Shown here one piece after another: positions 1 to 64,000 of a stretch of DNA of 64,000 bases. The translations under genes and the position numbers were made by a program. Numbering within the stretch: position 1 is the first letter of the stretch; each line of letters begins with the position of its first letter. This DNA comes from Blattabacterium cuenoti (lineage in GTDB: Bacteria > Bacteroidota > Bacteroidia > Flavobacteriales > Blattabacteriaceae): contig NZ_CP059219.1 in assembly GCF_014252395.1 (NCBI RefSeq), positions 172,610-236,609 on the forward strand. Reading direction: 5' to 3'. Under the pieces are notes generated by a model, which was not told the origin of the DNA, did not search any database, and worked only from the letters and a program-made list of their open reading frames with translations.

Positions 1-735
1 ATTATGATAGAAAAAAAATTTGGAAATTCTGGAAATAAGATAATCATAGAAGATTATTTGCAAGGAATAGAAGCTTCTATTATATCTATTTTCAATGGAA
101 AACATATTATTCCTTTTATATCAGCTAAAGATTATAAAAAAATTGGAGAAAATGAGATTGGAGTAAATACAGGAGGTATGGGATCTATTGTTCCTAATCC
201 ATATATGACTAATTCTGTTTGGTTATATTTTAAAAAAAATATATTAAATCCTACTTTAAAAGGATTAATTTTAGAAAAATTAATTTTTTTTGGATTTTTA
301 TATTTTGGATTAATGATTACTTCTAATAAAGTTTATTTGTTGGAATATAATGTTCGTATGGGTGATCCTGAGACTCAAGCTTTGTTACCTTTAATGGAAA
401 GTAATTTATTAAATATTATTCAGTCTATTTTTTTGAAAAAAAAAATATATATTTCTTGGAAAAAATTATACTCTTGTTGTGTAGTTTTATCCTCTAATGG
501 ATATCCAGAAAATTATGATATAGGAAAAATGATATCAGGATTAGACTCCTTAAAAGAACCTTTTTATATTGCTGGAGCAAATAAAAAAAAAGATAAATGG
601 ATAACATCAAGCGGACGTGTTTTGAATATAATTGGAATAGGAAATACTCTTAAAGAAGCAAGATATAAAGCTTATGATAAAGTAAAAAAAATAAAATTTG
701 ATAATTTGTATTTTAGAAAGGATATTGGTTTATAA
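1..735 (+). CDS. purD: Phosphoribosylamine-glycine ligase, C-terminal part (cut by window edge)
   Basis: Ligates glycine to 5-phosphoribosylamine to give GAR, the second step of purine synthesis. The visible 244 codons are open from the first base, so the true start lies upstream. They contain the ATP-grasp end, including NTGGMGS and the metal/ATP-binding segment EYNVRMGDPETQ, followed by the C-terminal domain. Full-length PurD is about 420-430 residues, so roughly the first 180 are outside the window. guaA follows after 18 bases on the same strand, giving a small purine group. Confidence 0.95.
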   Translation: MMIEKKFGNSGNKIIIEDYLQGIEASIISIFNGKHIIPFISAKDYKKIGENEIGVNTGGMGSIVPNPYMTNSVWLYFKKNILNPTLKGLILEKLIFFGFLYFGLMITSNKVYLLEYNVRMGDPETQALLPLMESNLLNIIQSIFLKKKIYISWKKLYSCCVVLSSNGYPENYDIGKMISGLDSLKEPFYIAGANKKKDKWITSSGRVLNIIGIGNTLKEARYKAYDKVKKIKFDNLYFRKDIGL

Positions 736-753
736 TTTTTTTCAAATACAAAA

Positions 754-2295
754 ATGAAAAAAGACTTGATTATTATATTAGATTTTGGATCTCAATATAG
801 TCATATAATAGCAAGAAGAATTAGAGATTTAGGAGTTTATACTTTGTTATATTCTTATGATATTTCTATACACAATATTTTATCAAAAAAACCTAAAGGA
901 ATTATTTTATCAGGAGGACCTTGTTCTGTTTATGAAAAAAATTCACCATTAATATCTAAAAATATTTTTAAATTACATATACCTATACTTGGAATTTGTT
1001 ATGGTATGCAACTTATTTCTTTTATTTTAGGAGGAAAAATAGAGGAATCTAAATATAAAGAATATGGAAAAGTAGATTTTACTATAGATAAAATTAATGA
1101 TTTATTTTACAAAATACCAAAAAAATCTATAGTTTGGATGAGTCATTTTGATGAAATAAAAGATCTTCCAAAAGAATTAAAAATTATTGGTCATACTTCA
1201 TCTTGTCGCGTTGCAGCTTTAACTCATATAAATAAAAATATTTATGCAGTTCAATTTCATCCAGAAGTACAACATACAAAATTTGGAATATTTATATTAA
1301 AAAATTTTATTTTTCGTATTTGTAAATGTAATTCAAAATGGAAAATAAATAATTTTATAGAAAAATCTATAGATAAAATAAAAAAACGTGTTTACGGAAA
1401 GAGAGTCATATTAGGATTTTCTGGAGGTGTAGATTCCTTTGTTTCTGCTTATTTAATTTATAAAGCTATTGGAAATTATTTAAATTGTATTTTTGTAGAT
1501 ACAGGATTTCTTTTAAAAAAAGAAAAAGAAAAAATATCTTTATTATGTAAAAAAATAAATTTGCCTATTAAAATAATAGATGCTAAAAATAATTTTTTAT
1601 CTAGTCTAAATGGAATTAGTGATCCTGAAATGAAAAGAAAAATAATAGGAAAAGAATTTATTTCCATATTTCAAAAAGAATCAGAAAAAATTGGAAATGT
1701 TGAATTTTTAGCTCAAGGTACTATTTATTCAGATATTATTGAATCTTCAATATTTTCATCAAATAAATTAAGTTGTTCTATAAAATCTCATCATAATGTA
1801 GGAGGACTACCTATTTCTATGAAATTTAAATTAATAGAACCATTAAAAGAATTATTTAAAGATGAAGTACGAAAAATAGGAAAAAAATTAGGGTTACCAA
1901 AAGAAATTTTATATCGTCATCCTTTTCCAGGTCCTGGATTAAGTATTCGAATTATTGGAAAAATAAATGAAAAAAAAATTATAATTATAAAAAAAGCAGA
2001 AAATATTCTTTATGAAGAATTAAATAATTATAATATATATGATACTGTAAATCAAGCTTTCATTATTTTATTACCTATTAAATCTGTTGGAGTTATGGGA
2101 GATAAACGAACATATGAATATACAGCAGTATTACGTGTCATTAATACGGAAGATTTTATGACTGCTACTTTTTCACATTTATCTTACGATTTTTTAGAAA
2201 AAATTTCAAGTAGAATTATTAATGAAGTAGAAGGAATTAATAGAATGGTATATGATATAACCTCTAAACCTCCATCTACTATTGAATGGGAATAA
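754..2295 (+). CDS. guaA: GMP synthase (glutamine-hydrolysing)
   Basis: Converts XMP to GMP with ATP and glutamine. At 513 residues it is full length. The N-terminal class I amidotransferase has its nucleophile Cys82 in GICYGMQ and the catalytic His in QFHPEV. The central ATP-pyrophosphatase P-loop is GFSGGVDSF. The C-terminal dimerisation domain is complete and ends in the family-typical KPPSTIEWE. It lies 18 bases behind purD and converges on accD with a 6-base gap. Confidence 0.98.
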   Translation: MKKDLIIILDFGSQYSHIIARRIRDLGVYTLLYSYDISIHNILSKKPKGIILSGGPCSVYEKNSPLISKNIFKLHIPILGICYGMQLISFILGGKIEESKYKEYGKVDFTIDKINDLFYKIPKKSIVWMSHFDEIKDLPKELKIIGHTSSCRVAALTHINKNIYAVQFHPEVQHTKFGIFILKNFIFRICKCNSKWKINNFIEKSIDKIKKRVYGKRVILGFSGGVDSFVSAYLIYKAIGNYLNCIFVDTGFLLKKEKEKISLLCKKINLPIKIIDAKNNFLSSLNGISDPEMKRKIIGKEFISIFQKESEKIGNVEFLAQGTIYSDIIESSIFSSNKLSCSIKSHHNVGGLPISMKFKLIEPLKELFKDEVRKIGKKLGLPKEILYRHPFPGPGLSIRIIGKINEKKIIIIKKAENILYEELNNYNIYDTVNQAFIILLPIKSVGVMGDKRTYEYTAVLRVINTEDFMTATFSHLSYDFLEKISSRIINEVEGINRMVYDITSKPPSTIEWE

Positions 2296-2301
2296 ATAAA
2301 T

Positions 2302-3141
2302 TTATATCATCATAGAAACCAAATTATATATATTTTTTTTCAATTCAGTTCTGTAAGAAATAATATCTATAAAACCATGATCCATAAGAAATTCAGAAGT
2401 TTGAAATCCTTCTGGAAGATCTTTTCCTATCGTTTCTTTAATAACTCTAGGCCCAGCAAATCCAATAAGAGCTCCTGGTTCTGCTATATTAATGTCTCCA
2501 AGTAAAGCATAAGATGCAATTACTCCTCCTGTAGTTGGATCTGTAAGAACAGATATATAAGGAATTCCAGCATCACGTAATTGAGTTAATCTAGCGATTG
2601 TTTTAGCCATTTGCATTAATGAAAAAGAAGATTCCATTATTCTTGCTCCTCCAGATTTAGAAATTAATATATAAGGATATTTTTTTTCAATACAATATTT
2701 TATTGCTCTAGATATTTTTTCTCCTACGACAGAACCCATAGATCCTCCTATAAATAAAAAATCCATACAAGATATCACTACATTTAATCCTTTTATTTTT
2801 CCTACTCCTGTTCTAATAGCATCATATAAATTAGTTTTTTTTCTAGCCTCATTTATTCTATCTGTATATTTTTTATAATCTTTCCATTTTATAGGATCTT
2901 TGCTCATTATTTTAACATTTATTTCTAAAAAATTTCCATGATCAAAAAGAATTTCAAAATATTCTTTACTATTAATTCTTACGTGATATCCATCTTCTGG
3001 GCTTACATAAGCATTTTTTTTTAATTCCTCTGTATCTATTATTTTTCCACTAGGAGTTCTATACCACAGACCTTTTGGTAAATCTTTTCTATCTTCAATA
3101 GAAGTTACTATATTCTTTTTTTTTCTTAAAAACCAAGCCAT
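2302..3141 (-). CDS. accD: Acetyl-CoA carboxylase carboxyltransferase subunit beta
   Basis: Beta half of the carboxyltransferase that makes malonyl-CoA for fatty acid synthesis. At 279 residues it has the crotonase-like core, with [23 protein letters not shown] and [11 protein letters not shown]. Residues 26-52, which in E. coli AccD hold a four-cysteine zinc ribbon, contain no cysteine. From memory this is a Bacteroidetes clade trait rather than decay. It lies 5 bases behind fbaA on the same strand, probably cotranscribed. Confidence 0.97.
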
Positions 3142-3146
3142 AAATT

Positions 3147-4214
3147 TTATAAAGTATTAATATTATTCATTAATTCAAAATATTTTTTTAAAATAATTTT
3201 AAATGATTTTTCTCCTTCCCTTAACCATACTCTTGGATCATAATATTTTTTATTAGGTATATGTTCTCCTTCTGGATTACCTATTTGTTTTTTTATATAT
3301 TCTTTATTTTTTATTATATAATTTCTTACTCCACATGTAAAAGCATATTGTAAATCAGTATCTACATTTATTTTAACAACTCCATAATTAATAGCTTCTT
3401 GTATTTCCTTTTTAGAAGATCCAGAACCACCATGAAAAACTAAAGAAATTGGTTTTTTTTTGGAATTAAATTTTTTTTGTACATAAATTTGTGTTTTTTT
3501 TAATATTTCAGGACGAAGAGTTACGTTTCCAGGTCTATAAACTCCATGTACATTTCCAAAAGAAGCAGCAATAATAAAATTATTACTTATTTTCATTAAT
3601 TTTTCATAAGCATAACAAACTTCTTCAGGTTGAGTATAAAGTTTATTATTTTCTATATTAGAATTATCTATTCCATCTTCTTCTCCTCCAGTTACACCAA
3701 GTTCTATTTCAATAGATATTTTATTTTTATTCATCCTATTAAAATATTTTTCACAAATACTAATATTTTCTTGTAAAGTTTCTTGAGAAAGATCTAACAT
3801 ATGTGAACTAAATAATGTTTTTCCAAAAATTTTATAATATTCTTCATTAGCTTTTATTAGTCCATCTATCCATGGAAGAAGAGCTTTAGAACAATGATCT
3901 GTATGAAGAATAACTGTAGCTTTATAAAATGATGCTAATTCATGAATATGCATAGCACATGCTATAGATCCTTTTATAGCTGCTTTTTGTTTATAATTAT
4001 TAAGTTTTTTTCCAGCATTAAAAATAGCTCCTCCATTAGATAATTGAATTATTACAGGAGAATTTATTTCTGCAGCTGTTTCCATTACTGCATTTATAGT
4101 ATTAGATCCAACAACATTCACTGCAGGTATAGCAAAAGAATTTTTTTTAGCATATTCAAATATTTCTTTAACAAGATCACCAGTGATTACCCCAAAAGGA
4201 AATTTTTTAGACAT
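3147..4214 (-). CDS. fbaA: Fructose-bisphosphate aldolase, class II
   Basis: Zinc-dependent cleavage and formation of fructose 1,6-bisphosphate in glycolysis and gluconeogenesis. The 355 residues carry the class II signatures: [12 protein letters not shown] with a zinc-binding His, the [11 protein letters not shown] segment, and [13 protein letters not shown] near the C-terminus. It is also the step that would take triose phosphate from the glpD-glpK route up to hexose phosphate. A TACATTTG -7 box lies 28 bases upstream. accD follows 5 bases downstream. Confidence 0.97.
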
Positions 4215-4242
4215 GTATTTAAAATTTATTTTAAAGGATAAA

Positions 4243-4250
4243 CAAATGTA
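4243..4250 (-). promoter_or_regulatory. Putative Bacteroidetes -7 box for fbaA-accD
   Basis: The minus strand reads TACATTTG, matching the TAnnTTTG -7 consensus of Bacteroidetes housekeeping promoters. It lies 28 bases before the fbaA start, in the 78-base divergent gap to the helicase gene. I see no convincing -33 element. Confidence 0.5.
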
Positions 4251-4292
4251 AAAAAAAGTATTTTATTACCATATAATGATTAATTTTTTATT

Positions 4293-6869
4293 ATGTTATT
4301 TCCATCTACACTAAAAATATGTAATGCTTCAGCTGGTTCAGGTAAAACATTTTTGTTAGTAGAAAACTATCTTTATGTTATATTAAAAAGTTCAAATCCT
4401 GAAGAATTTAAAAAAATTTTGGTTTTAACTTTTACAAAAAAAGCTTCTGAAGAAATGAAAAAAAGAATTATACAATGTATAAAATCTTTTTCTAGTAAAA
4501 AAATTAGAAAAGAAGATTATTTATTGTTTAATAGGCTTTCAGAAGATTGTAAATTAACAAAAGAACAGTTATATGAACGTTCTATAAAAATATTATTTTC
4601 AATTTTACATGATTTTTCTTGTTTTTCTAGAAATATTAGTACTATAGATAAATTTAATTATCATATTATTCGATCTTTTTCTTCTTATAAAGAACTTACT
4701 TTAGAAATGAATATAGAAAGATTATTATCGAATATAGTAAAAAGTATTTTACATAAATTATGCAACTCAGAAAAATGGTCAAATGTATTAGTGGAATTTT
4801 CTTTAGAAAAATTTAATAATGGTAAAAATTGGGATATAAGTAAAGAACTATTTAAAATAGCTCGTATAATGATAGAGGAAAATCATTTTTTTCCTATAAA
4901 TAAAATTAAAGGATATTCTTTAGAAGATTTTATTCAGTTAAAAAATATTTTAATAAAAAGAACTAATAAATTTGAAAAAGAATGTAAAAAACAAGGAAAA
5001 AAATTTTCTAAAATTTTAGAAAAAAATTTTATTTATAATAATTCATTCATTTATTCAGATTTACCAAAATTTTTTCAAAAACTACAAAAGGGAAATATTA
5101 TTTTTAATCTTTTCAACGAAAGACTTGAAAAAAATATACAAAAAGGAATACTTTTTTCTAAAAATTCTATAGAAAAAAATCAAAAAATTTTAATTGAAAA
5201 AAATAAGTATAAAATACTTTCTTTATATAAAGAAACAAAACATATATATAAAAAAAATATATCATATTATATTTTAGATCATTTTTTTTTAAAAAATATT
5301 AATATACTATCAATAATAAATGAAATAGAAAAAGAATTTAATATATTTAAAAATGAAGAAAAAATTTTTTTAAATATAGAATTAAATAAAATTATTTATG
5401 AAAAGATTATTAAGGATACATTTCCAAAAATTTATGAAAAAATAGGAATACGGTATAAATATTATTTTATAGATGAATTTCAAGATATTTCATATTTACA
5501 ATGGAATAATATTAAAATTTTAATTGAAAATGCCATATCAGAAAATGGATCAGCTATTATAGTAGGAGATCCCAAGCAATCTATATACCGATGGAGAGGT
5601 GGAGATGCTAAACAATTTATTAATTTAATATATTCTTATACAAATGTTTATTATAAAAAATTAGAAAATTTAAAAACTAATTTTAGAAGTTATGAAGAAA
5701 TAGTAAAATTTAATAATTTGCTTTATCAATCTTTATCTAAAATTTTTAATATTACTGTTCATAAAAACATATATAAAAATTCAAAACAAAAAATATTTAA
5801 AAAATATGGAGGATATGTGGAATTAAATTTTGTTAAATATTTAGATAAAGTTAAGGATTACAAAGAGTATATTTATTTAAAAATAAAAAATAGAATAGAA
5901 AAATTACTAAAACAAAAATATGCATTATCTGATATTGCTATTTTAGTTAGAAATAATAAAGAAAGTTATTTTTTATCTGAAAAACTTGTTAAAGATGGAT
6001 TTAATGTAAATACTTCCGTTTCTTTATTAATAAAAAATCATTTAGAAATACAAATAATTATAAATGTTTTTTATATTATTTCTAATCCAAACTGTTATCA
6101 AAAAAGAGTTGTTTTAATTTTTTTATTGTTAAAAAATAAATTTATTCATATAAAAAAAATAAAAAAAAAAATTACTAATTTTATTATAGATATTCTTTTT
6201 TTACCATTAGATTTATTTTTAAAAAAAATATTATTAAATAATTCATTAACGTTAAAAAAATTATATAATAAATCTATATATCATATTTCAGAGGAAATAA
6301 TTAAATCTTTTCATTTATTAAATAAACATAATTCTGCATCTATTTATTCTTTTTTAGATTTTGTTTATAGATTTACAGAATATTCTATTATAGATTTTAT
6401 ATATTATTGGGAACATAAAAAAGAAAAAGAAAGTATTGTTATTTCTGATAATATAAATTCTATTCGTGTTATGACTATTCACAAATCTAAAGGATTACAA
6501 TTTCCTGTAGTAATTATTCCTTTTACAGATTGGAATATATTTTCTAAAAAAAAAGAAGTTACATGGATCAATGTAAATCCTAATTTATATCATGGATTAG
6601 ATACTATTTATTTAGAAATAGGACCATATTTAAAACATATAAATGATAATAAAATACGTAATCTTTATGAGGATTATTTATCTAATATTAAATTTGATAA
6701 TATCAATTTATTATATGTAGCTACTACTCGTTCAATTGAACAACTTATTTTATTTTCCAAACTAGTAAATAATAAATCATCTATATCCTTTTATATTAAA
6801 AAATTTCTTCATGAAAATAAAATTTGGAATGAAAAAAAAAATATTTATTCTTTTGGAAAAGATAACTAA
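4293..6869 (+). CDS. RecB/AddA-like UvrD-family helicase without a recognisable nuclease domain
   Basis: Superfamily 1A DNA helicase, probably acting in double-strand-break processing. Visible motifs are Walker A ASAGSGKT (Lys18), motif Ia LTFTKKASEEM, Walker B FIDEFQD, motif III/IV QSIYRWRGGDA, TIHKSKGLQFPVV (motif V) and LYVATTRS (motif VI). The protein ends about 45 residues after motif VI. Flavobacterial relatives, as I recall them, are around 1,000 residues or more with a C-terminal PD-(D/E)XK nuclease. Here that domain is absent, and no AddB-like partner is adjacent. Which recombination complex it serves is not clear from the sequence. Confidence 0.85.
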   Translation: MLFPSTLKICNASAGSGKTFLLVENYLYVILKSSNPEEFKKILVLTFTKKASEEMKKRIIQCIKSFSSKKIRKEDYLLFNRLSEDCKLTKEQLYERSIKILFSILHDFSCFSRNISTIDKFNYHIIRSFSSYKELTLEMNIERLLSNIVKSILHKLCNSEKWSNVLVEFSLEKFNNGKNWDISKELFKIARIMIEENHFFPINKIKGYSLEDFIQLKNILIKRTNKFEKECKKQGKKFSKILEKNFIYNNSFIYSDLPKFFQKLQKGNIIFNLFNERLEKNIQKGILFSKNSIEKNQKILIEKNKYKILSLYKETKHIYKKNISYYILDHFFLKNINILSIINEIEKEFNIFKNEEKIFLNIELNKIIYEKIIKDTFPKIYEKIGIRYKYYFIDEFQDISYLQWNNIKILIENAISENGSAIIVGDPKQSIYRWRGGDAKQFINLIYSYTNVYYKKLENLKTNFRSYEEIVKFNNLLYQSLSKIFNITVHKNIYKNSKQKIFKKYGGYVELNFVKYLDKVKDYKEYIYLKIKNRIEKLLKQKYALSDIAILVRNNKESYFLSEKLVKDGFNVNTSVSLLIKNHLEIQIIINVFYIISNPNCYQKRVVLIFLLLKNKFIHIKKIKKKITNFIIDILFLPLDLFLKKILLNNSLTLKKLYNKSIYHISEEIIKSFHLLNKHNSASIYSFLDFVYRFTEYSIIDFIYYWEHKKEKESIVISDNINSIRVMTIHKSKGLQFPVVIIPFTDWNIFSKKKEVTWINVNPNLYHGLDTIYLEIGPYLKHINDNKIRNLYEDYLSNIKFDNINLLYVATTRSIEQLILFSKLVNNKSSISFYIKKFLHENKIWNEKKNIYSFGKDN

Positions 6870-6879
6870 TAGTTATAAT

Positions 6880-7734
6880 TTATTTTACATGTTTTTCTGC
6901 ATGATAAGAAGAACGTACAAATGGTCCACTTTCTACATATTTAAAACCCATTTTTAATCCTATTTCTTTTAATTTTTTAAATTGTTCTGGTACAACAAAA
7001 AAACTAACTGGATAATGTTTTAAGGAAGGTTGTAAATATTGACCTATTGTTAATATATCTACTTTAGATTTTTTTATGTCTTCCATTGTTTTTAATATTT
7101 CTTCTTTTTTTTCTCCTAAACCTAACATAATTCCTGTTTTTGTACGAATATTTTTATTTTCTTCTTTTATATATTGTAATACTTTAAGACTACGATCATA
7201 TTTAGCTTGTATACGTATTTTTTTTGTTAATCTTGAAATTGTTTCCACATTATGAGAAATAACTTCAGGTTTAATTTCAATTATTTTATCTATTATTTTT
7301 TTTTCTCCTTTAAAATCAGGAATTAAAGCTTCTATTGTTATTTTTGGATTTAAAAATCGTATTTTTTGTATAGTTTTAACCCATAAAGAACTTCCCATAT
7401 CTTTTAAATCATCTCTATTAACAGAAGTTAATACTGCATGTTTTATTTTTAATATTTTTATGGATTTAGCAACCTTTTCTGGTTCATTCCAATCTACTTT
7501 TTCAGGATGTCCAGTTTTTACTCCACAAAATTTACAAGATCTTGTACAAATATTACCCAATATCATAAAAGTAGCTACTCCTTTTCCCCAACATTCTCCT
7601 ATATTAGGACAACTAGCACTTTGACAAATAGTATTTAATTTATGTATAGAAACTAGTTTTTGTAATTCATTATAATTTTTTCCCATTGGTAATTTTACTT
7701 TTATCCACTTAGGTTTTTTTTTTAAAAAATTCAT
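6880..7734 (-). CDS. lipA: Lipoyl synthase
   Basis: Radical-SAM enzyme that inserts two sulfurs into octanoyl groups on lipoyl domains. It has both iron-sulfur clusters: the auxiliary cluster ligands in CQSASCPNIGEC and the radical-SAM triad in CTRSCKFC. At 284 residues it is complete, ending near the conserved RSSYHA. Its clients in this genome would include GcvH (61187-61564) and the E2 partners of the two E1 genes in this window. It converges on the helicase gene with a 10-base gap. Confidence 0.97.
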   Translation of the reverse strand: MNFLKKKPKWIKVKLPMGKNYNELQKLVSIHKLNTICQSASCPNIGECWGKGVATFMILGNICTRSCKFCGVKTGHPEKVDWNEPEKVAKSIKILKIKHAVLTSVNRDDLKDMGSSLWVKTIQKIRFLNPKITIEALIPDFKGEKKIIDKIIEIKPEVISHNVETISRLTKKIRIQAKYDRSLKVLQYIKEENKNIRTKTGIMLGLGEKKEEILKTMEDIKKSKVDILTIGQYLQPSLKHYPVSFFVVPEQFKKLKEIGLKMGFKYVESGPFVRSSYHAEKHVK

Positions 7735-7789
7735 AATTATTTTTTTATTTTATTTATACAATAATATTATAAAAATCAATTTTTTTTGA

Positions 7790-7797
7790 TAAATTTG
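7790..7797 (+). promoter_or_regulatory. Putative -7 box for the Nif3-like operon
   Basis: TAAATTTG matches TAnnTTTG, 28 bases before the ATG at 7826. The spacing is typical, but no clear -33 motif is seen. In such AT-rich DNA some matches will be fortuitous. Confidence 0.45.
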
Positions 7798-7825
7798 TCT
7801 ATATGGGTCTATTTTTAGATAAAAA

Positions 7826-8923
7826 ATGTTAGTAAGAGATATAGCTAATAAATTAGAAAATTTAGCACCTATAGAATATGCTGAATCTTATGATAATGTT
7901 GGATTGATAATAGGTTATCTACATCAAAAAGTAAAAAAAATATTAATAACTTTAGATATAACTGAAGAAGTTATTGATGAATCAATCAATAAAAAATGTA
8001 ATCTTATAATATCTTTTCATCCTATTATTTTTAAACCAATAAAAAATATAACTGGAAAAACGTTTTCAGAAAGAATAATAATATATGCATTAAAAAATGA
8101 CATATCTATTTATGTAATACATACAAATTTAGATTTCGTATGGGAAGGAAATATATCTTATGTATCTAAGTTATTACAAATAACTAGAAATAAAGTACTT
8201 TTTCCAAAAAAAGGAACTATAAAAAAATTAAATACTTATGTTCCTAACAATTATGTAGAAAAAGTACGTAATTCTTTATTTGAAGCAGGAGCTGGTAATA
8301 TATCTAATTATAGTCATTGTAGCTATAATTTTGATGGATTCGGTACTTATATGGGTAATAAAAAAACTAAACCTTTTTTTGGTCAAAAAGAAGTTTTTCA
8401 TATAGAAAAAGAGGCTTGTATTAGTGTAATTTTTCCTTCTTTTAAATTAAATAAAATAAAAGAAGCTCTTTTTAAGAGTCATCCTTATGAAGAAATAGCT
8501 TACGAAATTTATAATATAGAAAATATAAATCCTTATATAGGAATAGGAACAGTAGGTTATTTAAAAGAAAAAATGAATGAACATGAATTTCTTTTTTTTA
8601 TAAAAAAAAAAATGAATTTTCCTTGTATTAGACATTCTCATTTTACTGGTAAAAAAATTTATAAAATAGCGATGATTACAGGTTCTGGAAGTTTTGGTAT
8701 TGAAGCGTCTATAAAAGAAAAAGCGGATGCATTTATTTCCTCTGATTTAAAATATCATGATTTTTTTAAATATGAAAAAAAAATGTTGATAGTAGATGTA
8801 GATCATTATGAATCTGAAAAATTTACTAAAAAATTACTAAAATATTTTTTAGATAAGAATTTTCCTTCTATTTCTGTTTATGAGTCAGAAGTAAATACTA
8901 ATCCAATTAAATACTTTTTTTAA
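7826..8923 (+). CDS. Nif3-like dinuclear metal centre protein (YqfO type)
   Basis: Member of the Nif3/YbgI/YqfO family, hexameric proteins with a two-metal site. The biochemical role is not settled; GTP cyclohydrolase I type 2 is a common but doubtful label. At 365 residues it is the long YqfO form. The N-terminal Nif3 half has SFHPIIFKP and HTNLD, a central insert (about residues 125-235) follows, and the C-terminal half has SSDLKYHDFF and DVDHYESE with metal-binding His/Asp/Glu. The CdsZ-like gene follows after 4 bases, a pairing common in Bacteroidetes. Confidence 0.92.
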   Translation: MLVRDIANKLENLAPIEYAESYDNVGLIIGYLHQKVKKILITLDITEEVIDESINKKCNLIISFHPIIFKPIKNITGKTFSERIIIYALKNDISIYVIHTNLDFVWEGNISYVSKLLQITRNKVLFPKKGTIKKLNTYVPNNYVEKVRNSLFEAGAGNISNYSHCSYNFDGFGTYMGNKKTKPFFGQKEVFHIEKEACISVIFPSFKLNKIKEALFKSHPYEEIAYEIYNIENINPYIGIGTVGYLKEKMNEHEFLFFIKKKMNFPCIRHSHFTGKKIYKIAMITGSGSFGIEASIKEKADAFISSDLKYHDFFKYEKKMLIVDVDHYESEKFTKKLLKYFLDKNFPSISVYESEVNTNPIKYFF

Positions 8924-8927
8924 TATT

Positions 8928-9731
8928 ATGGGTCATAAAATACAAGAAGCTGCTATAGATATAGCAGATAAATTAAGAGTATTATATAATCTTCAATTAA
9001 TAGATTCTCGTATAGATGAAATAAAAAAATTTCGTGTAAATATTCCTATGGAGATAAAAAGTTTAGAAGAAGAAGAATTTCAAATGAAAGAAAATTTAGA
9101 AAATATTTATGAAGAAATAATTTATCTAAAAAATAATATAGAAAAACAAAATAAAAATATTAAAATATCAGAAATATTGATCAAAAAATATGAAAAACAA
9201 AAGGATAATATAAAAAATAACAAAGAATTATATTCTTTTAATAAAGAAATTGATTATCAAAAATTAGAAATTCAACTATACAAAAAAAAAATTAAAGAAT
9301 TAGATATAAAAATATATAAAAAAGAAGATTTTTTAAAAAAAAATAAAAATGTTATAAAAAATAAAGAAGAACATATATTTCATAAAAAAAAAGAACTAAA
9401 TCAAATTTTATCAGAAAATAATAAAGAAGAAAAAATGTTACTAGAAAAATCTTTATTTTTTTCTAAAAAAGTGGATAATAATTTATTAAAAACTTATAAT
9501 AAGATAAGAAATGGAGTAAAAAATGGAGTAGCTGTTGCTCCAGTGCAAAGAGGAGCTCCATTAGGTTCTTATTTAGCAATAACACCGCAAAAATATTCTG
9601 AACTTATACAAAGAAATAAATTGTTAATAGATGAACATAGTGGAAGGATATTAATAGATTCTGAATTAGCTGAAGAAGAAAAGAAAAAATATCTTGTCTT
9701 TTGTTCTAAAAAAAAAAAAAATAAAAAATAA
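8928..9731 (+). CDS. CdsZ/DUF164-type coiled-coil protein lacking zinc-ribbon cysteines
   Basis: Mostly Lys/Glu-rich coiled coil (about residues 30-175), followed by the family's conserved C-terminal module with VAVAPVQRGAPLGSYLAI and DEHSGRILID. Many bacteria carry a CxxC...CxxC zinc ribbon in that module. Here the whole protein has one Cys, so zinc binding is unlikely. The family has been linked to translation or RNA handling in other phyla; function here is not shown. The C-terminus is encoded by a 14-A tract (9708-9721), where slippage could fuse it to the next gene. Confidence 0.85.
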   Translation: MGHKIQEAAIDIADKLRVLYNLQLIDSRIDEIKKFRVNIPMEIKSLEEEEFQMKENLENIYEEIIYLKNNIEKQNKNIKISEILIKKYEKQKDNIKNNKELYSFNKEIDYQKLEIQLYKKKIKELDIKIYKKEDFLKKNKNVIKNKEEHIFHKKKELNQILSENNKEEKMLLEKSLFFSKKVDNNLLKTYNKIRNGVKNGVAVAPVQRGAPLGSYLAITPQKYSELIQRNKLLIDEHSGRILIDSELAEEEKKKYLVFCSKKKKNKK

Positions 9732-9732
9732 T

Positions 9733-10275
9733 ATGGTATTAACTTATTCTTCTAAAGAAATTAAAATAAAAATAAAAAATTTTGAATTATTAGAAGTTTT
9801 TTCTGAAAAAAAAAGATCTTTAAAAGATTTTTTTTCAGAAAAAGCTACTGTAATTATGTTTATTTGTAATCATTGTCCATATGTTAAACATATTAATGTA
9901 GAATTAATTCGTTTGGCTAATGATTTTATTCCAAAAAAAATATCATTTTTAGCTATCAATTCTAATGATTTTAATAATTATCAAGAAGATTCTCCTGAGA
10001 ATATGAGAAAATTAGATTATCCATTTCCTTATTTTTTTGATGAAACACAAGAAGTAGCTAAATATTATGGAGCTAAATGTACTCCTGAATTTTTTATATT
10101 TTCAGGATCTGGAAAATTATGTTATCATGGTCAATTAGATGATTCTAGACCTGAAAATAAAATACCCGTTACAGGATATGATGTAAGAAAAGTATTAAAC
10201 AATATTTTAAAAGGAATAGATATTGTACAAACAACCAAAGTTAGTTATGGATGTAATATTAAATGGAAAATATAA
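9733..10275 (+). CDS. Thioredoxin-fold redoxin family protein
   Basis: 180 residues if started at the ATG 1 base after the previous stop. The frame is open back to a TTG at 9694, but that would overlap the preceding gene and adds only Lys-rich sequence. The redox motif is CNHCPYVKH (CxxC), followed by an AhpC/TSA-like fold (FLAINSNDF, YGAKCTPEFFIF with a cis-Pro loop, YHGQLDD). Probably a cytosolic thiol-disulfide or peroxide-related protein; the substrate is unknown. Its last 17 bases overlap the convergent NrnA-like gene. Confidence 0.85.
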   Translation: MVLTYSSKEIKIKIKNFELLEVFSEKKRSLKDFFSEKATVIMFICNHCPYVKHINVELIRLANDFIPKKISFLAINSNDFNNYQEDSPENMRKLDYPFPYFFDETQEVAKYYGAKCTPEFFIFSGSGKLCYHGQLDDSRPENKIPVTGYDVRKVLNNILKGIDIVQTTKVSYGCNIKWKI

Positions 10276-11266
10276 TATCTTTTTTATAAGAAGGAATAAT
10301 ACTTAAAAAGTATTTAATAGTTTCAGATAAACTTTTTTCTAATATTCCTCCTGCTGCATTTTTATGTCCTCCTCCTCCAAAATGTTTTCTAGCAAATATA
10401 TTTACATCAAAGTTACCTTTTGAACGAAAAGAAATTTTTATGGGAGATTTTTTTGTTTCTTCAAAAAAGAAAACAGAAAATACAATATTCTTAATACCTA
10501 ATCCATAGGTTATAATACCTTCAGAATCTCCTTGTTTATATGAATAAAAATTACTATCCGAATAACTTATACTTGTATAAGCTGTACGATATTTTTTTAT
10601 AATTTTTAATTTTTTCAAAGCTTTAGATAAAAGTTTTAATTTATTTTCATTATATTTTTCTTGTAAATGTCCATAGATTTCATCTATATTAATTCCTTTT
10701 TCTATTAATTTACCGGCAACAAAATGAGTTTCTGAAGTAACAGATGGAAAACGAAAATATCCTGTATCGGTCATTAAACCAACATATAAACATGTAGCTA
10801 TTTTTTTATCTATTTTATCTAAATGATTCATATCAGATATAAATCTAAATACTAAAATACTGGTAGCTGATACTTTTGGATCTGAAAACATAAAATCAAA
10901 ATGAAATGGAAAAGGATGATGATCTATAAGTATTTTTTTTGCTTTTGAATATAAAAAAAAATTTTTAAATTTTTTTATTCTTAATAAATTATTAAAATCT
11001 ATAATAAAAATAAAATCAGAATTTAAAAATTTTTTTTTTATTATAGATTGATTTTTTTCTGAAAAAATAATAATATCTTTAATTCCTGGAAGCCATTTAA
11101 AATATTCAGGATATTCTGTAGGTGATATTAAATCTACATCATGTTTAAGTTTTCTTAAATAAAATAAAAGCGCTAAAGAAGAACCTAAAGCATCTCCATC
11201 TGGATTATTATGTGGTAATAATATAATTTTTTTTTTAATTTTTCCATTAATAATAGAAAATAACAT
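10259..11266 (-). CDS. DHH/DHHA1 phosphoesterase, NrnA-like oligoribonuclease/pAp phosphatase
   Basis: Degrades short RNA oligomers (nanoRNA) and/or pAp, by family analogy. At 335 residues it has the DHH motifs in order: PHNNPDGDALGSS, FIIDFNN, LIDHHPFPF and a downstream TDTGYFRF. The DHHA1 substrate-binding domain ends in FGGGGHKNAAGG. It overlaps the convergent redoxin gene by 17 bases and follows the CCA-adding enzyme gene by 3 bases on the same strand. It is close to NrnA in layout, but I cannot separate the two activities from sequence. Confidence 0.9.
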   Translation of the reverse strand: MLFSIINGKIKKKIILLPHNNPDGDALGSSLALLFYLRKLKHDVDLISPTEYPEYFKWLPGIKDIIIFSEKNQSIIKKKFLNSDFIFIIDFNNLLRIKKFKNFFLYSKAKKILIDHHPFPFHFDFMFSDPKVSATSILVFRFISDMNHLDKIDKKIATCLYVGLMTDTGYFRFPSVTSETHFVAGKLIEKGINIDEIYGHLQEKYNENKLKLLSKALKKLKIIKKYRTAYTSISYSDSNFYSYKQGDSEGIITYGLGIKNIVFSVFFFEETKKSPIKISFRSKGNFDVNIFARKHFGGGGHKNAAGGILEKSLSETIKYFLSIIPSYKKDIIFSI

Positions 11267-11269
11267 AAT

Positions 11270-12688
11270 TTATTTTTTTTTTAATCCTAATTCTTCTCCT
11301 TTTTTTAACATAAAAAAATAAGCAGAATTAAAATTATTAGATATTTTTCCTTCTAAAATAGAATCTTTAATATAATTTTTTATAATTCCTATTTTTTTAC
11401 ATGGATTAACATGAAAAGCCTTCATAATATCATTTCCTGATATAGGAGATTTCCAATTTTGAATACGGTCTTTTTTTTCTAATTTTTTAATTTTTTTCAT
11501 AAGAAAAAAAATGTTTTTTTTATACTGATTTTTTTTTTCTATGTTATTAGTAGTAATATCAGCTATACATAATTTCATTAAATCATTTAAGTCTTCACCA
11601 AGATCAAATAATAATCTACGTATAGCAGAATCACTAGTATCATTTCCTATTAATGCAATAGGTCTATAACTATGTTGAATTATTTTTTTTACATATTTCA
11701 TAGGAATACCTCTTGGTAATTTTAATCGTTTAAATATATTAGGAATCATTTTTGATCCAATAAATTCATGAGCATGAAAAGACCAACCTATTTTTGGAAA
11801 AAATTTTTTAGTATAAGGTTTCCCTATATCATGAAGTAATGCAGCCCATCTTAACCAAAGAGTACTTTTTCTATCTTTACTAATATTATCTATTACTTGC
11901 AAAGTATGATAAAAATTATCCTTGTGTTTATATCCATTTTTTTCTTCTGTTCCTTTTAATAAAATTATTTCCGGTAAAATAATTGATAATAATCCAGATT
12001 TATATAATAAAAACAAACCTATAGATGGTTTTTCAGATAATAAAATTTTATTAAATTCATCTATAATCCTTTCTATAGAAACAATATTTATTCTATTCTT
12101 ATTTTTTTTAATAGATTGAAACGAAGGTTTATCAATAAAAAATTTAAGTTGAGTAGCAAATCGTATAGCTCGCATCATTCGTAGAGGATCATCAGAATAA
12201 GTAATATCGGAATCCAATGGAGTTTTTAATATTTTTTTTTTTAAATCATAAAATCCTCCAAATGGATCTATTAATTCTCCATAATTTACACTATTTAAAC
12301 TAATGGCTAAAGTATTAATAGTAAAATCTCTTCTATTTTGGTCATCTTGTAAGGATCCTAACTCTATAATAGGTTTTCTGCTATAAAAATGATATGATTC
12401 TTTTCTAGATCCAACAAATTCTATCTTTTGATTATTATATTCTAACATAGCTGTTCCAAAACGTTTAAATATTTTTATTTTAGGAACAGGTTTAATATAT
12501 TTAATGACTTCTTTCGCTAAAAGTATACCTTTTCCTATAGTAAGAATATCTAGATCTTCTGATCCTATTTTTCCCAATAAAAAATCTCGTACATAACCTC
12601 CTACTACATAACTATCTTGTTTTATTTTCTTTGCAGATAGGCTTACTATATGAAATATTTTTTTATGAAGAGCATATGATAAATTCAT
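11270..12688 (-). CDS. cca: CCA-adding tRNA nucleotidyltransferase with HD domain
   Basis: Adds or repairs the 3' CCA of tRNAs. The 472 residues begin with the class II polymerase-beta-like head (GGYVRDFLLG, SEDLDILTIG). These are followed by RRDFTINTLA and the neck segment DDPLRMMRAIRFA with the nucleotide-selecting region. A C-terminal HD hydrolase domain has WAALLHDIGKP. It is needed here: the tRNA-Lys at 48460-48532 does not encode CCA. It is probably in one transcript with the downstream NrnA-like gene. Confidence 0.95.
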   Translation of the reverse strand: MNLSYALHKKIFHIVSLSAKKIKQDSYVVGGYVRDFLLGKIGSEDLDILTIGKGILLAKEVIKYIKPVPKIKIFKRFGTAMLEYNNQKIEFVGSRKESYHFYSRKPIIELGSLQDDQNRRDFTINTLAISLNSVNYGELIDPFGGFYDLKKKILKTPLDSDITYSDDPLRMMRAIRFATQLKFFIDKPSFQSIKKNKNRINIVSIERIIDEFNKILLSEKPSIGLFLLYKSGLLSIILPEIILLKGTEEKNGYKHKDNFYHTLQVIDNISKDRKSTLWLRWAALLHDIGKPYTKKFFPKIGWSFHAHEFIGSKMIPNIFKRLKLPRGIPMKYVKKIIQHSYRPIALIGNDTSDSAIRRLLFDLGEDLNDLMKLCIADITTNNIEKKNQYKKNIFFLMKKIKKLEKKDRIQNWKSPISGNDIMKAFHVNPCKKIGIIKNYIKDSILEGKISNNFNSAYFFMLKKGEELGLKKK

Positions 12689-12702
12689 AAAAAATTTATT
12701 TA

Positions 12703-13281
12703 CTATGTACGTAATATTTCAACTTTATTTAAAATAATTTTTATAATAGTTGAACTATTATAAATAGCTTTTTCTTCTCTTCTAAAATTAACTGCATAGT
12801 CAATTTTTCTTAAAATAGAAGGACTAATTTCTAAAAAAGATTTAGGAGTGGAATGTCCAGATAAATTAGCAGAAGTAGAAATAATAGGTCTATCTAACTT
12901 TTGTATTAAACAAGTGCAAAATGGATCTTTAGTTAAACGAATAGCTAATGTTTCTTTTTTACTAAAAAAATGAGATGATATTCTTTTTCTATTTTTGTAT
13001 ATTACAGTAATGGGTTTATTATTTTTTTGAATATTATCAATAATTATTTCTTTAATAAAAGAAGGTATTTTTCCTACTAATTCATATAATCTATCCATAC
13101 TTTCCACTAAAAGAATCATAGATTTAGAAAAATTTCTATTTTTTATTTTATATATTTTTTTTATAGCTTTAATATTAAAAGCATCACATCCAATTCCCCA
13201 AACAGTATCTGTAGGATATAATAAATTTTTTCCTTTTTTTAAAATATCTAAACTTTTTTCTATTTCTTTATAAAAAGACAT
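12703..13281 (-). CDS. tsaC: Threonylcarbamoyl-AMP synthase (TsaC/Sua5 YrdC domain)
   Basis: Makes threonylcarbamoyl-AMP from Thr, bicarbonate and ATP, for t6A37 in ANN-decoding tRNAs. The 192 residues are the YrdC domain alone, without the Sua5 C-terminal extension. It shows LYPTDTVWGIGCDA, the KNRNFSKSM segment, LAIRLTKDPFC and the closing PIISTSANLSG motif. It sits 4 bases behind dapD and 14 bases ahead of cca on the minus strand, so two tRNA-maturation genes are adjacent. Confidence 0.93.
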   Translation of the reverse strand: MSFYKEIEKSLDILKKGKNLLYPTDTVWGIGCDAFNIKAIKKIYKIKNRNFSKSMILLVESMDRLYELVGKIPSFIKEIIIDNIQKNNKPITVIYKNRKRISSHFFSKKETLAIRLTKDPFCTCLIQKLDRPIISTSANLSGHSTPKSFLEISPSILRKIDYAVNFRREEKAIYNSSTIIKIILNKVEILRT

Positions 13282-13285
13282 ATAT

Positions 13286-14107
13286 TTAAATAGATAAATG
13301 ATGTGTTCTTAATGCTTCATTTAAAGAAGTTTTTTTATCAGTACTATCTTTTCTTTTACCTATAATTAAAGCACATGGAACATGATATATTCCTGAATTA
13401 AATTTTTTTGTATAAGATCCAGGTATTACTACAGAATATTTAGGTACACATTTTTTTATTTCTATAGGTTTTTCATTAGTAACATCAATAATTTTAGTAG
13501 AAGCTGTTATTACTACATTTGCTCCTAATACAGCGCTTTTTTCTATATGAACTCCTTCTACCAAAATACATCTAGATCCAATAAAAACATCATTTTCAAT
13601 AATTACTGGATTACCTTGTAAAGGTTCTAAAACTCCTCCAATTCCAACTCCTCCACTTATATGTACACGATTTCCAATTTGAGCACAACTACCTACAGTA
13701 GACCATGTATCTATCATGGTATCTACTCCTATATATGCTCCTATATTTACGTAAGAAGGCATAAGAACTACTCCAGGTGATATATAAGAACCGTAACGAG
13801 CTACAGCAGGTGGAACTACACGAATCCCCTTTTCTTTAAAATTTTTTTTTATAGGTATTCTATCATAAAATTCGAATGGACCAACTTCTATGATATTCAT
13901 TTCTTGAATAGAAAAATACATAATAATAGCTTTTTTTACCCATTCATTTGTTATCCATTTTTCATTCAAAAAATTTGATACTCTAATCAACCCTTGATCT
14001 ATATAATCAATTATCTGTACTATTATATTTTTTATATTTTTATCGGTAGACCATATTACTTTTTTTTTATTCCAAGCTTTTTCTATTTCTAATTTTAATC
14101 TATTCAT
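13286..14107 (-). CDS. dapD: Tetrahydrodipicolinate N-succinyltransferase
   Basis: Succinylates tetrahydrodipicolinate in the DAP branch leading to lysine and peptidoglycan. At 273 residues it is full length. An N-terminal helical part precedes a left-handed beta-helix of hexapeptide repeats (about residues 100-225), with GAYIGVDTMIDTWSTVGSCA, GGVGIGGVLEP and NDVFIGSRC. Retention of this route suits a symbiont that still builds a wall and supplies lysine. A TACTTTTG -7 box lies 31 bases upstream. Confidence 0.96.
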   Translation of the reverse strand: MNRLKLEIEKAWNKKKVIWSTDKNIKNIIVQIIDYIDQGLIRVSNFLNEKWITNEWVKKAIIMYFSIQEMNIIEVGPFEFYDRIPIKKNFKEKGIRVVPPAVARYGSYISPGVVLMPSYVNIGAYIGVDTMIDTWSTVGSCAQIGNRVHISGGVGIGGVLEPLQGNPVIIENDVFIGSRCILVEGVHIEKSAVLGANVVITASTKIIDVTNEKPIEIKKCVPKYSVVIPGSYTKKFNSGIYHVPCALIIGKRKDSTDKKTSLNEALRTHHLSI

Positions 14108-14138
14108 TTTTATAAATACATAAAAAAATTATTAAAAA

Positions 14139-14146
14139 CAAAAGTA
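14139..14146 (-). promoter_or_regulatory. Putative -7 box for dapD
   Basis: The minus strand reads TACTTTTG (TAnnTTTG), 31 bases before the dapD start. It shares the 81-base divergent region with the ruvX promoter at 14173-14180. Confidence 0.45.
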
Positions 14147-14172
14147 GTAAAAATAAAATAAGATAACAAGTA

Positions 14173-14180
14173 TATATTTG
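14173..14180 (+). promoter_or_regulatory. Putative -7 box for ruvX-def
   Basis: TATATTTG, 8 bases before the ruvX ATG. If it is the promoter, the transcript has almost no 5' leader. No clear -33 element was seen. Confidence 0.5.
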
Positions 14181-14188
14181 TTATAATA

Positions 14189-14605
14189 ATGGCAAAAATA
14201 TTAGGAATAGATTATGGTAAAGTAATAACAGGTTTATCAATTACAGATACTAAACAAATATTTGCATTTGGATTAAATGCTCTACCTACCAAAAAATTAA
14301 TGATTTTTTTAGAATCTTTTTTTTATCATGAACATATAGAAAAAATTGTAATAGGATTACCAAAAAAATTAAATAATAAAAAAGAATTTTTAGAAAAAAA
14401 TATTCAGAAATTTATTAAAAAAATTCGTATCAAATATCCTAAAATTATTATAGAAAGAATAGATGAACGTTTTACTTCTAAAATTGCTTTTCAAGCTATG
14501 ATAAAGTTAGGTTTAAAAAAAAAAAAAAGAAAAAAAAAAGAAATTTTAAATCAAATTAGTGCTACACTAATATTGCAATCTTATTTAATAAAAAATAAAA
14601 ATTAA
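14189..14605 (+). CDS. ruvX: Putative pre-16S rRNA nuclease / Holliday junction resolvase-like (YqgF)
   Basis: RNase H-fold protein of the YqgF/RuvX family, 138 residues, which is the normal size. The E. coli protein is implicated in 16S rRNA 5' maturation. Motifs include the first acidic strand LGIDYGKVITGLS, IVIGLPKKLN, and the ERIDERFTS motif with conserved acids. A 14-A tract followed by G and nine more A (14515-14538) encodes a Lys/Arg-rich stretch near the end. def follows after 1 base. Confidence 0.92.
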   Translation: MAKILGIDYGKVITGLSITDTKQIFAFGLNALPTKKLMIFLESFFYHEHIEKIVIGLPKKLNNKKEFLEKNIQKFIKKIRIKYPKIIIERIDERFTSKIAFQAMIKLGLKKKKRKKKEILNQISATLILQSYLIKNKN

Positions 14606-14606
14606 T

Positions 14607-15122
14607 ATGGTGTTACCTATAATACTTTATGGAAATCCCATTTTGAGAAAAAAATGTTTAGATATAGATTTTTTTTCTTGTAGAAAAAAAATAAATCTAT
14701 TAATAACAGATATGTTTGAAACTATACATAAAGAAAAAGGAATAGGATTAGCTGCGCCACAAATAGGAAAAAATATACGACTATTTATAGTTAAAACTCC
14801 TTTTTTTAATGGAAAAAAAATAAAAAATTATAAAGAAGTTTTTATTAATGCAAAAATATTAAAAACTTATGGAAAAGAACAAAAATTTAATGAAGGATGC
14901 CTTAGTATACCTGGAATTATGGGATATGTAAAAAGAAAATCTAATGTGTTGATTGAATATTATAATCGTAATTGGAAAAAAAAAAAAAAAATATTAACAG
15001 GTATATGTGCAAGAGTTATTTTACATGAATACGACCATATTGAAGGAAAACTATTTATAGATTATTTTTCTTCTATGAAAAAAAAATTAATAGATAAAAA
15101 ATTTTTCTTTGAAAAAAATTAA
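14607..15122 (+). CDS. def: Peptide deformylase
   Basis: Removes the formyl group from nascent N-terminal methionine. All three signature motifs are present: GLAAPQIG, EGCLSIPG with the metal-binding Cys, and LHEYDHIEG with the HExxH metal site. A run of 16 A (14976-14991) encodes five lysines between motifs 2 and 3. The reading frame is intact through it, but polymerase slippage there would remove the catalytic HExxH. It is 1 base behind ruvX and converges on rplT. Confidence 0.96.
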   Translation: MVLPIILYGNPILRKKCLDIDFFSCRKKINLLITDMFETIHKEKGIGLAAPQIGKNIRLFIVKTPFFNGKKIKNYKEVFINAKILKTYGKEQKFNEGCLSIPGIMGYVKRKSNVLIEYYNRNWKKKKKILTGICARVILHEYDHIEGKLFIDYFSSMKKKLIDKKFFFEKN

Positions 15123-15146
15123 AAATTACTTATAAAAATTACTTAT
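15121..15146. repeat. 13-bp tandem duplication at the def/rplT junction
   Basis: Two exact copies of AAAAATTACTTAT lie head to tail (15121-15133 and 15134-15146). They span the end of def and the last codons and stop of rplT. It looks like a recent replication-slippage duplication. Confidence 0.7.
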
Positions 15147-15486
15147 AAATATATTTTATTATTTTTTTAAAAACGGATGGATCATTCATAATAATATCAG
15201 AAATAACTTTTCTATTAATTTTAATTTTATTATCATATAATTTTTTTATAAATTCAGAATAAGATTTTCCATACTCTCGTACACCAGCATTAATTCTTTG
15301 TATCCAAAGAGATCTAAAATCTCTTTTCTTTTTTTTTCTTCCTAAAAAAGAATAAAGAAAAGATTTTTCTACAGCATTTTTAGCTACTGTATAAATTTTA
15401 CTTCTTGATCCATAAAAACCTTTTGCTGATTTAAGTATTTTTTTACGTCTTCTTTTAGAAGCAACTGCATTTGTAGATCTTGGCAT
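15139..15486 (-). CDS. rplT: 50S ribosomal protein L20
   Basis: Binds 23S rRNA domain I early in 50S assembly. At 115 residues it is the normal size. It has the basic N-terminal tail MPRSTNAVASKRRRKK and the helical body with RRDFRSLW-like KRDFRSLWIQRINAG. It closes the thrS-infC-rpmI-rplT group. A 13-bp tandem repeat covers its last codons. Confidence 0.98.
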   Translation of the reverse strand: MPRSTNAVASKRRRKKILKSAKGFYGSRSKIYTVAKNAVEKSFLYSFLGRKKKKRDFRSLWIQRINAGVREYGKSYSEFIKKLYDNKIKINRKVISDIIMNDPSVFKKIIKYIYK

Positions 15487-15489
15487 AAT

Positions 15490-15678
15490 TTAAATTTGTT
15501 TTATTATATTTTTTTTATCTGATTTACTTAATATAGAAAATGTAGAAAGATTACGTTTTCTTTTTTTTGATTTTTTAGTTAAAAGATGATTTTTAAATGC
15601 TTTTTTATTTTTTATATATCCATTGGCCGTTTTTTTAAATCTTTTTTTTGATCCAGATTTTGTTTTTAATTTTGGCAT
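15490..15678 (-). CDS. rpmI: 50S ribosomal protein L35
   Basis: Small basic ribosomal protein of 62 residues with the family start [17 protein letters not shown] and the [14 protein letters not shown] segment. It lies 3 bases ahead of rplT and 10 bases behind infC. In several bacteria rpmI-rplT is translationally autoregulated by L20; I saw no specific regulatory fold here. Confidence 0.98.
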
Positions 15679-15688
15679 AGTATAATAG

Positions 15689-16264
15689 TTAAAATTTTTT
15701 TGGAGCTAAAATCATATACATTCTTTTTCCTTCCATAACTGGCATTTGTTCTACTTTTCCATATTCTTCAATTTCTTCTGCAAATTTTAATAATTTTATT
15801 TTACCTTGATCTTTATATACAATTGAACGACCTTTAAAAAAAACAAATACTTTTACTTTATCTCCACGCATTAAAAATTTTTCAGCACTTTTTATTTTAA
15901 CTTTTCCATCATGATCTCCTATTTGTGGTCCAAATCTAATTTCTTTAGTATTTACTTTTACTTGTTTTGCTTTAAATTGTTTTTTCCTTTTTTTTTGTTC
16001 ATACAAAAATTTTTTATAATCTAATATTTTACATACTGGAGGGTCCAATTTAGGATTAATTTCAACTAAATCTAATTCTCTTTTTTTAGCAAATAAAATA
16101 GCTTCTTGTATTGAATAAATACCATTTTCTATGGAAGAATCGCCTACTAAACGAATTTTATGTGAATCAATACTTTGATTGATCCTATGTGCATCTTTTT
16201 TTTGTAGTAATGGACGATAAATCCTCTTTTTCTTATTTCCTCTTGAAAATTTTTTTTTTATAAT
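15689..16264 (-). CDS. infC: Translation initiation factor IF-3 (non-AUG start)
   Basis: IF3 proofreads initiator tRNA and start codon choice on the 30S subunit. Homology extends well upstream of the TTG at 16046-16048. The N-domain reads [14 protein letters not shown], then [20 protein letters not shown], and the C-domain has [14 protein letters not shown] and KVEQMP. No ATG, GTG or TTG occurs in frame between the N-domain and the preceding thrS stop at 16276-16278. Only ATT (16265-16267, 16262-16264) or ATA (16259-16261) remain. I annotate the second ATT (191 residues). AUU is the classic autoregulatory infC start in enterobacteria. Confidence 0.93.
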
Positions 16265-16275
16265 AATTTTATAGT

Positions 16276-17517
16276 TTAAAAATTTATTTTACTTAAAATA
16301 GTTTCTATACCATTAGAAACAGAAAATGTTCCTATATGTCCTAATCCATGATATCGTAATGAAATTATATCATTTTTTTCCTCTTTTTCTCCTAAAATAA
16401 TCATATAAGGAATTTTATTATCTTCAGAATCCTTAATTTTTTTATTAATATTTTCGTTTCTACCATCAATAAATACACGAATATCGTAATTAAGCATCAA
16501 ATTTAAAATTTTTTTTGCATAAACTATATATTTATCACTTATAGTAAGTATTACTGCTTGATTCGGTACTATCCATAATGGAAGATTACCTTTTGTATGT
16601 TCTATCATAATAGCGATCAAACGTTCCAAAGATCCAAAAGGAGCTCTATGTATCATTACTGGACGATTTTTTTCATTATTTTTATCTTTATAATATAAAT
16701 CAAATCTTTCAGGTAGATTATAATCTACTTGAATTGTTCCTAATTGCCAATTTCTTCCTAAAGAATCTTTTATTAAAAAATCTAATTTTGGACCATAAAA
16801 AGCCGCTTCTCCATAATTAATAGATGCTTCTATTTTTTCTTTTTGTACTGTTTTTAATATAGCTCTTTCCGCTTTTTCCCAATTTTCTTTTGATCCTATA
16901 TAATCATCTATTTTTTTAGGATCTCTAAGAGATATTCTAACTACATATTTAAAAAAACCCAAACAACGAAATACATAAAAAACTAAATCTATTACTTTTT
17001 TCAATTCTTCTAATAATTGATCATAAGTACAAAAAATATGAGCATCATCTTGAGTAAAACACCTTGCTCTAGTCAAACCATTAAGTTCTCCACTCTGTTC
17101 ATAACGATATACTGTTCCAAATTCAGAAAAACGTTTAGGAAGATCTCTATAAGACCATTCTTGAGAACGATAAATTTCACAATGATGAGGACAATTCATT
17201 GGTTTTAAAATAAACTCCTCTTCTTTACGAGGAGTTTTAATAGATTTAAAACTATCTTTTCCATATTTACTCCAATGACCACTTTTTATATATAATTTTT
17301 TATGTCCAATATGTGGAGTAATAACCATTTCATATCCTGATTTTTTTTGAATATTATTTAAAAATTTTTCCAAATTATTTCTAATAATAGTTCCTTTTGG
17401 TAACCATAAAGGTAATCCTGATCCTACTCTTTCAGAAAAAATAAAAAATTTTAATTTTTTACCTATTTTTTTATGATCTCTATCAAAATCTTCTTTAGAA
17501 TGGGATAATTTTTTCAT
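16276..17517 (-). CDS. thrS: Threonyl-tRNA synthetase lacking TGS and editing domains
   Basis: Charges tRNA-Thr. The catalytic and anticodon-binding domains are complete. The three zinc ligands are visible as Cys109 (MNCPHHC), His160 (DDAHIF) and His289 (IHRAPFGS), and motif 2 lies in VYRYEQSGELNG. The protein begins at the RDHKKIGK segment that normally follows about 240 residues of TGS and Ser-editing domains. Only 19 bases separate its start from glpF, so those domains are truly absent (413 versus about 640 residues). It heads the thrS-infC-rpmI-rplT group. Confidence 0.95.
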   Translation of the reverse strand: MKKLSHSKEDFDRDHKKIGKKLKFFIFSERVGSGLPLWLPKGTIIRNNLEKFLNNIQKKSGYEMVITPHIGHKKLYIKSGHWSKYGKDSFKSIKTPRKEEEFILKPMNCPHHCEIYRSQEWSYRDLPKRFSEFGTVYRYEQSGELNGLTRARCFTQDDAHIFCTYDQLLEELKKVIDLVFYVFRCLGFFKYVVRISLRDPKKIDDYIGSKENWEKAERAILKTVQKEKIEASINYGEAAFYGPKLDFLIKDSLGRNWQLGTIQVDYNLPERFDLYYKDKNNEKNRPVMIHRAPFGSLERLIAIMIEHTKGNLPLWIVPNQAVILTISDKYIVYAKKILNLMLNYDIRVFIDGRNENINKKIKDSEDNKIPYMIILGEKEEKNDIISLRYHGLGHIGTFSVSNGIETILSKINF

Positions 17518-17536
17518 AAAAAAAAGTTACAAATTT

Positions 17537-18283
17537 TTATGAGGATAAAAATAAATATAATATAGCTGCTATAATACTTCCAACAATAGGTCCTATTATT
17601 GGAATAATAGCATAATCCCAATTACTTTTTACTTTTCCAGGTATTGGAATTATAGAATATATAATTCTAGGACCTAAATCACGAGCAGGATTAATAGCAG
17701 CACCTGTAGAACCTCCTAAAGATAAAATAACACCTAACACTACCAAAGCAGAAGGTAATGCCCCTAAAGATCCTAAACCGATTATATACTTATTTTCTTT
17801 AAAAAAAAGGGATCCTTCTGTTGTAAGATATAAAGAAATAAAAATAAAAATAAAAGTAGCTAATACTTCACTAAAAAAATTCATAAAAAAATTATTTATA
17901 GAAGGAATTGTTACAAAAACAGATAGTTTATCTTGTCCTTCTTTCGTTTCAAAAAAATGATCTTTATATAAAAACCATACTAATAAAGATCCAAACATAG
18001 CTCCAATTAATTGTGAAAAAATATAAAAAGGGACCATATTCCAATTAAATTTTCCAATTATAGCAAAACCTATTGTTACACATGGATTTAAATGTGCTCC
18101 ACTGTAAGGAGCAGAAACAAGAACCCCCATAAAAACAGCTAAAGACCATCCTATAGCAATAGTTAACCACTCTCCATTTTTATTATAACCTTTAGTTTTT
18201 GATAAAATAACATTTGCTACCACACCATTACCTAAAAATATCAAAATCATTGTTCCTATGATTTCTGCACATATTTTTGTCAT
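17537..18283 (-). CDS. glpF: Glycerol uptake facilitator (aquaglyceroporin)
   Basis: Inner-membrane channel for glycerol, 248 residues, six membrane helices plus two half-helices. I chose the ATG at 18281-18283. A longer frame from 18340 would overlap glpK by 46 bases and adds a polar, non-homologous tail. The second pore motif is the GlpF-type NPARDLGPR. The first is NPC (Asn66-Pro67-Cys68) in place of NPA. The gene lies 11 bases behind glpK, giving the order glpD-glpK-glpF. Confidence 0.95.
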   Translation of the reverse strand: MTKICAEIIGTMILIFLGNGVVANVILSKTKGYNKNGEWLTIAIGWSLAVFMGVLVSAPYSGAHLNPCVTIGFAIIGKFNWNMVPFYIFSQLIGAMFGSLLVWFLYKDHFFETKEGQDKLSVFVTIPSINNFFMNFFSEVLATFIFIFISLYLTTEGSLFFKENKYIIGLGSLGALPSALVVLGVILSLGGSTGAAINPARDLGPRIIYSIIPIPGKVKSNWDYAIIPIIGPIVGSIIAAILYLFLSS

Positions 18284-18294
18284 ATTATTTAATT

Positions 18295-19791
18295 TTATTT
18301 TCTTGACCAAGAACGAGTTGTTTTTATCGCTTTTTTCCAACCTTTAATTCGTTCTAAACGATTAGATAATTCCTTTGGTTCAAAAACTTGTTCCAGTTGC
18401 CATTTATCTTGAATATCATCTAAACTAGTCCAATAATTAACAGCTAAACCAGATAAGTAAGCGGCTCCAGCTGCTGTAAGTTCGGAAATTTTAGATTTTA
18501 CAACTTTTACATTTAAAATGTCTGATTGAAATTGCATTAACAATTTATTTACCGTAGCTCCTCCATCTACACGAAGTTCTTTTATAGAAATACCAGAATC
18601 TGCTTCCATAGCTTTAAGAACATCCATATTCTGAAAGGCTATACTTTCTAATGCAGCACGAACAAAATGAGCAGAAGATGTTCCTCTTGTTATGCCTACA
18701 ATTGTCCCTCTAGCTTTTTGGTCCCAATAAGGTGCTCCTAAACCAGAAAAAGCTGGTACCATATATAAACCTTCTGTATTTTCTACTGAAGAAGCTATCG
18801 TTTCTGCTTCATTTGAAGATAAAAGAAGGCCTAATCCATCTCTAAGCCATTGTATAACAGCTCCTGCAATAAAAACACTTCCTTCTAAAGCATATTGCAC
18901 TTTATTTTTAATTTTCCAAGCAATAGTAGTTATCAAATTATTTTGAGAAAATACAGGATTTTTACCTACATTCATTAACATAAAACAACCTGTTCCATAA
19001 GTATTTTTTACCATACCAATTTTAGTACACATTTGACCAAAAAGAGCAGCTTGTTGATCTCCAGCAATTCCAGATATTGGAATTTTATGAGAAAGAATAT
19101 GTCCTGTAGTGTAACCAAAGATTTCACTAGATGATTTTACTTCTGGAAGCATATTCATTGGAATATCAAATAAATCAATTAATTCTTTATCCCAATTAAG
19201 TGTATGAATATTAAAAAGCATAGTACGAGAAGCATTAGTAACATCTGTTACATGAATTTTTTTACCGGTTAAATTCCATATTAACCATGAATCTATAGTA
19301 CCAAAAACTAAAGATCCAGAATTAGCTTTTTTTTTAGCTCCTGGTACATTTTCTAATATCCATTTAATTTTTGTAGCAGAAAAATAAGGATCTATAATTA
19401 AACCTGTTTTTTTTCTAATCATCTCAGTTAATCCTTCTTTTTTTATAAGATCACAATATTTAGATGTACGCCTATCTTGCCAAACTATAGCATTAAATAC
19501 AGGTTCTCCTGTTTTTTTGTCCCATATAACAGTAGTTTCTCTTTGATTTGTTATTCCTATAGATACAATATTTTCTCCTTGTAAATTAGCTTTTAAAATT
19601 GCTTCTAAAGCAACTGAAGCTTGTGTAGACCATATTTCTTCTGCATTATGTTCTACCCATCCAGGATAGGGATAAATTTGTGTAAATTCTCTTTGAGCTA
19701 GGGAAATAATATTTCCTATTCTATCAAAAATAATAGCTCTAGAACTAGTAGTTCCCTGATCTAATGATAGCACATATTTTTTCATAAACAT
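18295..19791 (-). CDS. glpK: Glycerol kinase
   Basis: Phosphorylates glycerol to sn-glycerol 3-phosphate. Its 498 residues are full length for the FGGY family. It has the phosphate-1 motif [12 protein letters not shown], the substrate segment [19 protein letters not shown], and the C-terminal adenosine motif [20 protein letters not shown]. Met1 and Met3 (MFMKK) are both possible starts. It sits between glpD and glpF. Confidence 0.97.
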
Positions 19792-19830
19792 ATGATGATG
19801 ATAAAGGTATAACGAAGTTTATCTATTATA

Positions 19831-21438
19831 TCAAATTACTGGATAATAATATTGCATAGCTAATTTTTTGAAAGCATCTACTTGTGATTTTTGCCATTTT
19901 TCATCAAAAGAAAGTTCTTTAGCCATTAATGCTGCTACTTTTGGTGCGATATCTATTGCTTTTTTAGCATTTAAAAATAATAAACGTAACCTTCTTGCCA
20001 AAACATCTTCAATTGTTCTAGCCATTTCATAACGTACCATCCATATAACTTCTGCTTCGGTACAAAAATAAGAAGATATTTTATTAGAAGATATTAATGT
20101 AGTACCTAATAATGGATTTTTTTTAATTAATTTCTTTATATGATATTCATCTTCTCCATATTTTTTCCAATATAAATTATTATGGAGTTCATATGAACAA
20201 TTAGATCCATAAATTTTTAGATTTTTAGTAATAGAAGGTTTTACATGAAATTTTCCTATTTCAATAGCTTTATTAACAGTATCTTCTGCCATTTTTCTAT
20301 ATGTAGTCCATTTTCCACCTATAATACTTATCAATCCAGAATGACTAATTATAAGTTGATGAGATCTAGAAATATCTTTAGTTTTATTAGTAAAATAATT
20401 TTTAGGAACAAAAAGAGGTCGTAACCCAGAAAAAGCACTTAGTATATCACTTTTTTTTGGATTTATAATAAAATACTTATTAAAATTTTCTAAAATAAAA
20501 TTTATTTCCTCTTCTAGAGGTATTGGTTCTAAAACACTTTTTTCTAAAAAAGTATCTGTAGTTCCTACCAATACATGATCATACCAAGGTACACAAAATA
20601 ATATCCTTCCATCCGAAGTTTTCGGTATTACTATGGAATCTGTACTATTAAAAAAATATTTATCTAATACAATATGTGTTCCTTGACTAGGTTTTATGGA
20701 AATAGAAGACTCTGATTTATCCATTTTTAAAATAGAATTAGAAAAAACACCAGTAGCATTAATTACTATTTTAGAATAAATAGAATATTCTCTTTTAGTT
20801 TCAAAATCATAAGCTATAACTCCAGATATTTTATTTCCTTCTTTTTTTATAAGATTTTTTACTTGAAAATAATTTAATAAAAAACCACCTTGTTTAACAC
20901 AAGTTTGTGCTAAATTAATAGCTAAACGAGCATCATCAAACTGTCCATCATAATATAAAATACCTCCTTTTAATTTATTAGTTTTAATTTCAGGAAAACA
21001 TTTTATAATTTCATTTTTAGATAAAAATTTAGATTTACCAAAACTTAAACTTCCAGATAACCATTCATATAATTTTAAACCTGTCCAATACCAAATTCCC
21101 ATTTTCCAACTAAAAATTGGAATAACAAATTTTTGTTTTCTAACTAAATGTGGAGCATTTTTTAACAAATATCCTCTTTCTTTTAAAGCTTCATAAACTA
21201 ATTTTATATTTCCTTGAGCTAAATACCGTATACCTCCATGAACTAATTTTGTACTACGACTAGAAGTTGCTTTAGAAAAATCTGATTGTTCTAAAAGAAG
21301 AGTTTTATATCCTCTAGATGCTGAATCTAAAGCTATTCCTAATCCTGTAGCTCCTCCTCCAATAATAACAATATCCCAAATATTTACACTTTCTAAAGTC
21401 TTCAAAAATTTATCTCTATTTAAAAAATCTTTCATCAT
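19831..21438 (-). CDS. glpD: Glycerol-3-phosphate dehydrogenase (FAD, respiratory)
   Basis: Oxidises glycerol 3-phosphate to dihydroxyacetone phosphate and passes electrons to the quinone pool at the membrane. The FAD-binding motif is IIGGGATGLGIALDSASRG near residue 25. TSSRSTKLVHGGIRY and VGTTDT also mark the family. At 535 residues it is complete, with the C-terminal domain. MM at the start leaves two ATG options. It is first of glpD-glpK-glpF and has its own TACGTTTG -7 box 20 bases upstream. Confidence 0.97.
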   Translation of the reverse strand: MMKDFLNRDKFLKTLESVNIWDIVIIGGGATGLGIALDSASRGYKTLLLEQSDFSKATSSRSTKLVHGGIRYLAQGNIKLVYEALKERGYLLKNAPHLVRKQKFVIPIFSWKMGIWYWTGLKLYEWLSGSLSFGKSKFLSKNEIIKCFPEIKTNKLKGGILYYDGQFDDARLAINLAQTCVKQGGFLLNYFQVKNLIKKEGNKISGVIAYDFETKREYSIYSKIVINATGVFSNSILKMDKSESSISIKPSQGTHIVLDKYFFNSTDSIVIPKTSDGRILFCVPWYDHVLVGTTDTFLEKSVLEPIPLEEEINFILENFNKYFIINPKKSDILSAFSGLRPLFVPKNYFTNKTKDISRSHQLIISHSGLISIIGGKWTTYRKMAEDTVNKAIEIGKFHVKPSITKNLKIYGSNCSYELHNNLYWKKYGEDEYHIKKLIKKNPLLGTTLISSNKISSYFCTEAEVIWMVRYEMARTIEDVLARRLRLLFLNAKKAIDIAPKVAALMAKELSFDEKWQKSQVDAFKKLAMQYYYPVI

Positions 21439-21458
21439 GTTTCACTCATATAAAATTA

Positions 21459-21466
21459 CAAACGTA
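21459..21466 (-). promoter_or_regulatory. Putative -7 box for the glp operon
   Basis: The minus strand reads TACGTTTG (TAnnTTTG), 20 bases before the glpD ATG in the 113-base ffh-glpD gap. This would let glpDKF be transcribed separately from ffh. Confidence 0.45.
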
Positions 21467-21509
21467 ATATTCATCCTAATTGGTATTTTAAAAATATTTA
21501 ACGAACAAA

Positions 21510-21527
21510 ATTAAAAATATTTTTAAT
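21510..21527 (-). terminator. 18-bp perfect palindrome behind ffh
   Basis: ATTAAAAATATTTTTAAT is a perfect palindrome 24 bases after the ffh stop. It could fold at the mRNA end, but it is purely A/T with no intervening loop, so a terminator role is weakly supported. Confidence 0.25.
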
Positions 21528-21551
21528 AAAAGAAAATTTTATTCATTAAAA

Positions 21552-22886
21552 TCATTTTTTCATTTTTAAAAAAAAATCTTTTATAATTTCTTTTCCTGAA
21601 TTAGAATTAATTTTTTTCATAATTTTATTTATATCATTAAATTGTTTTAAAAATATATCTATATCATTTAATGAAATTCCAGAACCTTTAGATATTCTTT
21701 CTTTTCTATTAGAAGAAAGAATCTTTGGATTATTTCTTTCATAAGGAGTCATAGAATAGATTATAGATTCTATTTTTTTAAAATGATCTTTTTCATTATT
21801 ATTATTATTAGTAAAAAAATTATTGATTCCAGGAATCATAGAAATTATATTTTTAATATTTCCTATTTTTTTTATTTGTTGAATTTGCTCTAATAAATCA
21901 TTAAAATTAAAACGATTTTTAGAAATTTTATGATAAATTTTCTTAGTTCGTTTATCATCAAATTTTTCCTGTACTTTTTCTACTAAAGAAACTATATCAC
22001 CCATTCCTAAAATTCTATTAGCTATTCTATCTGGATGAAAAATTTCAATATCTTCTATTTTTTCTCCATTACTAATAAATTTTATTGGTTTTCCTACTAC
22101 ACTAGAAATAGTTATAGCAGCTCCTCCTCTACTATCTCCATCTAATTTTGTCATTACTATACCATCAAAATTTAATATTCTTGAAAAAGATTGAGCTGTG
22201 TTTATAGCATCTTGTCCCGTCATAGCATCTACAACAAATAAAATTTCATTTGGTTTAGAATATTCACTTATTTTTTTTATTTCATCCATCATTATTTGAT
22301 CAATAGCTAATCTACCTGCTGTATCAATAATAATAACATTATTCTTATTTTTATAAGCATAAAAAATAGATTGATCTATTATTTCTATAATATCCTTACT
22401 TTTTTTTAAAGAAAAAACAGGAATATCCACTTGTTTTACTATAGATTGTAATTGATCTATAGCAGCAGGACGATGAATATCTGCAGCTACTAATAATGGA
22501 TATTTATTTTTTTTTTTTAAAAAAAAAGCAAGTTTAGAAGAAAAAGAAGTTTTTCCACTTCCTTGCAATCCACAAATTAAAATTATGCTAGGATTTTTAG
22601 AAATATTTATTTCTATATTCTTACTTCCCATAAGAAGAACTAACTCATCATATACTAATTTTGTAATTACTTGTCTTGTATTTAAAGAAGTAAGTATTTT
22701 TTTACCAATAGATTTTTCTTTAATTTTTTTAATAAAGTTTCTTACTATTTTGTAATTGACATCTGCATCAATAAGAATTTTTCCTATTTCTTTTAAAGAA
22801 CTTACAATATTTACTTCTGTTATTTTATTATCTCCCTTCAAAAAATGAAGAGCTTTGTTAAATTTTTTTTGTAAATGATCAAACAT
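21552..22886 (-). CDS. ffh: Signal recognition particle protein (SRP54)
   Basis: GTPase that binds signal sequences and 4.5S RNA for cotranslational membrane targeting. Domains in order: N-domain helices; G-domain with CGLQGSGKTSF (G1), DTAGRLAID (G3) and TKLDGDSRGG (G4); and a methionine-containing M-domain with the RNA-binding segment SNRKERISKGSG. I start it at the ATG 22884-22886 (MFDHLQKKF). A frame from 22916 would overlap argS by 14 bases and add only Cys/Lys residues. Codons near residue 126 include a U9A12 run. Confidence 0.96.
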   Translation of the reverse strand: MFDHLQKKFNKALHFLKGDNKITEVNIVSSLKEIGKILIDADVNYKIVRNFIKKIKEKSIGKKILTSLNTRQVITKLVYDELVLLMGSKNIEINISKNPSIILICGLQGSGKTSFSSKLAFFLKKKNKYPLLVAADIHRPAAIDQLQSIVKQVDIPVFSLKKSKDIIEIIDQSIFYAYKNKNNVIIIDTAGRLAIDQIMMDEIKKISEYSKPNEILFVVDAMTGQDAINTAQSFSRILNFDGIVMTKLDGDSRGGAAITISSVVGKPIKFISNGEKIEDIEIFHPDRIANRILGMGDIVSLVEKVQEKFDDKRTKKIYHKISKNRFNFNDLLEQIQQIKKIGNIKNIISMIPGINNFFTNNNNNEKDHFKKIESIIYSMTPYERNNPKILSSNRKERISKGSGISLNDIDIFLKQFNDINKIMKKINSNSGKEIIKDFFLKMKK

Positions 22887-22902
22887 AAGTATACATTTTT
22901 TT

Positions 22903-24654
22903 TTACATACGATCAAGCATTTTAATACCTAATAAATTCATACCATATTTTAAAACATTTCCTGTAACATGAATGATATTCATACAAAGATTACTATGAA
23001 CAATATCTAAAGGATCTATTAATTTTTTCTTTTGATAAAGATAATTAAAAGTTTTAGATACTTCATATACATAATTTGCTATTAAAGATGGGTTTAAATG
23101 AATTGCTGCTTTTTTTAAAATTAAAGGATATTTTTGAAGAATTTTAATCATATCTTTTTCATATACATCAAATTGAGCTTTTTCCCAATAAGAATTTATT
23201 AATGAACATAAATCGAAAAATCTACGTTCTAAAGAACGTATTCTAGAATAAGTATATTGAATATAAGTTCCAGTTTTCCCCTTTAAACTTATAGATTTTT
23301 CAGGGTTAAAAATAATTTTCTTTTTTGGATCTATTTTAAGGAAATAATATTTTAAAGCACCTATTCCTATTATTTCATAAGATTTTTTTTGTTCTTTTTT
23401 TGATTTTGAATTTATTTTTTTTTTTGCAATAGTAAACATTTCCAAAATTATATTATCCGCATTAATAACATTTCCTTCTCTAGATTTCATGATTCCACTT
23501 GGTAAATAAACCATTTCATAAGAAAAATGAGTCATTTTTTTTACCCATATATATCCTAAACGTTTTAATATACTAAAAAGAACTTGAAAATGATAATCTT
23601 GTTCTTTTCCTACAATATAAATTAATTGATCTATATTATATTTTTTAAAACGTTCTACAGCTGTACCAATATCTTGAGTTATATATACGGATGTTTTATC
23701 AGATCGTAATAAAAGTTTTTGATCAAATCCTTCTTTTATTAGATCTATCCATATAGATCCATCTTTTTTTTTAAAAAAAATACCTTTTTTAAAACCTTTT
23801 TTTATAATATTTTTTCCAATTTCATAAATTTTACTTTCATATTCTATTTTATCAAAAGTAATTCCTAACTTTTCATAAGTTTCTTCAAATCCATCGTATA
23901 CCCATTTATTCATATTTTTCCAAATATTTCTAGTTTCAGTATCTTCATTTTCCCATTTTTTTAACAAATCTATAGCTTCTATCAAAATTGGAACTTTAAT
24001 TGGAATTTTTTTTTTATTTAATTTTTTTATTTCTTCACGATACACTTGATCAAATAAACTATAATATTTTCCAACAAAATGATCTCCTTTCATTTTTACT
24101 TTATCAGGAGTTTTACCTTTACCAAATTTTTTCCAAGAAATCATAGATTTACAAATATGTATACCTCTATCATTAATCATTTGGATCTTTATTACTTTAT
24201 AACCAACCATTTTTAGTATTTCTGCTACAGCAGATCCAATAAAACTATTTCTTATATGTCCTAAATGAAGAGGTTTGTTTGTATTAGGAGAAGAATATTC
24301 TATCATAATTCTTTTGGAAGAAAATTTTAAATGATAAAAATTAGAATTTAACATTTTTTTAAGAAGATATATATAATAACTTTCTTTGAAAATAAAATTT
24401 AAAAAACCTCCAATAACAGAAAAACAAATAGATCCTTTTAATTGATTTTGTACATAATTTCCTATATTATACCCTACTTTTTCTACGGATTTTTTTAACT
24501 TTTTAGATAAAGAAAATAAAATTAAGGTAATATCTCCTGGATATTCTTTTTTAGTATACTTAAATTCTAATCCTTGATAAGGAATAGATTCATTATATAA
24601 AACATATATAGATTTTTTTACTGTTTCCTCTATAGATGGGAAATGATCTTTCAT
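22903..24654 (-). CDS. argS: Arginyl-tRNA synthetase
   Basis: Class I synthetase charging tRNA-Arg, 583 residues. It has the ArgRS-specific N-terminal domain, the HIGH variant PLHLGHIRN and YSSPNTNKPLH just before it. The GIMKSREGNV segment replaces KMSKS, as is usual in this enzyme. The C-terminal DALR anticodon domain has YTYSRIRSL and ends in LLGIKMLDRM. It is 6 bases behind ilvE and 16 bases ahead of ffh, probably in one transcript. Confidence 0.96.
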   Translation of the reverse strand: MKDHFPSIEETVKKSIYVLYNESIPYQGLEFKYTKKEYPGDITLILFSLSKKLKKSVEKVGYNIGNYVQNQLKGSICFSVIGGFLNFIFKESYYIYLLKKMLNSNFYHLKFSSKRIMIEYSSPNTNKPLHLGHIRNSFIGSAVAEILKMVGYKVIKIQMINDRGIHICKSMISWKKFGKGKTPDKVKMKGDHFVGKYYSLFDQVYREEIKKLNKKKIPIKVPILIEAIDLLKKWENEDTETRNIWKNMNKWVYDGFEETYEKLGITFDKIEYESKIYEIGKNIIKKGFKKGIFFKKKDGSIWIDLIKEGFDQKLLLRSDKTSVYITQDIGTAVERFKKYNIDQLIYIVGKEQDYHFQVLFSILKRLGYIWVKKMTHFSYEMVYLPSGIMKSREGNVINADNIILEMFTIAKKKINSKSKKEQKKSYEIIGIGALKYYFLKIDPKKKIIFNPEKSISLKGKTGTYIQYTYSRIRSLERRFFDLCSLINSYWEKAQFDVYEKDMIKILQKYPLILKKAAIHLNPSLIANYVYEVSKTFNYLYQKKKLIDPLDIVHSNLCMNIIHVTGNVLKYGMNLLGIKMLDRM

Positions 24655-24660
24655 AAAAAA

Positions 24661-25722
24661 TTATAAAATTTTTTTTAATTTAATTCTCCAACCGAAAGGA
24701 TCTACGGATAAATTATGTTGTATATCTAATAATTTTTTTTTTAAAAAAATAGATATTCTTTCTTTTTCTGGAAGATTTGGTAAATAAAAATTAGTTCCTT
24801 TGTAACTAATCAATTTAAAATAATTAATAACAGCTGCAGTTCCACAACCAAAAGCTTCTTTTAAGATACCTGTTTGTATACCTTCTATGATTTCTAAAAC
24901 ACTTAATTCTCTTTCTTCTACATAAAATCCTTCTTCTTTAGCCAAAGAAATAATGCTTTTGCAGGTTATACCACTTAATATATTATCATTAGCTTTTGGA
25001 GTTATTAATTTATTTTTTAACCAAAAAAAAACATTCATAGTTCCAGATTCTTCTATTTTTGAGTGAGTAGAAGAATCAGTCCATAATACCTGATCAAACC
25101 CTTTTTCATTTGCTAATCTAGTAGGATAAAAAGAAGAAGCATAATTTCCAGCAGCTTTAGTAAATCCTACACCTCCTAATGAGGATCTACTATATTTTTC
25201 TTCTATTTTTATTTTCAAAGGATGTTTGTAATAAGAATCTGCAGGTGTTGATATAATCATAAACATATATTCTTCAGATGGTTTAGCAGATAAAACTCCT
25301 TTTGTTGCAATTAAAAAAGGACGTATATATAAAGATTGCCCATAATTCTTTGGTATCCAATTTCTATCTATATCTATTAATTTTATCAATCCATTCATAA
25401 AAATATTTTCTGGTATAGAAGGCATTTCCAAACGAATAGCTGATCGATTAATTCTTTTAAAATTTTCTTTTGGACGAAATAAAAAAACTTCTTCTTTTTT
25501 ATCCTTATAAGCTTTCATTCCTTCAAAAACAGCTTGTCCATAATGAAATACAAGAGATATAGGAGATAATATTATATTTCCAAAAGGTTTAATAATAGAA
25601 TTCATCCACTTTCCATGTTTGAATTCAGAACAAAACATATGATCTGAATAATGATTACCAAAAATAATGTTATCAAAATCCATTGTCCTTATCCTTGAAT
25701 GTAAAGTTGTTTCTATTTTCAT
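24661..25722 (-). CDS. ilvE: Branched-chain amino acid aminotransferase
   Basis: PLP enzyme that transfers the amino group in the last step of Ile, Leu and Val synthesis, or the first of their breakdown. The 353 residues match the longer BCAT group. HYGQAVFEGMKAY marks the N-domain, the Schiff-base Lys lies in FTKAAGNYASS, and EESGTMNVFF and GCGTAAVI follow. It sits next to the fused E1 gene, which suggests linked branched-chain 2-oxoacid metabolism. Confidence 0.95.
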   Translation of the reverse strand: MKIETTLHSRIRTMDFDNIIFGNHYSDHMFCSEFKHGKWMNSIIKPFGNIILSPISLVFHYGQAVFEGMKAYKDKKEEVFLFRPKENFKRINRSAIRLEMPSIPENIFMNGLIKLIDIDRNWIPKNYGQSLYIRPFLIATKGVLSAKPSEEYMFMIISTPADSYYKHPLKIKIEEKYSRSSLGGVGFTKAAGNYASSFYPTRLANEKGFDQVLWTDSSTHSKIEESGTMNVFFWLKNKLITPKANDNILSGITCKSIISLAKEEGFYVEERELSVLEIIEGIQTGILKEAFGCGTAAVINYFKLISYKGTNFYLPNLPEKERISIFLKKKLLDIQHNLSVDPFGWRIKLKKIL

Positions 25723-25788
25723 AAAGTTAAAAAAATTGATGAAAACAAATTAATAAATAATATTTTTTTACGGTAAAATACTTATTTT

Positions 25789-28194
25789 TTAACTATCATG
25801 CATTATTTTTAATACTTTTTCTACAATATTTTCAACAGAAGGTTTAGAAAAATAATCTCCATCTGATCCATAAGGAGGACGATGTTCTTTCCCCGTAATA
25901 GTAAAAGGTGGACTATCCAAATAATAATAACCTTTTTGTTCTTCTAATATTTTTTGCAAAATAAAAGCAGAAGCTCCACCTGGAACATCCTCGTCTATAA
26001 TTAATAATCTATTTGTTTTTTGTAAACTTTTAACAATATCTTTTTGTAAATCAAAAGGTAATAGTGATTGAATATCAATAACTTCAGAATCTATATTAAT
26101 TTTTGATAATTCTTCCGCTGCTTTATTTACAATTCTCCATGTAGAGCCATAAGTAACCATAGTAATATCTTTTCCTTTTCTTGTTATTTCAACTATACCA
26201 ACAGGAGTTTTAAAAAAACCTAAATTATTAGGTAATTTTTCTTTTATTCTATAGCCATTAAGACATTCAATTACTAAAGCAGGATCATCTGATGATAATA
26301 AAGTATTATAAAAACCAGCCGCTTTTACCATATTTCTAGGAACTAATACTAAAATACCTCTTATATAATTTATAATACCTCCCATAGGAGAACCTGAATG
26401 CCATATTCCTTCTAAACGATGTCCTCTAGTTCTAATAATAACAGGGGCTTTTTGTCCACCTCTTGTTCTATATTGCAAACAAGCAAGATCATCACTCATA
26501 ATTTGTAAAGCATACAAAACATAATCTAAATATTGAATTTCTACTATAGGACGAAGACCACGCATAGCAAGACCTATTCCTTGACCAATAATAGTAGATT
26601 CTCGTATACCTGTATCAAAAATTCTAGTTTTTCCATATTTATTTTGTAATCCTTCTAACCCTTGATTCACATCTCCTATTTTTCCAACATCTTCTCCAAA
26701 TATTAAAAGATCAGGATACAATTCTAATAATTTATCAAAATTATCTCTTAATACTATTCTACCATCTACCTTTAGATTATTATTATATACAGGAAAAACT
26801 TCCGTAATTTTTACGGATGATTTATCAGAAATACTATATAAATGTGAAGAGTAATTTTCTTGTTCTTTATGATACTTCTTTTTCATCCATTCTATTAAAC
26901 AATACTTTGTATAAGTATTTACTTCATACTCATATAATAAAAATTTATGTATAATACAAAATATTGATTTTTTAGTAATTAAATTTTTAGAATCATGTAA
27001 TTTATTAACATGTTTTTTAATCCATTTTTTATTTGGATAATCTACCGTAAATTGATGTAAAATATTTATAGCTTCATTTTTAATATCATAAATAGGTTTT
27101 CTAAATGCTTTCCAAGCTTTATTTTGTTCTATTTTAACATATTCTTTTGCTTCCATATCTATTTTATCTAAAGAACAAACATTGGCTATATTTTTCATTT
27201 TATAATTTAAAATCCAATCTCTAAATTTTTTTATTCCATCATTATTTATTTCCCATTCTAAACGTTTTTTTGATTTATATCTCTCATGTGAAGAAGAAGT
27301 AGAATGACCTTGTGGTTGAGTTAAATTTTTTACATGTATAATAACAGGTACATGTTCATGACGTGCTATTTTATCTGCTTTAATATAAGTTTTTGTAAGA
27401 TCCATGTAATTAGATCCATTAACTTTAATAATTTCTATTCCTTTTTCTTTTTTATTTCTATGAAATCCAAATAAAAGATCACTAATATTTTTTTTAGAAA
27501 ATTGATATTTATTAGGAACAGATATTCCATATTCATCATCCCATATAGAAAGTATAATAGGTATTTGTAATACAGAAGCAGCATTTAAAGTTTCCCAAAA
27601 TATTCCTTCAGAAATACTAGCATTTCCAATAGTACCAAATGCTACCTCATTTCCATTACGAGAAAATTTTTTATGTGTTTTTTTTAAATTTTTTAATTTT
27701 TTATAAATTTTTGAAGCTTGAGCTAATCCTAATAATCTAGGCATTTGAGCAGCAGTAGAAGAAATATCAGCACTAGAATTTTTTTTATCTATAAGATTTT
27801 TCCAACTTCCATCCTGATTTAAAAAACGCGTTCCAAAATGTGCAGTCATCATTCTTCCAGATGAAACAGGTTCTGCTTCTAAATCAGAATGGGCATACAA
27901 TTGTGAAAAAAAACTTTTTACAGTTAAAGCTCCAATAGCCATCATAAAAGTTTGATCTCTATAATATCCAGATCTATAATCTCCATTTTTAAAAACTTTT
28001 GCCATAGCTAGTTGAGGAATTTCTTTACCATCACCAAATATACCGAACTTAGCTCTTCCATTCAATACTTCTTTACGACCTAAAATACTTGTTTCTCTAC
28101 TAATTCTAGCTAATTTATAATCATCTAACACTATTTTTCTAAATGAATCAAAAGAATTTTGTTTATCGTCAATATATTTTTTATTGTAATTCAT
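25789..28194 (-). CDS. 2-oxoacid dehydrogenase E1, fused alpha and beta subunits
   Basis: Thiamine-diphosphate decarboxylase component, probably branched-chain 2-oxoacid dehydrogenase. The alpha half (about residues 1-390) has RMMTAHFG and the cofactor segments GNASISEG and WDDEYGIS. The beta half (about 460-801) has GEDVGKIGDVNQG, EIQYLDYVLYALQ and SPMGG. The canonical ThDP motif is GD...NN. Here the residues read Asn191 and Asp219-Asp220, an apparent swap that may be normal for this Bacteroidetes subfamily. ilvE follows downstream. A second, separate E1-beta gene lies at 34853-35830, so this is unlikely to be the pyruvate enzyme. Confidence 0.88.
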   Translation of the reverse strand: MNYNKKYIDDKQNSFDSFRKIVLDDYKLARISRETSILGRKEVLNGRAKFGIFGDGKEIPQLAMAKVFKNGDYRSGYYRDQTFMMAIGALTVKSFFSQLYAHSDLEAEPVSSGRMMTAHFGTRFLNQDGSWKNLIDKKNSSADISSTAAQMPRLLGLAQASKIYKKLKNLKKTHKKFSRNGNEVAFGTIGNASISEGIFWETLNAASVLQIPIILSIWDDEYGISVPNKYQFSKKNISDLLFGFHRNKKEKGIEIIKVNGSNYMDLTKTYIKADKIARHEHVPVIIHVKNLTQPQGHSTSSSHERYKSKKRLEWEINNDGIKKFRDWILNYKMKNIANVCSLDKIDMEAKEYVKIEQNKAWKAFRKPIYDIKNEAINILHQFTVDYPNKKWIKKHVNKLHDSKNLITKKSIFCIIHKFLLYEYEVNTYTKYCLIEWMKKKYHKEQENYSSHLYSISDKSSVKITEVFPVYNNNLKVDGRIVLRDNFDKLLELYPDLLIFGEDVGKIGDVNQGLEGLQNKYGKTRIFDTGIRESTIIGQGIGLAMRGLRPIVEIQYLDYVLYALQIMSDDLACLQYRTRGGQKAPVIIRTRGHRLEGIWHSGSPMGGIINYIRGILVLVPRNMVKAAGFYNTLLSSDDPALVIECLNGYRIKEKLPNNLGFFKTPVGIVEITRKGKDITMVTYGSTWRIVNKAAEELSKINIDSEVIDIQSLLPFDLQKDIVKSLQKTNRLLIIDEDVPGGASAFILQKILEEQKGYYYLDSPPFTITGKEHRPPYGSDGDYFSKPSVENIVEKVLKIMHDS

Positions 28195-28282
28195 TATTTA
28201 ATTTTTTACTATGAAAATATAGTAATTTCCATTTATAAATTTCTTTACTTAATTTTAAGTATTCTTCATTAAAAAAAAAGTT

Positions 28283-28717
28283 ATGATTTCTCATTTTTTC
28301 GGAAAAATTACTCTTTCTATTATAAAACCAGATGCAGTAAAAAACGGATATATAGTACCTATTTTATATAAAATAAATAATGCAGGATTTCATATAAAAG
28401 CACTTAAAATGACTGAATTATCTAAAAAATCAGCTATAAAATTTTATGATGAACATAAAAAAAAAGTTTTTTTTAACTCTTTAATAGAATTTATGTCTTC
28501 TGGACCAATTATGTCTATCATATTAGAAAAAAAAAATGCAGTAAAAGACTTTAGAATTTTAATAGGAGATACAAATCCCATAAAGGCAAAAAAAAAAACT
28601 ATACGAAATTTATATGCTACTTCTTTAGAAAAAAACGCTATACATGGATCAGATAGTAATGAAAATGCAATAAAAGAATGTTTATTTTATTTTTCTAATA
28701 GGGACATTTTATTTTAA
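28283..28717 (+). CDS. ndk: Nucleoside diphosphate kinase
   Basis: Exchanges the gamma phosphate between NTPs and NDPs. Its 144 residues carry the start motif TLSIIKPDAV, MSSGPIMSIILE, and the phosphoaccepting His121 in NAIHGSDSNENA. Met4 is not used; the ATG at 28283 gives the usual N-terminal length. LemA follows after 6 bases. Confidence 0.97.
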   Translation: MISHFFGKITLSIIKPDAVKNGYIVPILYKINNAGFHIKALKMTELSKKSAIKFYDEHKKKVFFNSLIEFMSSGPIMSIILEKKNAVKDFRILIGDTNPIKAKKKTIRNLYATSLEKNAIHGSDSNENAIKECLFYFSNRDILF

Positions 28718-28723
28718 AATATT

Positions 28724-29320
28724 ATGAAAAAAAAATTAATAATAATTATTTTCTCTATTTTCATATTTATAACTGGATTATGGATATCCAATATATATAA
28801 TCAATTAGTTAAACTAAATGAAAATATAAAAAAACAATGGGGTCAAGTGGAAAATGTTTATCAACGTAGAGCAGATTTAATTCCAAATTTAGTAAATACA
28901 GTAAAAGGAACTGCTAACTTTGAAAAAAATACATTAATTAAGATAATAGAAAATAGAGCTAAAGCAACTTCTATTCATATTGATCCAAATGATTTAAATC
29001 AAAATCAGATAAATAAATTTCAAAAAACACAAGAAAATTTAAATAATTCTGTGAACAGATTTCTTTTAATTGTAGAAAATTATCCAAATTTAAAATCTAC
29101 GCAAAATTTTTATGAATTACAAAATCAATTAGAAGGAACAGAAAATCGTATTAACGTAGAAAGAAATCGTTTTAATGATCAAGTAAATAATTTTAATACT
29201 TATAGAAATCAATTTCCAAAAATCATTATAGCAAATTTTTTTTATAAATTTAAAGAAAAAGGATACATACGATATCAAATAGGATCACAAAAATCTCCTA
29301 TTGTCAATTTTTCTAATTAA
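28724..29320 (+). CDS. LemA family membrane protein
   Basis: 198 residues with one N-terminal membrane helix (about residues 3-22). The conserved LemA segment KQWGQVENVYQRRADLIPNL follows, then a four-helix-type body with LEGTENRINVERNRFND. The role of LemA proteins is not established. In Bacteroidetes it is regularly paired with TPM-domain proteins, and here such a gene follows after a single base. Confidence 0.92.
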   Translation: MKKKLIIIIFSIFIFITGLWISNIYNQLVKLNENIKKQWGQVENVYQRRADLIPNLVNTVKGTANFEKNTLIKIIENRAKATSIHIDPNDLNQNQINKFQKTQENLNNSVNRFLLIVENYPNLKSTQNFYELQNQLEGTENRINVERNRFNDQVNNFNTYRNQFPKIIIANFFYKFKEKGYIRYQIGSQKSPIVNFSN

Positions 29321-29321
29321 A

Positions 29322-30116
29322 ATGAAAAAAAAATTTTTTTTATTTATTTTAATTTTTTTTTGTATTAATTCAATAACAATAGGACAATTTAACATTCCTA
29401 AACAACCAAAAAAAATATATCCTGTACAAGATTATGCTAAAATTTTATCAAAAGAACAAATCAATAAAATAAATAAAAAACTTATTCTATATTCTAAAAC
29501 TACATCTACAGAAATATTAGTAACTATAATTCAAGATCTACACAAAGAAGATCCAAATTTATTAGCTAATAAATGGGGAGAAAAATGGAAAATAGGAAAC
29601 ATATATAAAAATAATGGAATAGTTATATTATTATCTATTAATGATAAAAAAATATCTATTCAAAACGGATATGGAATAGAACCTTATATGACTGATTTTG
29701 TAACTATGAAAATTATAAAAAAAATAAAACCTATATTAAAAAATCATCTTTATTATAAAGCTATAGATTGCAGTATTGAAGAAATATTTAAAATATTAAA
29801 AAATAAATATCATAATACACATAATAAAAATAAAAAAATTTTTTCTGTATGGTTTTATATTATGTCTTTTATTTTTGTATTATTTTTTATTTTTCTTTAC
29901 AAAAATAGAATAATAGATTCCTCTTTTTTAAATACATTATTTATAATAAATTTTTTATTTAAAAACAATAACAATAACTGGGAAAACAATAACTGGGAAA
30001 ACAATAACTGGGAAAACAATAACTGGGAAAACAATAACTGGGAAAATGAAGATAATTTTGATGGTTTTGGAGAAGGAGGTAATTTTGGAGGAGGCGGTAG
30101 TAGTAGTAATTGGTAA
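29322..30116 (+). CDS. TPM-domain membrane protein with NNNWE repeats and Gly-rich tail
   Basis: 264 residues from the ATG 1 base after the LemA stop; an earlier in-frame ATG at 29301 lies inside LemA. It has a signal peptide (MKKKFFLFILIFFCINS), a TPM domain (about residues 28-165) with VQDYAKILS and YGIEPYMTD, then a membrane helix near 180-200. The tail has five NNNWE repeats and ends GEGGNFGGGGSSSNW. Gly/Ser-rich tails are normal in this family; the pentapeptide repeat looks local to this lineage. Its partner is probably LemA. Confidence 0.88.
   Translation: MKKKFFLFILIFFCINSITIGQFNIPKQPKKIYPVQDYAKILSKEQINKINKKLILYSKTTSTEILVTIIQDLHKEDPNLLANKWGEKWKIGNIYKNNGIVILLSINDKKISIQNGYGIEPYMTDFVTMKIIKKIKPILKNHLYYKAIDCSIEEIFKILKNKYHNTHNKNKKIFSVWFYIMSFIFVLFFIFLYKNRIIDSSFLNTLFIINFLFKNNNNNWENNNWENNNWENNNWENNNWENEDNFDGFGEGGNFGGGGSSSNW
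29971..30045 (+). repeat. 15-bp minisatellite, five exact copies, coding
   Basis: ACAATAACTGGGAAA is repeated five times without a mismatch. In frame it encodes NNNWE. Being a multiple of three, gain or loss of units keeps the frame of the TPM-domain gene. Confidence 0.97.
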
Positions 30117-30121
30117 TTAAA

Positions 30122-32767
30122 CTAACTATCTAATTTTTTTACATATTTCAAATATTCTTTAAATTGAGAAATTTTTTTTAAAATATCTTTTTCTTTTTTT
30201 TTCTCTTTTAAAAGTAAATCATTTGTAACAGAAGTTGTATATTTAATATTCAATAAATTTTTCCTAATTATAGATAATAAATTATTAAAATATTGAATTT
30301 TTTTTTCAATATTCATAATATCTTCTATATGATTTGAATGATATTTTTTATTTAAAATAAAAAATTTATCTGAATCTGAAAAAAAATATAAACATGGTAT
30401 ATTTTTAGGTTCTTTTGATACGTAAATTATTTCTGATAAATTAGCTAATTTTAATATAATAGAATTATATTTTTTATCCTTTCTTGTAGAGAATAATATA
30501 AGACTTTTTTTATAAGGTATATTACTAGTATTTCTTATACTACGTATTTTAGATACTATTTTAGTAGCTTTTTCAAAAGAAACTAATATTTCATAATCAT
30601 AGGATTTTTTCTTAGGCCAAGAAGAAATTATCAAAGCTTCTTCTGTATTCCTTTTTTTAATCATATTCCAAATTTCTTCTGAAATAAAAGGCATATATGG
30701 ATGTAATAATTTCAACACATTTTCAAAATATTCAATAGTATTTAAATATACTATTTTAGATATAGATTTATTTCCAGAAATAGGTTTAATAATTTCAAGA
30801 AAAAATGAACAAAAATCATACCATATAAATTTATATAAAACCATTAATGATTCATCTAACTTATATTCTTGAAATAATTTTTCAAAAATTTCTAAAATAT
30901 AATGAAAACGATTTTTAATCCATTTAATAGCAACAATAGATGAATCAGGTACAACTTTATTGTCCTCTATTTTCCAACTTTTAATTAAACGATAGGCATT
31001 CCATATTTTATTAGAAAAATTTCTTCCTTGTAAACATATTTTTTCTTCAAAATGGAAATCTTTTCCTGCACTAGTTCTAAGCATAAGACCTATACGAACA
31101 GCATCTGCTCCATATTTATTAATTAAATCTATAGGATTAGGAGAATTATTTAACGATTTTGATATTTTTTTATTTTTAAAATCTCTAATAATTCCAGTAA
31201 AATAAACCCTTTTAAAGGGTTTATTTTTTTTAAAAAAAAAACCTGAAATAATCATACGAGCTACCCAAAAAAATAATATATCTGAACCTGTTACTATATT
31301 TTCAGTAGGATAATAATAACATATTTCATGATTATAAGGATGATAAATTCCATCAAATGCAGATAAAGGTAATAAACAAGAAGAAAACCAAGTATCTAAA
31401 ACATCTGCATCTTGCCATATTTCATCTTTTTTTAATTTTGAATTTTTACTTTTTATTCTTGCTTTTTCTAAAGCTTTTTCTAAATTTTCTGCAACTACGA
31501 AATCGTTAAATTTTTTTCCATAATAAAAAACAGGAATACGATGCCCCCACCATAATTGACGTGATATGTTCCAATCACGAATTTTATTCATCCATTGAAA
31601 ATATATTTTTTCAAATTTTTTTGGATAAAATTGAATATTTCCATTTTTTACTGCTTTTATTGCAGGAATAGATATTTTTTTCATTTTCAAAAACCATTGA
31701 AGCGATAATCTTTGTTCTACTACTGATAAAGTACGTTCTGAAAAACCAACTTTATGATTCAAATTATCTATTTTTACCAAAACTCCTAAATAATTTAATT
31801 CTTCTATTATTTTTTTTCTTGCGACAAAACGATCCATACCTTTATAATGAAGTCCTTTTTCGTTAATAGTAGCATCTTCGTTGAAGATATTAATAATATC
31901 TAATTGATATTTATCTGCTATATTTTTATCTTGTACATCGTGAGCTGGAGTTATTTTTAAACATCCTGTTCCAAAATTTGAATCTACATAAGTATCCTCT
32001 ATTATAGGTATATATCTATTTAATATTGGTATTTTAGCATATTTTCCTTTTAAATGTGAATAACGTAAATCATATGGATGATAACAAATAGCTGTATCTC
32101 CAAATATTGTTTCAGGACGAGTGGTAGCTATAGTCACATAATTTTTTTCACCTTCTATTTTATATTTTATATAATAAAGTTTACCAATACGTTCTTTATA
32201 AATAACTTCTTCATCAGAAAGAGTAGTTTTAGCTTCAGGATCCCAATTTACAACATGATATCCTCTATATATATATCCTTTATCATACAAATCTATAAAA
32301 ACTTTTGTAACAGATTTAGATAATTTTTGGTTCATTGTAAATTGAGTACGATTCCAATCACATGAACATCCAAATTTTTTAAGTTGATCAAAAATAATAT
32401 TTTTATGTTTTTGAGCCCATTTTAAAACATAAAATAAAAATTTTTCTCTTCCTAAAATAAATTTAGATAATCCTTTTTTTTTTAAAAAATCTACTACTTT
32501 AGCTTCTGTTGCAATAGAAGCATGATCTGTTCCTGGAACCCAACACGTATTATATCCATTCATTCTAGCATGCCTTATTAAAACATCTTGTATAGTATTA
32601 TTCAACATATGTCCTATATGTAAAATACCGGTAATATTTGGTGGTGGCATTATTATAGTATAAGCTTTCCTATCATCTGGATAGGATGAAAAATAATTTT
32701 TTTTCATCCAATCATCATATATTTTTTTTTCAATAGATGTTGGATCATATTTAACTGGAATATCCAT
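30122..32767 (-). CDS. valS: Valyl-tRNA synthetase
   Basis: Class I synthetase of 881 residues, full length. It has PPPNITGILHIGHML (HIGH motif), an intact CP1 editing domain with TTRPETIFGD and ITPAHDVQDKNIADKY, and the KMSKS variant KKISKSLNN. The C-terminal anticodon domain and a coiled-coil arm follow. Unlike ThrRS in this window, its editing domain is kept. It converges on the TPM-domain gene with 5 bases between. Confidence 0.97.
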   Translation of the reverse strand: MDIPVKYDPTSIEKKIYDDWMKKNYFSSYPDDRKAYTIIMPPPNITGILHIGHMLNNTIQDVLIRHARMNGYNTCWVPGTDHASIATEAKVVDFLKKKGLSKFILGREKFLFYVLKWAQKHKNIIFDQLKKFGCSCDWNRTQFTMNQKLSKSVTKVFIDLYDKGYIYRGYHVVNWDPEAKTTLSDEEVIYKERIGKLYYIKYKIEGEKNYVTIATTRPETIFGDTAICYHPYDLRYSHLKGKYAKIPILNRYIPIIEDTYVDSNFGTGCLKITPAHDVQDKNIADKYQLDIINIFNEDATINEKGLHYKGMDRFVARKKIIEELNYLGVLVKIDNLNHKVGFSERTLSVVEQRLSLQWFLKMKKISIPAIKAVKNGNIQFYPKKFEKIYFQWMNKIRDWNISRQLWWGHRIPVFYYGKKFNDFVVAENLEKALEKARIKSKNSKLKKDEIWQDADVLDTWFSSCLLPLSAFDGIYHPYNHEICYYYPTENIVTGSDILFFWVARMIISGFFFKKNKPFKRVYFTGIIRDFKNKKISKSLNNSPNPIDLINKYGADAVRIGLMLRTSAGKDFHFEEKICLQGRNFSNKIWNAYRLIKSWKIEDNKVVPDSSIVAIKWIKNRFHYILEIFEKLFQEYKLDESLMVLYKFIWYDFCSFFLEIIKPISGNKSISKIVYLNTIEYFENVLKLLHPYMPFISEEIWNMIKKRNTEEALIISSWPKKKSYDYEILVSFEKATKIVSKIRSIRNTSNIPYKKSLILFSTRKDKKYNSIILKLANLSEIIYVSKEPKNIPCLYFFSDSDKFFILNKKYHSNHIEDIMNIEKKIQYFNNLLSIIRKNLLNIKYTTSVTNDLLLKEKKKEKDILKKISQFKEYLKYVKKLDS

Positions 32768-32800
32768 AAATTTAAAAATATAAAAAAAATTGAAATAATA

Positions 32801-33280
32801 ATGAAAATAATATTAATAGCTGCTGTTTCAGAAAATGGATTTATAGGAAAAAATAATAAATTAATGTGGCATTTACCTAATGACTTAAAACGTTTTAAAA
32901 ATATAACTATAGGGGAAACAATTATCATGGGAAGAAAAACTTTTGAATCAATTGGAAAAATACTTCCAAAAAGACGAAATATTATATTAAGTAAAAAAAT
33001 AAAACTATTAAAAAAAAATATTAAAATTCTTTCTTCTATAAAAGAAATAAATTTTCTTTCTTATGAAAAAATATTCATTATAGGAGGAGAACAAATTTAT
33101 AAAGCTACAATAGAAATAGCTCATATAATAGAACTAACATTAGTACATAATAACTTTTATGGAGACGCAATTTTTCCAAAAATAGATACTAAAAAATGGA
33201 AAAAAATATATGAATTTTTTCATAAAAAAGATAAATATCATTTATATAACTATAGTTTTATAAGATTTGAAAAAAAATAA
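32801..33280 (+). CDS. folA: Dihydrofolate reductase
   Basis: NADPH-dependent reduction of dihydrofolate. Its 159 residues are standard: IAAVSENGFIGKNNKLMWHLPND holds the substrate loop (with Trp and the catalytic acid in LPNDLKRFK), IMGRKTFESIGK binds NADPH, and FIIGGEQIYK closes the fold. Read with metF and folD, it shows that folate one-carbon metabolism is retained. It diverges from valS with a 33-base gap. Confidence 0.96.
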   Translation: MKIILIAAVSENGFIGKNNKLMWHLPNDLKRFKNITIGETIIMGRKTFESIGKILPKRRNIILSKKIKLLKKNIKILSSIKEINFLSYEKIFIIGGEQIYKATIEIAHIIELTLVHNNFYGDAIFPKIDTKKWKKIYEFFHKKDKYHLYNYSFIRFEKK

Positions 33281-33284
33281 AAAT

Positions 33285-33926
33285 TTATTCTCTTCTGTCT
33301 AATTCTTTTTTTATTTTTGCTGCTAATTCATAACATTCATTTACTACGGCATGATTTAATAAAATATTTAAATCTTTTTCAGTCATTTTTTCTAAATCCT
33401 TTTGACTTTTTTCTTTAAAAAAAAGAATACTACTATTTTCTAATCTAATATCATTATTTTCATTTTCTTTATCAATAGGAAACCCATTTTCAAAATAAAT
33501 ACCTGCTTTATCAAAAATTTCTTTTGTTGTATAAATAGGAGCTTGGAATCGTACTGCTAAAGCTACAGCATCTGATGTTTTTGAATCTATTTTATGTTCT
33601 TTTTTTATATTTTTTTCTCCTTTATCCTCATTATCACTTTCAAATAAAATATAAGAAAAAAATATTCCATTTAATAACTTATATATAACAACTGCTTTTA
33701 TTTTAATATTTAATACTTTTGCAAAAGTTATAAATAAATCGTGAGTAAAAGATCTAGATGGATCTTTCTTTCCTAAAGCATAAGCAATAGATTGAGCTTG
33801 TAAACTTTCTATAATAATAGGAAGTTTAATTCTTCCAGATTCTTCTTCAAGTAATAAAACATATATCCCAGATTGTATTTGACTTAAGGATATTCCCCGT
33901 ATAGCTAATTTTATGAATTGATCCAT
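33285..33926 (-). CDS. Bifunctional nuclease family protein (DUF151)
   Basis: 213 residues. The BFN/DUF151 domain (about residues 1-145) has LLLEEESGRIKLPIIIE, SIAYALG and SDAVALAVRFQAPIYTT. A short UvrB/UvrC-like C-terminal helix pair (about 165-213) ends NHAVVNECYELAAKIKKELD. Relatives show RNase/DNase activity in plants and are common, poorly studied Bacteroidetes proteins. A -7 box lies 39 bases upstream, back to back with one for the lipoprotein gene. Confidence 0.88.
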   Translation of the reverse strand: MDQFIKLAIRGISLSQIQSGIYVLLLEEESGRIKLPIIIESLQAQSIAYALGKKDPSRSFTHDLFITFAKVLNIKIKAVVIYKLLNGIFFSYILFESDNEDKGEKNIKKEHKIDSKTSDAVALAVRFQAPIYTTKEIFDKAGIYFENGFPIDKENENNDIRLENSSILFFKEKSQKDLEKMTEKDLNILLNHAVVNECYELAAKIKKELDRRE

Positions 33927-33965
33927 AGGAAAATATAAAATATTTATAAACCTTTATACTATGAC

Positions 33966-33973
33966 CAAATATA
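33966..33973 (-). promoter_or_regulatory. Putative -7 box for the DUF151 gene
   Basis: The minus strand reads TATATTTG (TAnnTTTG), 39 bases before the start at 33926. Only one base separates it from an opposite-facing box. Confidence 0.5.
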
Positions 33974-33974
33974 C

Positions 33975-33982
33975 TAAATTTG
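33975..33982 (+). promoter_or_regulatory. Putative -7 box for the lipoprotein gene
   Basis: TAAATTTG (TAnnTTTG) faces right, 103 bases before the ATG at 34086, so a leader of roughly 95 bases is implied. The two polymerase footprints here would overlap the opposite promoter. Confidence 0.4.
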
Positions 33983-34085
33983 AAAGTATATTATTGTTTT
34001 TTTTACTGTATTTATTAAATAAAATTATTATTTATACATAATAATTTTTTTCTATATTTAGAAACAATAATTTTAAAATTTTTTT

Positions 34086-34754
34086 ATGAAAACTACTTTA
34101 AAATTTCCAATTCCTATAATTTTTTTTACATTAGGATTTCTTATTTCTTGTAATGATGAAGTAACAAATTCTGTTATGGAAGAAGATCCTTATCTTACAT
34201 ATAAGATTGTAGAAGAAGAAACTGGAGTTAATAATAAACCATCTGTAAAAAAATCTTATCCTCCTCCTATTGATTCTTCTGATTCTTTTTATTCTTATTC
34301 TTATCCTATTTCAACTTATACTAATACTAATACTAATACTACAATAAATGATACAAAAAAAGATGATTATAAAGATGATCTTTTAATTGTAGAAGAATTA
34401 TCTCAAAAAATAAAAAATATAGGAAAAGAAATAGAAAGTTTAGAAAAAGAAAGCGTTAAATATAATGATGAATTTTCTAATATAATAGATCTTCAAAAAG
34501 GTACATTAGATGAAATGGTAAAAATGAAAAAGATTATAAGATTTCAAAGTAAGAATTATGAGAAAGTAAATAAAGCGAAAAAATCTTTTGAAGATCAAAA
34601 AAAATTGGCAATAAATAGGATAGAAATCATAAAAGATAAAAATTTATTTATAAACAAATTTAATAAATCAATAAGAGAGAAAAAAAATAAAAAAATATCT
34701 ATGCAAAATCAAATAAAAAATTTTTTAATAAAAAGAAAAAAACAAATTAGTTGA
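34086..34754 (+). CDS. Unrecognised lipoprotein with coiled-coil region
   Basis: I do not recognise a family. The 222 residues start with a lipoprotein signal: a hydrophobic run, then lipobox LISC with Cys22, followed by the acidic stretch NDEV. Residues 30-95 are low complexity: YPPP, then Ser/Tyr-rich, then a (Asn-Thr)n run encoded by repeated ACTAAT. Residues 97-222 are Lys/Glu-rich and predicted helical or coiled coil, without membrane segments. It looks like an outer-membrane or periplasmic anchor or spacer protein. It stands alone between a divergent DUF151 gene and a terminator-like hairpin before pdhB. Confidence 0.75.
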   Translation: MKTTLKFPIPIIFFTLGFLISCNDEVTNSVMEEDPYLTYKIVEEETGVNNKPSVKKSYPPPIDSSDSFYSYSYPISTYTNTNTNTTINDTKKDDYKDDLLIVEELSQKIKNIGKEIESLEKESVKYNDEFSNIIDLQKGTLDEMVKMKKIIRFQSKNYEKVNKAKKSFEDQKKLAINRIEIIKDKNLFINKFNKSIREKKNKKISMQNQIKNFLIKRKKQIS

Positions 34755-34769
34755 TTTAGTATTTTTTAT

Positions 34770-34822
34770 AACGGAAAAGTAAAGATTTGTCTTTACTTTT
34801 CTATACTTTTCCGTTGTTTTTT
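34770..34822 (+). terminator. Terminator with alternative three-arm pairing
   Basis: Arm A (34770-34784, AACGGAAAAGTAAAG) can pair in two ways. One is with arm B (34791-34801) over 11 perfect base pairs with a 6-base loop. The other is with arm C (34804-34815) over 12 perfect base pairs. Arm C is followed by G and six T, as in an intrinsic terminator. It lies 16 bases behind the lipoprotein gene and 30 bases before pdhB. Confidence 0.75.
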
Positions 34823-34852
34823 ATATTTTTCTTGAAAAGAAAATAATATTTT

Positions 34853-35830
34853 ATGAAAGAAAAAACTTTTCGACAAGTTATAGCAGAAGCTATGAGTGAA
34901 GAAATGAGAAAAAATAAATCAGTTTACCTTATGGGAGAAGAAGTAGCACAATATAATGGAGCTTATAAAGCATCTAAAGGAATGTTAGAAGAATTTGGAC
35001 CAAAAAGAGTTATTGATACACCTATATCAGAATTAGGATTTTCAGGAATAGGAGTTGGTTCAGCTATGAATGGATGCAGACCAATTATTGAATTTATGAC
35101 TTTTAATTTTTCTTTAGTAGCTATGGATCAAATCATTAATAATGCAGCAAAAATACGTTATATGAGTGGAGGACAATGGAACATTCCTATTGTTTTCAGA
35201 GGTCCTACTGGTTCTGCTGGACAATTAGGAGCTACTCATTCTCAATCTTTTGAAAGTTGGTATGCTAGTTGTCCTGGATTAAAAGTAATAATTCCATGTA
35301 ATCCTTATGATGCTAAAGGACTTTTAAAATCCGCAATAAGAGATAATAATCCAGTAATTTTTATGGAATCAGAACAAATGTATGGAGATAAAATGATGAT
35401 TCCAGAAGAAGAATATATTATTCCTATTGGAAAGGCAGATATCAAAAAAAAAGGAAAAGATATTAGTTTAGTATCTTTTGGAAAGATAATGAAAATGGCC
35501 CTTAGCATAGCAAAAAAAATGGAAAAAGAAAATATAAGCGTTGAAGTTATAGATATTAGAACTATTCGTCCATTAGATTATGAATCTATACTTACTTCTG
35601 TAAAAAAAACAAATCGTTTAATAATTTTAGAAGAATCATGGCCTTTTTCTTCTATTGGTTCTGAAATTTCATATTTCATACAAAAAAGAGCATTTGATTA
35701 TCTCGATGCTCCTATTGATAGAATATCTTTATTAGATACTCCTGCACCTTATGCTTCTAATTTAATTAAAAATTGGTTTCCTAACGAAGAAAAAATAATA
35801 ACATCTATTAAAAAAATTTTATACATTTAA
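34853..35830 (+). CDS. pdhB: Pyruvate dehydrogenase E1 component, beta subunit
   Basis: Beta subunit of the E1 decarboxylase of pyruvate dehydrogenase. The 325 residues have the usual MGEEVAQYNGAYKASKGML, PISELGFSGIGVG, EFMTFNFSLVAMDQI, GPTGSAGQLGATHSQ (the ThDP-side loop) and a C-terminal transketolase-like domain with EESWPFSSIG. The alpha subunit is not adjacent, so it must be encoded elsewhere. Its stop overlaps the convergent metF stop by 3 bases. Confidence 0.92.
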   Translation: MKEKTFRQVIAEAMSEEMRKNKSVYLMGEEVAQYNGAYKASKGMLEEFGPKRVIDTPISELGFSGIGVGSAMNGCRPIIEFMTFNFSLVAMDQIINNAAKIRYMSGGQWNIPIVFRGPTGSAGQLGATHSQSFESWYASCPGLKVIIPCNPYDAKGLLKSAIRDNNPVIFMESEQMYGDKMMIPEEEYIIPIGKADIKKKGKDISLVSFGKIMKMALSIAKKMEKENISVEVIDIRTIRPLDYESILTSVKKTNRLIILEESWPFSSIGSEISYFIQKRAFDYLDAPIDRISLLDTPAPYASNLIKNWFPNEEKIITSIKKILYI

Positions 35831-36789
35831 TAAATAGCTTGAACTATTTTATAAATATTTTCTGGTTTATCCATTGTATAATAATGTATAACTTCTACAC
35901 CAGAATTTTTTAATTCTTTAGATTGATGAATTCCCCATTCAATTCCTATATGAGATACTATTTTTTTATCTTTTGCTTTTTCTACTTCTTTAACTAATTC
36001 ATTTGGAATATTTAAATAAAACCTAGATGGTAAACTATTTAATTGTTTTTTAGAAGAAATTGGTTTTATTCCAGGTATTATAGGGACCGTTATTCCTTCT
36101 GATCTACATTTTTTAACAAATGTAAAAAATTTTTTATTGTCAAAAAACATTTGAGTTACGATATAATCTGCTCCTGCTTCTACTTTTTTTTTTAAAAAAA
36201 ATAAATCACTATCAATATTTGGAGCTTCTAAATGTTTTTCTGGATATCCAGCTACTCCAATACAAAAATCAAATAATGGAGATTTTTTTTGTTCAAAAAA
36301 AGTATTATCAAGATACTTTCCTTTATTCAAATTTGTAACTTGTTTTACAAGTTCTATTGCATATTTATGTCCATTTTTTTTTGCAATAAAAAATTTTTCA
36401 GATTTAATAGAATCACCTCTAAGAACTAAAACATTATCTATTCCTAAAAAATTTAAATCTATTAAAGCATTTTCTGTCATTTGTTTATTAAAACCTCCAC
36501 AAATAAGATGTGGGACAGCATCTACTCCATATTTATTCATAATTGCGGCACAAATACCTACAGTACCTGGACGTCTTGATATTTTTCTTCTTTGTAATAA
36601 TCCATTTTCTTTTTCTACATAAATAAATTCTTCACGATGATAGGTCACATCAATAAAAGGAGGATTAAATTCCATTAAAGGATCTAATGTTGAAAAAATA
36701 TCTTTAATATCATGTCCTCTTATAGGGGGTAATATTTCAAAAGAAAATAAACTTTTTTTTGCTTTAGTTATATGTTCAGTCACTTTCAT
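35827..36789 (-). CDS. metF: Methylenetetrahydrofolate reductase
   Basis: Flavoenzyme reducing 5,10-methylene-THF to 5-methyl-THF for methionine synthesis. I use the ATG at 36787-36789 (MKVTEHITKA, 320 residues); a frame from 36813 overlaps serS and adds an unconserved tail. Motifs include FSFEILPPIRG, DVTYHREEF (the active-site region), VLRGDS and DYIVTQMFFD. It is 7 bases behind serS on the same strand. Confidence 0.95.
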   Translation of the reverse strand: MKVTEHITKAKKSLFSFEILPPIRGHDIKDIFSTLDPLMEFNPPFIDVTYHREEFIYVEKENGLLQRRKISRRPGTVGICAAIMNKYGVDAVPHLICGGFNKQMTENALIDLNFLGIDNVLVLRGDSIKSEKFFIAKKNGHKYAIELVKQVTNLNKGKYLDNTFFEQKKSPLFDFCIGVAGYPEKHLEAPNIDSDLFFLKKKVEAGADYIVTQMFFDNKKFFTFVKKCRSEGITVPIIPGIKPISSKKQLNSLPSRFYLNIPNELVKEVEKAKDKKIVSHIGIEWGIHQSKELKNSGVEVIHYYTMDKPENIYKIVQAIY

Positions 36790-36796
36790 AAAAATT

Positions 36797-38059
36797 CTAT
36801 TTAATAAAATCAAATCCTGTATAAGGAATCAAAATTTTAGGAATATTAATTTGATCTTCAGATTGATTATTTTCTAATAAAGCTACTATAATACGTGGTA
36901 AAGCTAAAGAACTCCCATTCAAAGTATGACACAATTCTATTTTACCTTTTATAGTTTTATATTTTAAATGTAATCTATTAGATTGAAAATTTGTACAATT
37001 TGAAATAGAACTTACCTCTAACCATTTTTTTTGAGCTATAGAATAAACTTCAAAATCATAAGTTATAGCAGAAGAAAAACCAAGATCTGTAGCATTTAAA
37101 CGTATAAGACGAAAAGGTAATTTTAAAGATTTTAAAATTTTTTTAACATGTAAAATCATTTCTTCTAAATAATAAGAAGATGTATTTTTTGTAGTAATTT
37201 GAATAATCTCTACTTTTTCAAATTGATGTAATCTATTTAATCCTCTTACTTTAGAACCATAAGAACCTGATTCTCTTCTAAAACAAGAAGTATAAGCAGT
37301 TGCTTTAATAGGAAGTTCTTTTTCCATAAAAATATTATTTCTATAACAATTCATAAGAGGAATTTCTCCTGTAGGAATTAAATAAAAATTATCTTTTTCT
37401 ATAAAATACATTTGATTTTCCTTGTCTGGTATTTGACCTGTAGCATATCCAGATATTTCATTAATAAAATAAGGTAAACTATATTCTTTATATGATGCGT
37501 TTATGTTTTCATCTAAAAAATATTGAATTAAACTTCTTTGTAATTTAGCTACTTTGTCTATATAAACTGGAAAACCGGATCCACATATTTTTGTTCCTAA
37601 ATTAGAATCATACAAATGAAATTTTTTAGATAACTCCCAATGAGGAAGTGGATTTTTAATAGAGTAACATATTGGTTTTTCTTGAAAAAGAATATCATAT
37701 TTATGTTTTTTTTCTATTTTTTTGTGAGGAATATTAGGAATTTCTTTTAATATATTTTCTAATATTTGATTAATTTTTTTTAATTGAAAATTAAAAATTT
37801 TTTTTTCCTTTTTTAAAAAAAAAGATTTTTTTTTAAAAGGATTTATTTTAATTTTTTCATTTAAATTAAAAATTTTTCCTATTTTTTTTGATATTAAATT
37901 TTCTTCTTCCAATATTTTATTTAAAACATTTTGAATATGTTTTTTTTTATCATATAAAACTAATATTTCATCTATTAGGTGTATTTTTTTAAAATTTCTT
38001 TTTTTTAACCCTAATAAAACTTTTTCTCTATTTTTACCTATAAAAGAAGGGCTAAGCAT
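36797..38059 (-). CDS. serS: Seryl-tRNA synthetase
   Basis: Class II synthetase charging tRNA-Ser, 420 residues. The N-terminal tRNA-binding coiled-coil arm (about residues 30-100) is very Lys-rich. Catalytic motifs are motif 2 in AYTSCFRRESGSYG and motif 3 in LNGSSLALPRIIVALLEN. It is otherwise normal in length. The 71-base gap to rsmA holds the rsmA promoter box. Confidence 0.96.
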   Translation of the reverse strand: MLSPSFIGKNREKVLLGLKKRNFKKIHLIDEILVLYDKKKHIQNVLNKILEEENLISKKIGKIFNLNEKIKINPFKKKSFFLKKEKKIFNFQLKKINQILENILKEIPNIPHKKIEKKHKYDILFQEKPICYSIKNPLPHWELSKKFHLYDSNLGTKICGSGFPVYIDKVAKLQRSLIQYFLDENINASYKEYSLPYFINEISGYATGQIPDKENQMYFIEKDNFYLIPTGEIPLMNCYRNNIFMEKELPIKATAYTSCFRRESGSYGSKVRGLNRLHQFEKVEIIQITTKNTSSYYLEEMILHVKKILKSLKLPFRLIRLNATDLGFSSAITYDFEVYSIAQKKWLEVSSISNCTNFQSNRLHLKYKTIKGKIELCHTLNGSSLALPRIIVALLENNQSEDQINIPKILIPYTGFDFIK

Positions 38060-38118
38060 GAAATTAAAATCGTATTTTTATCGTTTTTGTTATATTAAGA
38101 TACGAATAATATTTTTTC

Positions 38119-38126
38119 TATATTTG
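38119..38126 (+). promoter_or_regulatory. Putative -7 box for rsmA-folD-queE
   Basis: TATATTTG ends only 4 bases before the rsmA ATG at 38131. If it is the promoter, the transcript starts at or next to the start codon, that is, leaderless or nearly so. Confidence 0.5.
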
Positions 38127-38130
38127 CAGA

Positions 38131-38895
38131 ATGCGTAGTTATATTTTTAGAAAAAAATTAGATCAATATTTTTTAAAAGATAAAAATATAGCTAAAAAAA
38201 TTGTAAATAATCTTTCTTTTAAAAATTATGATACAGTAGTAGAAGTAGGACCTGGGTTAGGAATATTGACACAATATTTAATTAATAATAATGTTTTTTT
38301 AATAGAAATAGATAAAAAATTAATTTTTTTTTTAAAACAAAATTTTCCTAAATATAAAAATCAAATAATTCATAAGGATTTTTTAAAATGGAATCCTGAA
38401 GAAATTCAATTAAAAAATTTTGCAATAATAGGTAATTTTCCTTATAGTATTTCATCCAAAATATTATTTCATATATTAAAATATAGTCACTATATACCAG
38501 AGTGTATTGGTATGTTTCAAAAAGAGGTAGTAAAAAAAATTATGTCTAAAAAAGGAGAAAAAACATATGGAATTTTATCTGTATTAATACAAACATTTTA
38601 TGATATAAAATACCTTTTTAAGGTAAAAAAAAATGTTTTTTATCCTATACCAAATGTACAATCTTCCGTTATTTCTTTAAAAAGAAAAAAAAATGATATT
38701 TTATTTAATAAAAATTTATTATTTCAATGTGTAAAAACAGCTTTTAATCAGAGAAGAAAAAAATTAAAAAATTCTTTACAATTATTCGATTATGTTAATA
38801 ATTTTTATGAAATACCATTCTTAAACAAAAGAGCGGAAGAATTATCTGTAAAAGAATTTCTTCAATTAACAAAAGAAATAGAAACTATAAAATGA
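38131..38895 (+). CDS. rsmA: 16S rRNA dimethyladenosine transferase
   Basis: Methylates the two adenosines in helix 45 of 16S rRNA. The 254 residues have the SAM-binding VVEVGPGLGILTQYL, the catalytic-loop IGNFPYSISSKI, and the C-terminal helical domain with TAFNQRRKKLKNSL. It overlaps folD by 4 bases (ATGA). This is the only visible promoter for the three-gene group rsmA-folD-queE. Confidence 0.97.
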   Translation: MRSYIFRKKLDQYFLKDKNIAKKIVNNLSFKNYDTVVEVGPGLGILTQYLINNNVFLIEIDKKLIFFLKQNFPKYKNQIIHKDFLKWNPEEIQLKNFAIIGNFPYSISSKILFHILKYSHYIPECIGMFQKEVVKKIMSKKGEKTYGILSVLIQTFYDIKYLFKVKKNVFYPIPNVQSSVISLKRKKNDILFNKNLLFQCVKTAFNQRRKKLKNSLQLFDYVNNFYEIPFLNKRAEELSVKEFLQLTKEIETIK

Positions 38896-39758
38896 CTAAA
38901 TTATTAAATGGTAATCAGTTAGCATCTGAAATAAAAAAAGAAATTTTAAAAAAAATAGAAAAAAATATTTTACATAAAAAAAAACGTATACCTCATCTTG
39001 GTATTATTTTAACAGGAAATTCAAGTTCTAGTATTACATATGTTAATAGTAAAATTAAAGAATGTAAAAATATAGGAATAAAATCTTCTTTAGTTCATTT
39101 ACCTTCATACAGTTTAGAAAAAGATTTATTAAAAGAAATAGAAAAAATGAATAAAAATCCATTAATAGATGGATTTATTGTACAATTACCACTTGAAAAA
39201 CATATTAATCAAGATAATATTATTTTATCTATTAATCCAAAAAAAGATGTAGATGGGTTTCATCCTGAAAATTTTGGTAAAATGGCTTTAGAAATGAAAA
39301 GTTTTTATCCTGCTACAGCATTAGGAATATTAACTCTTTTAGAAAAAAATAAAATTAAAATACATGGAAAATATATTGTAGTAATAGGAAGAAGTAAAAT
39401 AGTAGGAAAACCTATTAGTATTTTAATGACTAGAAAAACTTATCCTGGAAATGGAACTGTAACACTTACTCATAGCAACACTCCAAATATAGAAAATTAT
39501 ACAAAACAAGCAGACATAATCATAGTTGCAGTAGGGATCCCTGGTTTTCTTAAAGGAAAAATGATTAAAAAAGGATCTATTATTATAGATGTAGGGATAA
39601 ATACTATTAAAAATAAAAAAAAAATATTAGGTGATGTAGATTTTCATAGCGTTTATGGAAAAGCTTCTTACTTAACACCTGTTCCCGGTGGAATAGGTCC
39701 TATGACTCGTGTCATGTTATTAAAAAATACTTTAAAGGCTGCATTATTAAATAGATGA
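38892..39758 (+). CDS. folD: Methylenetetrahydrofolate dehydrogenase/cyclohydrolase
   Basis: Bifunctional enzyme interconverting methylene-, methenyl- and formyl-THF. The 288 residues contain the active-site segment SSITYVNSKIKEC (Tyr and Lys), VQLPLEKHI, KDVDGFHPENFG, the Rossmann motif VVIGRSKIVGKP and the C-terminal VPGGIGPMTRVML. It overlaps rsmA and queE by 4 bases on each side, so translational coupling is likely. Confidence 0.97.
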   Translation: MTKLLNGNQLASEIKKEILKKIEKNILHKKKRIPHLGIILTGNSSSSITYVNSKIKECKNIGIKSSLVHLPSYSLEKDLLKEIEKMNKNPLIDGFIVQLPLEKHINQDNIILSINPKKDVDGFHPENFGKMALEMKSFYPATALGILTLLEKNKIKIHGKYIVVIGRSKIVGKPISILMTRKTYPGNGTVTLTHSNTPNIENYTKQADIIIVAVGIPGFLKGKMIKKGSIIIDVGINTIKNKKKILGDVDFHSVYGKASYLTPVPGGIGPMTRVMLLKNTLKAALLNR

Positions 39759-40363
39759 AAAAAATAGTTTTTCCTATAAAAGAATCTTTTTATTCTATTC
39801 AAGGTGAAGGATTTTATTCCGGTTTATCTGCTTATTTTATTCGTTTTAAAGGATGTTATATAAGATGTAATTGGTGTGATACAAAAGAAAGTTGGAATAT
39901 AAAACAAAAAGATTTTGTTTCTATTCAAAAAATTATTTTTGATCTAACTTATCAAAAAATAAAAACTGTAATATTAACTGGAGGAGAACCTACAATGTGG
40001 AATTTATATCCCTTAACTAAAATTCTTAAAAAAAAAGGATACCGAATTCATGTTGAAACTTCAGGATCTTATCCCATAAAAGAAAAATATATAGAGTGGA
40101 TTACACTTTCTCCTAAAAAAAATAAACTTCCTATAAAAGATAATTATAAAAAAGCAAATGAATTAAAAATTATTATTTCTGATGAAAAAGATTTTCTTTT
40201 TGCAGAAGAACAAGCTCTTTTTGTAAAAACTAATTGTGTATTATTTTTACAACCTGAATGGAATAATTTTATTAAAATAGTTCCAAAAATTATTTTTTAT
40301 ATCAAAAAAAATACTAAATGGAGAATATCCCTTCAAATTCATAAAATATTAGATATACCATAA
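39755..40363 (+). CDS. queE: 7-carboxy-7-deazaguanine synthase
   Basis: Radical-SAM enzyme that contracts carboxy-tetrahydropterin to CDG, on the path to queuosine in tRNA. The 202 residues open with SIQGEGFYSG. The cluster-binding CYIRCNWC (Cx3Cx2C) follows, then VILTGGEPTMW, as in radical-SAM proteins. Keeping queuosine synthesis in a reduced genome is notable. Other que genes are not in this window. It converges on hisI with a 3-base gap. Confidence 0.93.
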   Translation: MKKIVFPIKESFYSIQGEGFYSGLSAYFIRFKGCYIRCNWCDTKESWNIKQKDFVSIQKIIFDLTYQKIKTVILTGGEPTMWNLYPLTKILKKKGYRIHVETSGSYPIKEKYIEWITLSPKKNKLPIKDNYKKANELKIIISDEKDFLFAEEQALFVKTNCVLFLQPEWNNFIKIVPKIIFYIKKNTKWRISLQIHKILDIP

Positions 40364-40366
40364 TAA

Positions 40367-40978
40367 TTATGATTTTAAATATCTATTTTCTAAAATATTT
40401 ATAACATCTTGTATAGAAATTCCTTTTTTATGTAAAAGAATAAGATAATGAAAAAGTAAATCTGCAGATTCATTTAAAAAAAAATTTTGATTATTGTCTT
40501 TAGATTCAATAATAACTTCTACAGCTTCTTCTCCTAATTTTTGAGAAATTCTATTTATACCTTTTTTTGATAATTTATATATATAGGAATTTTTTTGTTT
40601 TTTTCTAATTCTATCAGAAATTAAATTTTCTAAAAAAAAAAGAAAATTTTTTTTACTTTTATTGCTTTCTTTCCAACAAGTATCTGTTCCTTTATGACAA
40701 ATAGGACCAGTAGGTTCAGCTTTAATTAATAATGAATCTTGATCACAATCAATTAATATATCTTTAATCAATAGAAAATTTTTACTTACTTCTCCTTTAG
40801 TCCATAATCTTTTTTTAGATCTACTATAAAAAGTAACTTTTTTATCATTAATACTTTTTATATAAGCTTCTTCATTCATATATCCCAACATTAATACTTT
40901 ATCAGTTTTTATATCCTGAATAATAACGGGAATTAAACCTTTTTTAAAATCTATTTTTGTTTTTTTTAAATATTTCAT
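40367..40978 (-). CDS. hisI: Bifunctional phosphoribosyl-AMP cyclohydrolase / phosphoribosyl-ATP pyrophosphatase
   Basis: Carries out steps 3 and 2 of histidine synthesis (HisIE fusion). The cyclohydrolase half (residues 1 to about 105) has VTFYSRSKKRLWTKGE and the zinc-binding acids and Cys of DCDQDSLL and CHKGTDTCW. The pyrophosphatase half (about 115-203) has KLGEEAVEVIIESK. It is the last gene of the his operon and overlaps hisF by 4 bases. Confidence 0.97.
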   Translation of the reverse strand: MKYLKKTKIDFKKGLIPVIIQDIKTDKVLMLGYMNEEAYIKSINDKKVTFYSRSKKRLWTKGEVSKNFLLIKDILIDCDQDSLLIKAEPTGPICHKGTDTCWKESNKSKKNFLFFLENLISDRIRKKQKNSYIYKLSKKGINRISQKLGEEAVEVIIESKDNNQNFFLNESADLLFHYLILLHKKGISIQDVINILENRYLKS

Positions 40979-41736
40979 ATTGTAGTTCTTATAGGTATAT
41001 GAAGCCTATTTAAATAATATTTTAATTTTGGTATTTCTATTTCTTTATAGTGAAAAATGCTAGCAGCTAAAGCCGCATCTGCTTTTCCATTTTTTAATAT
41101 TTGATAAAAATCTTCTAGTTTTCCTGCTCCACCTGAAGCAATAACTGGTGTAGAAACCATTTCAGATATTTTTTTAGTAATATCTAATGCAAATCCATTT
41201 TTTGTTCCATCATGATTCATTGAAGTTAATAATATTTCTCCTGCTCCTCTATTAGTACCTTCTATAGCCCAATCTATTGTTCTAATTTTAGTAGAAATTC
41301 TTCCTCCATTTAAATAAACCATCCATTCATTTTCTTCATATTTAGTATCAATAGCTAAAACAATACATTGACTTCCAAATCTTTTAGAAAATTTTTCTAA
41401 AAGATTTGGATTTTTGAAAGCTTCGGTATTAATAGATATTTTATCTGCTCCTGCATGTAATAATAATTCAATATCTTTTTCTTCTTTAATTCCTCCACCA
41501 ACAGTAAAAGGAATATTAATATGACGAGAAATATCTCTTACTAAACTAATTAATGTTTTTCTTTTTTCATTTGTAGCTGTTATATCCAAAAATATTAATT
41601 CATCAGCACCTTGTTTTGTATACCAACGACCTAATTTTATTGGATCTCCTGCATCTTTTAAATGTTTAAAATTAACTCCTTTTACTGTTCTTCCATTTTT
41701 TATATCTAAACAAGGAATAATGCGTTTAGCTAACAT
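40975..41736 (-). CDS. hisF: Imidazole glycerol phosphate synthase, cyclase subunit
   Basis: Beta-barrel cyclase that uses ammonia from HisH to form imidazole glycerol phosphate and AICAR. The 253 residues show RIIPCLDIKNGRTVKG with the catalytic Asp, TVGGGIKEEKDIE, LAIDTKY with the second Asp, and ASGGAGKLEDF. It overlaps hisA by 7 bases and hisI by 4. Confidence 0.98.
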   Translation of the reverse strand: MLAKRIIPCLDIKNGRTVKGVNFKHLKDAGDPIKLGRWYTKQGADELIFLDITATNEKRKTLISLVRDISRHINIPFTVGGGIKEEKDIELLLHAGADKISINTEAFKNPNLLEKFSKRFGSQCIVLAIDTKYEENEWMVYLNGGRISTKIRTIDWAIEGTNRGAGEILLTSMNHDGTKNGFALDITKKISEMVSTPVIASGGAGKLEDFYQILKNGKADAALAASIFHYKEIEIPKLKYYLNRLHIPIRTTI

Positions 41737-42467
41737 ATTATATTATTTTTATCTTTCCAATCTTTAAGTTCTGATAACGATATTTTATTCTCATATATAG
41801 CTTTACCAATAATTACACCATTGCAACCTAATTTGAATAATTTTTCTATATCATGTATACTACTAATTCCTCCACTTGCTATGAATTTCATATTTGGAAA
41901 TTTTTGTATAATTTTTTCATATAAAGTAAAAGAAGGACCAGATAATACTCCATCTTTAGATATATCTGTACAAAAAATATTTTTTACTCCATGAGTATTT
42001 TTTTCTTTTAAAAAATCAAAAAATGGAATATCAAAAAATTTTGTCCATCCATTAGTAGCAATTTTATTATTATTAATATCTACTCCTAATAATATTTTAT
42101 CTTTTCCATAAATATGAATCCATTCTTTTAAAAGTAATGGATTTTTAACGGCAATACTTCCTACAGTAGCCATATGTCCTCCATTATTAAATACGTTACG
42201 AACATCTTTTTCTGTATAAATACCTCCTCCAAAATCTATAATTAGATTCGTATATTTTGCTATTTTTTCTAATATATTCCAATGAATAACTTTTCCTTCT
42301 TTTGCTCCATCTAAATCTACTAAATGAAGCCTAGATATTCCCTTATCTTCTAATAATAAAGCAACATCTAATGGATTTTTATTGTAAATTTTTTTTCTAT
42401 TAAAATCTCCTTGTATTAAACGAACACATTTTCCATCAATTAAATCTATAGCTGCTATAATATTCAT
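41730..42467 (-). CDS. hisA: ProFAR isomerase
   Basis: Opens and rearranges the ribose of ProFAR, step 4 of histidine synthesis. The 245-residue beta-barrel has AIDLIDGKCVRLIQGDF with the catalytic Asp, the phosphate loop DFGGGIYTEKDV, DISKDGVLSGPS, and IASGGISSIHDI. The tandem order hisA-hisF is conserved across bacteria. 11 bases separate it from hisH. Confidence 0.98.
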   Translation of the reverse strand: MNIIAAIDLIDGKCVRLIQGDFNRKKIYNKNPLDVALLLEDKGISRLHLVDLDGAKEGKVIHWNILEKIAKYTNLIIDFGGGIYTEKDVRNVFNNGGHMATVGSIAVKNPLLLKEWIHIYGKDKILLGVDINNNKIATNGWTKFFDIPFFDFLKEKNTHGVKNIFCTDISKDGVLSGPSFTLYEKIIQKFPNMKFIASGGISSIHDIEKLFKLGCNGVIIGKAIYENKISLSELKDWKDKNNIIC

Positions 42468-42478
42468 AATTTTATGAT

Positions 42479-43069
42479 TTATAATCGAATAAAATTTTCT
42501 AATATTTTATGTCCTACATAAGAAGATTTTTCTGGATGAAATTGAACTGCATAAAAATTATTTTTTTGTATTGCTGCGCTATAATAAACTATATATTCTG
42601 TTTTTGCTATAGTATATTTTCCTAAAGGAGCGTAATAACCATGTACAAAATATTGATAGCTACCATCTGGTATATTTTCAAATAACGGTCCTTTTAATTT
42701 GTGAATAGTATTCCAACCTATTTGTGGAATTTTATCTTTTATATTTTTTGATTGAAATTTTTTAACTAATAAATCAAAAACACCTAAACAAATAGTATTA
42801 CTCTCTTCTGAAGATTTACAAAGTAATTGCATACCTAAACATATACCTAAAACAGGTTGTTCTAATTTAGATAAAATAATATCTAATTTTTTTTCTTTTA
42901 AATATTTCATAGCAAAATTAGCTTCTCCTACTCCAGGTAAAATTATTTTTTCAGCGTTTTGAATAGATTTTTTAGAATCTGTAACTATTGCTTCTACTCC
43001 TATTCTTTCTAAAGAAAAAAGAACTGATTGTACATTTCCTGCAGGATATTTTATGATAATCGTTTTCAT
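42479..43069 (-). CDS. hisH: Imidazole glycerol phosphate synthase, glutamine amidotransferase subunit
   Basis: Class I amidotransferase that supplies ammonia to HisF. The 196 residues carry the nucleophile Cys in LGICLGMQLL, the His/Glu pair in QFHPEKSS, and LPGVGEANFAM at the N-side. It lies between hisB and hisA, 14 and 11 bases away. Confidence 0.98.
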   Translation of the reverse strand: MKTIIIKYPAGNVQSVLFSLERIGVEAIVTDSKKSIQNAEKIILPGVGEANFAMKYLKEKKLDIILSKLEQPVLGICLGMQLLCKSSEESNTICLGVFDLLVKKFQSKNIKDKIPQIGWNTIHKLKGPLFENIPDGSYQYFVHGYYAPLGKYTIAKTEYIVYYSAAIQKNNFYAVQFHPEKSSYVGHKILENFIRL

Positions 43070-43083
43070 AATTTTTTAAAATT

Positions 43084-44250
43084 TTACAAGAATCCTTTAG
43101 AACTAGGTATTTTATTTTTAATAAAATTTTTTTGTATTGCCATTTTAATAGCTTTAGCAAAACATTTAAAAATAGATTCTATTTTATGATGTTCATTAAT
43201 ACCTATAGCATTAATATACAAATTGCATTTTGCAGATAAACAAAAAGATTTAAAAAAATGATAAAACATTTCTGTAGGAACTTTTCCTATTTTTTGTCTA
43301 AAAAATTTTGTTTTCCAAAGTAATTTACTTCTTCCACCAAGATCTAATGCTACTGTAGCTAAACTATCATCCATAGGAAGAATATAAAATCCATATCGTT
43401 CTAATCCCTTTTTATTTCCTAAAGATTGATTAAAAACTTCACCTAAAGCAATAGCAGTATCTTCTATAGTATGGTGTTCATCTATATAAAGATCTCCTTT
43501 AATTTTAATATTTATATCTATAGAACTGTGAAATGCTATTTGTTCTAATAAATGATCAAAAAATCCAAGTCCTGTTTGTATATGATAACGTCCTTTTCCA
43601 TAAAGAGAAAGTGATATTTTTATATCAGTTTCTGATGTAGTACGTTCATATACAAATTTTTTATTGGACATAGAGGACAAATATTCATATATTTTTTTCC
43701 AATTATCTGTTTTTAATGATATTATTTTTTTTAAAATTTTTTCATTTATAGTAGAATAATAATCTTTTTCTTCTTTTGTAAAATTTTTAAAATGAAAATT
43801 TTTTTTAATCCATATAGATTGACATCCTAAATTTTTAGCTAATAAAACATCTGTAAACCTATCTCCAATAACAAATGATTTAGAAATATCATATTCTTTT
43901 GAATTTAAATAAGAAGTAAGCATACCTATACCAGGTTTTCTTGTAGAAGATTTTTCTTCAGGAAAAGTTTTATCTATAAAAACAGAAGAAAAATTAATTC
44001 CTTCTGTTTTTAATAAATTTAAAATATGATTATGTATAGGCCAAAATATTTTTTCAGGAAATTTATTTGTACCTAAACCATCTTGATTTGTTACCATTAT
44101 TAAATCATAATCTAATTCTTGTACTATTTTTGATAAAAAATATATAACTTTTGGTAAAAAAGTTATTTTTTCAATAGAATCTATTTGATAAATAGGTGGA
44201 TTTTCTTCTATAATAGTACCATCTCTATCAATAAATAATATTTTTTTCAT
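43084..44250 (-). CDS. hisB: Bifunctional histidinol-phosphatase / imidazoleglycerol-phosphate dehydratase
   Basis: A 388-residue fusion for steps 7 and 9 of histidine synthesis, as in enterobacteria and flavobacteria. The HAD phosphatase half (about residues 1-165) has FIDRDGTIIEE with the nucleophile Asp and MVTNQDGLG. The dehydratase half (about 195-388) has the metal-binding GFFDHLLEQIAFHS, DEHHTIEDTAIALGE and NEHHKIESIFKC. Its start overlaps the hisC stop by 1 base. Confidence 0.98.
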   Translation of the reverse strand: MKKILFIDRDGTIIEENPPIYQIDSIEKITFLPKVIYFLSKIVQELDYDLIMVTNQDGLGTNKFPEKIFWPIHNHILNLLKTEGINFSSVFIDKTFPEEKSSTRKPGIGMLTSYLNSKEYDISKSFVIGDRFTDVLLAKNLGCQSIWIKKNFHFKNFTKEEKDYYSTINEKILKKIISLKTDNWKKIYEYLSSMSNKKFVYERTTSETDIKISLSLYGKGRYHIQTGLGFFDHLLEQIAFHSSIDINIKIKGDLYIDEHHTIEDTAIALGEVFNQSLGNKKGLERYGFYILPMDDSLATVALDLGGRSKLLWKTKFFRQKIGKVPTEMFYHFFKSFCLSAKCNLYINAIGINEHHKIESIFKCFAKAIKMAIQKNFIKNKIPSSKGFL

Positions 44251-45353
44251 TATATTTTTATTTTTTTAGAATATTCTTTGATTTTTTCTATTAAATACTC
44301 ATTTTCTTCGTGAGTACCTATTGTAATTCTTAAACAATTATTACATAAAATAATTTTTGAACGTTCTCTAACAATAACTTTTTTTTCAACTAAATATTGA
44401 TAAAGATTTTTTGATGAAAAATTAATTTTTACTAATAAAAAATTAGCAGAACTAGGATATACTTTTTTTATAGTAGATATTTGACTTAAACAAGTTTTCA
44501 TATATTCTCTTTCTGATAAAATATTTTTTAAATGATAGAAAAATAAGTCTCTATTTTCAAGAGCTTGAATTGCTATTTTTTGTGATACCATACTGATATT
44601 ATATGGATGTTTAATTTTATTCATCCAATGAATAATATCTGCAGAAGCAATAGCTATACCAATTCTTAATCCAGCTAAACCCCAAGATTTAGAAAGAGTT
44701 TGTAATACTATTAAATTTGGAAATTTATCTATTTCTATAGAAAAAGATTTTTTTTCTGAAAAATCTATATATGCTTCATCTAAAACTACAATTCCAGTAA
44801 ATTTTTTTATAATTTTTTCAATATTGTTTCTTTTTATATCATTTCCTGTAGGATTATTTGGTGAACAAATAAAAATAATTTTACTATTATTATTTATTAC
44901 TTTTTTTATTTCATCAAAATTTAATTGATAATTTTCTTCTGTTAAATTGATTTTTATCACATTTGCACCGTGTATTTTTCCACTAATTTCATACATACCA
45001 TAAGTAGGAGGAAAAATGATAGTATTATCAATTTCTGGACGAGAAAAAATGCGATAAATTAAATCAATAATTTCATCACTTCCATTACCTAAAAATATTT
45101 TAGAAGTTGAAATATTTTTTAACTCTGATATTTTTTCTTTTAATTCTTGTTGTAAAGGATCTGGATATCTATTATAAGAATTAAAAAAAGATAAAGGAGA
45201 CCCAAAAGAATTTTCATTAGCATCTAAAAAAATAGATTTTTTTTCTTTTTTATGTTCTATTCTAGCAGATATATATGGATCAACATTTAAAATATTATCT
45301 CTTATTAAGGAATACAAATTAAAATCAGAATAATTATTATTATTTTTATTCAT
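44250..45353 (-). CDS. hisC: Histidinol-phosphate aminotransferase
   Basis: PLP-dependent transamination of imidazole acetol phosphate. The 367 residues of fold type I have LDANENSFGSP, FICSPNNPTGND, VLDEAYIDF and the Schiff-base Lys in QTLSKSWGLAGLRIG. It lies 5 bases behind hisD and overlaps hisB by 1 base. The class could in principle also serve aromatic amino acids, but operon context supports His. Confidence 0.97.
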   Translation of the reverse strand: MNKNNNNYSDFNLYSLIRDNILNVDPYISARIEHKKEKKSIFLDANENSFGSPLSFFNSYNRYPDPLQQELKEKISELKNISTSKIFLGNGSDEIIDLIYRIFSRPEIDNTIIFPPTYGMYEISGKIHGANVIKINLTEENYQLNFDEIKKVINNNSKIIFICSPNNPTGNDIKRNNIEKIIKKFTGIVVLDEAYIDFSEKKSFSIEIDKFPNLIVLQTLSKSWGLAGLRIGIAIASADIIHWMNKIKHPYNISMVSQKIAIQALENRDLFFYHLKNILSEREYMKTCLSQISTIKKVYPSSANFLLVKINFSSKNLYQYLVEKKVIVRERSKIILCNNCLRITIGTHEENEYLIEKIKEYSKKIKI

Positions 45354-45358
45354 AACGT

Positions 45359-46660
45359 TTAAAATTCATTTTGTAACCGAATATTAATAGATTTTTGATG
45401 AGCTATCAATCCTTCCTCAGAAGATAAAATGTTTATGCACTTTGATAAATTTTGTAATCCTTTTTTAGATATTTCTTGAAAAGTTATTTTTTTAACAAAA
45501 CTATCTACAGAAATTCCACTATAATATTTAGCATAACCATATGTAGGAAGTACATGATTTGTACCAGAAGCGTAATCTCCTGCACTTACTGGAGAATAAT
45601 TTCCTAAAAAAACGGATCCAGCATTAACTACTTTATCCGCCCAATAAGAAGAATTTTTACAATTTATAATTAAATGTTCTGGAGCAATTTTATTAATTAA
45701 AAAAAGACATTCTTCTAAAGAAGAAAGGATTATTATTTTGCTTTTTTTTAAAGATTTTTTAATAATATCTTTTCTTTTACATAAAGAAAAAAATTGTTTT
45801 TTTAATTCAATTAGAACTTTTTTAACCCATAATTTATTATTTATAGTAAATAAAAGAATATAACTTTCTGGATCATGTTCTGATTGAGATAATAAATCGG
45901 AAGCTACATATTTTGGATTTGCTGTTTCATCACTCATAATTACTACTTCTGAAGGTCCTGCAGGCATATCTATAGAAACAATTCCTTGTTGGGATAAAAT
46001 TTGTTTAGCTGTAGTTACAAAAGAATTTCCTGGACCATATATTTTATATACAGAAGGAATACTTTTTGTACCATAAGCCATTGCTGCAATAGCTTGAGCA
46101 CCTCCTATTTTATAAACATTTTTAATATTTACGTATTTAGCTGCATATAATATAGCAGGATGAATTTCTCCATTTTTATTAGGAGGACTACATAAAATAA
46201 TATTCTTACATCCTGCTAATTTTCCTGGTATTCCTAACATTAATACTGTAGATAGTAAAGGGGCAGATCCTCCAGGAATATAAAATCCAATTTTTTCTAT
46301 TGGAACAGTTTTTCTCCAACAAAAAACACCTTCAGAAACTTCTATTTTAGATTCTAAATATATTTGTTTTTCATGAAAACATTTTATATTTTTATGTGCT
46401 ATTTCAATAGATTTTTTTAAAATATCTGAAATTTTTGAACTAGATTGGTTAAAATCTTTTTCTGTGACTAAAAAATCTTTTATATCAACTTGATCATATT
46501 TTTTTGTATAATCTTTTAAAGCTTCATCTCCGTATAATTTTACATTATTTATAATAGTTAATACTAAATCTGTTAGATCAGAAACATTTTTAGTTTTAGA
46601 ATATCTATTTATAATATATTTCCATGTTTTTGAAGTTGGATAGGTATATATTTGAATCAT
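45359..46660 (-). CDS. hisD: Histidinol dehydrogenase
   Basis: Zinc- and NAD-dependent double oxidation of histidinol to histidine. The 433 residues have [17 protein letters not shown], the substrate-binding [11 protein letters not shown], the zinc-binding [10 protein letters not shown] and the C-terminal APEHLII and [15 protein letters not shown]. It is full length. It lies 11 bases behind hisG. Confidence 0.98.
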
Positions 46661-46671
46661 ATCCTTTTAAT

Positions 46672-47529
46672 TTATAGTATAATTTTTTCTATTGGAAGAA
46701 CTAATATATCTTGTGCTCCAAGTGATTTTAAATTTTCTATTATACCCCAAAAATCATTTTCATTTACGACAGAATGAACTGAACTACATTCTGAATTTGC
46801 TAAAGGAAGAATAACTGGGCTTTTAATTCCTGGAAGATAAGATATTATTTTTTCTAATCTATTATTAGGTACATTTAACAAAATATATTTATTATTTTTA
46901 GCTTTTCTTACAGCTCTAATTCTAAATAATAATTTATCCATTATTATATTTTGTGGAGAACTTAAATGAAGATGTGAAGCTAATACTGCTTCAGATTGAA
47001 GAACCGTTTCAACTTCTTTTAATCCATTCATAAAAAGTGTAGATCCACTACTTACTAAATCACATATACAATCAGCTAAACCAATTCCTGGAGCTATTTC
47101 TACTGCACCAGATATTTCATGAATATCTGCGTTTATCTTTCTTTTTATAAAAAATTCCTTTACTAAAAAAGGATAGCTTGTAGCTATTTTTTTTCCATTT
47201 ATATCATTTATACTATTGTAATTTAAAGATTTAGGTACAGCTATGGAAAGTCTACATTTACCAAAACCCAAAGCTTCCTTAAATTTTATTTTTTTTCTTT
47301 TTTCTAGAAGAACATTTTTTCCTACAATACCTATATCAGCTACTCCATCTTCTAAATACTGAGGGATATCATCATCTCTTAGAAAGAGTACTTCTAACGG
47401 AAAATTAAGAGCCGTTGTTTTTAATTTATCTATACCAATATTAACTTCAATGCTGCAATCTTTAAGCAACTTGATAGAGTCTTCATAAAGACGACCTGAT
47501 TTTTGAATAGCTATTTTAAGTTTATCCAT
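46672..47529 (-). CDS. hisG: ATP phosphoribosyltransferase (long form)
   Basis: First and committed enzyme of histidine synthesis. The 285 residues are the long, HisZ-independent form. It has LKIAIQKSGRLYEDS, DVADIGI-like VADIGIVGKN, the PRPP loop in IAPGIGLADCICDLVSSGST, and a C-terminal regulatory domain (about residues 215-285) that in relatives binds histidine. It starts the operon hisGDCBHAFI. A 14-bp hairpin ends 9 bases before its ATG. Confidence 0.98.
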   Translation of the reverse strand: MDKLKIAIQKSGRLYEDSIKLLKDCSIEVNIGIDKLKTTALNFPLEVLFLRDDDIPQYLEDGVADIGIVGKNVLLEKRKKIKFKEALGFGKCRLSIAVPKSLNYNSINDINGKKIATSYPFLVKEFFIKRKINADIHEISGAVEIAPGIGLADCICDLVSSGSTLFMNGLKEVETVLQSEAVLASHLHLSSPQNIIMDKLLFRIRAVRKAKNNKYILLNVPNNRLEKIISYLPGIKSPVILPLANSECSSVHSVVNENDFWGIIENLKSLGAQDILVLPIEKIIL

Positions 47530-47538
47530 AGGAACAAA

Positions 47539-47570
47539 TAATAAAAGCTTACTTATGTAAGCTTTTATTA
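47539..47570 (-). promoter_or_regulatory. 14-bp perfect hairpin in the his operon leader
   Basis: The minus strand reads TAATAAAAGCTTAC, a 4-base loop (ATAA), then GTAAGCTTTTATTA. The stem is perfect over 14 pairs and ends 9 bases before the hisG ATG, so it covers the ribosome entry region. It could be an operator (inverted repeat) or an RNA switch. The U-rich 3' arm is only weakly terminator-like. Confidence 0.7.
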
Positions 47571-47597
47571 GTAAATATTAGAATTAATGCATTATGG

Positions 47598-47605
47598 CAA
47601 ATATA
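47598..47605 (-). promoter_or_regulatory. Putative -7 box of the his operon
   Basis: The minus strand reads TATATTTG (TAnnTTTG), 68 bases before the hisG ATG and upstream of the hairpin. It predicts a leader of about 60 bases containing the whole stem-loop. Confidence 0.55.
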
Positions 47606-47695
47606 AAAAAAACTATTTTGAATATTTTATAATTAAACCAATTTATTCTATAAATAAAGAAAAAAGTTATAATATTTATATAAAAAATAAATAAA

Positions 47696-48457
47696 ATGAA
47701 AATTATTAGTTATAATATAAATGGTATTAGATCTGGAATAAACAAAGGATTAATTTTTTGGATAAAAAATAGTAATCCAGATATTTTATGTTTACAAGAA
47801 ATAAAAGCATTTCCAGAACAAATAAACACTAGTATATTTGAAAAATTAGGGTATAATCATTATTGGTTTTCTTCAAAAAAAAAAGGTTATAGTGGAGTAT
47901 CTATTTTATCTAAAGAAAAAGCTACTCATATAGAATATGGAATAGGATTAGATTCTATAGATAAAGAAGGACGAGTATTACGTATAGATTTAAAAAAAAT
48001 TTCAATAATTAGTCTTTATATTCCTTCAGGAACTAATATAAAAAATAGATTAAATTTTAAATTTTTTTTTATGAAAAAATTTTTTGTATATATAAAAGAA
48101 ATTAAAAATAAAATAAATAATCTTATTATTTGTGGAGATTATAATATTTGTCATTATGATATAGATATTTATGATCCAAAAAGTAATAAAAATGTTTCTG
48201 GGTTTCTACCGGAAGAAAGAAAATGGATGACTCTTTTTATGAATTTAGGTTTTATAGATAGTTTTAGAAACTATGTAAAAGAAGGGAATCATTATAGTTG
48301 GTGGAATTACCGTTATAATTCTAAAAAAAATAATAAAGGATGGAGAATAGATTATATGTTAGTTAGTGATTCTTTAAAAAAAAGAATGAAAAATGCTTAT
48401 TTATTACCAGAAGTAGTATTTTCAGATCATTGTCCTACTGTATTAGAAATAAATTGA
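47696..48457 (+). CDS. xth: Exodeoxyribonuclease III-type AP endonuclease
   Basis: Repairs abasic sites and 3' blocks in DNA. The 253 residues have the EEP fold motifs MKIISYNINGIRSGI, DILCLQEIKA with the metal-binding Glu, ICGDYNICH, WRIDYMLVS and the closing SDHCPTVLEI with catalytic His. It diverges from hisG, and the tRNA-Lys gene follows on the opposite strand 3 bases after its stop. Confidence 0.95.
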   Translation: MKIISYNINGIRSGINKGLIFWIKNSNPDILCLQEIKAFPEQINTSIFEKLGYNHYWFSSKKKGYSGVSILSKEKATHIEYGIGLDSIDKEGRVLRIDLKKISIISLYIPSGTNIKNRLNFKFFFMKKFFVYIKEIKNKINNLIICGDYNICHYDIDIYDPKSNKNVSGFLPEERKWMTLFMNLGFIDSFRNYVKEGNHYSWWNYRYNSKKNNKGWRIDYMLVSDSLKKRMKNAYLLPEVVFSDHCPTVLEIN

Positions 48458-48459
48458 AG

Positions 48460-48532
48460 TGACCTGACTGGGATTCGAACCCAGGACCCTTACATTAAAA
48501 GTGTAATGCTCTACCAGCTGAGCTATCAGGTC
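48460..48532 (-). tRNA. tRNA-Lys (anticodon TTT)
   Basis: The minus strand forms a complete 73-base cloverleaf. The acceptor GACCTGA pairs with TCAGGTC plus discriminator A. The D-arm is GCTCAGCTGGTAGAGC, the anticodon stem-loop ACACTTTTAATGT has TTT at 34-36, and the T-arm is CTGGGTTCGAATCCCAG. CCA is not encoded. A TATATTTG box lies 28 bases upstream of the 5' end. Confidence 0.97.
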
Positions 48533-48559
48533 TTTAACCTTAAATAGGTTTACCATGCA

Positions 48560-48567
48560 CAAATATA
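48560..48567 (-). promoter_or_regulatory. Putative -7 box for tRNA-Lys
   Basis: The minus strand reads TATATTTG, 28 bases before the tRNA 5' end. It sits in the 60-base gap to aroK, pointing away from it. Confidence 0.5.
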
Positions 48568-48592
48568 CTATAATTTTTATGTTTTTTTTTAT

Positions 48593-49105
48593 ATGAAAAT
48601 CACTTTAATAGGATATATGGGAAGTGGAAAAACTTCTATAGGAAAAATTTTATCTAAAAGATTAAATATTGATTTTTATGATTTAGATAATCTTATTGTT
48701 GAAAAGAAAAAAAAATCAATATTTAATCTTTTTAAGAAAATAGGAGAATTTTCTTTCAGAAAAATAGAACATATGGTATTAAGAAAAGTTTTAAAAAAAG
48801 AAAAAAAATATATTTTATCTGTAGGAGGAGGAACTCCTTGTTTTTATAATAATATTTATTTATTAAATAAGTATTCAAAAACTTTTTATTTAAAAGCAGA
48901 TAGTTATACTTTATTTAAAAGATTACTTGTAGAAAAAAAAACAAGGCCTTTAATTTCTAATTTTTCTAAGAATGAATTATTTATATTTATTATTAAACAT
49001 TTATTTAAAAGAACATTTTTTTATGAAAAGTCTTTAAAAAAAATAGATGTTAATAATAAGTCTAAAAATGATATAATGAAAGATATTATTAATATGATTG
49101 ATTAA
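48593..49105 (+). CDS. aroK: Shikimate kinase
   Basis: Phosphorylates shikimate on the way to chorismate, the precursor of the trp operon product in this window. The 170 residues have the P-loop GYMGSGKTSIGK, the DLDNLI acid motif, the substrate-binding SFRKIE segment, and SVGGGTPCF (GGGxP). The LID segment with Arg lies in KKTRPLI. tilS follows after 6 bases. Confidence 0.96.
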   Translation: MKITLIGYMGSGKTSIGKILSKRLNIDFYDLDNLIVEKKKKSIFNLFKKIGEFSFRKIEHMVLRKVLKKEKKYILSVGGGTPCFYNNIYLLNKYSKTFYLKADSYTLFKRLLVEKKTRPLISNFSKNELFIFIIKHLFKRTFFYEKSLKKIDVNNKSKNDIMKDIINMID

Positions 49106-49111
49106 AAAATT

Positions 49112-50431
49112 ATGAAAAAAATATCAAACAGTTACTTTTTTATGGAGGTTAAAAAATATTTTCCATTTAAAACTAAAAAAAAAATAGGAGTAGCTGTAAG
49201 TGGAGGATTAGATAGTATGGTCCTTATTGATATATTACTTAATATTTCTAATCTTCAATTAGAAGTTCTTCATTGTAATTTTAAATTAAGAAATGAAGAA
49301 TCGGATAAAGATGAAATATTTATAAAAAATTTTTGTATAAAAAAAAATATAATATGTCATATTAAAAAATTTAATACTTTATATTTTTCTAAAAAAAATA
49401 ATATTTCTATACAAATGGCTGCTAGAGAACTTAGATATAAATGGTTTAATAAATTATTAGAAAAATTTTCATATAAATATATTGCCTTAGGTCATCATTT
49501 TAATGATTCTATAGAAACTTTTTTTATTAATATTTTAAGAGGTACTGGAATTAAAGGATTATTAGGTATTCCAAAAATAAATAAAAAGTTTATTCGTCCT
49601 CTTTCTCTTTTTACTAAAGAAGAAATTATTTTTTATGCTAAAAGAAAAAATATAAAATGGAGATCTGATAGTAGTAATCAAAATCTTAAATATTTAAGAA
49701 ATAAAATTCGTTCAATTATACCAATAATATCCTCTTTTTCATCTTCTTTTTATAAAGGATTTAAAAAATCTATAAATTTTCTTAAAAATGAAAATTTTTT
49801 TATAGAAAAAAAATTAGAAGAAATACATAAAAAAATTACAATAGAAAAAAAAAATGATCCATTTTTGTGGAAAATAGAGTATAAAAAAATAGAAAATTTA
49901 AATTATTTATCTAAATTATTTTATTCATATGGATTTTATAATATAAATGATTTAAAAAATTTTATTCATGTACAATCAGGAAAACAACTGATTTCAAAAA
50001 AATATCGTCTTATTAAAAATAGAAATTTTTGGATTTTAGTTTCTAATAAATTTTTTTTAGAAAAAAAGAATAAAATTTATACAATAAATAATTTAGAATT
50101 GAATTATAATTTACCTATAAATATTAAATTTTTTTTTAATCCAAAAAAAGAAAATAGAAAAAAAATGTTACTTATAGATTTTGAAAAAATTAAATTACCA
50201 TTACAATTAAGAACATGGAGACAAGGAGATTTTTTTTTCCCTTTTGGTATGAAAGGGAAAAAAAAAGTAAGTAAATATTATAAAGATAAAAAATTTTCAC
50301 TTTTTGAAAAAGAACAAACATGGTTATTAATTAACGGAAATAATCATATTATTTTAATTATAGAAAATCGTTTAGATGATAGATTTAAAATAACAAAAAA
50401 AACAAAAAAAATATTAGGAATAAAAATATAA
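49112..50431 (+). CDS. tilS: tRNA(Ile)-lysidine synthase
   Basis: Modifies C34 of tRNA-Ile(CAU) to lysidine so it reads AUA. AUA is heavily used in this AT-rich genome. The 439 residues have the PP-loop VAVSGGLDSMVL, LHCNFKLR, ALGHHFNDSIETFF and RSDSSNQNLKYLRNKIR, plus C-terminal substrate-binding domains. Six bases behind aroK. The 72-base gap to serC shows nothing recognisable. Confidence 0.95.
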   Translation: MKKISNSYFFMEVKKYFPFKTKKKIGVAVSGGLDSMVLIDILLNISNLQLEVLHCNFKLRNEESDKDEIFIKNFCIKKNIICHIKKFNTLYFSKKNNISIQMAARELRYKWFNKLLEKFSYKYIALGHHFNDSIETFFINILRGTGIKGLLGIPKINKKFIRPLSLFTKEEIIFYAKRKNIKWRSDSSNQNLKYLRNKIRSIIPIISSFSSSFYKGFKKSINFLKNENFFIEKKLEEIHKKITIEKKNDPFLWKIEYKKIENLNYLSKLFYSYGFYNINDLKNFIHVQSGKQLISKKYRLIKNRNFWILVSNKFFLEKKNKIYTINNLELNYNLPINIKFFFNPKKENRKKMLLIDFEKIKLPLQLRTWRQGDFFFPFGMKGKKKVSKYYKDKKFSLFEKEQTWLLINGNNHIILIIENRLDDRFKITKKTKKILGIKI

Positions 50432-50503
50432 TTTATCTATTATTTTTACAATTTCAATTAGTATTTTTTTTTAATTTTGATATAAGAATTACTTATTCTA
50501 TTT

Positions 50504-51568
50504 ATGAAAATACATAATTTCAATGCAGGACCTTCTATTTTACCAAAAGAAGTTGTTAAAAAGTCAGCTCAATCTGTAATTGATTTTAATCAATCTGGAT
50601 TATCTTTACTTGAAATTTCTCATAGAAGTATAGATTTTATAGAAATAATAGAAAGAACTACCATGTTAGTAAAACGTATTATGAATTTAAATGAAGATTA
50701 TGCAGTTTTATTTCTTCAAGGAGGAGCTACATTGCAATTTTCAATGGTTCCATATAATTTAATGAATAAAGAAGCTTCTTATTTAGATACAGGATTTTGG
50801 TCATTTAATGCTATTAAAGAAGCAGAAAAATTTGGAAAAGTAAAAATTTTATTTTCTGGTAAAAAAAAAAATTATACATATATATCTAGAAATTATCATA
50901 TACCAAATAATTCTGATTATTTTCATTGTACCTCTAATAATACAATTGTAGGTACACAAATGAAGGAATTTCCAAAAACATCTATTCCAATAATTTGCGA
51001 TATGTCTTCAGATATTTTTAGTAGAAAATTAGATTTTTGCAAATTTAGTTTAATTTATGCTTCTGCACAAAAAAATGTAAGTTCTGCAGGAATGACTATT
51101 GTTGTAATAAAAAAAAATATTTTAGGAAAAATAAAAAAAAATATTCCTTCTTATATGGATTATAAAATACATATACAAAATAATAGTATTTTAAATACTC
51201 CAAATGTATTTTCTATTTATACTTCTATGCTAACTTTAGAATGGATAGAAAAAAAAGGAGGCCTTTCTTTTTTAGAAAAAGAAAATCAATATAAAGCTAA
51301 ATTATTATATAACGAAATAGATAGAAATATTTTATTTGAAAACAAAATACAAAAAAAAGATCGTTCTAATATGAATGTTATCTTTTTTTTAAAAGAAAAA
51401 AAATTAAAAAAAGAATTTGATAAAATATGGAAAAATAAAAATATTATAGGATTAAATGGTCATAGATTTTTAGGTGGATATCGTGCTAGTATATATAACG
51501 CACTTCCATTAAAAAGTATTCAATTTTTAATTCAAATTATGAAAGATTTTGAAAAATCATATAGATAA
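50504..51568 (+). CDS. serC: Phosphoserine aminotransferase
   Basis: PLP enzyme making phosphoserine from 3-phosphohydroxypyruvate. It starts with NFNAGPSILPKEV. The 354 residues have the GGATLQFSMVP phosphate-binding segment, the Schiff-base Lys in SAQKNVSSAGM, and the conserved GHRFLGGYRASIYNALP at the end. Its last 20 bases overlap the next gene. Confidence 0.96.
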   Translation: MKIHNFNAGPSILPKEVVKKSAQSVIDFNQSGLSLLEISHRSIDFIEIIERTTMLVKRIMNLNEDYAVLFLQGGATLQFSMVPYNLMNKEASYLDTGFWSFNAIKEAEKFGKVKILFSGKKKNYTYISRNYHIPNNSDYFHCTSNNTIVGTQMKEFPKTSIPIICDMSSDIFSRKLDFCKFSLIYASAQKNVSSAGMTIVVIKKNILGKIKKNIPSYMDYKIHIQNNSILNTPNVFSIYTSMLTLEWIEKKGGLSFLEKENQYKAKLLYNEIDRNILFENKIQKKDRSNMNVIFFLKEKKLKKEFDKIWKNKNIIGLNGHRFLGGYRASIYNALPLKSIQFLIQIMKDFEKSYR

Positions 51569-52211
51569 TAATTTTTTTTCCATAAAAAAATATATTCCAA
51601 AAAATGTAAAAATCTTAGTTGTTTCTAAAAATCAAAATATTTTTTCTATAAAAAAATTATATTTATCTGGTAATAAAGACTTTGGAGAAAATTATATTCA
51701 AGAAATGGTAAAAAAATATAATAAATTACCTAAAGATATTCGTTGGCATATGATTGGAAGAATTCAAAGTAATAAATTAAAATATATAATACCTTTTATT
51801 TATTTAATACATAGTGTTCAAAGTATGAAACATATTATAATGATAAATAATATAGGATTAAAATATAATAAAATTATTAATTGTCTTTTACAAATAAAAA
51901 TAAGTGATGAAAAAAATAAGTTAGGAATAACGGATAAAGAAGCTTATAATATATTAGAAAGCGAAAATTATAAAACTATGAAAAATATAAGAATAATTGG
52001 AATTATGGGAATGGCTTCTTTTCAAGAAGAAAAAAAAATTCATAATGAATTTTCGTATTTACAATATATATATGAAATATGTAAAAAAAAATATGGACAT
52101 TATATTCTTTCTATGGGAATTAGTAGAGATTATAAAATTGCTATAAAATATGGAAGTACACTTATTAGATTAGGTACTTTAATTTTTGGAGAAAGAAAAA
52201 AAATTATCTAA
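51549..52211 (+). CDS. YggS-type PLP homeostasis protein
   Basis: Family that binds PLP and influences vitamin B6 and amino acid balance; no catalytic activity is established. The 220 residues have the PLP-binding Lys in LVVSKNQ, FGENYIQEM, WHMIGRIQSNK and IGIMGMAS, ending near SMGISRDYKIAI and GSTLIRLGT. No ATG lies near the expected start. The TTG at 51549, inside serC, gives a family-typical N-terminus. The end overlaps the convergent trpA by 8 bases. Confidence 0.9.
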   Translation: MKNHIDNNFFSIKKYIPKNVKILVVSKNQNIFSIKKLYLSGNKDFGENYIQEMVKKYNKLPKDIRWHMIGRIQSNKLKYIIPFIYLIHSVQSMKHIIMINNIGLKYNKIINCLLQIKISDEKNKLGITDKEAYNILESENYKTMKNIRIIGIMGMASFQEEKKIHNEFSYLQYIYEICKKKYGHYILSMGISRDYKIAIKYGSTLIRLGTLIFGERKKII

Positions 52212-52971
52212 TAGATTTAATATATTTTTTTATACTTTCTTCTAATTTTTTTTCTTGTAATGATTTAATAAAAGAACTTCCAATAATACCACCATTTGCG
52301 TATTTACATGATAAATTAAAATTTTTTTTATTAGTAATTCCAAATCCAATCAGTTTAGGAACTTTTATAGATAATCTATTTACACGTTCAAAAAAAGATA
52401 TTTGTTCTTTATCAAAAAAATTAATTTTTCCAGTTGTAGAATTAGAAGATACTAAATATAAAAAACCATCAGTATATTTACTTAATAAAGAAATTCTATG
52501 TGAATTTGTTTTTGGAGTAATTAAAAATATCATAGATAATGAATATTTTTTAAACATATTTTGATATTCTTTTACAAAAATATTTACAGGAAGATCTGGT
52601 AAAATTAGTCCAGATATTCCTGATTTTTTACATTTTTTTAAAAATTTTTCCTCTCCAAATTTATAAAATTGATTAAAATAACCCATAATAATAATAGGTA
52701 TTTTTATTTCTTTTTTAATTTTTTCTATTTGTGAAAATAATAAAGAAATATTCATTCCATTTTTTAAAGATATTTTATTACTTTTTTGTATAATCATTCC
52801 ATCTGCTAAAGGATCAGAATATGGTATACCTATTTCTATTAAATCTACAGAAATATTCTGTAAAATTTTTATTATTTTTATTGTGCTATCTATTTTAGGA
52901 TATCCTGCAGTAAAATAAATACACAATATATTTTTATTTTTTATTGTAAAAAAATTATGTATTTGATTCAT
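52204..52971 (-). CDS. trpA: Tryptophan synthase alpha subunit
   Basis: Cleaves indole-3-glycerol phosphate and channels indole to TrpB. The 255 residues have the catalytic Glu in LIEIGIPYSDPLADG, the loop-2 Asp in SGLILPDLPV, and phosphate-binding IGFGITN and GGIIGSSF. Last gene of the trp operon. Its start overlaps trpB by 4 bases. Confidence 0.98.
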   Translation of the reverse strand: MNQIHNFFTIKNKNILCIYFTAGYPKIDSTIKIIKILQNISVDLIEIGIPYSDPLADGMIIQKSNKISLKNGMNISLLFSQIEKIKKEIKIPIIIMGYFNQFYKFGEEKFLKKCKKSGISGLILPDLPVNIFVKEYQNMFKKYSLSMIFLITPKTNSHRISLLSKYTDGFLYLVSSNSTTGKINFFDKEQISFFERVNRLSIKVPKLIGFGITNKKNFNLSCKYANGGIIGSSFIKSLQEKKLEESIKKYIKSIR

Positions 52972-54149
52972 AATTTAGTAAAATATTTATTATAAACATT
53001 AATATCTTTATCTCCTCTTCCTGATAAAGTCAGAATAACTACATCATTTTTATTAAATTTTATTTTTTTTAATACAGCTAATGCATGGGCACTTTCTAAA
53101 GCTGGAATAATACCTTCAAATAAAGATAATTCATATCCTGCTTGTAAAGCTTCTTCATCTGTAACTGATAAAAATTTTACACGATTTTTTATAAAAAGAT
53201 TAGCATACATAGGTCCTATACCTGGATAATCTAATCCAGGAGATATAGAATGAGCAGGAAGTACTTGACCATCTTTATTTTGTAAAAGAATAGTCATACT
53301 TCCATGTAAAACTCCTTTAGAACCAGAATGAATAGAAGCAGCTGTTTTATCTGTTTTTATACCTAATCCTGCAGCTTCCACCGCTATAAGATTTACTAAA
53401 TTATTATCTAAAAAATAATAAAAGGATCCTGCAGCATTACTACCTCCTCCTATACAACAAATTATATAATTAGGAAAAGATATTCCTTCTTTTTCTTCTA
53501 ATTGCATTTTGATTTCTTCACTAATAATAGATTGAAGATCAGCTACCATTTGAGGATAAGGATGTGGACCAACTGTAGAACCTATTAAATAGTAGCTATC
53601 TGTATTATTAATCCAATAACGAATAGCTTCATTAACTGCATCTTTAAGTGTTTTTTCACCACTAAAAACAGGAACAATTTCAGCTCCAAGAAATTTCATT
53701 CTAAGAACATTAGTAGATTGACGACACATATCTGTTTCTCCCATAAAAATAATACATTTTAAATTCATTAAAGCACAAGTAGTAGCCGTAGCAACTCCAT
53801 GTTGTCCAGCTCCTGTTTCAGCAATAATTTTTTTTTTACCTAATTTTTTTGCTAATAAAACTTGACCTATCGTATTATTAATTTTATGTGATCCTGTATG
53901 ATTTAAATCTTCCCTTTTAAGATATATTTTTGCCTTATATTTATCAGAATATTTTTTACAAAAAAATAAAGGAGTTGGTCTTCCAACATAATCTTTTAAT
54001 ATTTTTCTGTATAATTTTTTAAATTCACTACTTGTAATAAATTTTTTATAATTTTTTTGTAATTCTATTATGTTCTCATATAACATTTCTGGAATAAAAG
54101 CTCCACCATATTCTCCGTAATATCCATTTTTATCAACAAAAAATTTCAT
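52968..54149 (-). CDS. trpB: Tryptophan synthase beta subunit
   Basis: PLP enzyme that condenses indole and serine to tryptophan. The 393 residues are of the TrpB1 type. It has GEYGGAFIPEML, the Schiff-base Lys in NHTGSHKINN, AETGAGQHGVA, the phosphate loop in GGGSNAAGSF, and LSGRGDKDI at the end. It overlaps trpA and trpF by 4 bases on each side. Confidence 0.98.
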   Translation of the reverse strand: MKFFVDKNGYYGEYGGAFIPEMLYENIIELQKNYKKFITSSEFKKLYRKILKDYVGRPTPLFFCKKYSDKYKAKIYLKREDLNHTGSHKINNTIGQVLLAKKLGKKKIIAETGAGQHGVATATTCALMNLKCIIFMGETDMCRQSTNVLRMKFLGAEIVPVFSGEKTLKDAVNEAIRYWINNTDSYYLIGSTVGPHPYPQMVADLQSIISEEIKMQLEEKEGISFPNYIICCIGGGSNAAGSFYYFLDNNLVNLIAVEAAGLGIKTDKTAASIHSGSKGVLHGSMTILLQNKDGQVLPAHSISPGLDYPGIGPMYANLFIKNRVKFLSVTDEEALQAGYELSLFEGIIPALESAHALAVLKKIKFNKNDVVILTLSGRGDKDINVYNKYFTKL

Positions 54150-54775
54150 AGTTTTCTTATTTTTTTTAAAAAAAAATCTAATGCTATTTTATTTTTTTTT
54201 CCAGGAAAAATTTCAAATTTACTATTCAAATCTATTCCAAATATTTTTGGATGTAAAAAATTTTTTACTTTATTAAAATCTTTTATTCCAATACCTCCAC
54301 TTAAAAAAAATGGAGTTTTAAAATTATATTCATAAAGTTTTTTCCAACAAAATTTTTTTCCACTACCTCCATAATGAACTGTATTATTATCAAATAAAAA
54401 ATAAGTACAAAAAGGAATATAATCTTCTACATTTTTTTTAAAAGAAAAATGATTATCTATTCTAAAACTTTTAATTAATTTTAATCCTTTTTTAAATAAT
54501 TTTTCACAATAAGATGGTTTTTCTGTTCCATGTAATTGTATAAAATCTAATTTTTTTTTATTACTTATTTGTAATATTTTTTCTTCAATTTCATTTACAA
54601 AAACTCCAGTTTTTAATATTTTATTTCTAATTTTTGGAATAAAAAAATTATTTCCTACAAATCTAGGAGAATTAGGATAAAATATAAATCCTATAAAATC
54701 AGGATTTAAAGTAGATATTTTTTGTATTTGAAATTTCATACCACATATTTTTATTTTTAATGAATTATATTTCAT
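54146..54775 (-). CDS. trpF: Phosphoribosylanthranilate isomerase
   Basis: Amadori rearrangement of phosphoribosylanthranilate. The 209-residue beta-barrel has KICGMK with the general-base Cys, FIFYPNSPRFV, QLHGTEKPSYC, the general acid Asp in YFLFDN, GGSGKKFCW, and LSGGIG with phosphate ligands. It overlaps trpC by 11 bases. Confidence 0.95.
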   Translation of the reverse strand: MKYNSLKIKICGMKFQIQKISTLNPDFIGFIFYPNSPRFVGNNFFIPKIRNKILKTGVFVNEIEEKILQISNKKKLDFIQLHGTEKPSYCEKLFKKGLKLIKSFRIDNHFSFKKNVEDYIPFCTYFLFDNNTVHYGGSGKKFCWKKLYEYNFKTPFFLSGGIGIKDFNKVKNFLHPKIFGIDLNSKFEIFPGKKNKIALDFFLKKIRKL

Positions 54776-55568
54776 TATTATATACTAATTTTTTTAAATT
54801 TTTTATAAAATTATTACAAAATTTTCCAGGATTTTTTTCTTTCATAAATGATTCTCCAATTAAAAAACCTTTAAATCCTTTTTTTTTTAATTTTAAAATA
54901 AAATTTATATCATTTATTCCACTTTCTGCTATTTTTATATAACCATCAGGTATTTTTGAAGATAATTTCAAACAAATATTTTTATCTACAATAAAATTAA
55001 TTAAATCTCTATTATTGATTCCTATAATATCTAAATTATTCGTTATTTTATCTATTTCAATTTCATTATGAATTTCAAGAATAACTTCTAAATCAATACT
55101 TTTTGCAAGTTTAGAAAAACTTTTTATTTCTTTTTTAGAAAGAATTCCTGCTATTAATAAAATAGCATCAGATCCTATAGATTTAGATTCTATAATTTGA
55201 TATTCATTAATAATAAAATCTTTCCTTAGAATAGGTATAGAAACTATATCACGTGATTTTTTTAAATATTCTTTTTTACCAGAAAAAAAATATTGATCTG
55301 TAAGAATAGATATTCCACTAGATCCTGCTAGTTCATAATCTTTAACAATTTTTTCTACTAAAACTTTATTATTTATAATTCCTTTAGATGGAGATCTTAA
55401 TTTAAATTCAGAAATAATACCAGTATTACTATTCTTTATATTTTTAGATAAAGAAAAAGTTTTTCTATTAAAAAAAATACTTTTTTCTAATTTTTTTATA
55501 GGATATATTTTTTTATTTTTTTCTATCTCCTTTTTTTTAATGGATATTATTCTTTCAAGAATATTCAT
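54765..55568 (-). CDS. trpC: Indole-3-glycerol phosphate synthase
   Basis: Closes the indole ring. The 267 residues have IISEFKLRSPSKG with the catalytic Lys, GSSGISILTDQYFF, ILRKDFIINEYQI, the Glu in LEVILEIHN, and IGINNRDL and IAESGIN. It is a single-function protein here, not fused to TrpF. It overlaps trpD by 4 bases. Confidence 0.97.
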   Translation of the reverse strand: MNILERIISIKKKEIEKNKKIYPIKKLEKSIFFNRKTFSLSKNIKNSNTGIISEFKLRSPSKGIINNKVLVEKIVKDYELAGSSGISILTDQYFFSGKKEYLKKSRDIVSIPILRKDFIINEYQIIESKSIGSDAILLIAGILSKKEIKSFSKLAKSIDLEVILEIHNEIEIDKITNNLDIIGINNRDLINFIVDKNICLKLSSKIPDGYIKIAESGINDINFILKLKKKGFKGFLIGESFMKEKNPGKFCNNFIKNLKKLVYNNEI

Positions 55569-56563
55569 ATACTTAAAAATTTTTTAAGAATACTTTTTGC
55601 TTTTCCACTTATTAAAGAATATTTAGCTTTATTATAATTAGTTTTAAAATTATCTTTATTTAATAAACTTAATGCAAATGTAGCGTTTATTAAAACTACT
55701 TCATTTTGAGCTAAAGTTCCTTTTCCTGATAAAACATTAGTAAATATTTTAATATTTTCTTCTGTATTTTTTCCTCCTTTTAATTCTTTGGGATTTATTT
55801 TTATTTTATAACCTATATTACTTAATTCCTCTATTGAATAAAAGCGTTCTCCTTTAGGAGTATAACACTTTATATCACTAGTAAGTGTAATTTCATCATA
55901 TCCATCTAAACTATGAATAATTGCGTAATTTTTTTTTGTATTTTGATACATATAATAATATATTCTAGCTAATTCTAAATTATTAACTCCTAATAATTGA
56001 TTTTTTGGATTACCTGGATTTAATAATGGACCAAGCGTATTAAAAATAGTTTTAATACCTAATTCTTTTCTTGCGTAAGACATAATATTTAACGATGGAT
56101 GAAATATAGGTGCATGTAAATAACAAATACCTACTTTATCTAATTGATTTTTTAAATTATCTTCTTTATTAGTAAAATGATATCCTAATTTTTTTAATAA
56201 ATTTGAAGATCCTGTTACAGAAGAAGAACTAAAACTTCCATGTTTGATTACTTTTTCTCCCGTTCCTGCTACTATAAAGCAAGCTAATGTAGAAATATTA
56301 AAAGTATTTTTTTCATCTCCACCAGTTCCAACTATATCTATAGCATTAAATTCTGTTAGATTTACTCTAACACATAAATCCATTATAGCTTGTCTAAATC
56401 CTATTATTTCTTCTAAAGTAGGATTTCTCATATTATATATAGAAGTAATAACTATTGCTTGAGTTTGATTTATTTTACCTTTTGATAAATTTATAATGAA
56501 ATTTTTAGCCTCTTGTTTTGTTAAAGTTTTTTCTAAAAAAAGATTTTTTAATAATTTTTTCAT
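55565..56563 (-). CDS. trpD: Anthranilate phosphoribosyltransferase
   Basis: Joins anthranilate and PRPP. The 332 residues have DIVGTGGDEKNTFNIST (pyrophosphate and anthranilate binding), VIKHGSFSSSSVTGSSNLL, and HSLDGYDEITLT with the metal-binding acids. It is separate from TrpG, which lies 3 bases upstream. Confidence 0.98.
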   Translation of the reverse strand: MKKLLKNLFLEKTLTKQEAKNFIINLSKGKINQTQAIVITSIYNMRNPTLEEIIGFRQAIMDLCVRVNLTEFNAIDIVGTGGDEKNTFNISTLACFIVAGTGEKVIKHGSFSSSSVTGSSNLLKKLGYHFTNKEDNLKNQLDKVGICYLHAPIFHPSLNIMSYARKELGIKTIFNTLGPLLNPGNPKNQLLGVNNLELARIYYYMYQNTKKNYAIIHSLDGYDEITLTSDIKCYTPKGERFYSIEELSNIGYKIKINPKELKGGKNTEENIKIFTNVLSGKGTLAQNEVVLINATFALSLLNKDNFKTNYNKAKYSLISGKAKSILKKFLSI

Positions 56564-56566
56564 ATG

Positions 56567-57142
56567 TCATTTTACATTCAACCAATTACCTATAATTTTT
56601 TCTCCATATGGAGTTAATATAGATTCTGGATGAAATTGAACTCCACGTACATCATAATATTTATGACGTAAAGCCATAATTTCTCCTTTATCTCCAATAG
56701 CAGTAATTTTAAGATCATTAGGAAAATTATGTGGAGATATAATCCAAGAATGATAACGTCCTACTTTAATCTCTTTAGGTAATTTTTTAAAAAGAATTTC
56801 TTTTGTATCTACAATTTTAACTAAACTAGTTATTCCATGATAAACTTCTTTTGTATTAAGAAGAGTTGCTCCAAAAACTTCTCCTATAGCTTGTTGACCT
56901 AAACAAACTCCAAAAATACTCTTAGTAGAGGCGAAAGTTTTTATTAAAGGTTTTAAAATATGAGCTTCATCGGGAATACCTGGTCCTGGAGAAAGAATTA
57001 TTTTGTTATATTTTTCTATATCAGAAAGTTTTATTTCATTATTTCTAGATACTTTAATAGGATTTTTAGTTAATTTTTTTACTGCATGAACTAAATTGTA
57101 AGTAAAAGAATCATAATTATCTAAAATTAATATTTTGTCCAT
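56567..57142 (-). CDS. trpG: Anthranilate synthase, glutamine amidotransferase component
   Basis: Supplies ammonia to TrpE. The 191 residues have LILDNYDSFTYNLVH, ILSPGPGIP, the nucleophile Cys in GVCLGQQAIGE and the His/Glu in GVQFHPESILTPYG. In some genomes this subunit is shared with p-aminobenzoate synthesis. Six bases behind trpE. Confidence 0.97.
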   Translation of the reverse strand: MDKILILDNYDSFTYNLVHAVKKLTKNPIKVSRNNEIKLSDIEKYNKIILSPGPGIPDEAHILKPLIKTFASTKSIFGVCLGQQAIGEVFGATLLNTKEVYHGITSLVKIVDTKEILFKKLPKEIKVGRYHSWIISPHNFPNDLKITAIGDKGEIMALRHKYYDVRGVQFHPESILTPYGEKIIGNWLNVK

Positions 57143-57148
57143 AAAAAT

Positions 57149-58555
57149 TCATATATTTTTAGCTAATTCTAAAGCTTTAAATAAAGCCATTAATTTATTA
57201 TTCACTTCCTCTAATTCTTTTTTTTCTTTAGAATCAGAAACAATACCTGCACCAGCTTGAAAAAAAAGAGTATTATTTTTACTTAAAAAAGAACGAATAA
57301 CTATAGCTGTATTGATATAAGAATTATTTAATCCAAAAAAACCAATAGCACCTCCATATATTCCTCTATGTTGATTCTCTATTTTATCTATTAATTCCAT
57401 TGCTTTATATTTAGGAGCTCCTGAAAGAGTTCCAGCAGGAAAAGTATCACCAAACACTTTTATAAGTGATATATTATTTTCCAATTTTCCAGATACTTTA
57501 GATACCATATGTAATACATGAGAAAGAATTTGTATTTCTTTAAATATTTCTACTTTTACATCGGAAGAATTTTTACTTAAATCATTTCTAGCTAGATCTA
57601 CTAACATAATGTGCTCTGCATTTTCTTTTGGATTATTTATAAGATTTTTAGATAACTTTTTATCTTTATTTTCAATATTTGATCTTCGTATAGTTCCTGC
57701 TATTGGATTAATATAGGCTATATGATTATTAACAACTAATTGTGATTCTGGAGAAGATCCAAATAATTTATAATTTCCATAATCAAAATAAAAAAGATAT
57801 GAAGATGGATTTATAAATCGTAAAGCACGATATACATTAAATTCATCCCCTCTAAATTTTTGTTGAAATTGACGAGATAATACTATTTGAAATACATCAC
57901 CACGTAAACATGCTTTTATTCCTTTAGATACCATTTTTTGGTATTCTATATCAGTAACATTTGAAGATCGATTTCCTATAGATTGAAATGGAAAAGATGG
58001 AAAATTTTTCTTTTTTATTAATTCAATTAAATGATTAATAGAAGTATCTTTTTTTTCAGAAAACTGATGTTCAATTAAATGCATCTCATTATGAAAATGA
58101 TTAAATATAATTAAATTTTTATAAAATCCAAATCTTATTTGTGGTAAATTATATATTTTCTTAATAGGAGCATAAAATTTTATTTTTTCAAAATATTGAA
58201 TACTATCATAAGATATATATCCATATAAACCAGAATAAAAAATTGAATAATTATCACTTGTAAATTTTTTAAAAAAATCTTCTATTAAATTTTGTATATC
58301 TAATTTATTTTTTATAAAAATATGTTTTTGAATCCAGTTTGGATATGATATTTTTAACACATTTTTATCTAGAATAAATTCAGAAACTGGATTAATACAA
58401 AGAATAGAAAAATTATTTTTGTAATTTTTATAATTAAAAGTTTCTAATAATAATGTTTTTGGAAAAAGATCTCTAAGTTTTAAATATAATTCTATTGGAG
58501 TAGTACTATCAGCTAAAATTTTTTTCTGAATAGTTCTAAAACTAAATTTGAACAT
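57149..58555 (-). CDS. trpE: Anthranilate synthase component I
   Basis: Converts chorismate to anthranilate, the committed step to tryptophan. The 468 residues have the chorismate-enzyme core: GDVFQIVLSRQF, INPIAGTIRR, DLARNDL, TFPAGTLSGAPK and FFQAGAGIV. The N-terminal allosteric segment reads LLLET (Thr39), where the enterobacterial motif is LLES. The second allosteric segment reads NPSSYLF (residues 249-255), where enterobacteria have NPSPYMF. First gene of trpEGDCFBA, behind a structured leader. Confidence 0.98.
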   Translation of the reverse strand: MFKFSFRTIQKKILADSTTPIELYLKLRDLFPKTLLLETFNYKNYKNNFSILCINPVSEFILDKNVLKISYPNWIQKHIFIKNKLDIQNLIEDFFKKFTSDNYSIFYSGLYGYISYDSIQYFEKIKFYAPIKKIYNLPQIRFGFYKNLIIFNHFHNEMHLIEHQFSEKKDTSINHLIELIKKKNFPSFPFQSIGNRSSNVTDIEYQKMVSKGIKACLRGDVFQIVLSRQFQQKFRGDEFNVYRALRFINPSSYLFYFDYGNYKLFGSSPESQLVVNNHIAYINPIAGTIRRSNIENKDKKLSKNLINNPKENAEHIMLVDLARNDLSKNSSDVKVEIFKEIQILSHVLHMVSKVSGKLENNISLIKVFGDTFPAGTLSGAPKYKAMELIDKIENQHRGIYGGAIGFFGLNNSYINTAIVIRSFLSKNNTLFFQAGAGIVSDSKEKKELEEVNNKLMALFKALELAKNI

Positions 58556-58693
58556 CGTTCATGGTATTTTTACATGATGAAAAAAAAAGGCTGTCATAAA
58601 GACAAGCCAATATTGTTTGAGACAAACATATATCAATATGTATCTTGAAAGAATACCATTTTTTCTTTAGAAAGAAATGACATTAACCTTATG
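58556..58693 (-). promoter_or_regulatory. Structured trp operon leader RNA
   Basis: About 135 bases between the -7 box and trpE. In order: a possible 16-codon ORF (58633-58683, MSFLSKEKMVFFQDTY, no Trp), a small UUUCUU/AAAGAA stem, an ACAUAU/AUAUGU stem, a GUUUG/CAAAC stem, the terminator hairpin, and a segment (58561-58568) complementary over 8 bases to 58652-58659. UGUCAU at 58677-58682 could pair with AUGACA in the terminator. Function is inferred, not shown. Confidence 0.6.
58580..58608 (-). terminator. Intrinsic terminator hairpin in the trp leader (attenuator candidate)
   Basis: In transcript sense: GGCUUGUC (58608-58601), loop UUUAU, GACAGCC (58595-58589), then nine U (58588-58580). 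The stem is seven pairs with one bulged U and is followed directly by the U-tract. It lies between the trp -7 box (58694-58701) and the trpE ATG (58553-58555), so it can only act on trp operon transcription. Confidence 0.8.
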
Positions 58694-58701
58694 CAAATAT
58701 A
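58694..58701 (-). promoter_or_regulatory. Putative -7 box of the trp operon
   Basis: The minus strand reads TATATTTG (TAnnTTTG), 138 bases before the trpE ATG and upstream of the terminator hairpin. No clear -33 element is seen. Confidence 0.55.
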
Positions 58702-58761
58702 AATAAATTTTTTATATCTATAATTATAAATTCTAGTGTAATTTATAGTTAGTTTAATTAT

Positions 58762-60441
58762 ATGATAATATTAATTTTTTATTTTTTAACTTTTATTCAT
58801 TCTATTATTATTACTACTATTTCTAATCATATAGAAAAAGAAGTAATTAATACAGAAAAAAAAATAAATATTTATTATCCTAATAATGAAGATTACAAAT
58901 TTTGGACAGAAGAAAATGATTTTGAAAAAAAAATTTTAGATATAAAATCATTTTCTATAAAAAAATATTATTCTCAAAATTTTTTTAAAGATGATAGATT
59001 TATTATAAATAATATAAAAAATCATCAAAATAATATAAAAAAAATGTTTCTTTTTGAGGACCCTTTTTTTTCTTATAAAAAAATTAGATATTTTGATGTT
59101 AAAACTCCTATATCAGAAATATTTTATATAAATAATTCTTTTCAAGAAAAAGTATTAAGTGGTTTTTTTTCTAAAAATATAGATGAAAAAATTAATTATT
59201 CTATAGAATATAGAAATTTTTATCTTGCTAAAGATGAGTTTAATTTTGAAAATAAAAAAAATTTATTTTTAAGTACTTTTAATTATAAAAATGAGGATAA
59301 ATATAAATTTTGGAGTCATTATATTCATCAAAAATTCGATATAATAAAAGAAAAAGAAAATACAATTTTAGATCAAAAAATATTTAATTATAATAGATTT
59401 TATGTTGGATTTTTAAAGAAATTTTTTTTTCCTTTAAAAAATTCATTTTTTTTAAAAAATTATATAGAATATTCTAAATTTCATTTTTATCAATTAAAAA
59501 ATAAAATGAATCATTTTCATTTAAAAAATGGATTATTTTTAATTTTAAAAAAAAAAGAAAGTACTATAGAAGTAGGATCTATATTTAATAATAGAAATTA
59601 TTTATCATTTTATGAATATAATAATAAAATGATTTCTAGAAAAAAAAATATAAATAATTTTTCGTTAGCAATGAAAATAAGTTATCCTATTAATAATATT
59701 TTAAAATTTCATTCAGATTTAAAATGGATGTCTAAAAAATATTATTATATAGAAGCCTTATTTAATACATATTTTGATAAAAAATTTCAATTTAATACTA
59801 AATTAAGTATTATTAAAAATGATAATAATTTTATAAATTTTTTGATTTTTAGAAATAATCATAATTATTATAAAAAACAAGAAAATAGATTATTTTTTGA
59901 TACAGAAAAAACAATTAATTTTTCTTTTTTTTATAAAAAAAATTATAATATTATTTTTAAAATATCTAGATTAGAAAATTCTAATAATGAAATGAAAAAT
60001 GATTTTAAACATTACAATAATGTTTATTTAATGTTTAATACAATACATAATATATGGAAATTTCAATTTAATAATATTTTTTTATATCATAAAACTAATT
60101 TAAATTCGTTAATTTTTGATGTACCAAATTTTTTATTAAGAAATACTATATTTTATAAGGATAATTATTTTAATAAAGCTTTATCTATGCAAACTGGTTT
60201 TTCTATTCAATATTTAAATAATTTTTTTTATAAAAAATATTCTTATCCCTTTGATTTATTTACTTTTTATAAAAAAGAAGAATGTTTTTCAAAAAAAATA
60301 GAAGAAGTTCCTTTTATAGATTATTTTATAAATTTTAAAATATATAGAATTATATTTTATTTCAATATTCAACAAAAAAATATTAATAATAATAAAAAAT
60401 ATTTTTTTAAAACTGGTTTTTTATGGAATCTTTTTACTTAG
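58762..60441 (+). CDS. Putative porin (Bacteroidetes beta-barrel family)
   Basis: 559 residues with an N-terminal hydrophobic signal (about residues 1-20), then alternating aromatic and polar segments typical of an outer-membrane beta-barrel, ending in the aromatic KTGFLWNLFT. The segment YFDVKTPISEIFY, followed by LSGFFSKNIDEKINYSIEYR, resembles the start of the barrel in flavobacterial 'putative porin' proteins as I remember them. It is very Asn/Lys/Phe-rich, and divergence is high. It could be the main route for small solutes across the outer membrane. The substrate is unknown. Confidence 0.75.
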   Translation: MIILIFYFLTFIHSIIITTISNHIEKEVINTEKKINIYYPNNEDYKFWTEENDFEKKILDIKSFSIKKYYSQNFFKDDRFIINNIKNHQNNIKKMFLFEDPFFSYKKIRYFDVKTPISEIFYINNSFQEKVLSGFFSKNIDEKINYSIEYRNFYLAKDEFNFENKKNLFLSTFNYKNEDKYKFWSHYIHQKFDIIKEKENTILDQKIFNYNRFYVGFLKKFFFPLKNSFFLKNYIEYSKFHFYQLKNKMNHFHLKNGLFLILKKKESTIEVGSIFNNRNYLSFYEYNNKMISRKKNINNFSLAMKISYPINNILKFHSDLKWMSKKYYYIEALFNTYFDKKFQFNTKLSIIKNDNNFINFLIFRNNHNYYKKQENRLFFDTEKTINFSFFYKKNYNIIFKISRLENSNNEMKNDFKHYNNVYLMFNTIHNIWKFQFNNIFLYHKTNLNSLIFDVPNFLLRNTIFYKDNYFNKALSMQTGFSIQYLNNFFYKKYSYPFDLFTFYKKEECFSKKIEEVPFIDYFINFKIYRIIFYFNIQQKNINNNKKYFFKTGFLWNLFT

Positions 60442-60474
60442 TATAAAATTAAGTATACTTTTTATTATAAAAAA

Positions 60475-61158
60475 ATGAAAAATTTTTTTTATTTATTATT
60501 TTTTTTAATATCATTATCATTTTCTTTTTCTAAAGAAAAACAAAAAGTAGATAAAGAAAAAAATATAGAAAAAAATGTAATTGAATATATTAGAAAATAC
60601 TCAATACTTGCTATTGAAGAAATGGAAAAATTCGGAATACCAGCTAGTATAAAATTAGGACAAGGAATATTAGAATCTTCTAGCGGAAATAGTATTTTAT
60701 CAAAAGCGACAAATAATCATTTTGGTATTAAATGTGGAAAAAATTGGATGGGAGATGTTTATTATTATGATGATGATCTTCCTAAAGAATGTTTTAGAAA
60801 ATATAATTCAATAAAGGATTCTTTTCTTGATCATTCTAAATTTTTGCAACAACCACGTTATTATAAATTATTTTCATTAAAAAAAAATGATTATCAATCT
60901 TGGGCTATAGAGTTAAAAAAAGCTGGATATGCTACATCTTTAAATTATTCAATTTTATTAATTAATAAAATAGAAGAATATCTATTATGGAAATTTGATG
61001 AAGAAACTTCTAAAGATATGAATAAAAGAATAGATTTATATATAAATTCTATCATAAGAAAAAATGAAACTAAAAAAAGAGATTATATTTTTAGAAAAAT
61101 ACGTTTTTTTTATAAAATATTTCTTTTAATTATAAAAAAATTTAAACTATACAAATAA
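60475..61158 (+). CDS. Glucosaminidase-domain peptidoglycan hydrolase
   Basis: 227 residues with signal peptide MKNFFYLLFFLISLSFSFS. A glucosaminidase/lysozyme-like domain (about residues 38-175) follows, with the catalytic Glu in LGQGILESSSGNS, NNHFGIKCG and FRKYNSIKDSFLDHSKFL. It probably cleaves peptidoglycan in the periplasm. Flavobacterial relatives often carry a C-terminal LysM domain; here the tail is short, basic and hydrophobic, with no LysM motif visible. Confidence 0.88.
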   Translation: MKNFFYLLFFLISLSFSFSKEKQKVDKEKNIEKNVIEYIRKYSILAIEEMEKFGIPASIKLGQGILESSSGNSILSKATNNHFGIKCGKNWMGDVYYYDDDLPKECFRKYNSIKDSFLDHSKFLQQPRYYKLFSLKKNDYQSWAIELKKAGYATSLNYSILLINKIEEYLLWKFDEETSKDMNKRIDLYINSIIRKNETKKRDYIFRKIRFFYKIFLLIIKKFKLYK

Positions 61159-61186
61159 ATAAAAATTTAATTTTAAAAAAAAAAGT

Positions 61187-61564
61187 ATGAATAATTTAAG
61201 GTATAGTAAAAATCATGAATGGATAAGATTAGAACAAAATGAAAAAAATAAAGCTTATATAGGAATAAGTACTTTTGCTAAAAAAGAGTTAGGAGATATT
61301 GTTTATTTAGATGTAGAAAATTCTATAATAGGAAAAGAAATAAAAGAAGGTAAGGTTTTTGGAACAATAGAAGCAGTAAAAACTGTTTCAGATTTATTTA
61401 TGCCTGTTTCTGGTTATATTATTGAAATTAATAAAGAATTATTATCTAAACCAGAATTATTAAATAAAAATTCTTGGATTATACGAATCAAAATGTTAGA
61501 TATTAAAGAATATAATAAATTAATGTCTTTAGAAGAGTATAAAAAATATACTACAATTATTTAG
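61187..61564 (+). CDS. gcvH: Glycine cleavage system H protein
   Basis: Lipoylated carrier of the glycine cleavage complex, which feeds methylene-THF to folD and metF. The 125 residues are standard. It starts with LRYSKNHEWI, followed by GISTFAKKELGDIVYLDV, and the lipoyl-lysine lies in IEAVKTVSDLFMPVSG. Lipoylation depends on LipA (6880-7734) or a lipoate ligase. 28 bases behind the glucosaminidase gene. Confidence 0.97.
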   Translation: MNNLRYSKNHEWIRLEQNEKNKAYIGISTFAKKELGDIVYLDVENSIIGKEIKEGKVFGTIEAVKTVSDLFMPVSGYIIEINKELLSKPELLNKNSWIIRIKMLDIKEYNKLMSLEEYKKYTTII

Positions 61565-61580
61565 AATATATTTATTATTT

Positions 61581-63809
61581 ATGACGAATAAAACTAAAAA
61601 TTTTGATTTTTTAGATGAAAAAATTATTTCCGATAAATTAATAAATTTTAATCATGAAAACATTACTAGCGTTTGTTTTTTAATTCCTTCTATTCATTGT
61701 AGTTCTTGTGTTTTTATTTTAGAAAGTTTATCTAAATTTAATAAAAATATAATAGAATCTACTGTTGATTTTGCAAATAAAAAAATTTGTATAACATTTA
61801 ATAACAAAAAATTAAAAATAAGTGATTTAGCTAAAATATTAAATAATATAGGTTATCAACCTTCTGTAAACTTTGAATCGGTAGAAAATAAAAAAAATAA
61901 AAATCTATTTGATAGAAAATTAGTTGGAAAACTAGCTATTTCTTTTTTTTGTTTTGGGAATATTATGCTTTTAGCTATTCCTGGATATGTAGGATCTTAT
62001 AAAGAAGATCCATGGTTTATAAACAATAGATATTTTTTTCGTTATTTAATGTTAATTCTTTCTTTACCTGTTGTATCATTTTCTTTTTCAGATCATATAA
62101 AATATGCTATTTTAGGATTAAAAAAACATATTTTTAATATTGATGTACCAATTTCTATTGGAGTATTTATTCTTTTTATATGGAGTTGTTACGAAGTTTT
62201 TTTTGATTTAGGTTCTGGATATTTTGATAGTCTTTCTAGTTTTTCTTTATTTTTACTTATTAGTAAAATATTTAGAATTCATACACATAATAAGATTTTA
62301 TCTTTTAATAAAGATTATAAATCTTTTTATCCTATTTCAGTAACAAAAATATATAAAAAAAATAAAAAAGAAGAAAAAATTTTGCTTTCTTCTTTAAAAA
62401 AAGGAGATATCATTTTAATTAGAAATGAAGAAATTATTCCTGTTGATTCTTTTTTAATAAAAGGAAACGCTGTATTAGATAATAGTTTTATAACAGGAGA
62501 ATCTTATTTAATAAATAAAAAAATAGGAGATCGTATTTATGCTGGATCTAAACAAAAAGGAGAAGCAATATTTTTAAAAGTCATTAAAAATATGGATCAT
62601 AGTTATCTTAGTTTATTATGGAATAAAAAAAAATCTATGGATAAAAATTTTTTTTATCTAAATTCTATATCTACTAGATTTAGTCAATATTTTACTCCTT
62701 CTATTTTAATTATTTCTATAATAACTGGATGTTTTTGGTTTTTTAATAAAAATATATCAAAAATGTTTCAAACTATTTGTTCCGTATTAATTGTTACTTG
62801 TCCTTGTGCTTTAGCACTTTCTACTCCGTTAGTATTTGGAAATATTATAAAATTTTTCTCTAAAAAAGGTTTTTATATAAAAGATATTTTTACAATGGAA
62901 AAAATATCTTCAATAAGAACTTTAATTTTTGATAAAACTGGTACTATAACTGATTCTAATAAAAATAAAATATTTTTTTTTGGAAAAAATCTTGATAAAA
63001 ATGAAAAAAAAATTATAGCTTCTTTATTAAGAAATTCTATCCATCCTTTAAGTAAAAAGATACTATCTCAATTATCCGTACAAAATTTTTATTCTGTAAA
63101 TAATTTTAAAGAAGAAATAGGTAAAGGATTAGAAGGAAAAATAAATAATATTTTAATTAAAATAGGATCTCCTAAATATTTAGGTATTACAATTAATAAT
63201 AAAAATAAAACAATAGTTGCAGTTTCTATAAATAGAAAATTTTTAGGTTATTTTTTATTCAAAAATTATTATCGTAAAGGAATAAAAAAAATATTTCAAG
63301 ATTTAAAAAAATATAAAATAGTTATTCTTTCTGGAGATAATAATGAATTAGAAAAAAAATATTTAAAATCTATTTTACCTAAATCAGGTAAAGTATTTTT
63401 TAGTCAAAGTCCAGAAGAAAAATTAAATTATGTTAAAAAATTACAAAAAACAGGGGAAAAAGTAATGATGTTTGGAGATGGAATTAATGATTGTTCTGCT
63501 TTAAATCAAAGTGAAGTAGGAGTTTCTATATCAGAAAATCCCACTGGATTTTTTCCTAGTTGTGATGCTTTTCTTCAATCTAATTGTTTAAATAGAATTT
63601 TTTTATTTTTAAAAATATCCAAAATATCTACAAAATTAGTAATTATTAATTTTGTAATTAGTTTATTTTATAATAGTATAGGAATATTATTTGCTGTTAC
63701 TGGAAATTTAAATCCTTTTATAGCAGCTATTTTAATGCCTTTAAGTTCTTTTTCAGTCATTATATTTTCTATAATATCTACTTGGATAATTTCTTATAGG
63801 TTATTTTAA
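61581..63809 (+). CDS. Heavy-metal P-type ATPase, CcoI/CopA-like
   Basis: Copper-transporting P1B ATPase, 742 residues. It starts with a metal-binding domain (Cys40 and Cys43 in IHCSSC). Eight membrane helices follow, with the transport motif VTCPCALALSTP, the phosphorylated Asp in FDKTGTITDSN, the SIHPLSKK HP motif and the hinge MMFGDGINDCSALN. The TGES-type actuator reads ITGESYLI. ccoS follows 16 bases downstream. This arrangement in Bacteroidetes marks the ATPase that supplies copper to cbb3 oxidase. Confidence 0.92.
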   Translation: MTNKTKNFDFLDEKIISDKLINFNHENITSVCFLIPSIHCSSCVFILESLSKFNKNIIESTVDFANKKICITFNNKKLKISDLAKILNNIGYQPSVNFESVENKKNKNLFDRKLVGKLAISFFCFGNIMLLAIPGYVGSYKEDPWFINNRYFFRYLMLILSLPVVSFSFSDHIKYAILGLKKHIFNIDVPISIGVFILFIWSCYEVFFDLGSGYFDSLSSFSLFLLISKIFRIHTHNKILSFNKDYKSFYPISVTKIYKKNKKEEKILLSSLKKGDIILIRNEEIIPVDSFLIKGNAVLDNSFITGESYLINKKIGDRIYAGSKQKGEAIFLKVIKNMDHSYLSLLWNKKKSMDKNFFYLNSISTRFSQYFTPSILIISIITGCFWFFNKNISKMFQTICSVLIVTCPCALALSTPLVFGNIIKFFSKKGFYIKDIFTMEKISSIRTLIFDKTGTITDSNKNKIFFFGKNLDKNEKKIIASLLRNSIHPLSKKILSQLSVQNFYSVNNFKEEIGKGLEGKINNILIKIGSPKYLGITINNKNKTIVAVSINRKFLGYFLFKNYYRKGIKKIFQDLKKYKIVILSGDNNELEKKYLKSILPKSGKVFFSQSPEEKLNYVKKLQKTGEKVMMFGDGINDCSALNQSEVGVSISENPTGFFPSCDAFLQSNCLNRIFLFLKISKISTKLVIINFVISLFYNSIGILFAVTGNLNPFIAAILMPLSSFSVIIFSIISTWIISYRLF

Positions 63810-63825
63810 TTATTAATTAAATTTT

Positions 63826-63975
63826 ATGGATATATTAATTATTATGATATTATCTAGTATTTCTTTAGGGGCTTTGTTTCTTATATTTTTTTTAATTGCT
63901 CTTTATTCTGGTCAATTTGATGATTGTGAATCTTATAAAGTTAGGATTTTAATTGATGATATTGAAACAAATTAA
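63826..63975 (+). CDS. ccoS: Cytochrome cbb3 oxidase maturation protein CcoS
   Basis: A 49-residue protein: one membrane helix (about residues 2-24), then the family signature YSGQFDDCESYKVRILIDD. It matches the size and the 'SGQ(F/Y)DD' pattern of CcoS, a small protein needed for cofactor insertion into cbb3 oxidase. It lies 16 bases behind the CcoI-like ATPase. Confidence 0.92.
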   Translation: MDILIIMILSSISLGALFLIFFLIALYSGQFDDCESYKVRILIDDIETN

Positions 63976-64000
63976 TGATGAAATTAAAAATATCTTATTA
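63975..64000 (+). CDS. Start of a gene cut by the window edge, probably ccoN
   Basis: An ATG overlapping the ccoS stop by one base (TAATG), with a second ATG at 63978, opens a frame reading MMKLKISY up to the window edge. Position directly after ccoS suggests the cbb3 oxidase catalytic subunit. Only eight codons are visible, so the assignment rests on context. Confidence 0.4.

Follow-up and report, generated by a model that had tools for sequence, protein, structure and literature searches.

The leader of the trp operon of Blattabacterium cuenoti is probably an attenuator without a sensor, which would now act as a fixed, leaky terminator ahead of trpE. This reading derives from comparisons of sequence and predicted fold that started from a stretch of 64,000 nucleotides (the window) in a genome of 626,430 bases (~626 kb). 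In the ancestor, as judged from leader anatomy, translation would have produced a short peptide containing tandem Trp codons; a ribosome stalled on these codons would have freed a strand ~20 nt downstream, whose pairing with the terminator (loop and 3′ arm) would have let transcription enter trpE. In Blattabacterium the Trp-codon peptide is gone, the promoter box and the terminator having been kept. A constant fraction of RNA polymerases would stop at ~58580 and the remainder would enter the trp operon, so that the leader would set transcription of the operon without sensing tryptophan. We infer in vivo termination, a constant read-through and selection on the terminator to set expression; nothing was identified that would relieve termination in response to tryptophan.

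The trpE leader and its terminator

The leader lies on the minus strand of the window, running from 58701 to 58556, and precedes seven minus-strand genes (58555 to 52204) that were named trpE-G-D-C-F-B-A by order and sequence. The first of them, trpE (57149–58555, start ATG at 58555), encodes anthranilate synthase component I, an identity backed by Pfam; the names of the six others come from order and sequence. The leader comprises, in order, TATATTTG, ~85 bases, the stem-loop GGCUUGUCUUUAUGACAGCC, a U9 tract, 24 bases and the trpE ATG. The box TATATTTG (58694–58701) is a Bacteroidetes-type -7 promoter element, and transcription would start a few bases downstream of it, at about 58690–58685. 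Either TATATTTG or TATCTTTG is found at the matching position in most Blattabacterium trpE leaders. Between the box and the terminator lie a conserved element A, UGUCAU (58677–58682), a 16-codon mini-ORF, MSFLSKEKMVFFQDTY (58633–58683), a conserved element B, AUGGUAUU (58652–58659), and a small hairpin seen in fold and alignment, UGUUUG-UCU-CAAACA (58614–58628), whose counterpart in many relatives is AAUAUUG...CAAUAUU. The terminator stem-loop (58589–58608) reads GGCUUGUC-UUUAU-GACAGCC from 58608 to 58589, contains AUGACA at 58597–58592 and is followed by the U9 tract (58580–58588). Element D, AAUACCAU (58561–58568), complementary to B, stands directly ahead of the trpE start. All of these features are on the minus strand, where the positions that a previous sequence-only reading had assigned to the box, UGUCAU, the ORF, the terminator, U9 and AUGACA are correct. 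Its remark that the leader ORF has no Trp codon was likewise borne out within the window.

The leader folds more stably than most of its dinucleotide shuffles, 2 of 200 of which reach so low an energy (z -2.98), and the terminator was assigned -8.1 kcal/mol in a ViennaRNA scan; a simple scanner had overlooked it because of a bulged U. Within the window, it is the strongest intergenic hairpin with a T-run pointing into a gene. When the whole genome was scanned in stretches with a cut-off of dG ≤ -6 kcal/mol, 11 intergenic elements of this kind were found, and only two of them, at trpE and ilvD, sit in a 5′ leader and read into a sense gene. The terminator stem is predicted with a probability of ~1.0 for 24 of 26 leaders and of 0.87 for that of the window, and the default state of the leader is hence predicted to be the terminated one.

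To describe the conservation of this structure, trpE and its upstream region were compared among 44 Blattabacterium genomes with an intact trpE. In some 30 of these, a good alignment is obtained from the promoter box to trpE. Four blocks in it are conserved, namely A (AUGUCAUUU), B (AAAUGGUAUUCUU), the terminator (GAGGCUUGUCUUUAUGACGGCCUUUUUU) and D (AAAAUACCAUAAACCAUG), and the stretches between them differ in length and sequence. The sequence-only reading had called for an alignment of the stem across strains: in 30 species, 96% of the cells of the terminator stem are paired, above all 500 shuffles, with a G-C to A-U compensation at one pair in two leaders. Compensating stem changes were seen in L016, L027, L033 and L037, and the stem is visibly rebuilt with other sequence in several distant lineages (L033, L037, L039). 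A covariance model built from Blattabacterium terminators alone, R1, matches the trpE terminator of 32 of the 44 genomes, 30 of which served to build it and two of which (L034 and L042) did not. Once rebuilt stems judged by eye are included, the terminator is kept in 37 of 44 genomes, with about five changes of terminator state (losses) on the trpE tree. Six of the 44 species have no stem any more and L008 has a weak one; the stem is therefore dispensable at times. The R1 search yielded no convincing further copy of the terminator in the genomes; a weak match that recurs near 495 kb in several species lies antisense inside a coding region and was discarded.

Several other arrangements were observed around trpE. 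In L018 and L028, tandem duplications around TTTTTATCATGT, apparently independent of each other, have produced a second U run behind the terminator. The trpE of L045 (G014:C1:178800-182300) is a pseudogene interrupted by many stops, and no terminator can be recognised in its leader. Four further genomes (G001, G026, G041 and G043) gave a weak trpE match only, which is probably a trpE paralogue.

Ancestry of the terminator and loss of the sensor

All 17 assessable trpE leaders of free-living Flavobacteriales have a promoter box, a WW or WWW peptide and a terminator, AAGGCUUGUC..GACAAGCCUUUUUU. Their leader peptides, of which MKTILNNTWWWNNLRQSS is an example, contain two or three tandem Trp codons and are preceded by the same type of -7 box as the Blattabacterium leader. 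An R1 search of 110 kb ranked the free-living trpE terminators at the top (E from 8e-5 to ~0.1). The closest free-living trpE, that of L057, has 56% identity, and a string of 15 bases, AATATTGGCTTGTCT, located at the 5′ arm of the terminator, is common to L057 and the window. As Blattabacterium also forms a single clade on the trpE tree, these matches indicate that its trpE terminator is homologous to the free-living trp terminators and was inherited.

This leader type of the free-living relatives is the Bacteroid-trp RNA (RF01692), listed as a likely cis-regulatory RNA (PMC2864571). As a positive control, the Rfam gathering cut-off of this family (49 bits) was passed by 13 of 119 Flavobacteriales genomes. 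None of 49 Blattabacterium genomes exceeded it, and an Rfam search gave no Bacteroid-trp hit in the window and no match of the leader to any family, T-box included; at a permissive threshold, the leader gave chance matches only. The model fails on Blattabacterium because the remainder of the leader has changed. From the absence of matches above the cut-off in the window and in the 49 genomes, we conclude that the leader does not belong to the family but descends from a Bacteroid-trp attenuator. The proposal that this is an attenuator layout related to Bacteroid-trp, with its sensor lost, thus agrees with the homology of the terminator and with the genus-wide absence of a Trp-codon peptide, and the Rfam scan suggested along with it did not recover the family.

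As for the sensor, no Trp codon is present in the leader ORFs of the window, and tandem Trp codons occur in none of the 40 Blattabacterium leaders with a promoter box. Only two leaders, those of L017 and L036, carry a single-Trp mini-ORF ahead of the terminator; the remaining Trp-containing leader ORFs in Blattabacterium overlap the terminator itself. Other candidates were considered and rejected: in nearly all leaders the UGG in element B follows a stop codon or is not in frame, and the start codons or frames of the peptides MSFLK and MVFFN are broken in several lineages. Inspection of the window leader by eye revealed no run of GAG/UAG repeats (TRAP-type).

The antiterminator strand was assessed in the same manner. 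In free-living leaders, pairing of this strand with the terminator at its loop and 3′ arm beats shuffles in 9 of 16 cases (p ≤ 0.03), reaches -11.4 kcal/mol with z down to -4, and is found at a constant 20–21 nt after WW (for example, GUCGUGA with UCACGAC). In Blattabacterium, the best pairing with the loop and 3′ arm is ~-5 kcal/mol, with z mostly near 0 against shuffled leaders, and pairing with the 5′ arm is not above shuffles (mean z 0.18). The antiterminator pairing of L057 is not above chance either, so that the test on the loop and 3′ arm does not discriminate fully, and weakening of the antiterminator strand may predate the symbiosis or have occurred outside it. A local 5′ hairpin, CAUUU/AAAUG, was also considered; it is present in most leaders, but is weak and mostly not above shuffles. 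Taken from the leader sequences, the loss of the Trp sensor throughout Blattabacterium is well supported.

Alternative roles for the conserved elements

A bare terminator does not need the conservation of blocks A and B that is observed across most of the genus, and both blocks may still do something. One alternative, which we regard as unlikely, is that the leader still works as a switch. Here, element A would pair with AUGACA, and a ribosome starting on the mini-ORF, which is near-leaderless and whose AUG is held within A, would cover A and thereby let the terminator form; the input would be translation capacity and not Trp codons. A is indeed present in 26 of the 30 aligned leaders (as UAUCAU in two of these), mostly together with its complement AUGAC; within the aligned set, the terminator GAC has become GGC only in lineages devoid of A (L022, L024, L028 and L025), and the geometry of the pairing is that of the free-living leaders. 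However, the pairing shows no compensatory change, is not above shuffles (z mostly near 0), is much weaker than the terminator and is disrupted in several lineages. Element A disappeared on at least three occasions, the terminator staying in most of the lineages concerned, and the start of the mini-ORF is AUA in L006 and L027, its frame and length varying across Blattabacterium. The competition of UGUCAU with the terminator through AUGACA, put forward in the sequence-only reading, is therefore not supported, having conservation on its side but not covariation. It is less probable still that A, B and the terminator together constitute a working switch re-wired to another input, be it initiation on the near-leaderless mini-ORF or a ligand; such a switch is conceivable because a fixed terminator leaves the conserved A and B unexplained.

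Element B could instead act on translation by pairing with D, hiding the trpE start region in the read-through RNA. The two elements form eight perfect pairs (~-8.6 kcal/mol) in ~20 leaders, and the helix is within the predicted minimum-energy fold. Against this, D is kept in leaders with a decayed B, most of which have not regained the helix; 87% of the cells are paired, yet compensatory change is seen at one pair only. We hence hold an effect of this kind to be improbable. As a separate observation, AAAAUACCAUAAA ahead of the trpE start (window 58561–58568) is kept in species without the complement B, and may by itself matter for translation initiation.

Alternatively, the hairpin could be a neutral leftover, or could end antisense or spurious transcripts from the divergent gene at 58762–60441. 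The Blattabacterium leaders have no evident sensor and some lineages have lost the stem and kept trpE, as a neutral element would allow. Nevertheless, most lineages of a cockroach symbiosis that dates back more than 200 million years (PMC9603385) have retained or rebuilt the stem, the genome keeps only 11 such elements, and the hairpin points into trpE, all of which makes this explanation very doubtful. Finally, replacement of the peptide sensor by a ligand-sensing RNA (a tryptophan riboswitch or a tRNA-sensing leader) would give a role to the conserved A and B upstream of the terminator, but is highly implausible given that no Rfam family matches, T-box included, and that there is no conserved, covarying aptamer-like fold, RNAalifold giving the terminator alone.

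A second leader, the TrpE feedback motif and known systems

The fixed, leaky terminator proposed for trpE appears to have a second case in the leader of ilvD, a gene identified by the Pfam profile ILVD_EDD_N. Here a hairpin scan located a terminator, conserved in the genus, CCCUAC..GUAGGGCUUUUU, ~21–22 bases ahead of ilvD in Blattabacterium (G000:C1:95677-95702, that is, L119:15677-15702, plus strand, outside the window). In the closest free-living relative and in others, the ilvD leader encodes an Ile/Val-rich peptide (MRVNNVILSIIILLCQL in L177, MMQISIIITSVVVVNVIHTSASGML in L187) that is followed by a terminator. Among Blattabacterium ilvD leaders, a simple pattern of the terminator was found in 27 of 30, a fold of less than -4 kcal/mol in 25, and no ATG at all in 18 of the 27. 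Judging from these sequences, the ilvD leader appears to share the history of the trpE leader, with the terminator kept and the Ile/Val peptide gone. In one species group, CUAUUCAAGU could pair with ACUUGAUAG of the ilvD terminator at ~-10 kcal/mol.

The enzyme itself was compared at the LLES motif. The TrpE of the window has LLET where its free-living relatives have LLES. The serine is present in 18 of 18 free-living TrpE versus 15 of 44 from Blattabacterium; in the other 29 it is replaced by F (10), Y (7), T (5), I (4), or N, M or L (once each), through at least nine changes on the trpE tree. Loss of the serine predicts a weaker feedback inhibition of TrpE by tryptophan. This is a prediction and not a result, since a paper cited in PMC5054487 reports that tryptophan still inhibits an archaeal enzyme that has no LLES.

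Together, these observations suggest that, in an endosymbiont that supplies its host with amino acids, a fixed brake has taken the place of a regulated switch. If this is true, it shows how feedback control is taken apart once a bacterium comes to feed its host: the sensor goes and the brake stays, a pattern that would be found in two essential amino acid operons (trp and ilvD), alongside the loss of the TrpE motif serine. It leads to the testable prediction of a set rate of tryptophan synthesis in Blattabacterium, and the 44 species would offer a natural series for which parts of an attenuator survive without their signal. A terminator persisting without its sensor was not described in the literature that we searched, which covered few subscription papers.

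Among known systems, the Blattabacterium leader resembles the E. coli trpL-type attenuators in having a terminator in a short leader between the promoter and trpE, and differs from them in that the tandem-Trp peptide is absent and the alternative hairpin is unsupported. With Bacteroid-trp RNA (RF01692) it has in common the site ahead of trpE, the type of promoter box and a homologous terminator (AGGCUUGUC...GCCUUUUUU), an intrinsic terminator of the AGGCUUGUC type being present directly ahead of trpE in the Blattabacterium leader; it departs from that family in having no tandem-Trp peptide, no strong antiterminator strand and no match above the cut-off. Buchnera conserves the LLES motif in TrpE (PMC5054487), which most Blattabacterium do not. 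In Serratia symbiotica, whole amino-acid leaders decay, as is the case for the thr leader (PMC4122931), so amino-acid sensing has likewise been lost in essential amino acid operons. There, however, leader and peptide have eroded together or have been separated from the operon, whereas in most of the genus Blattabacterium the terminator alone persists.
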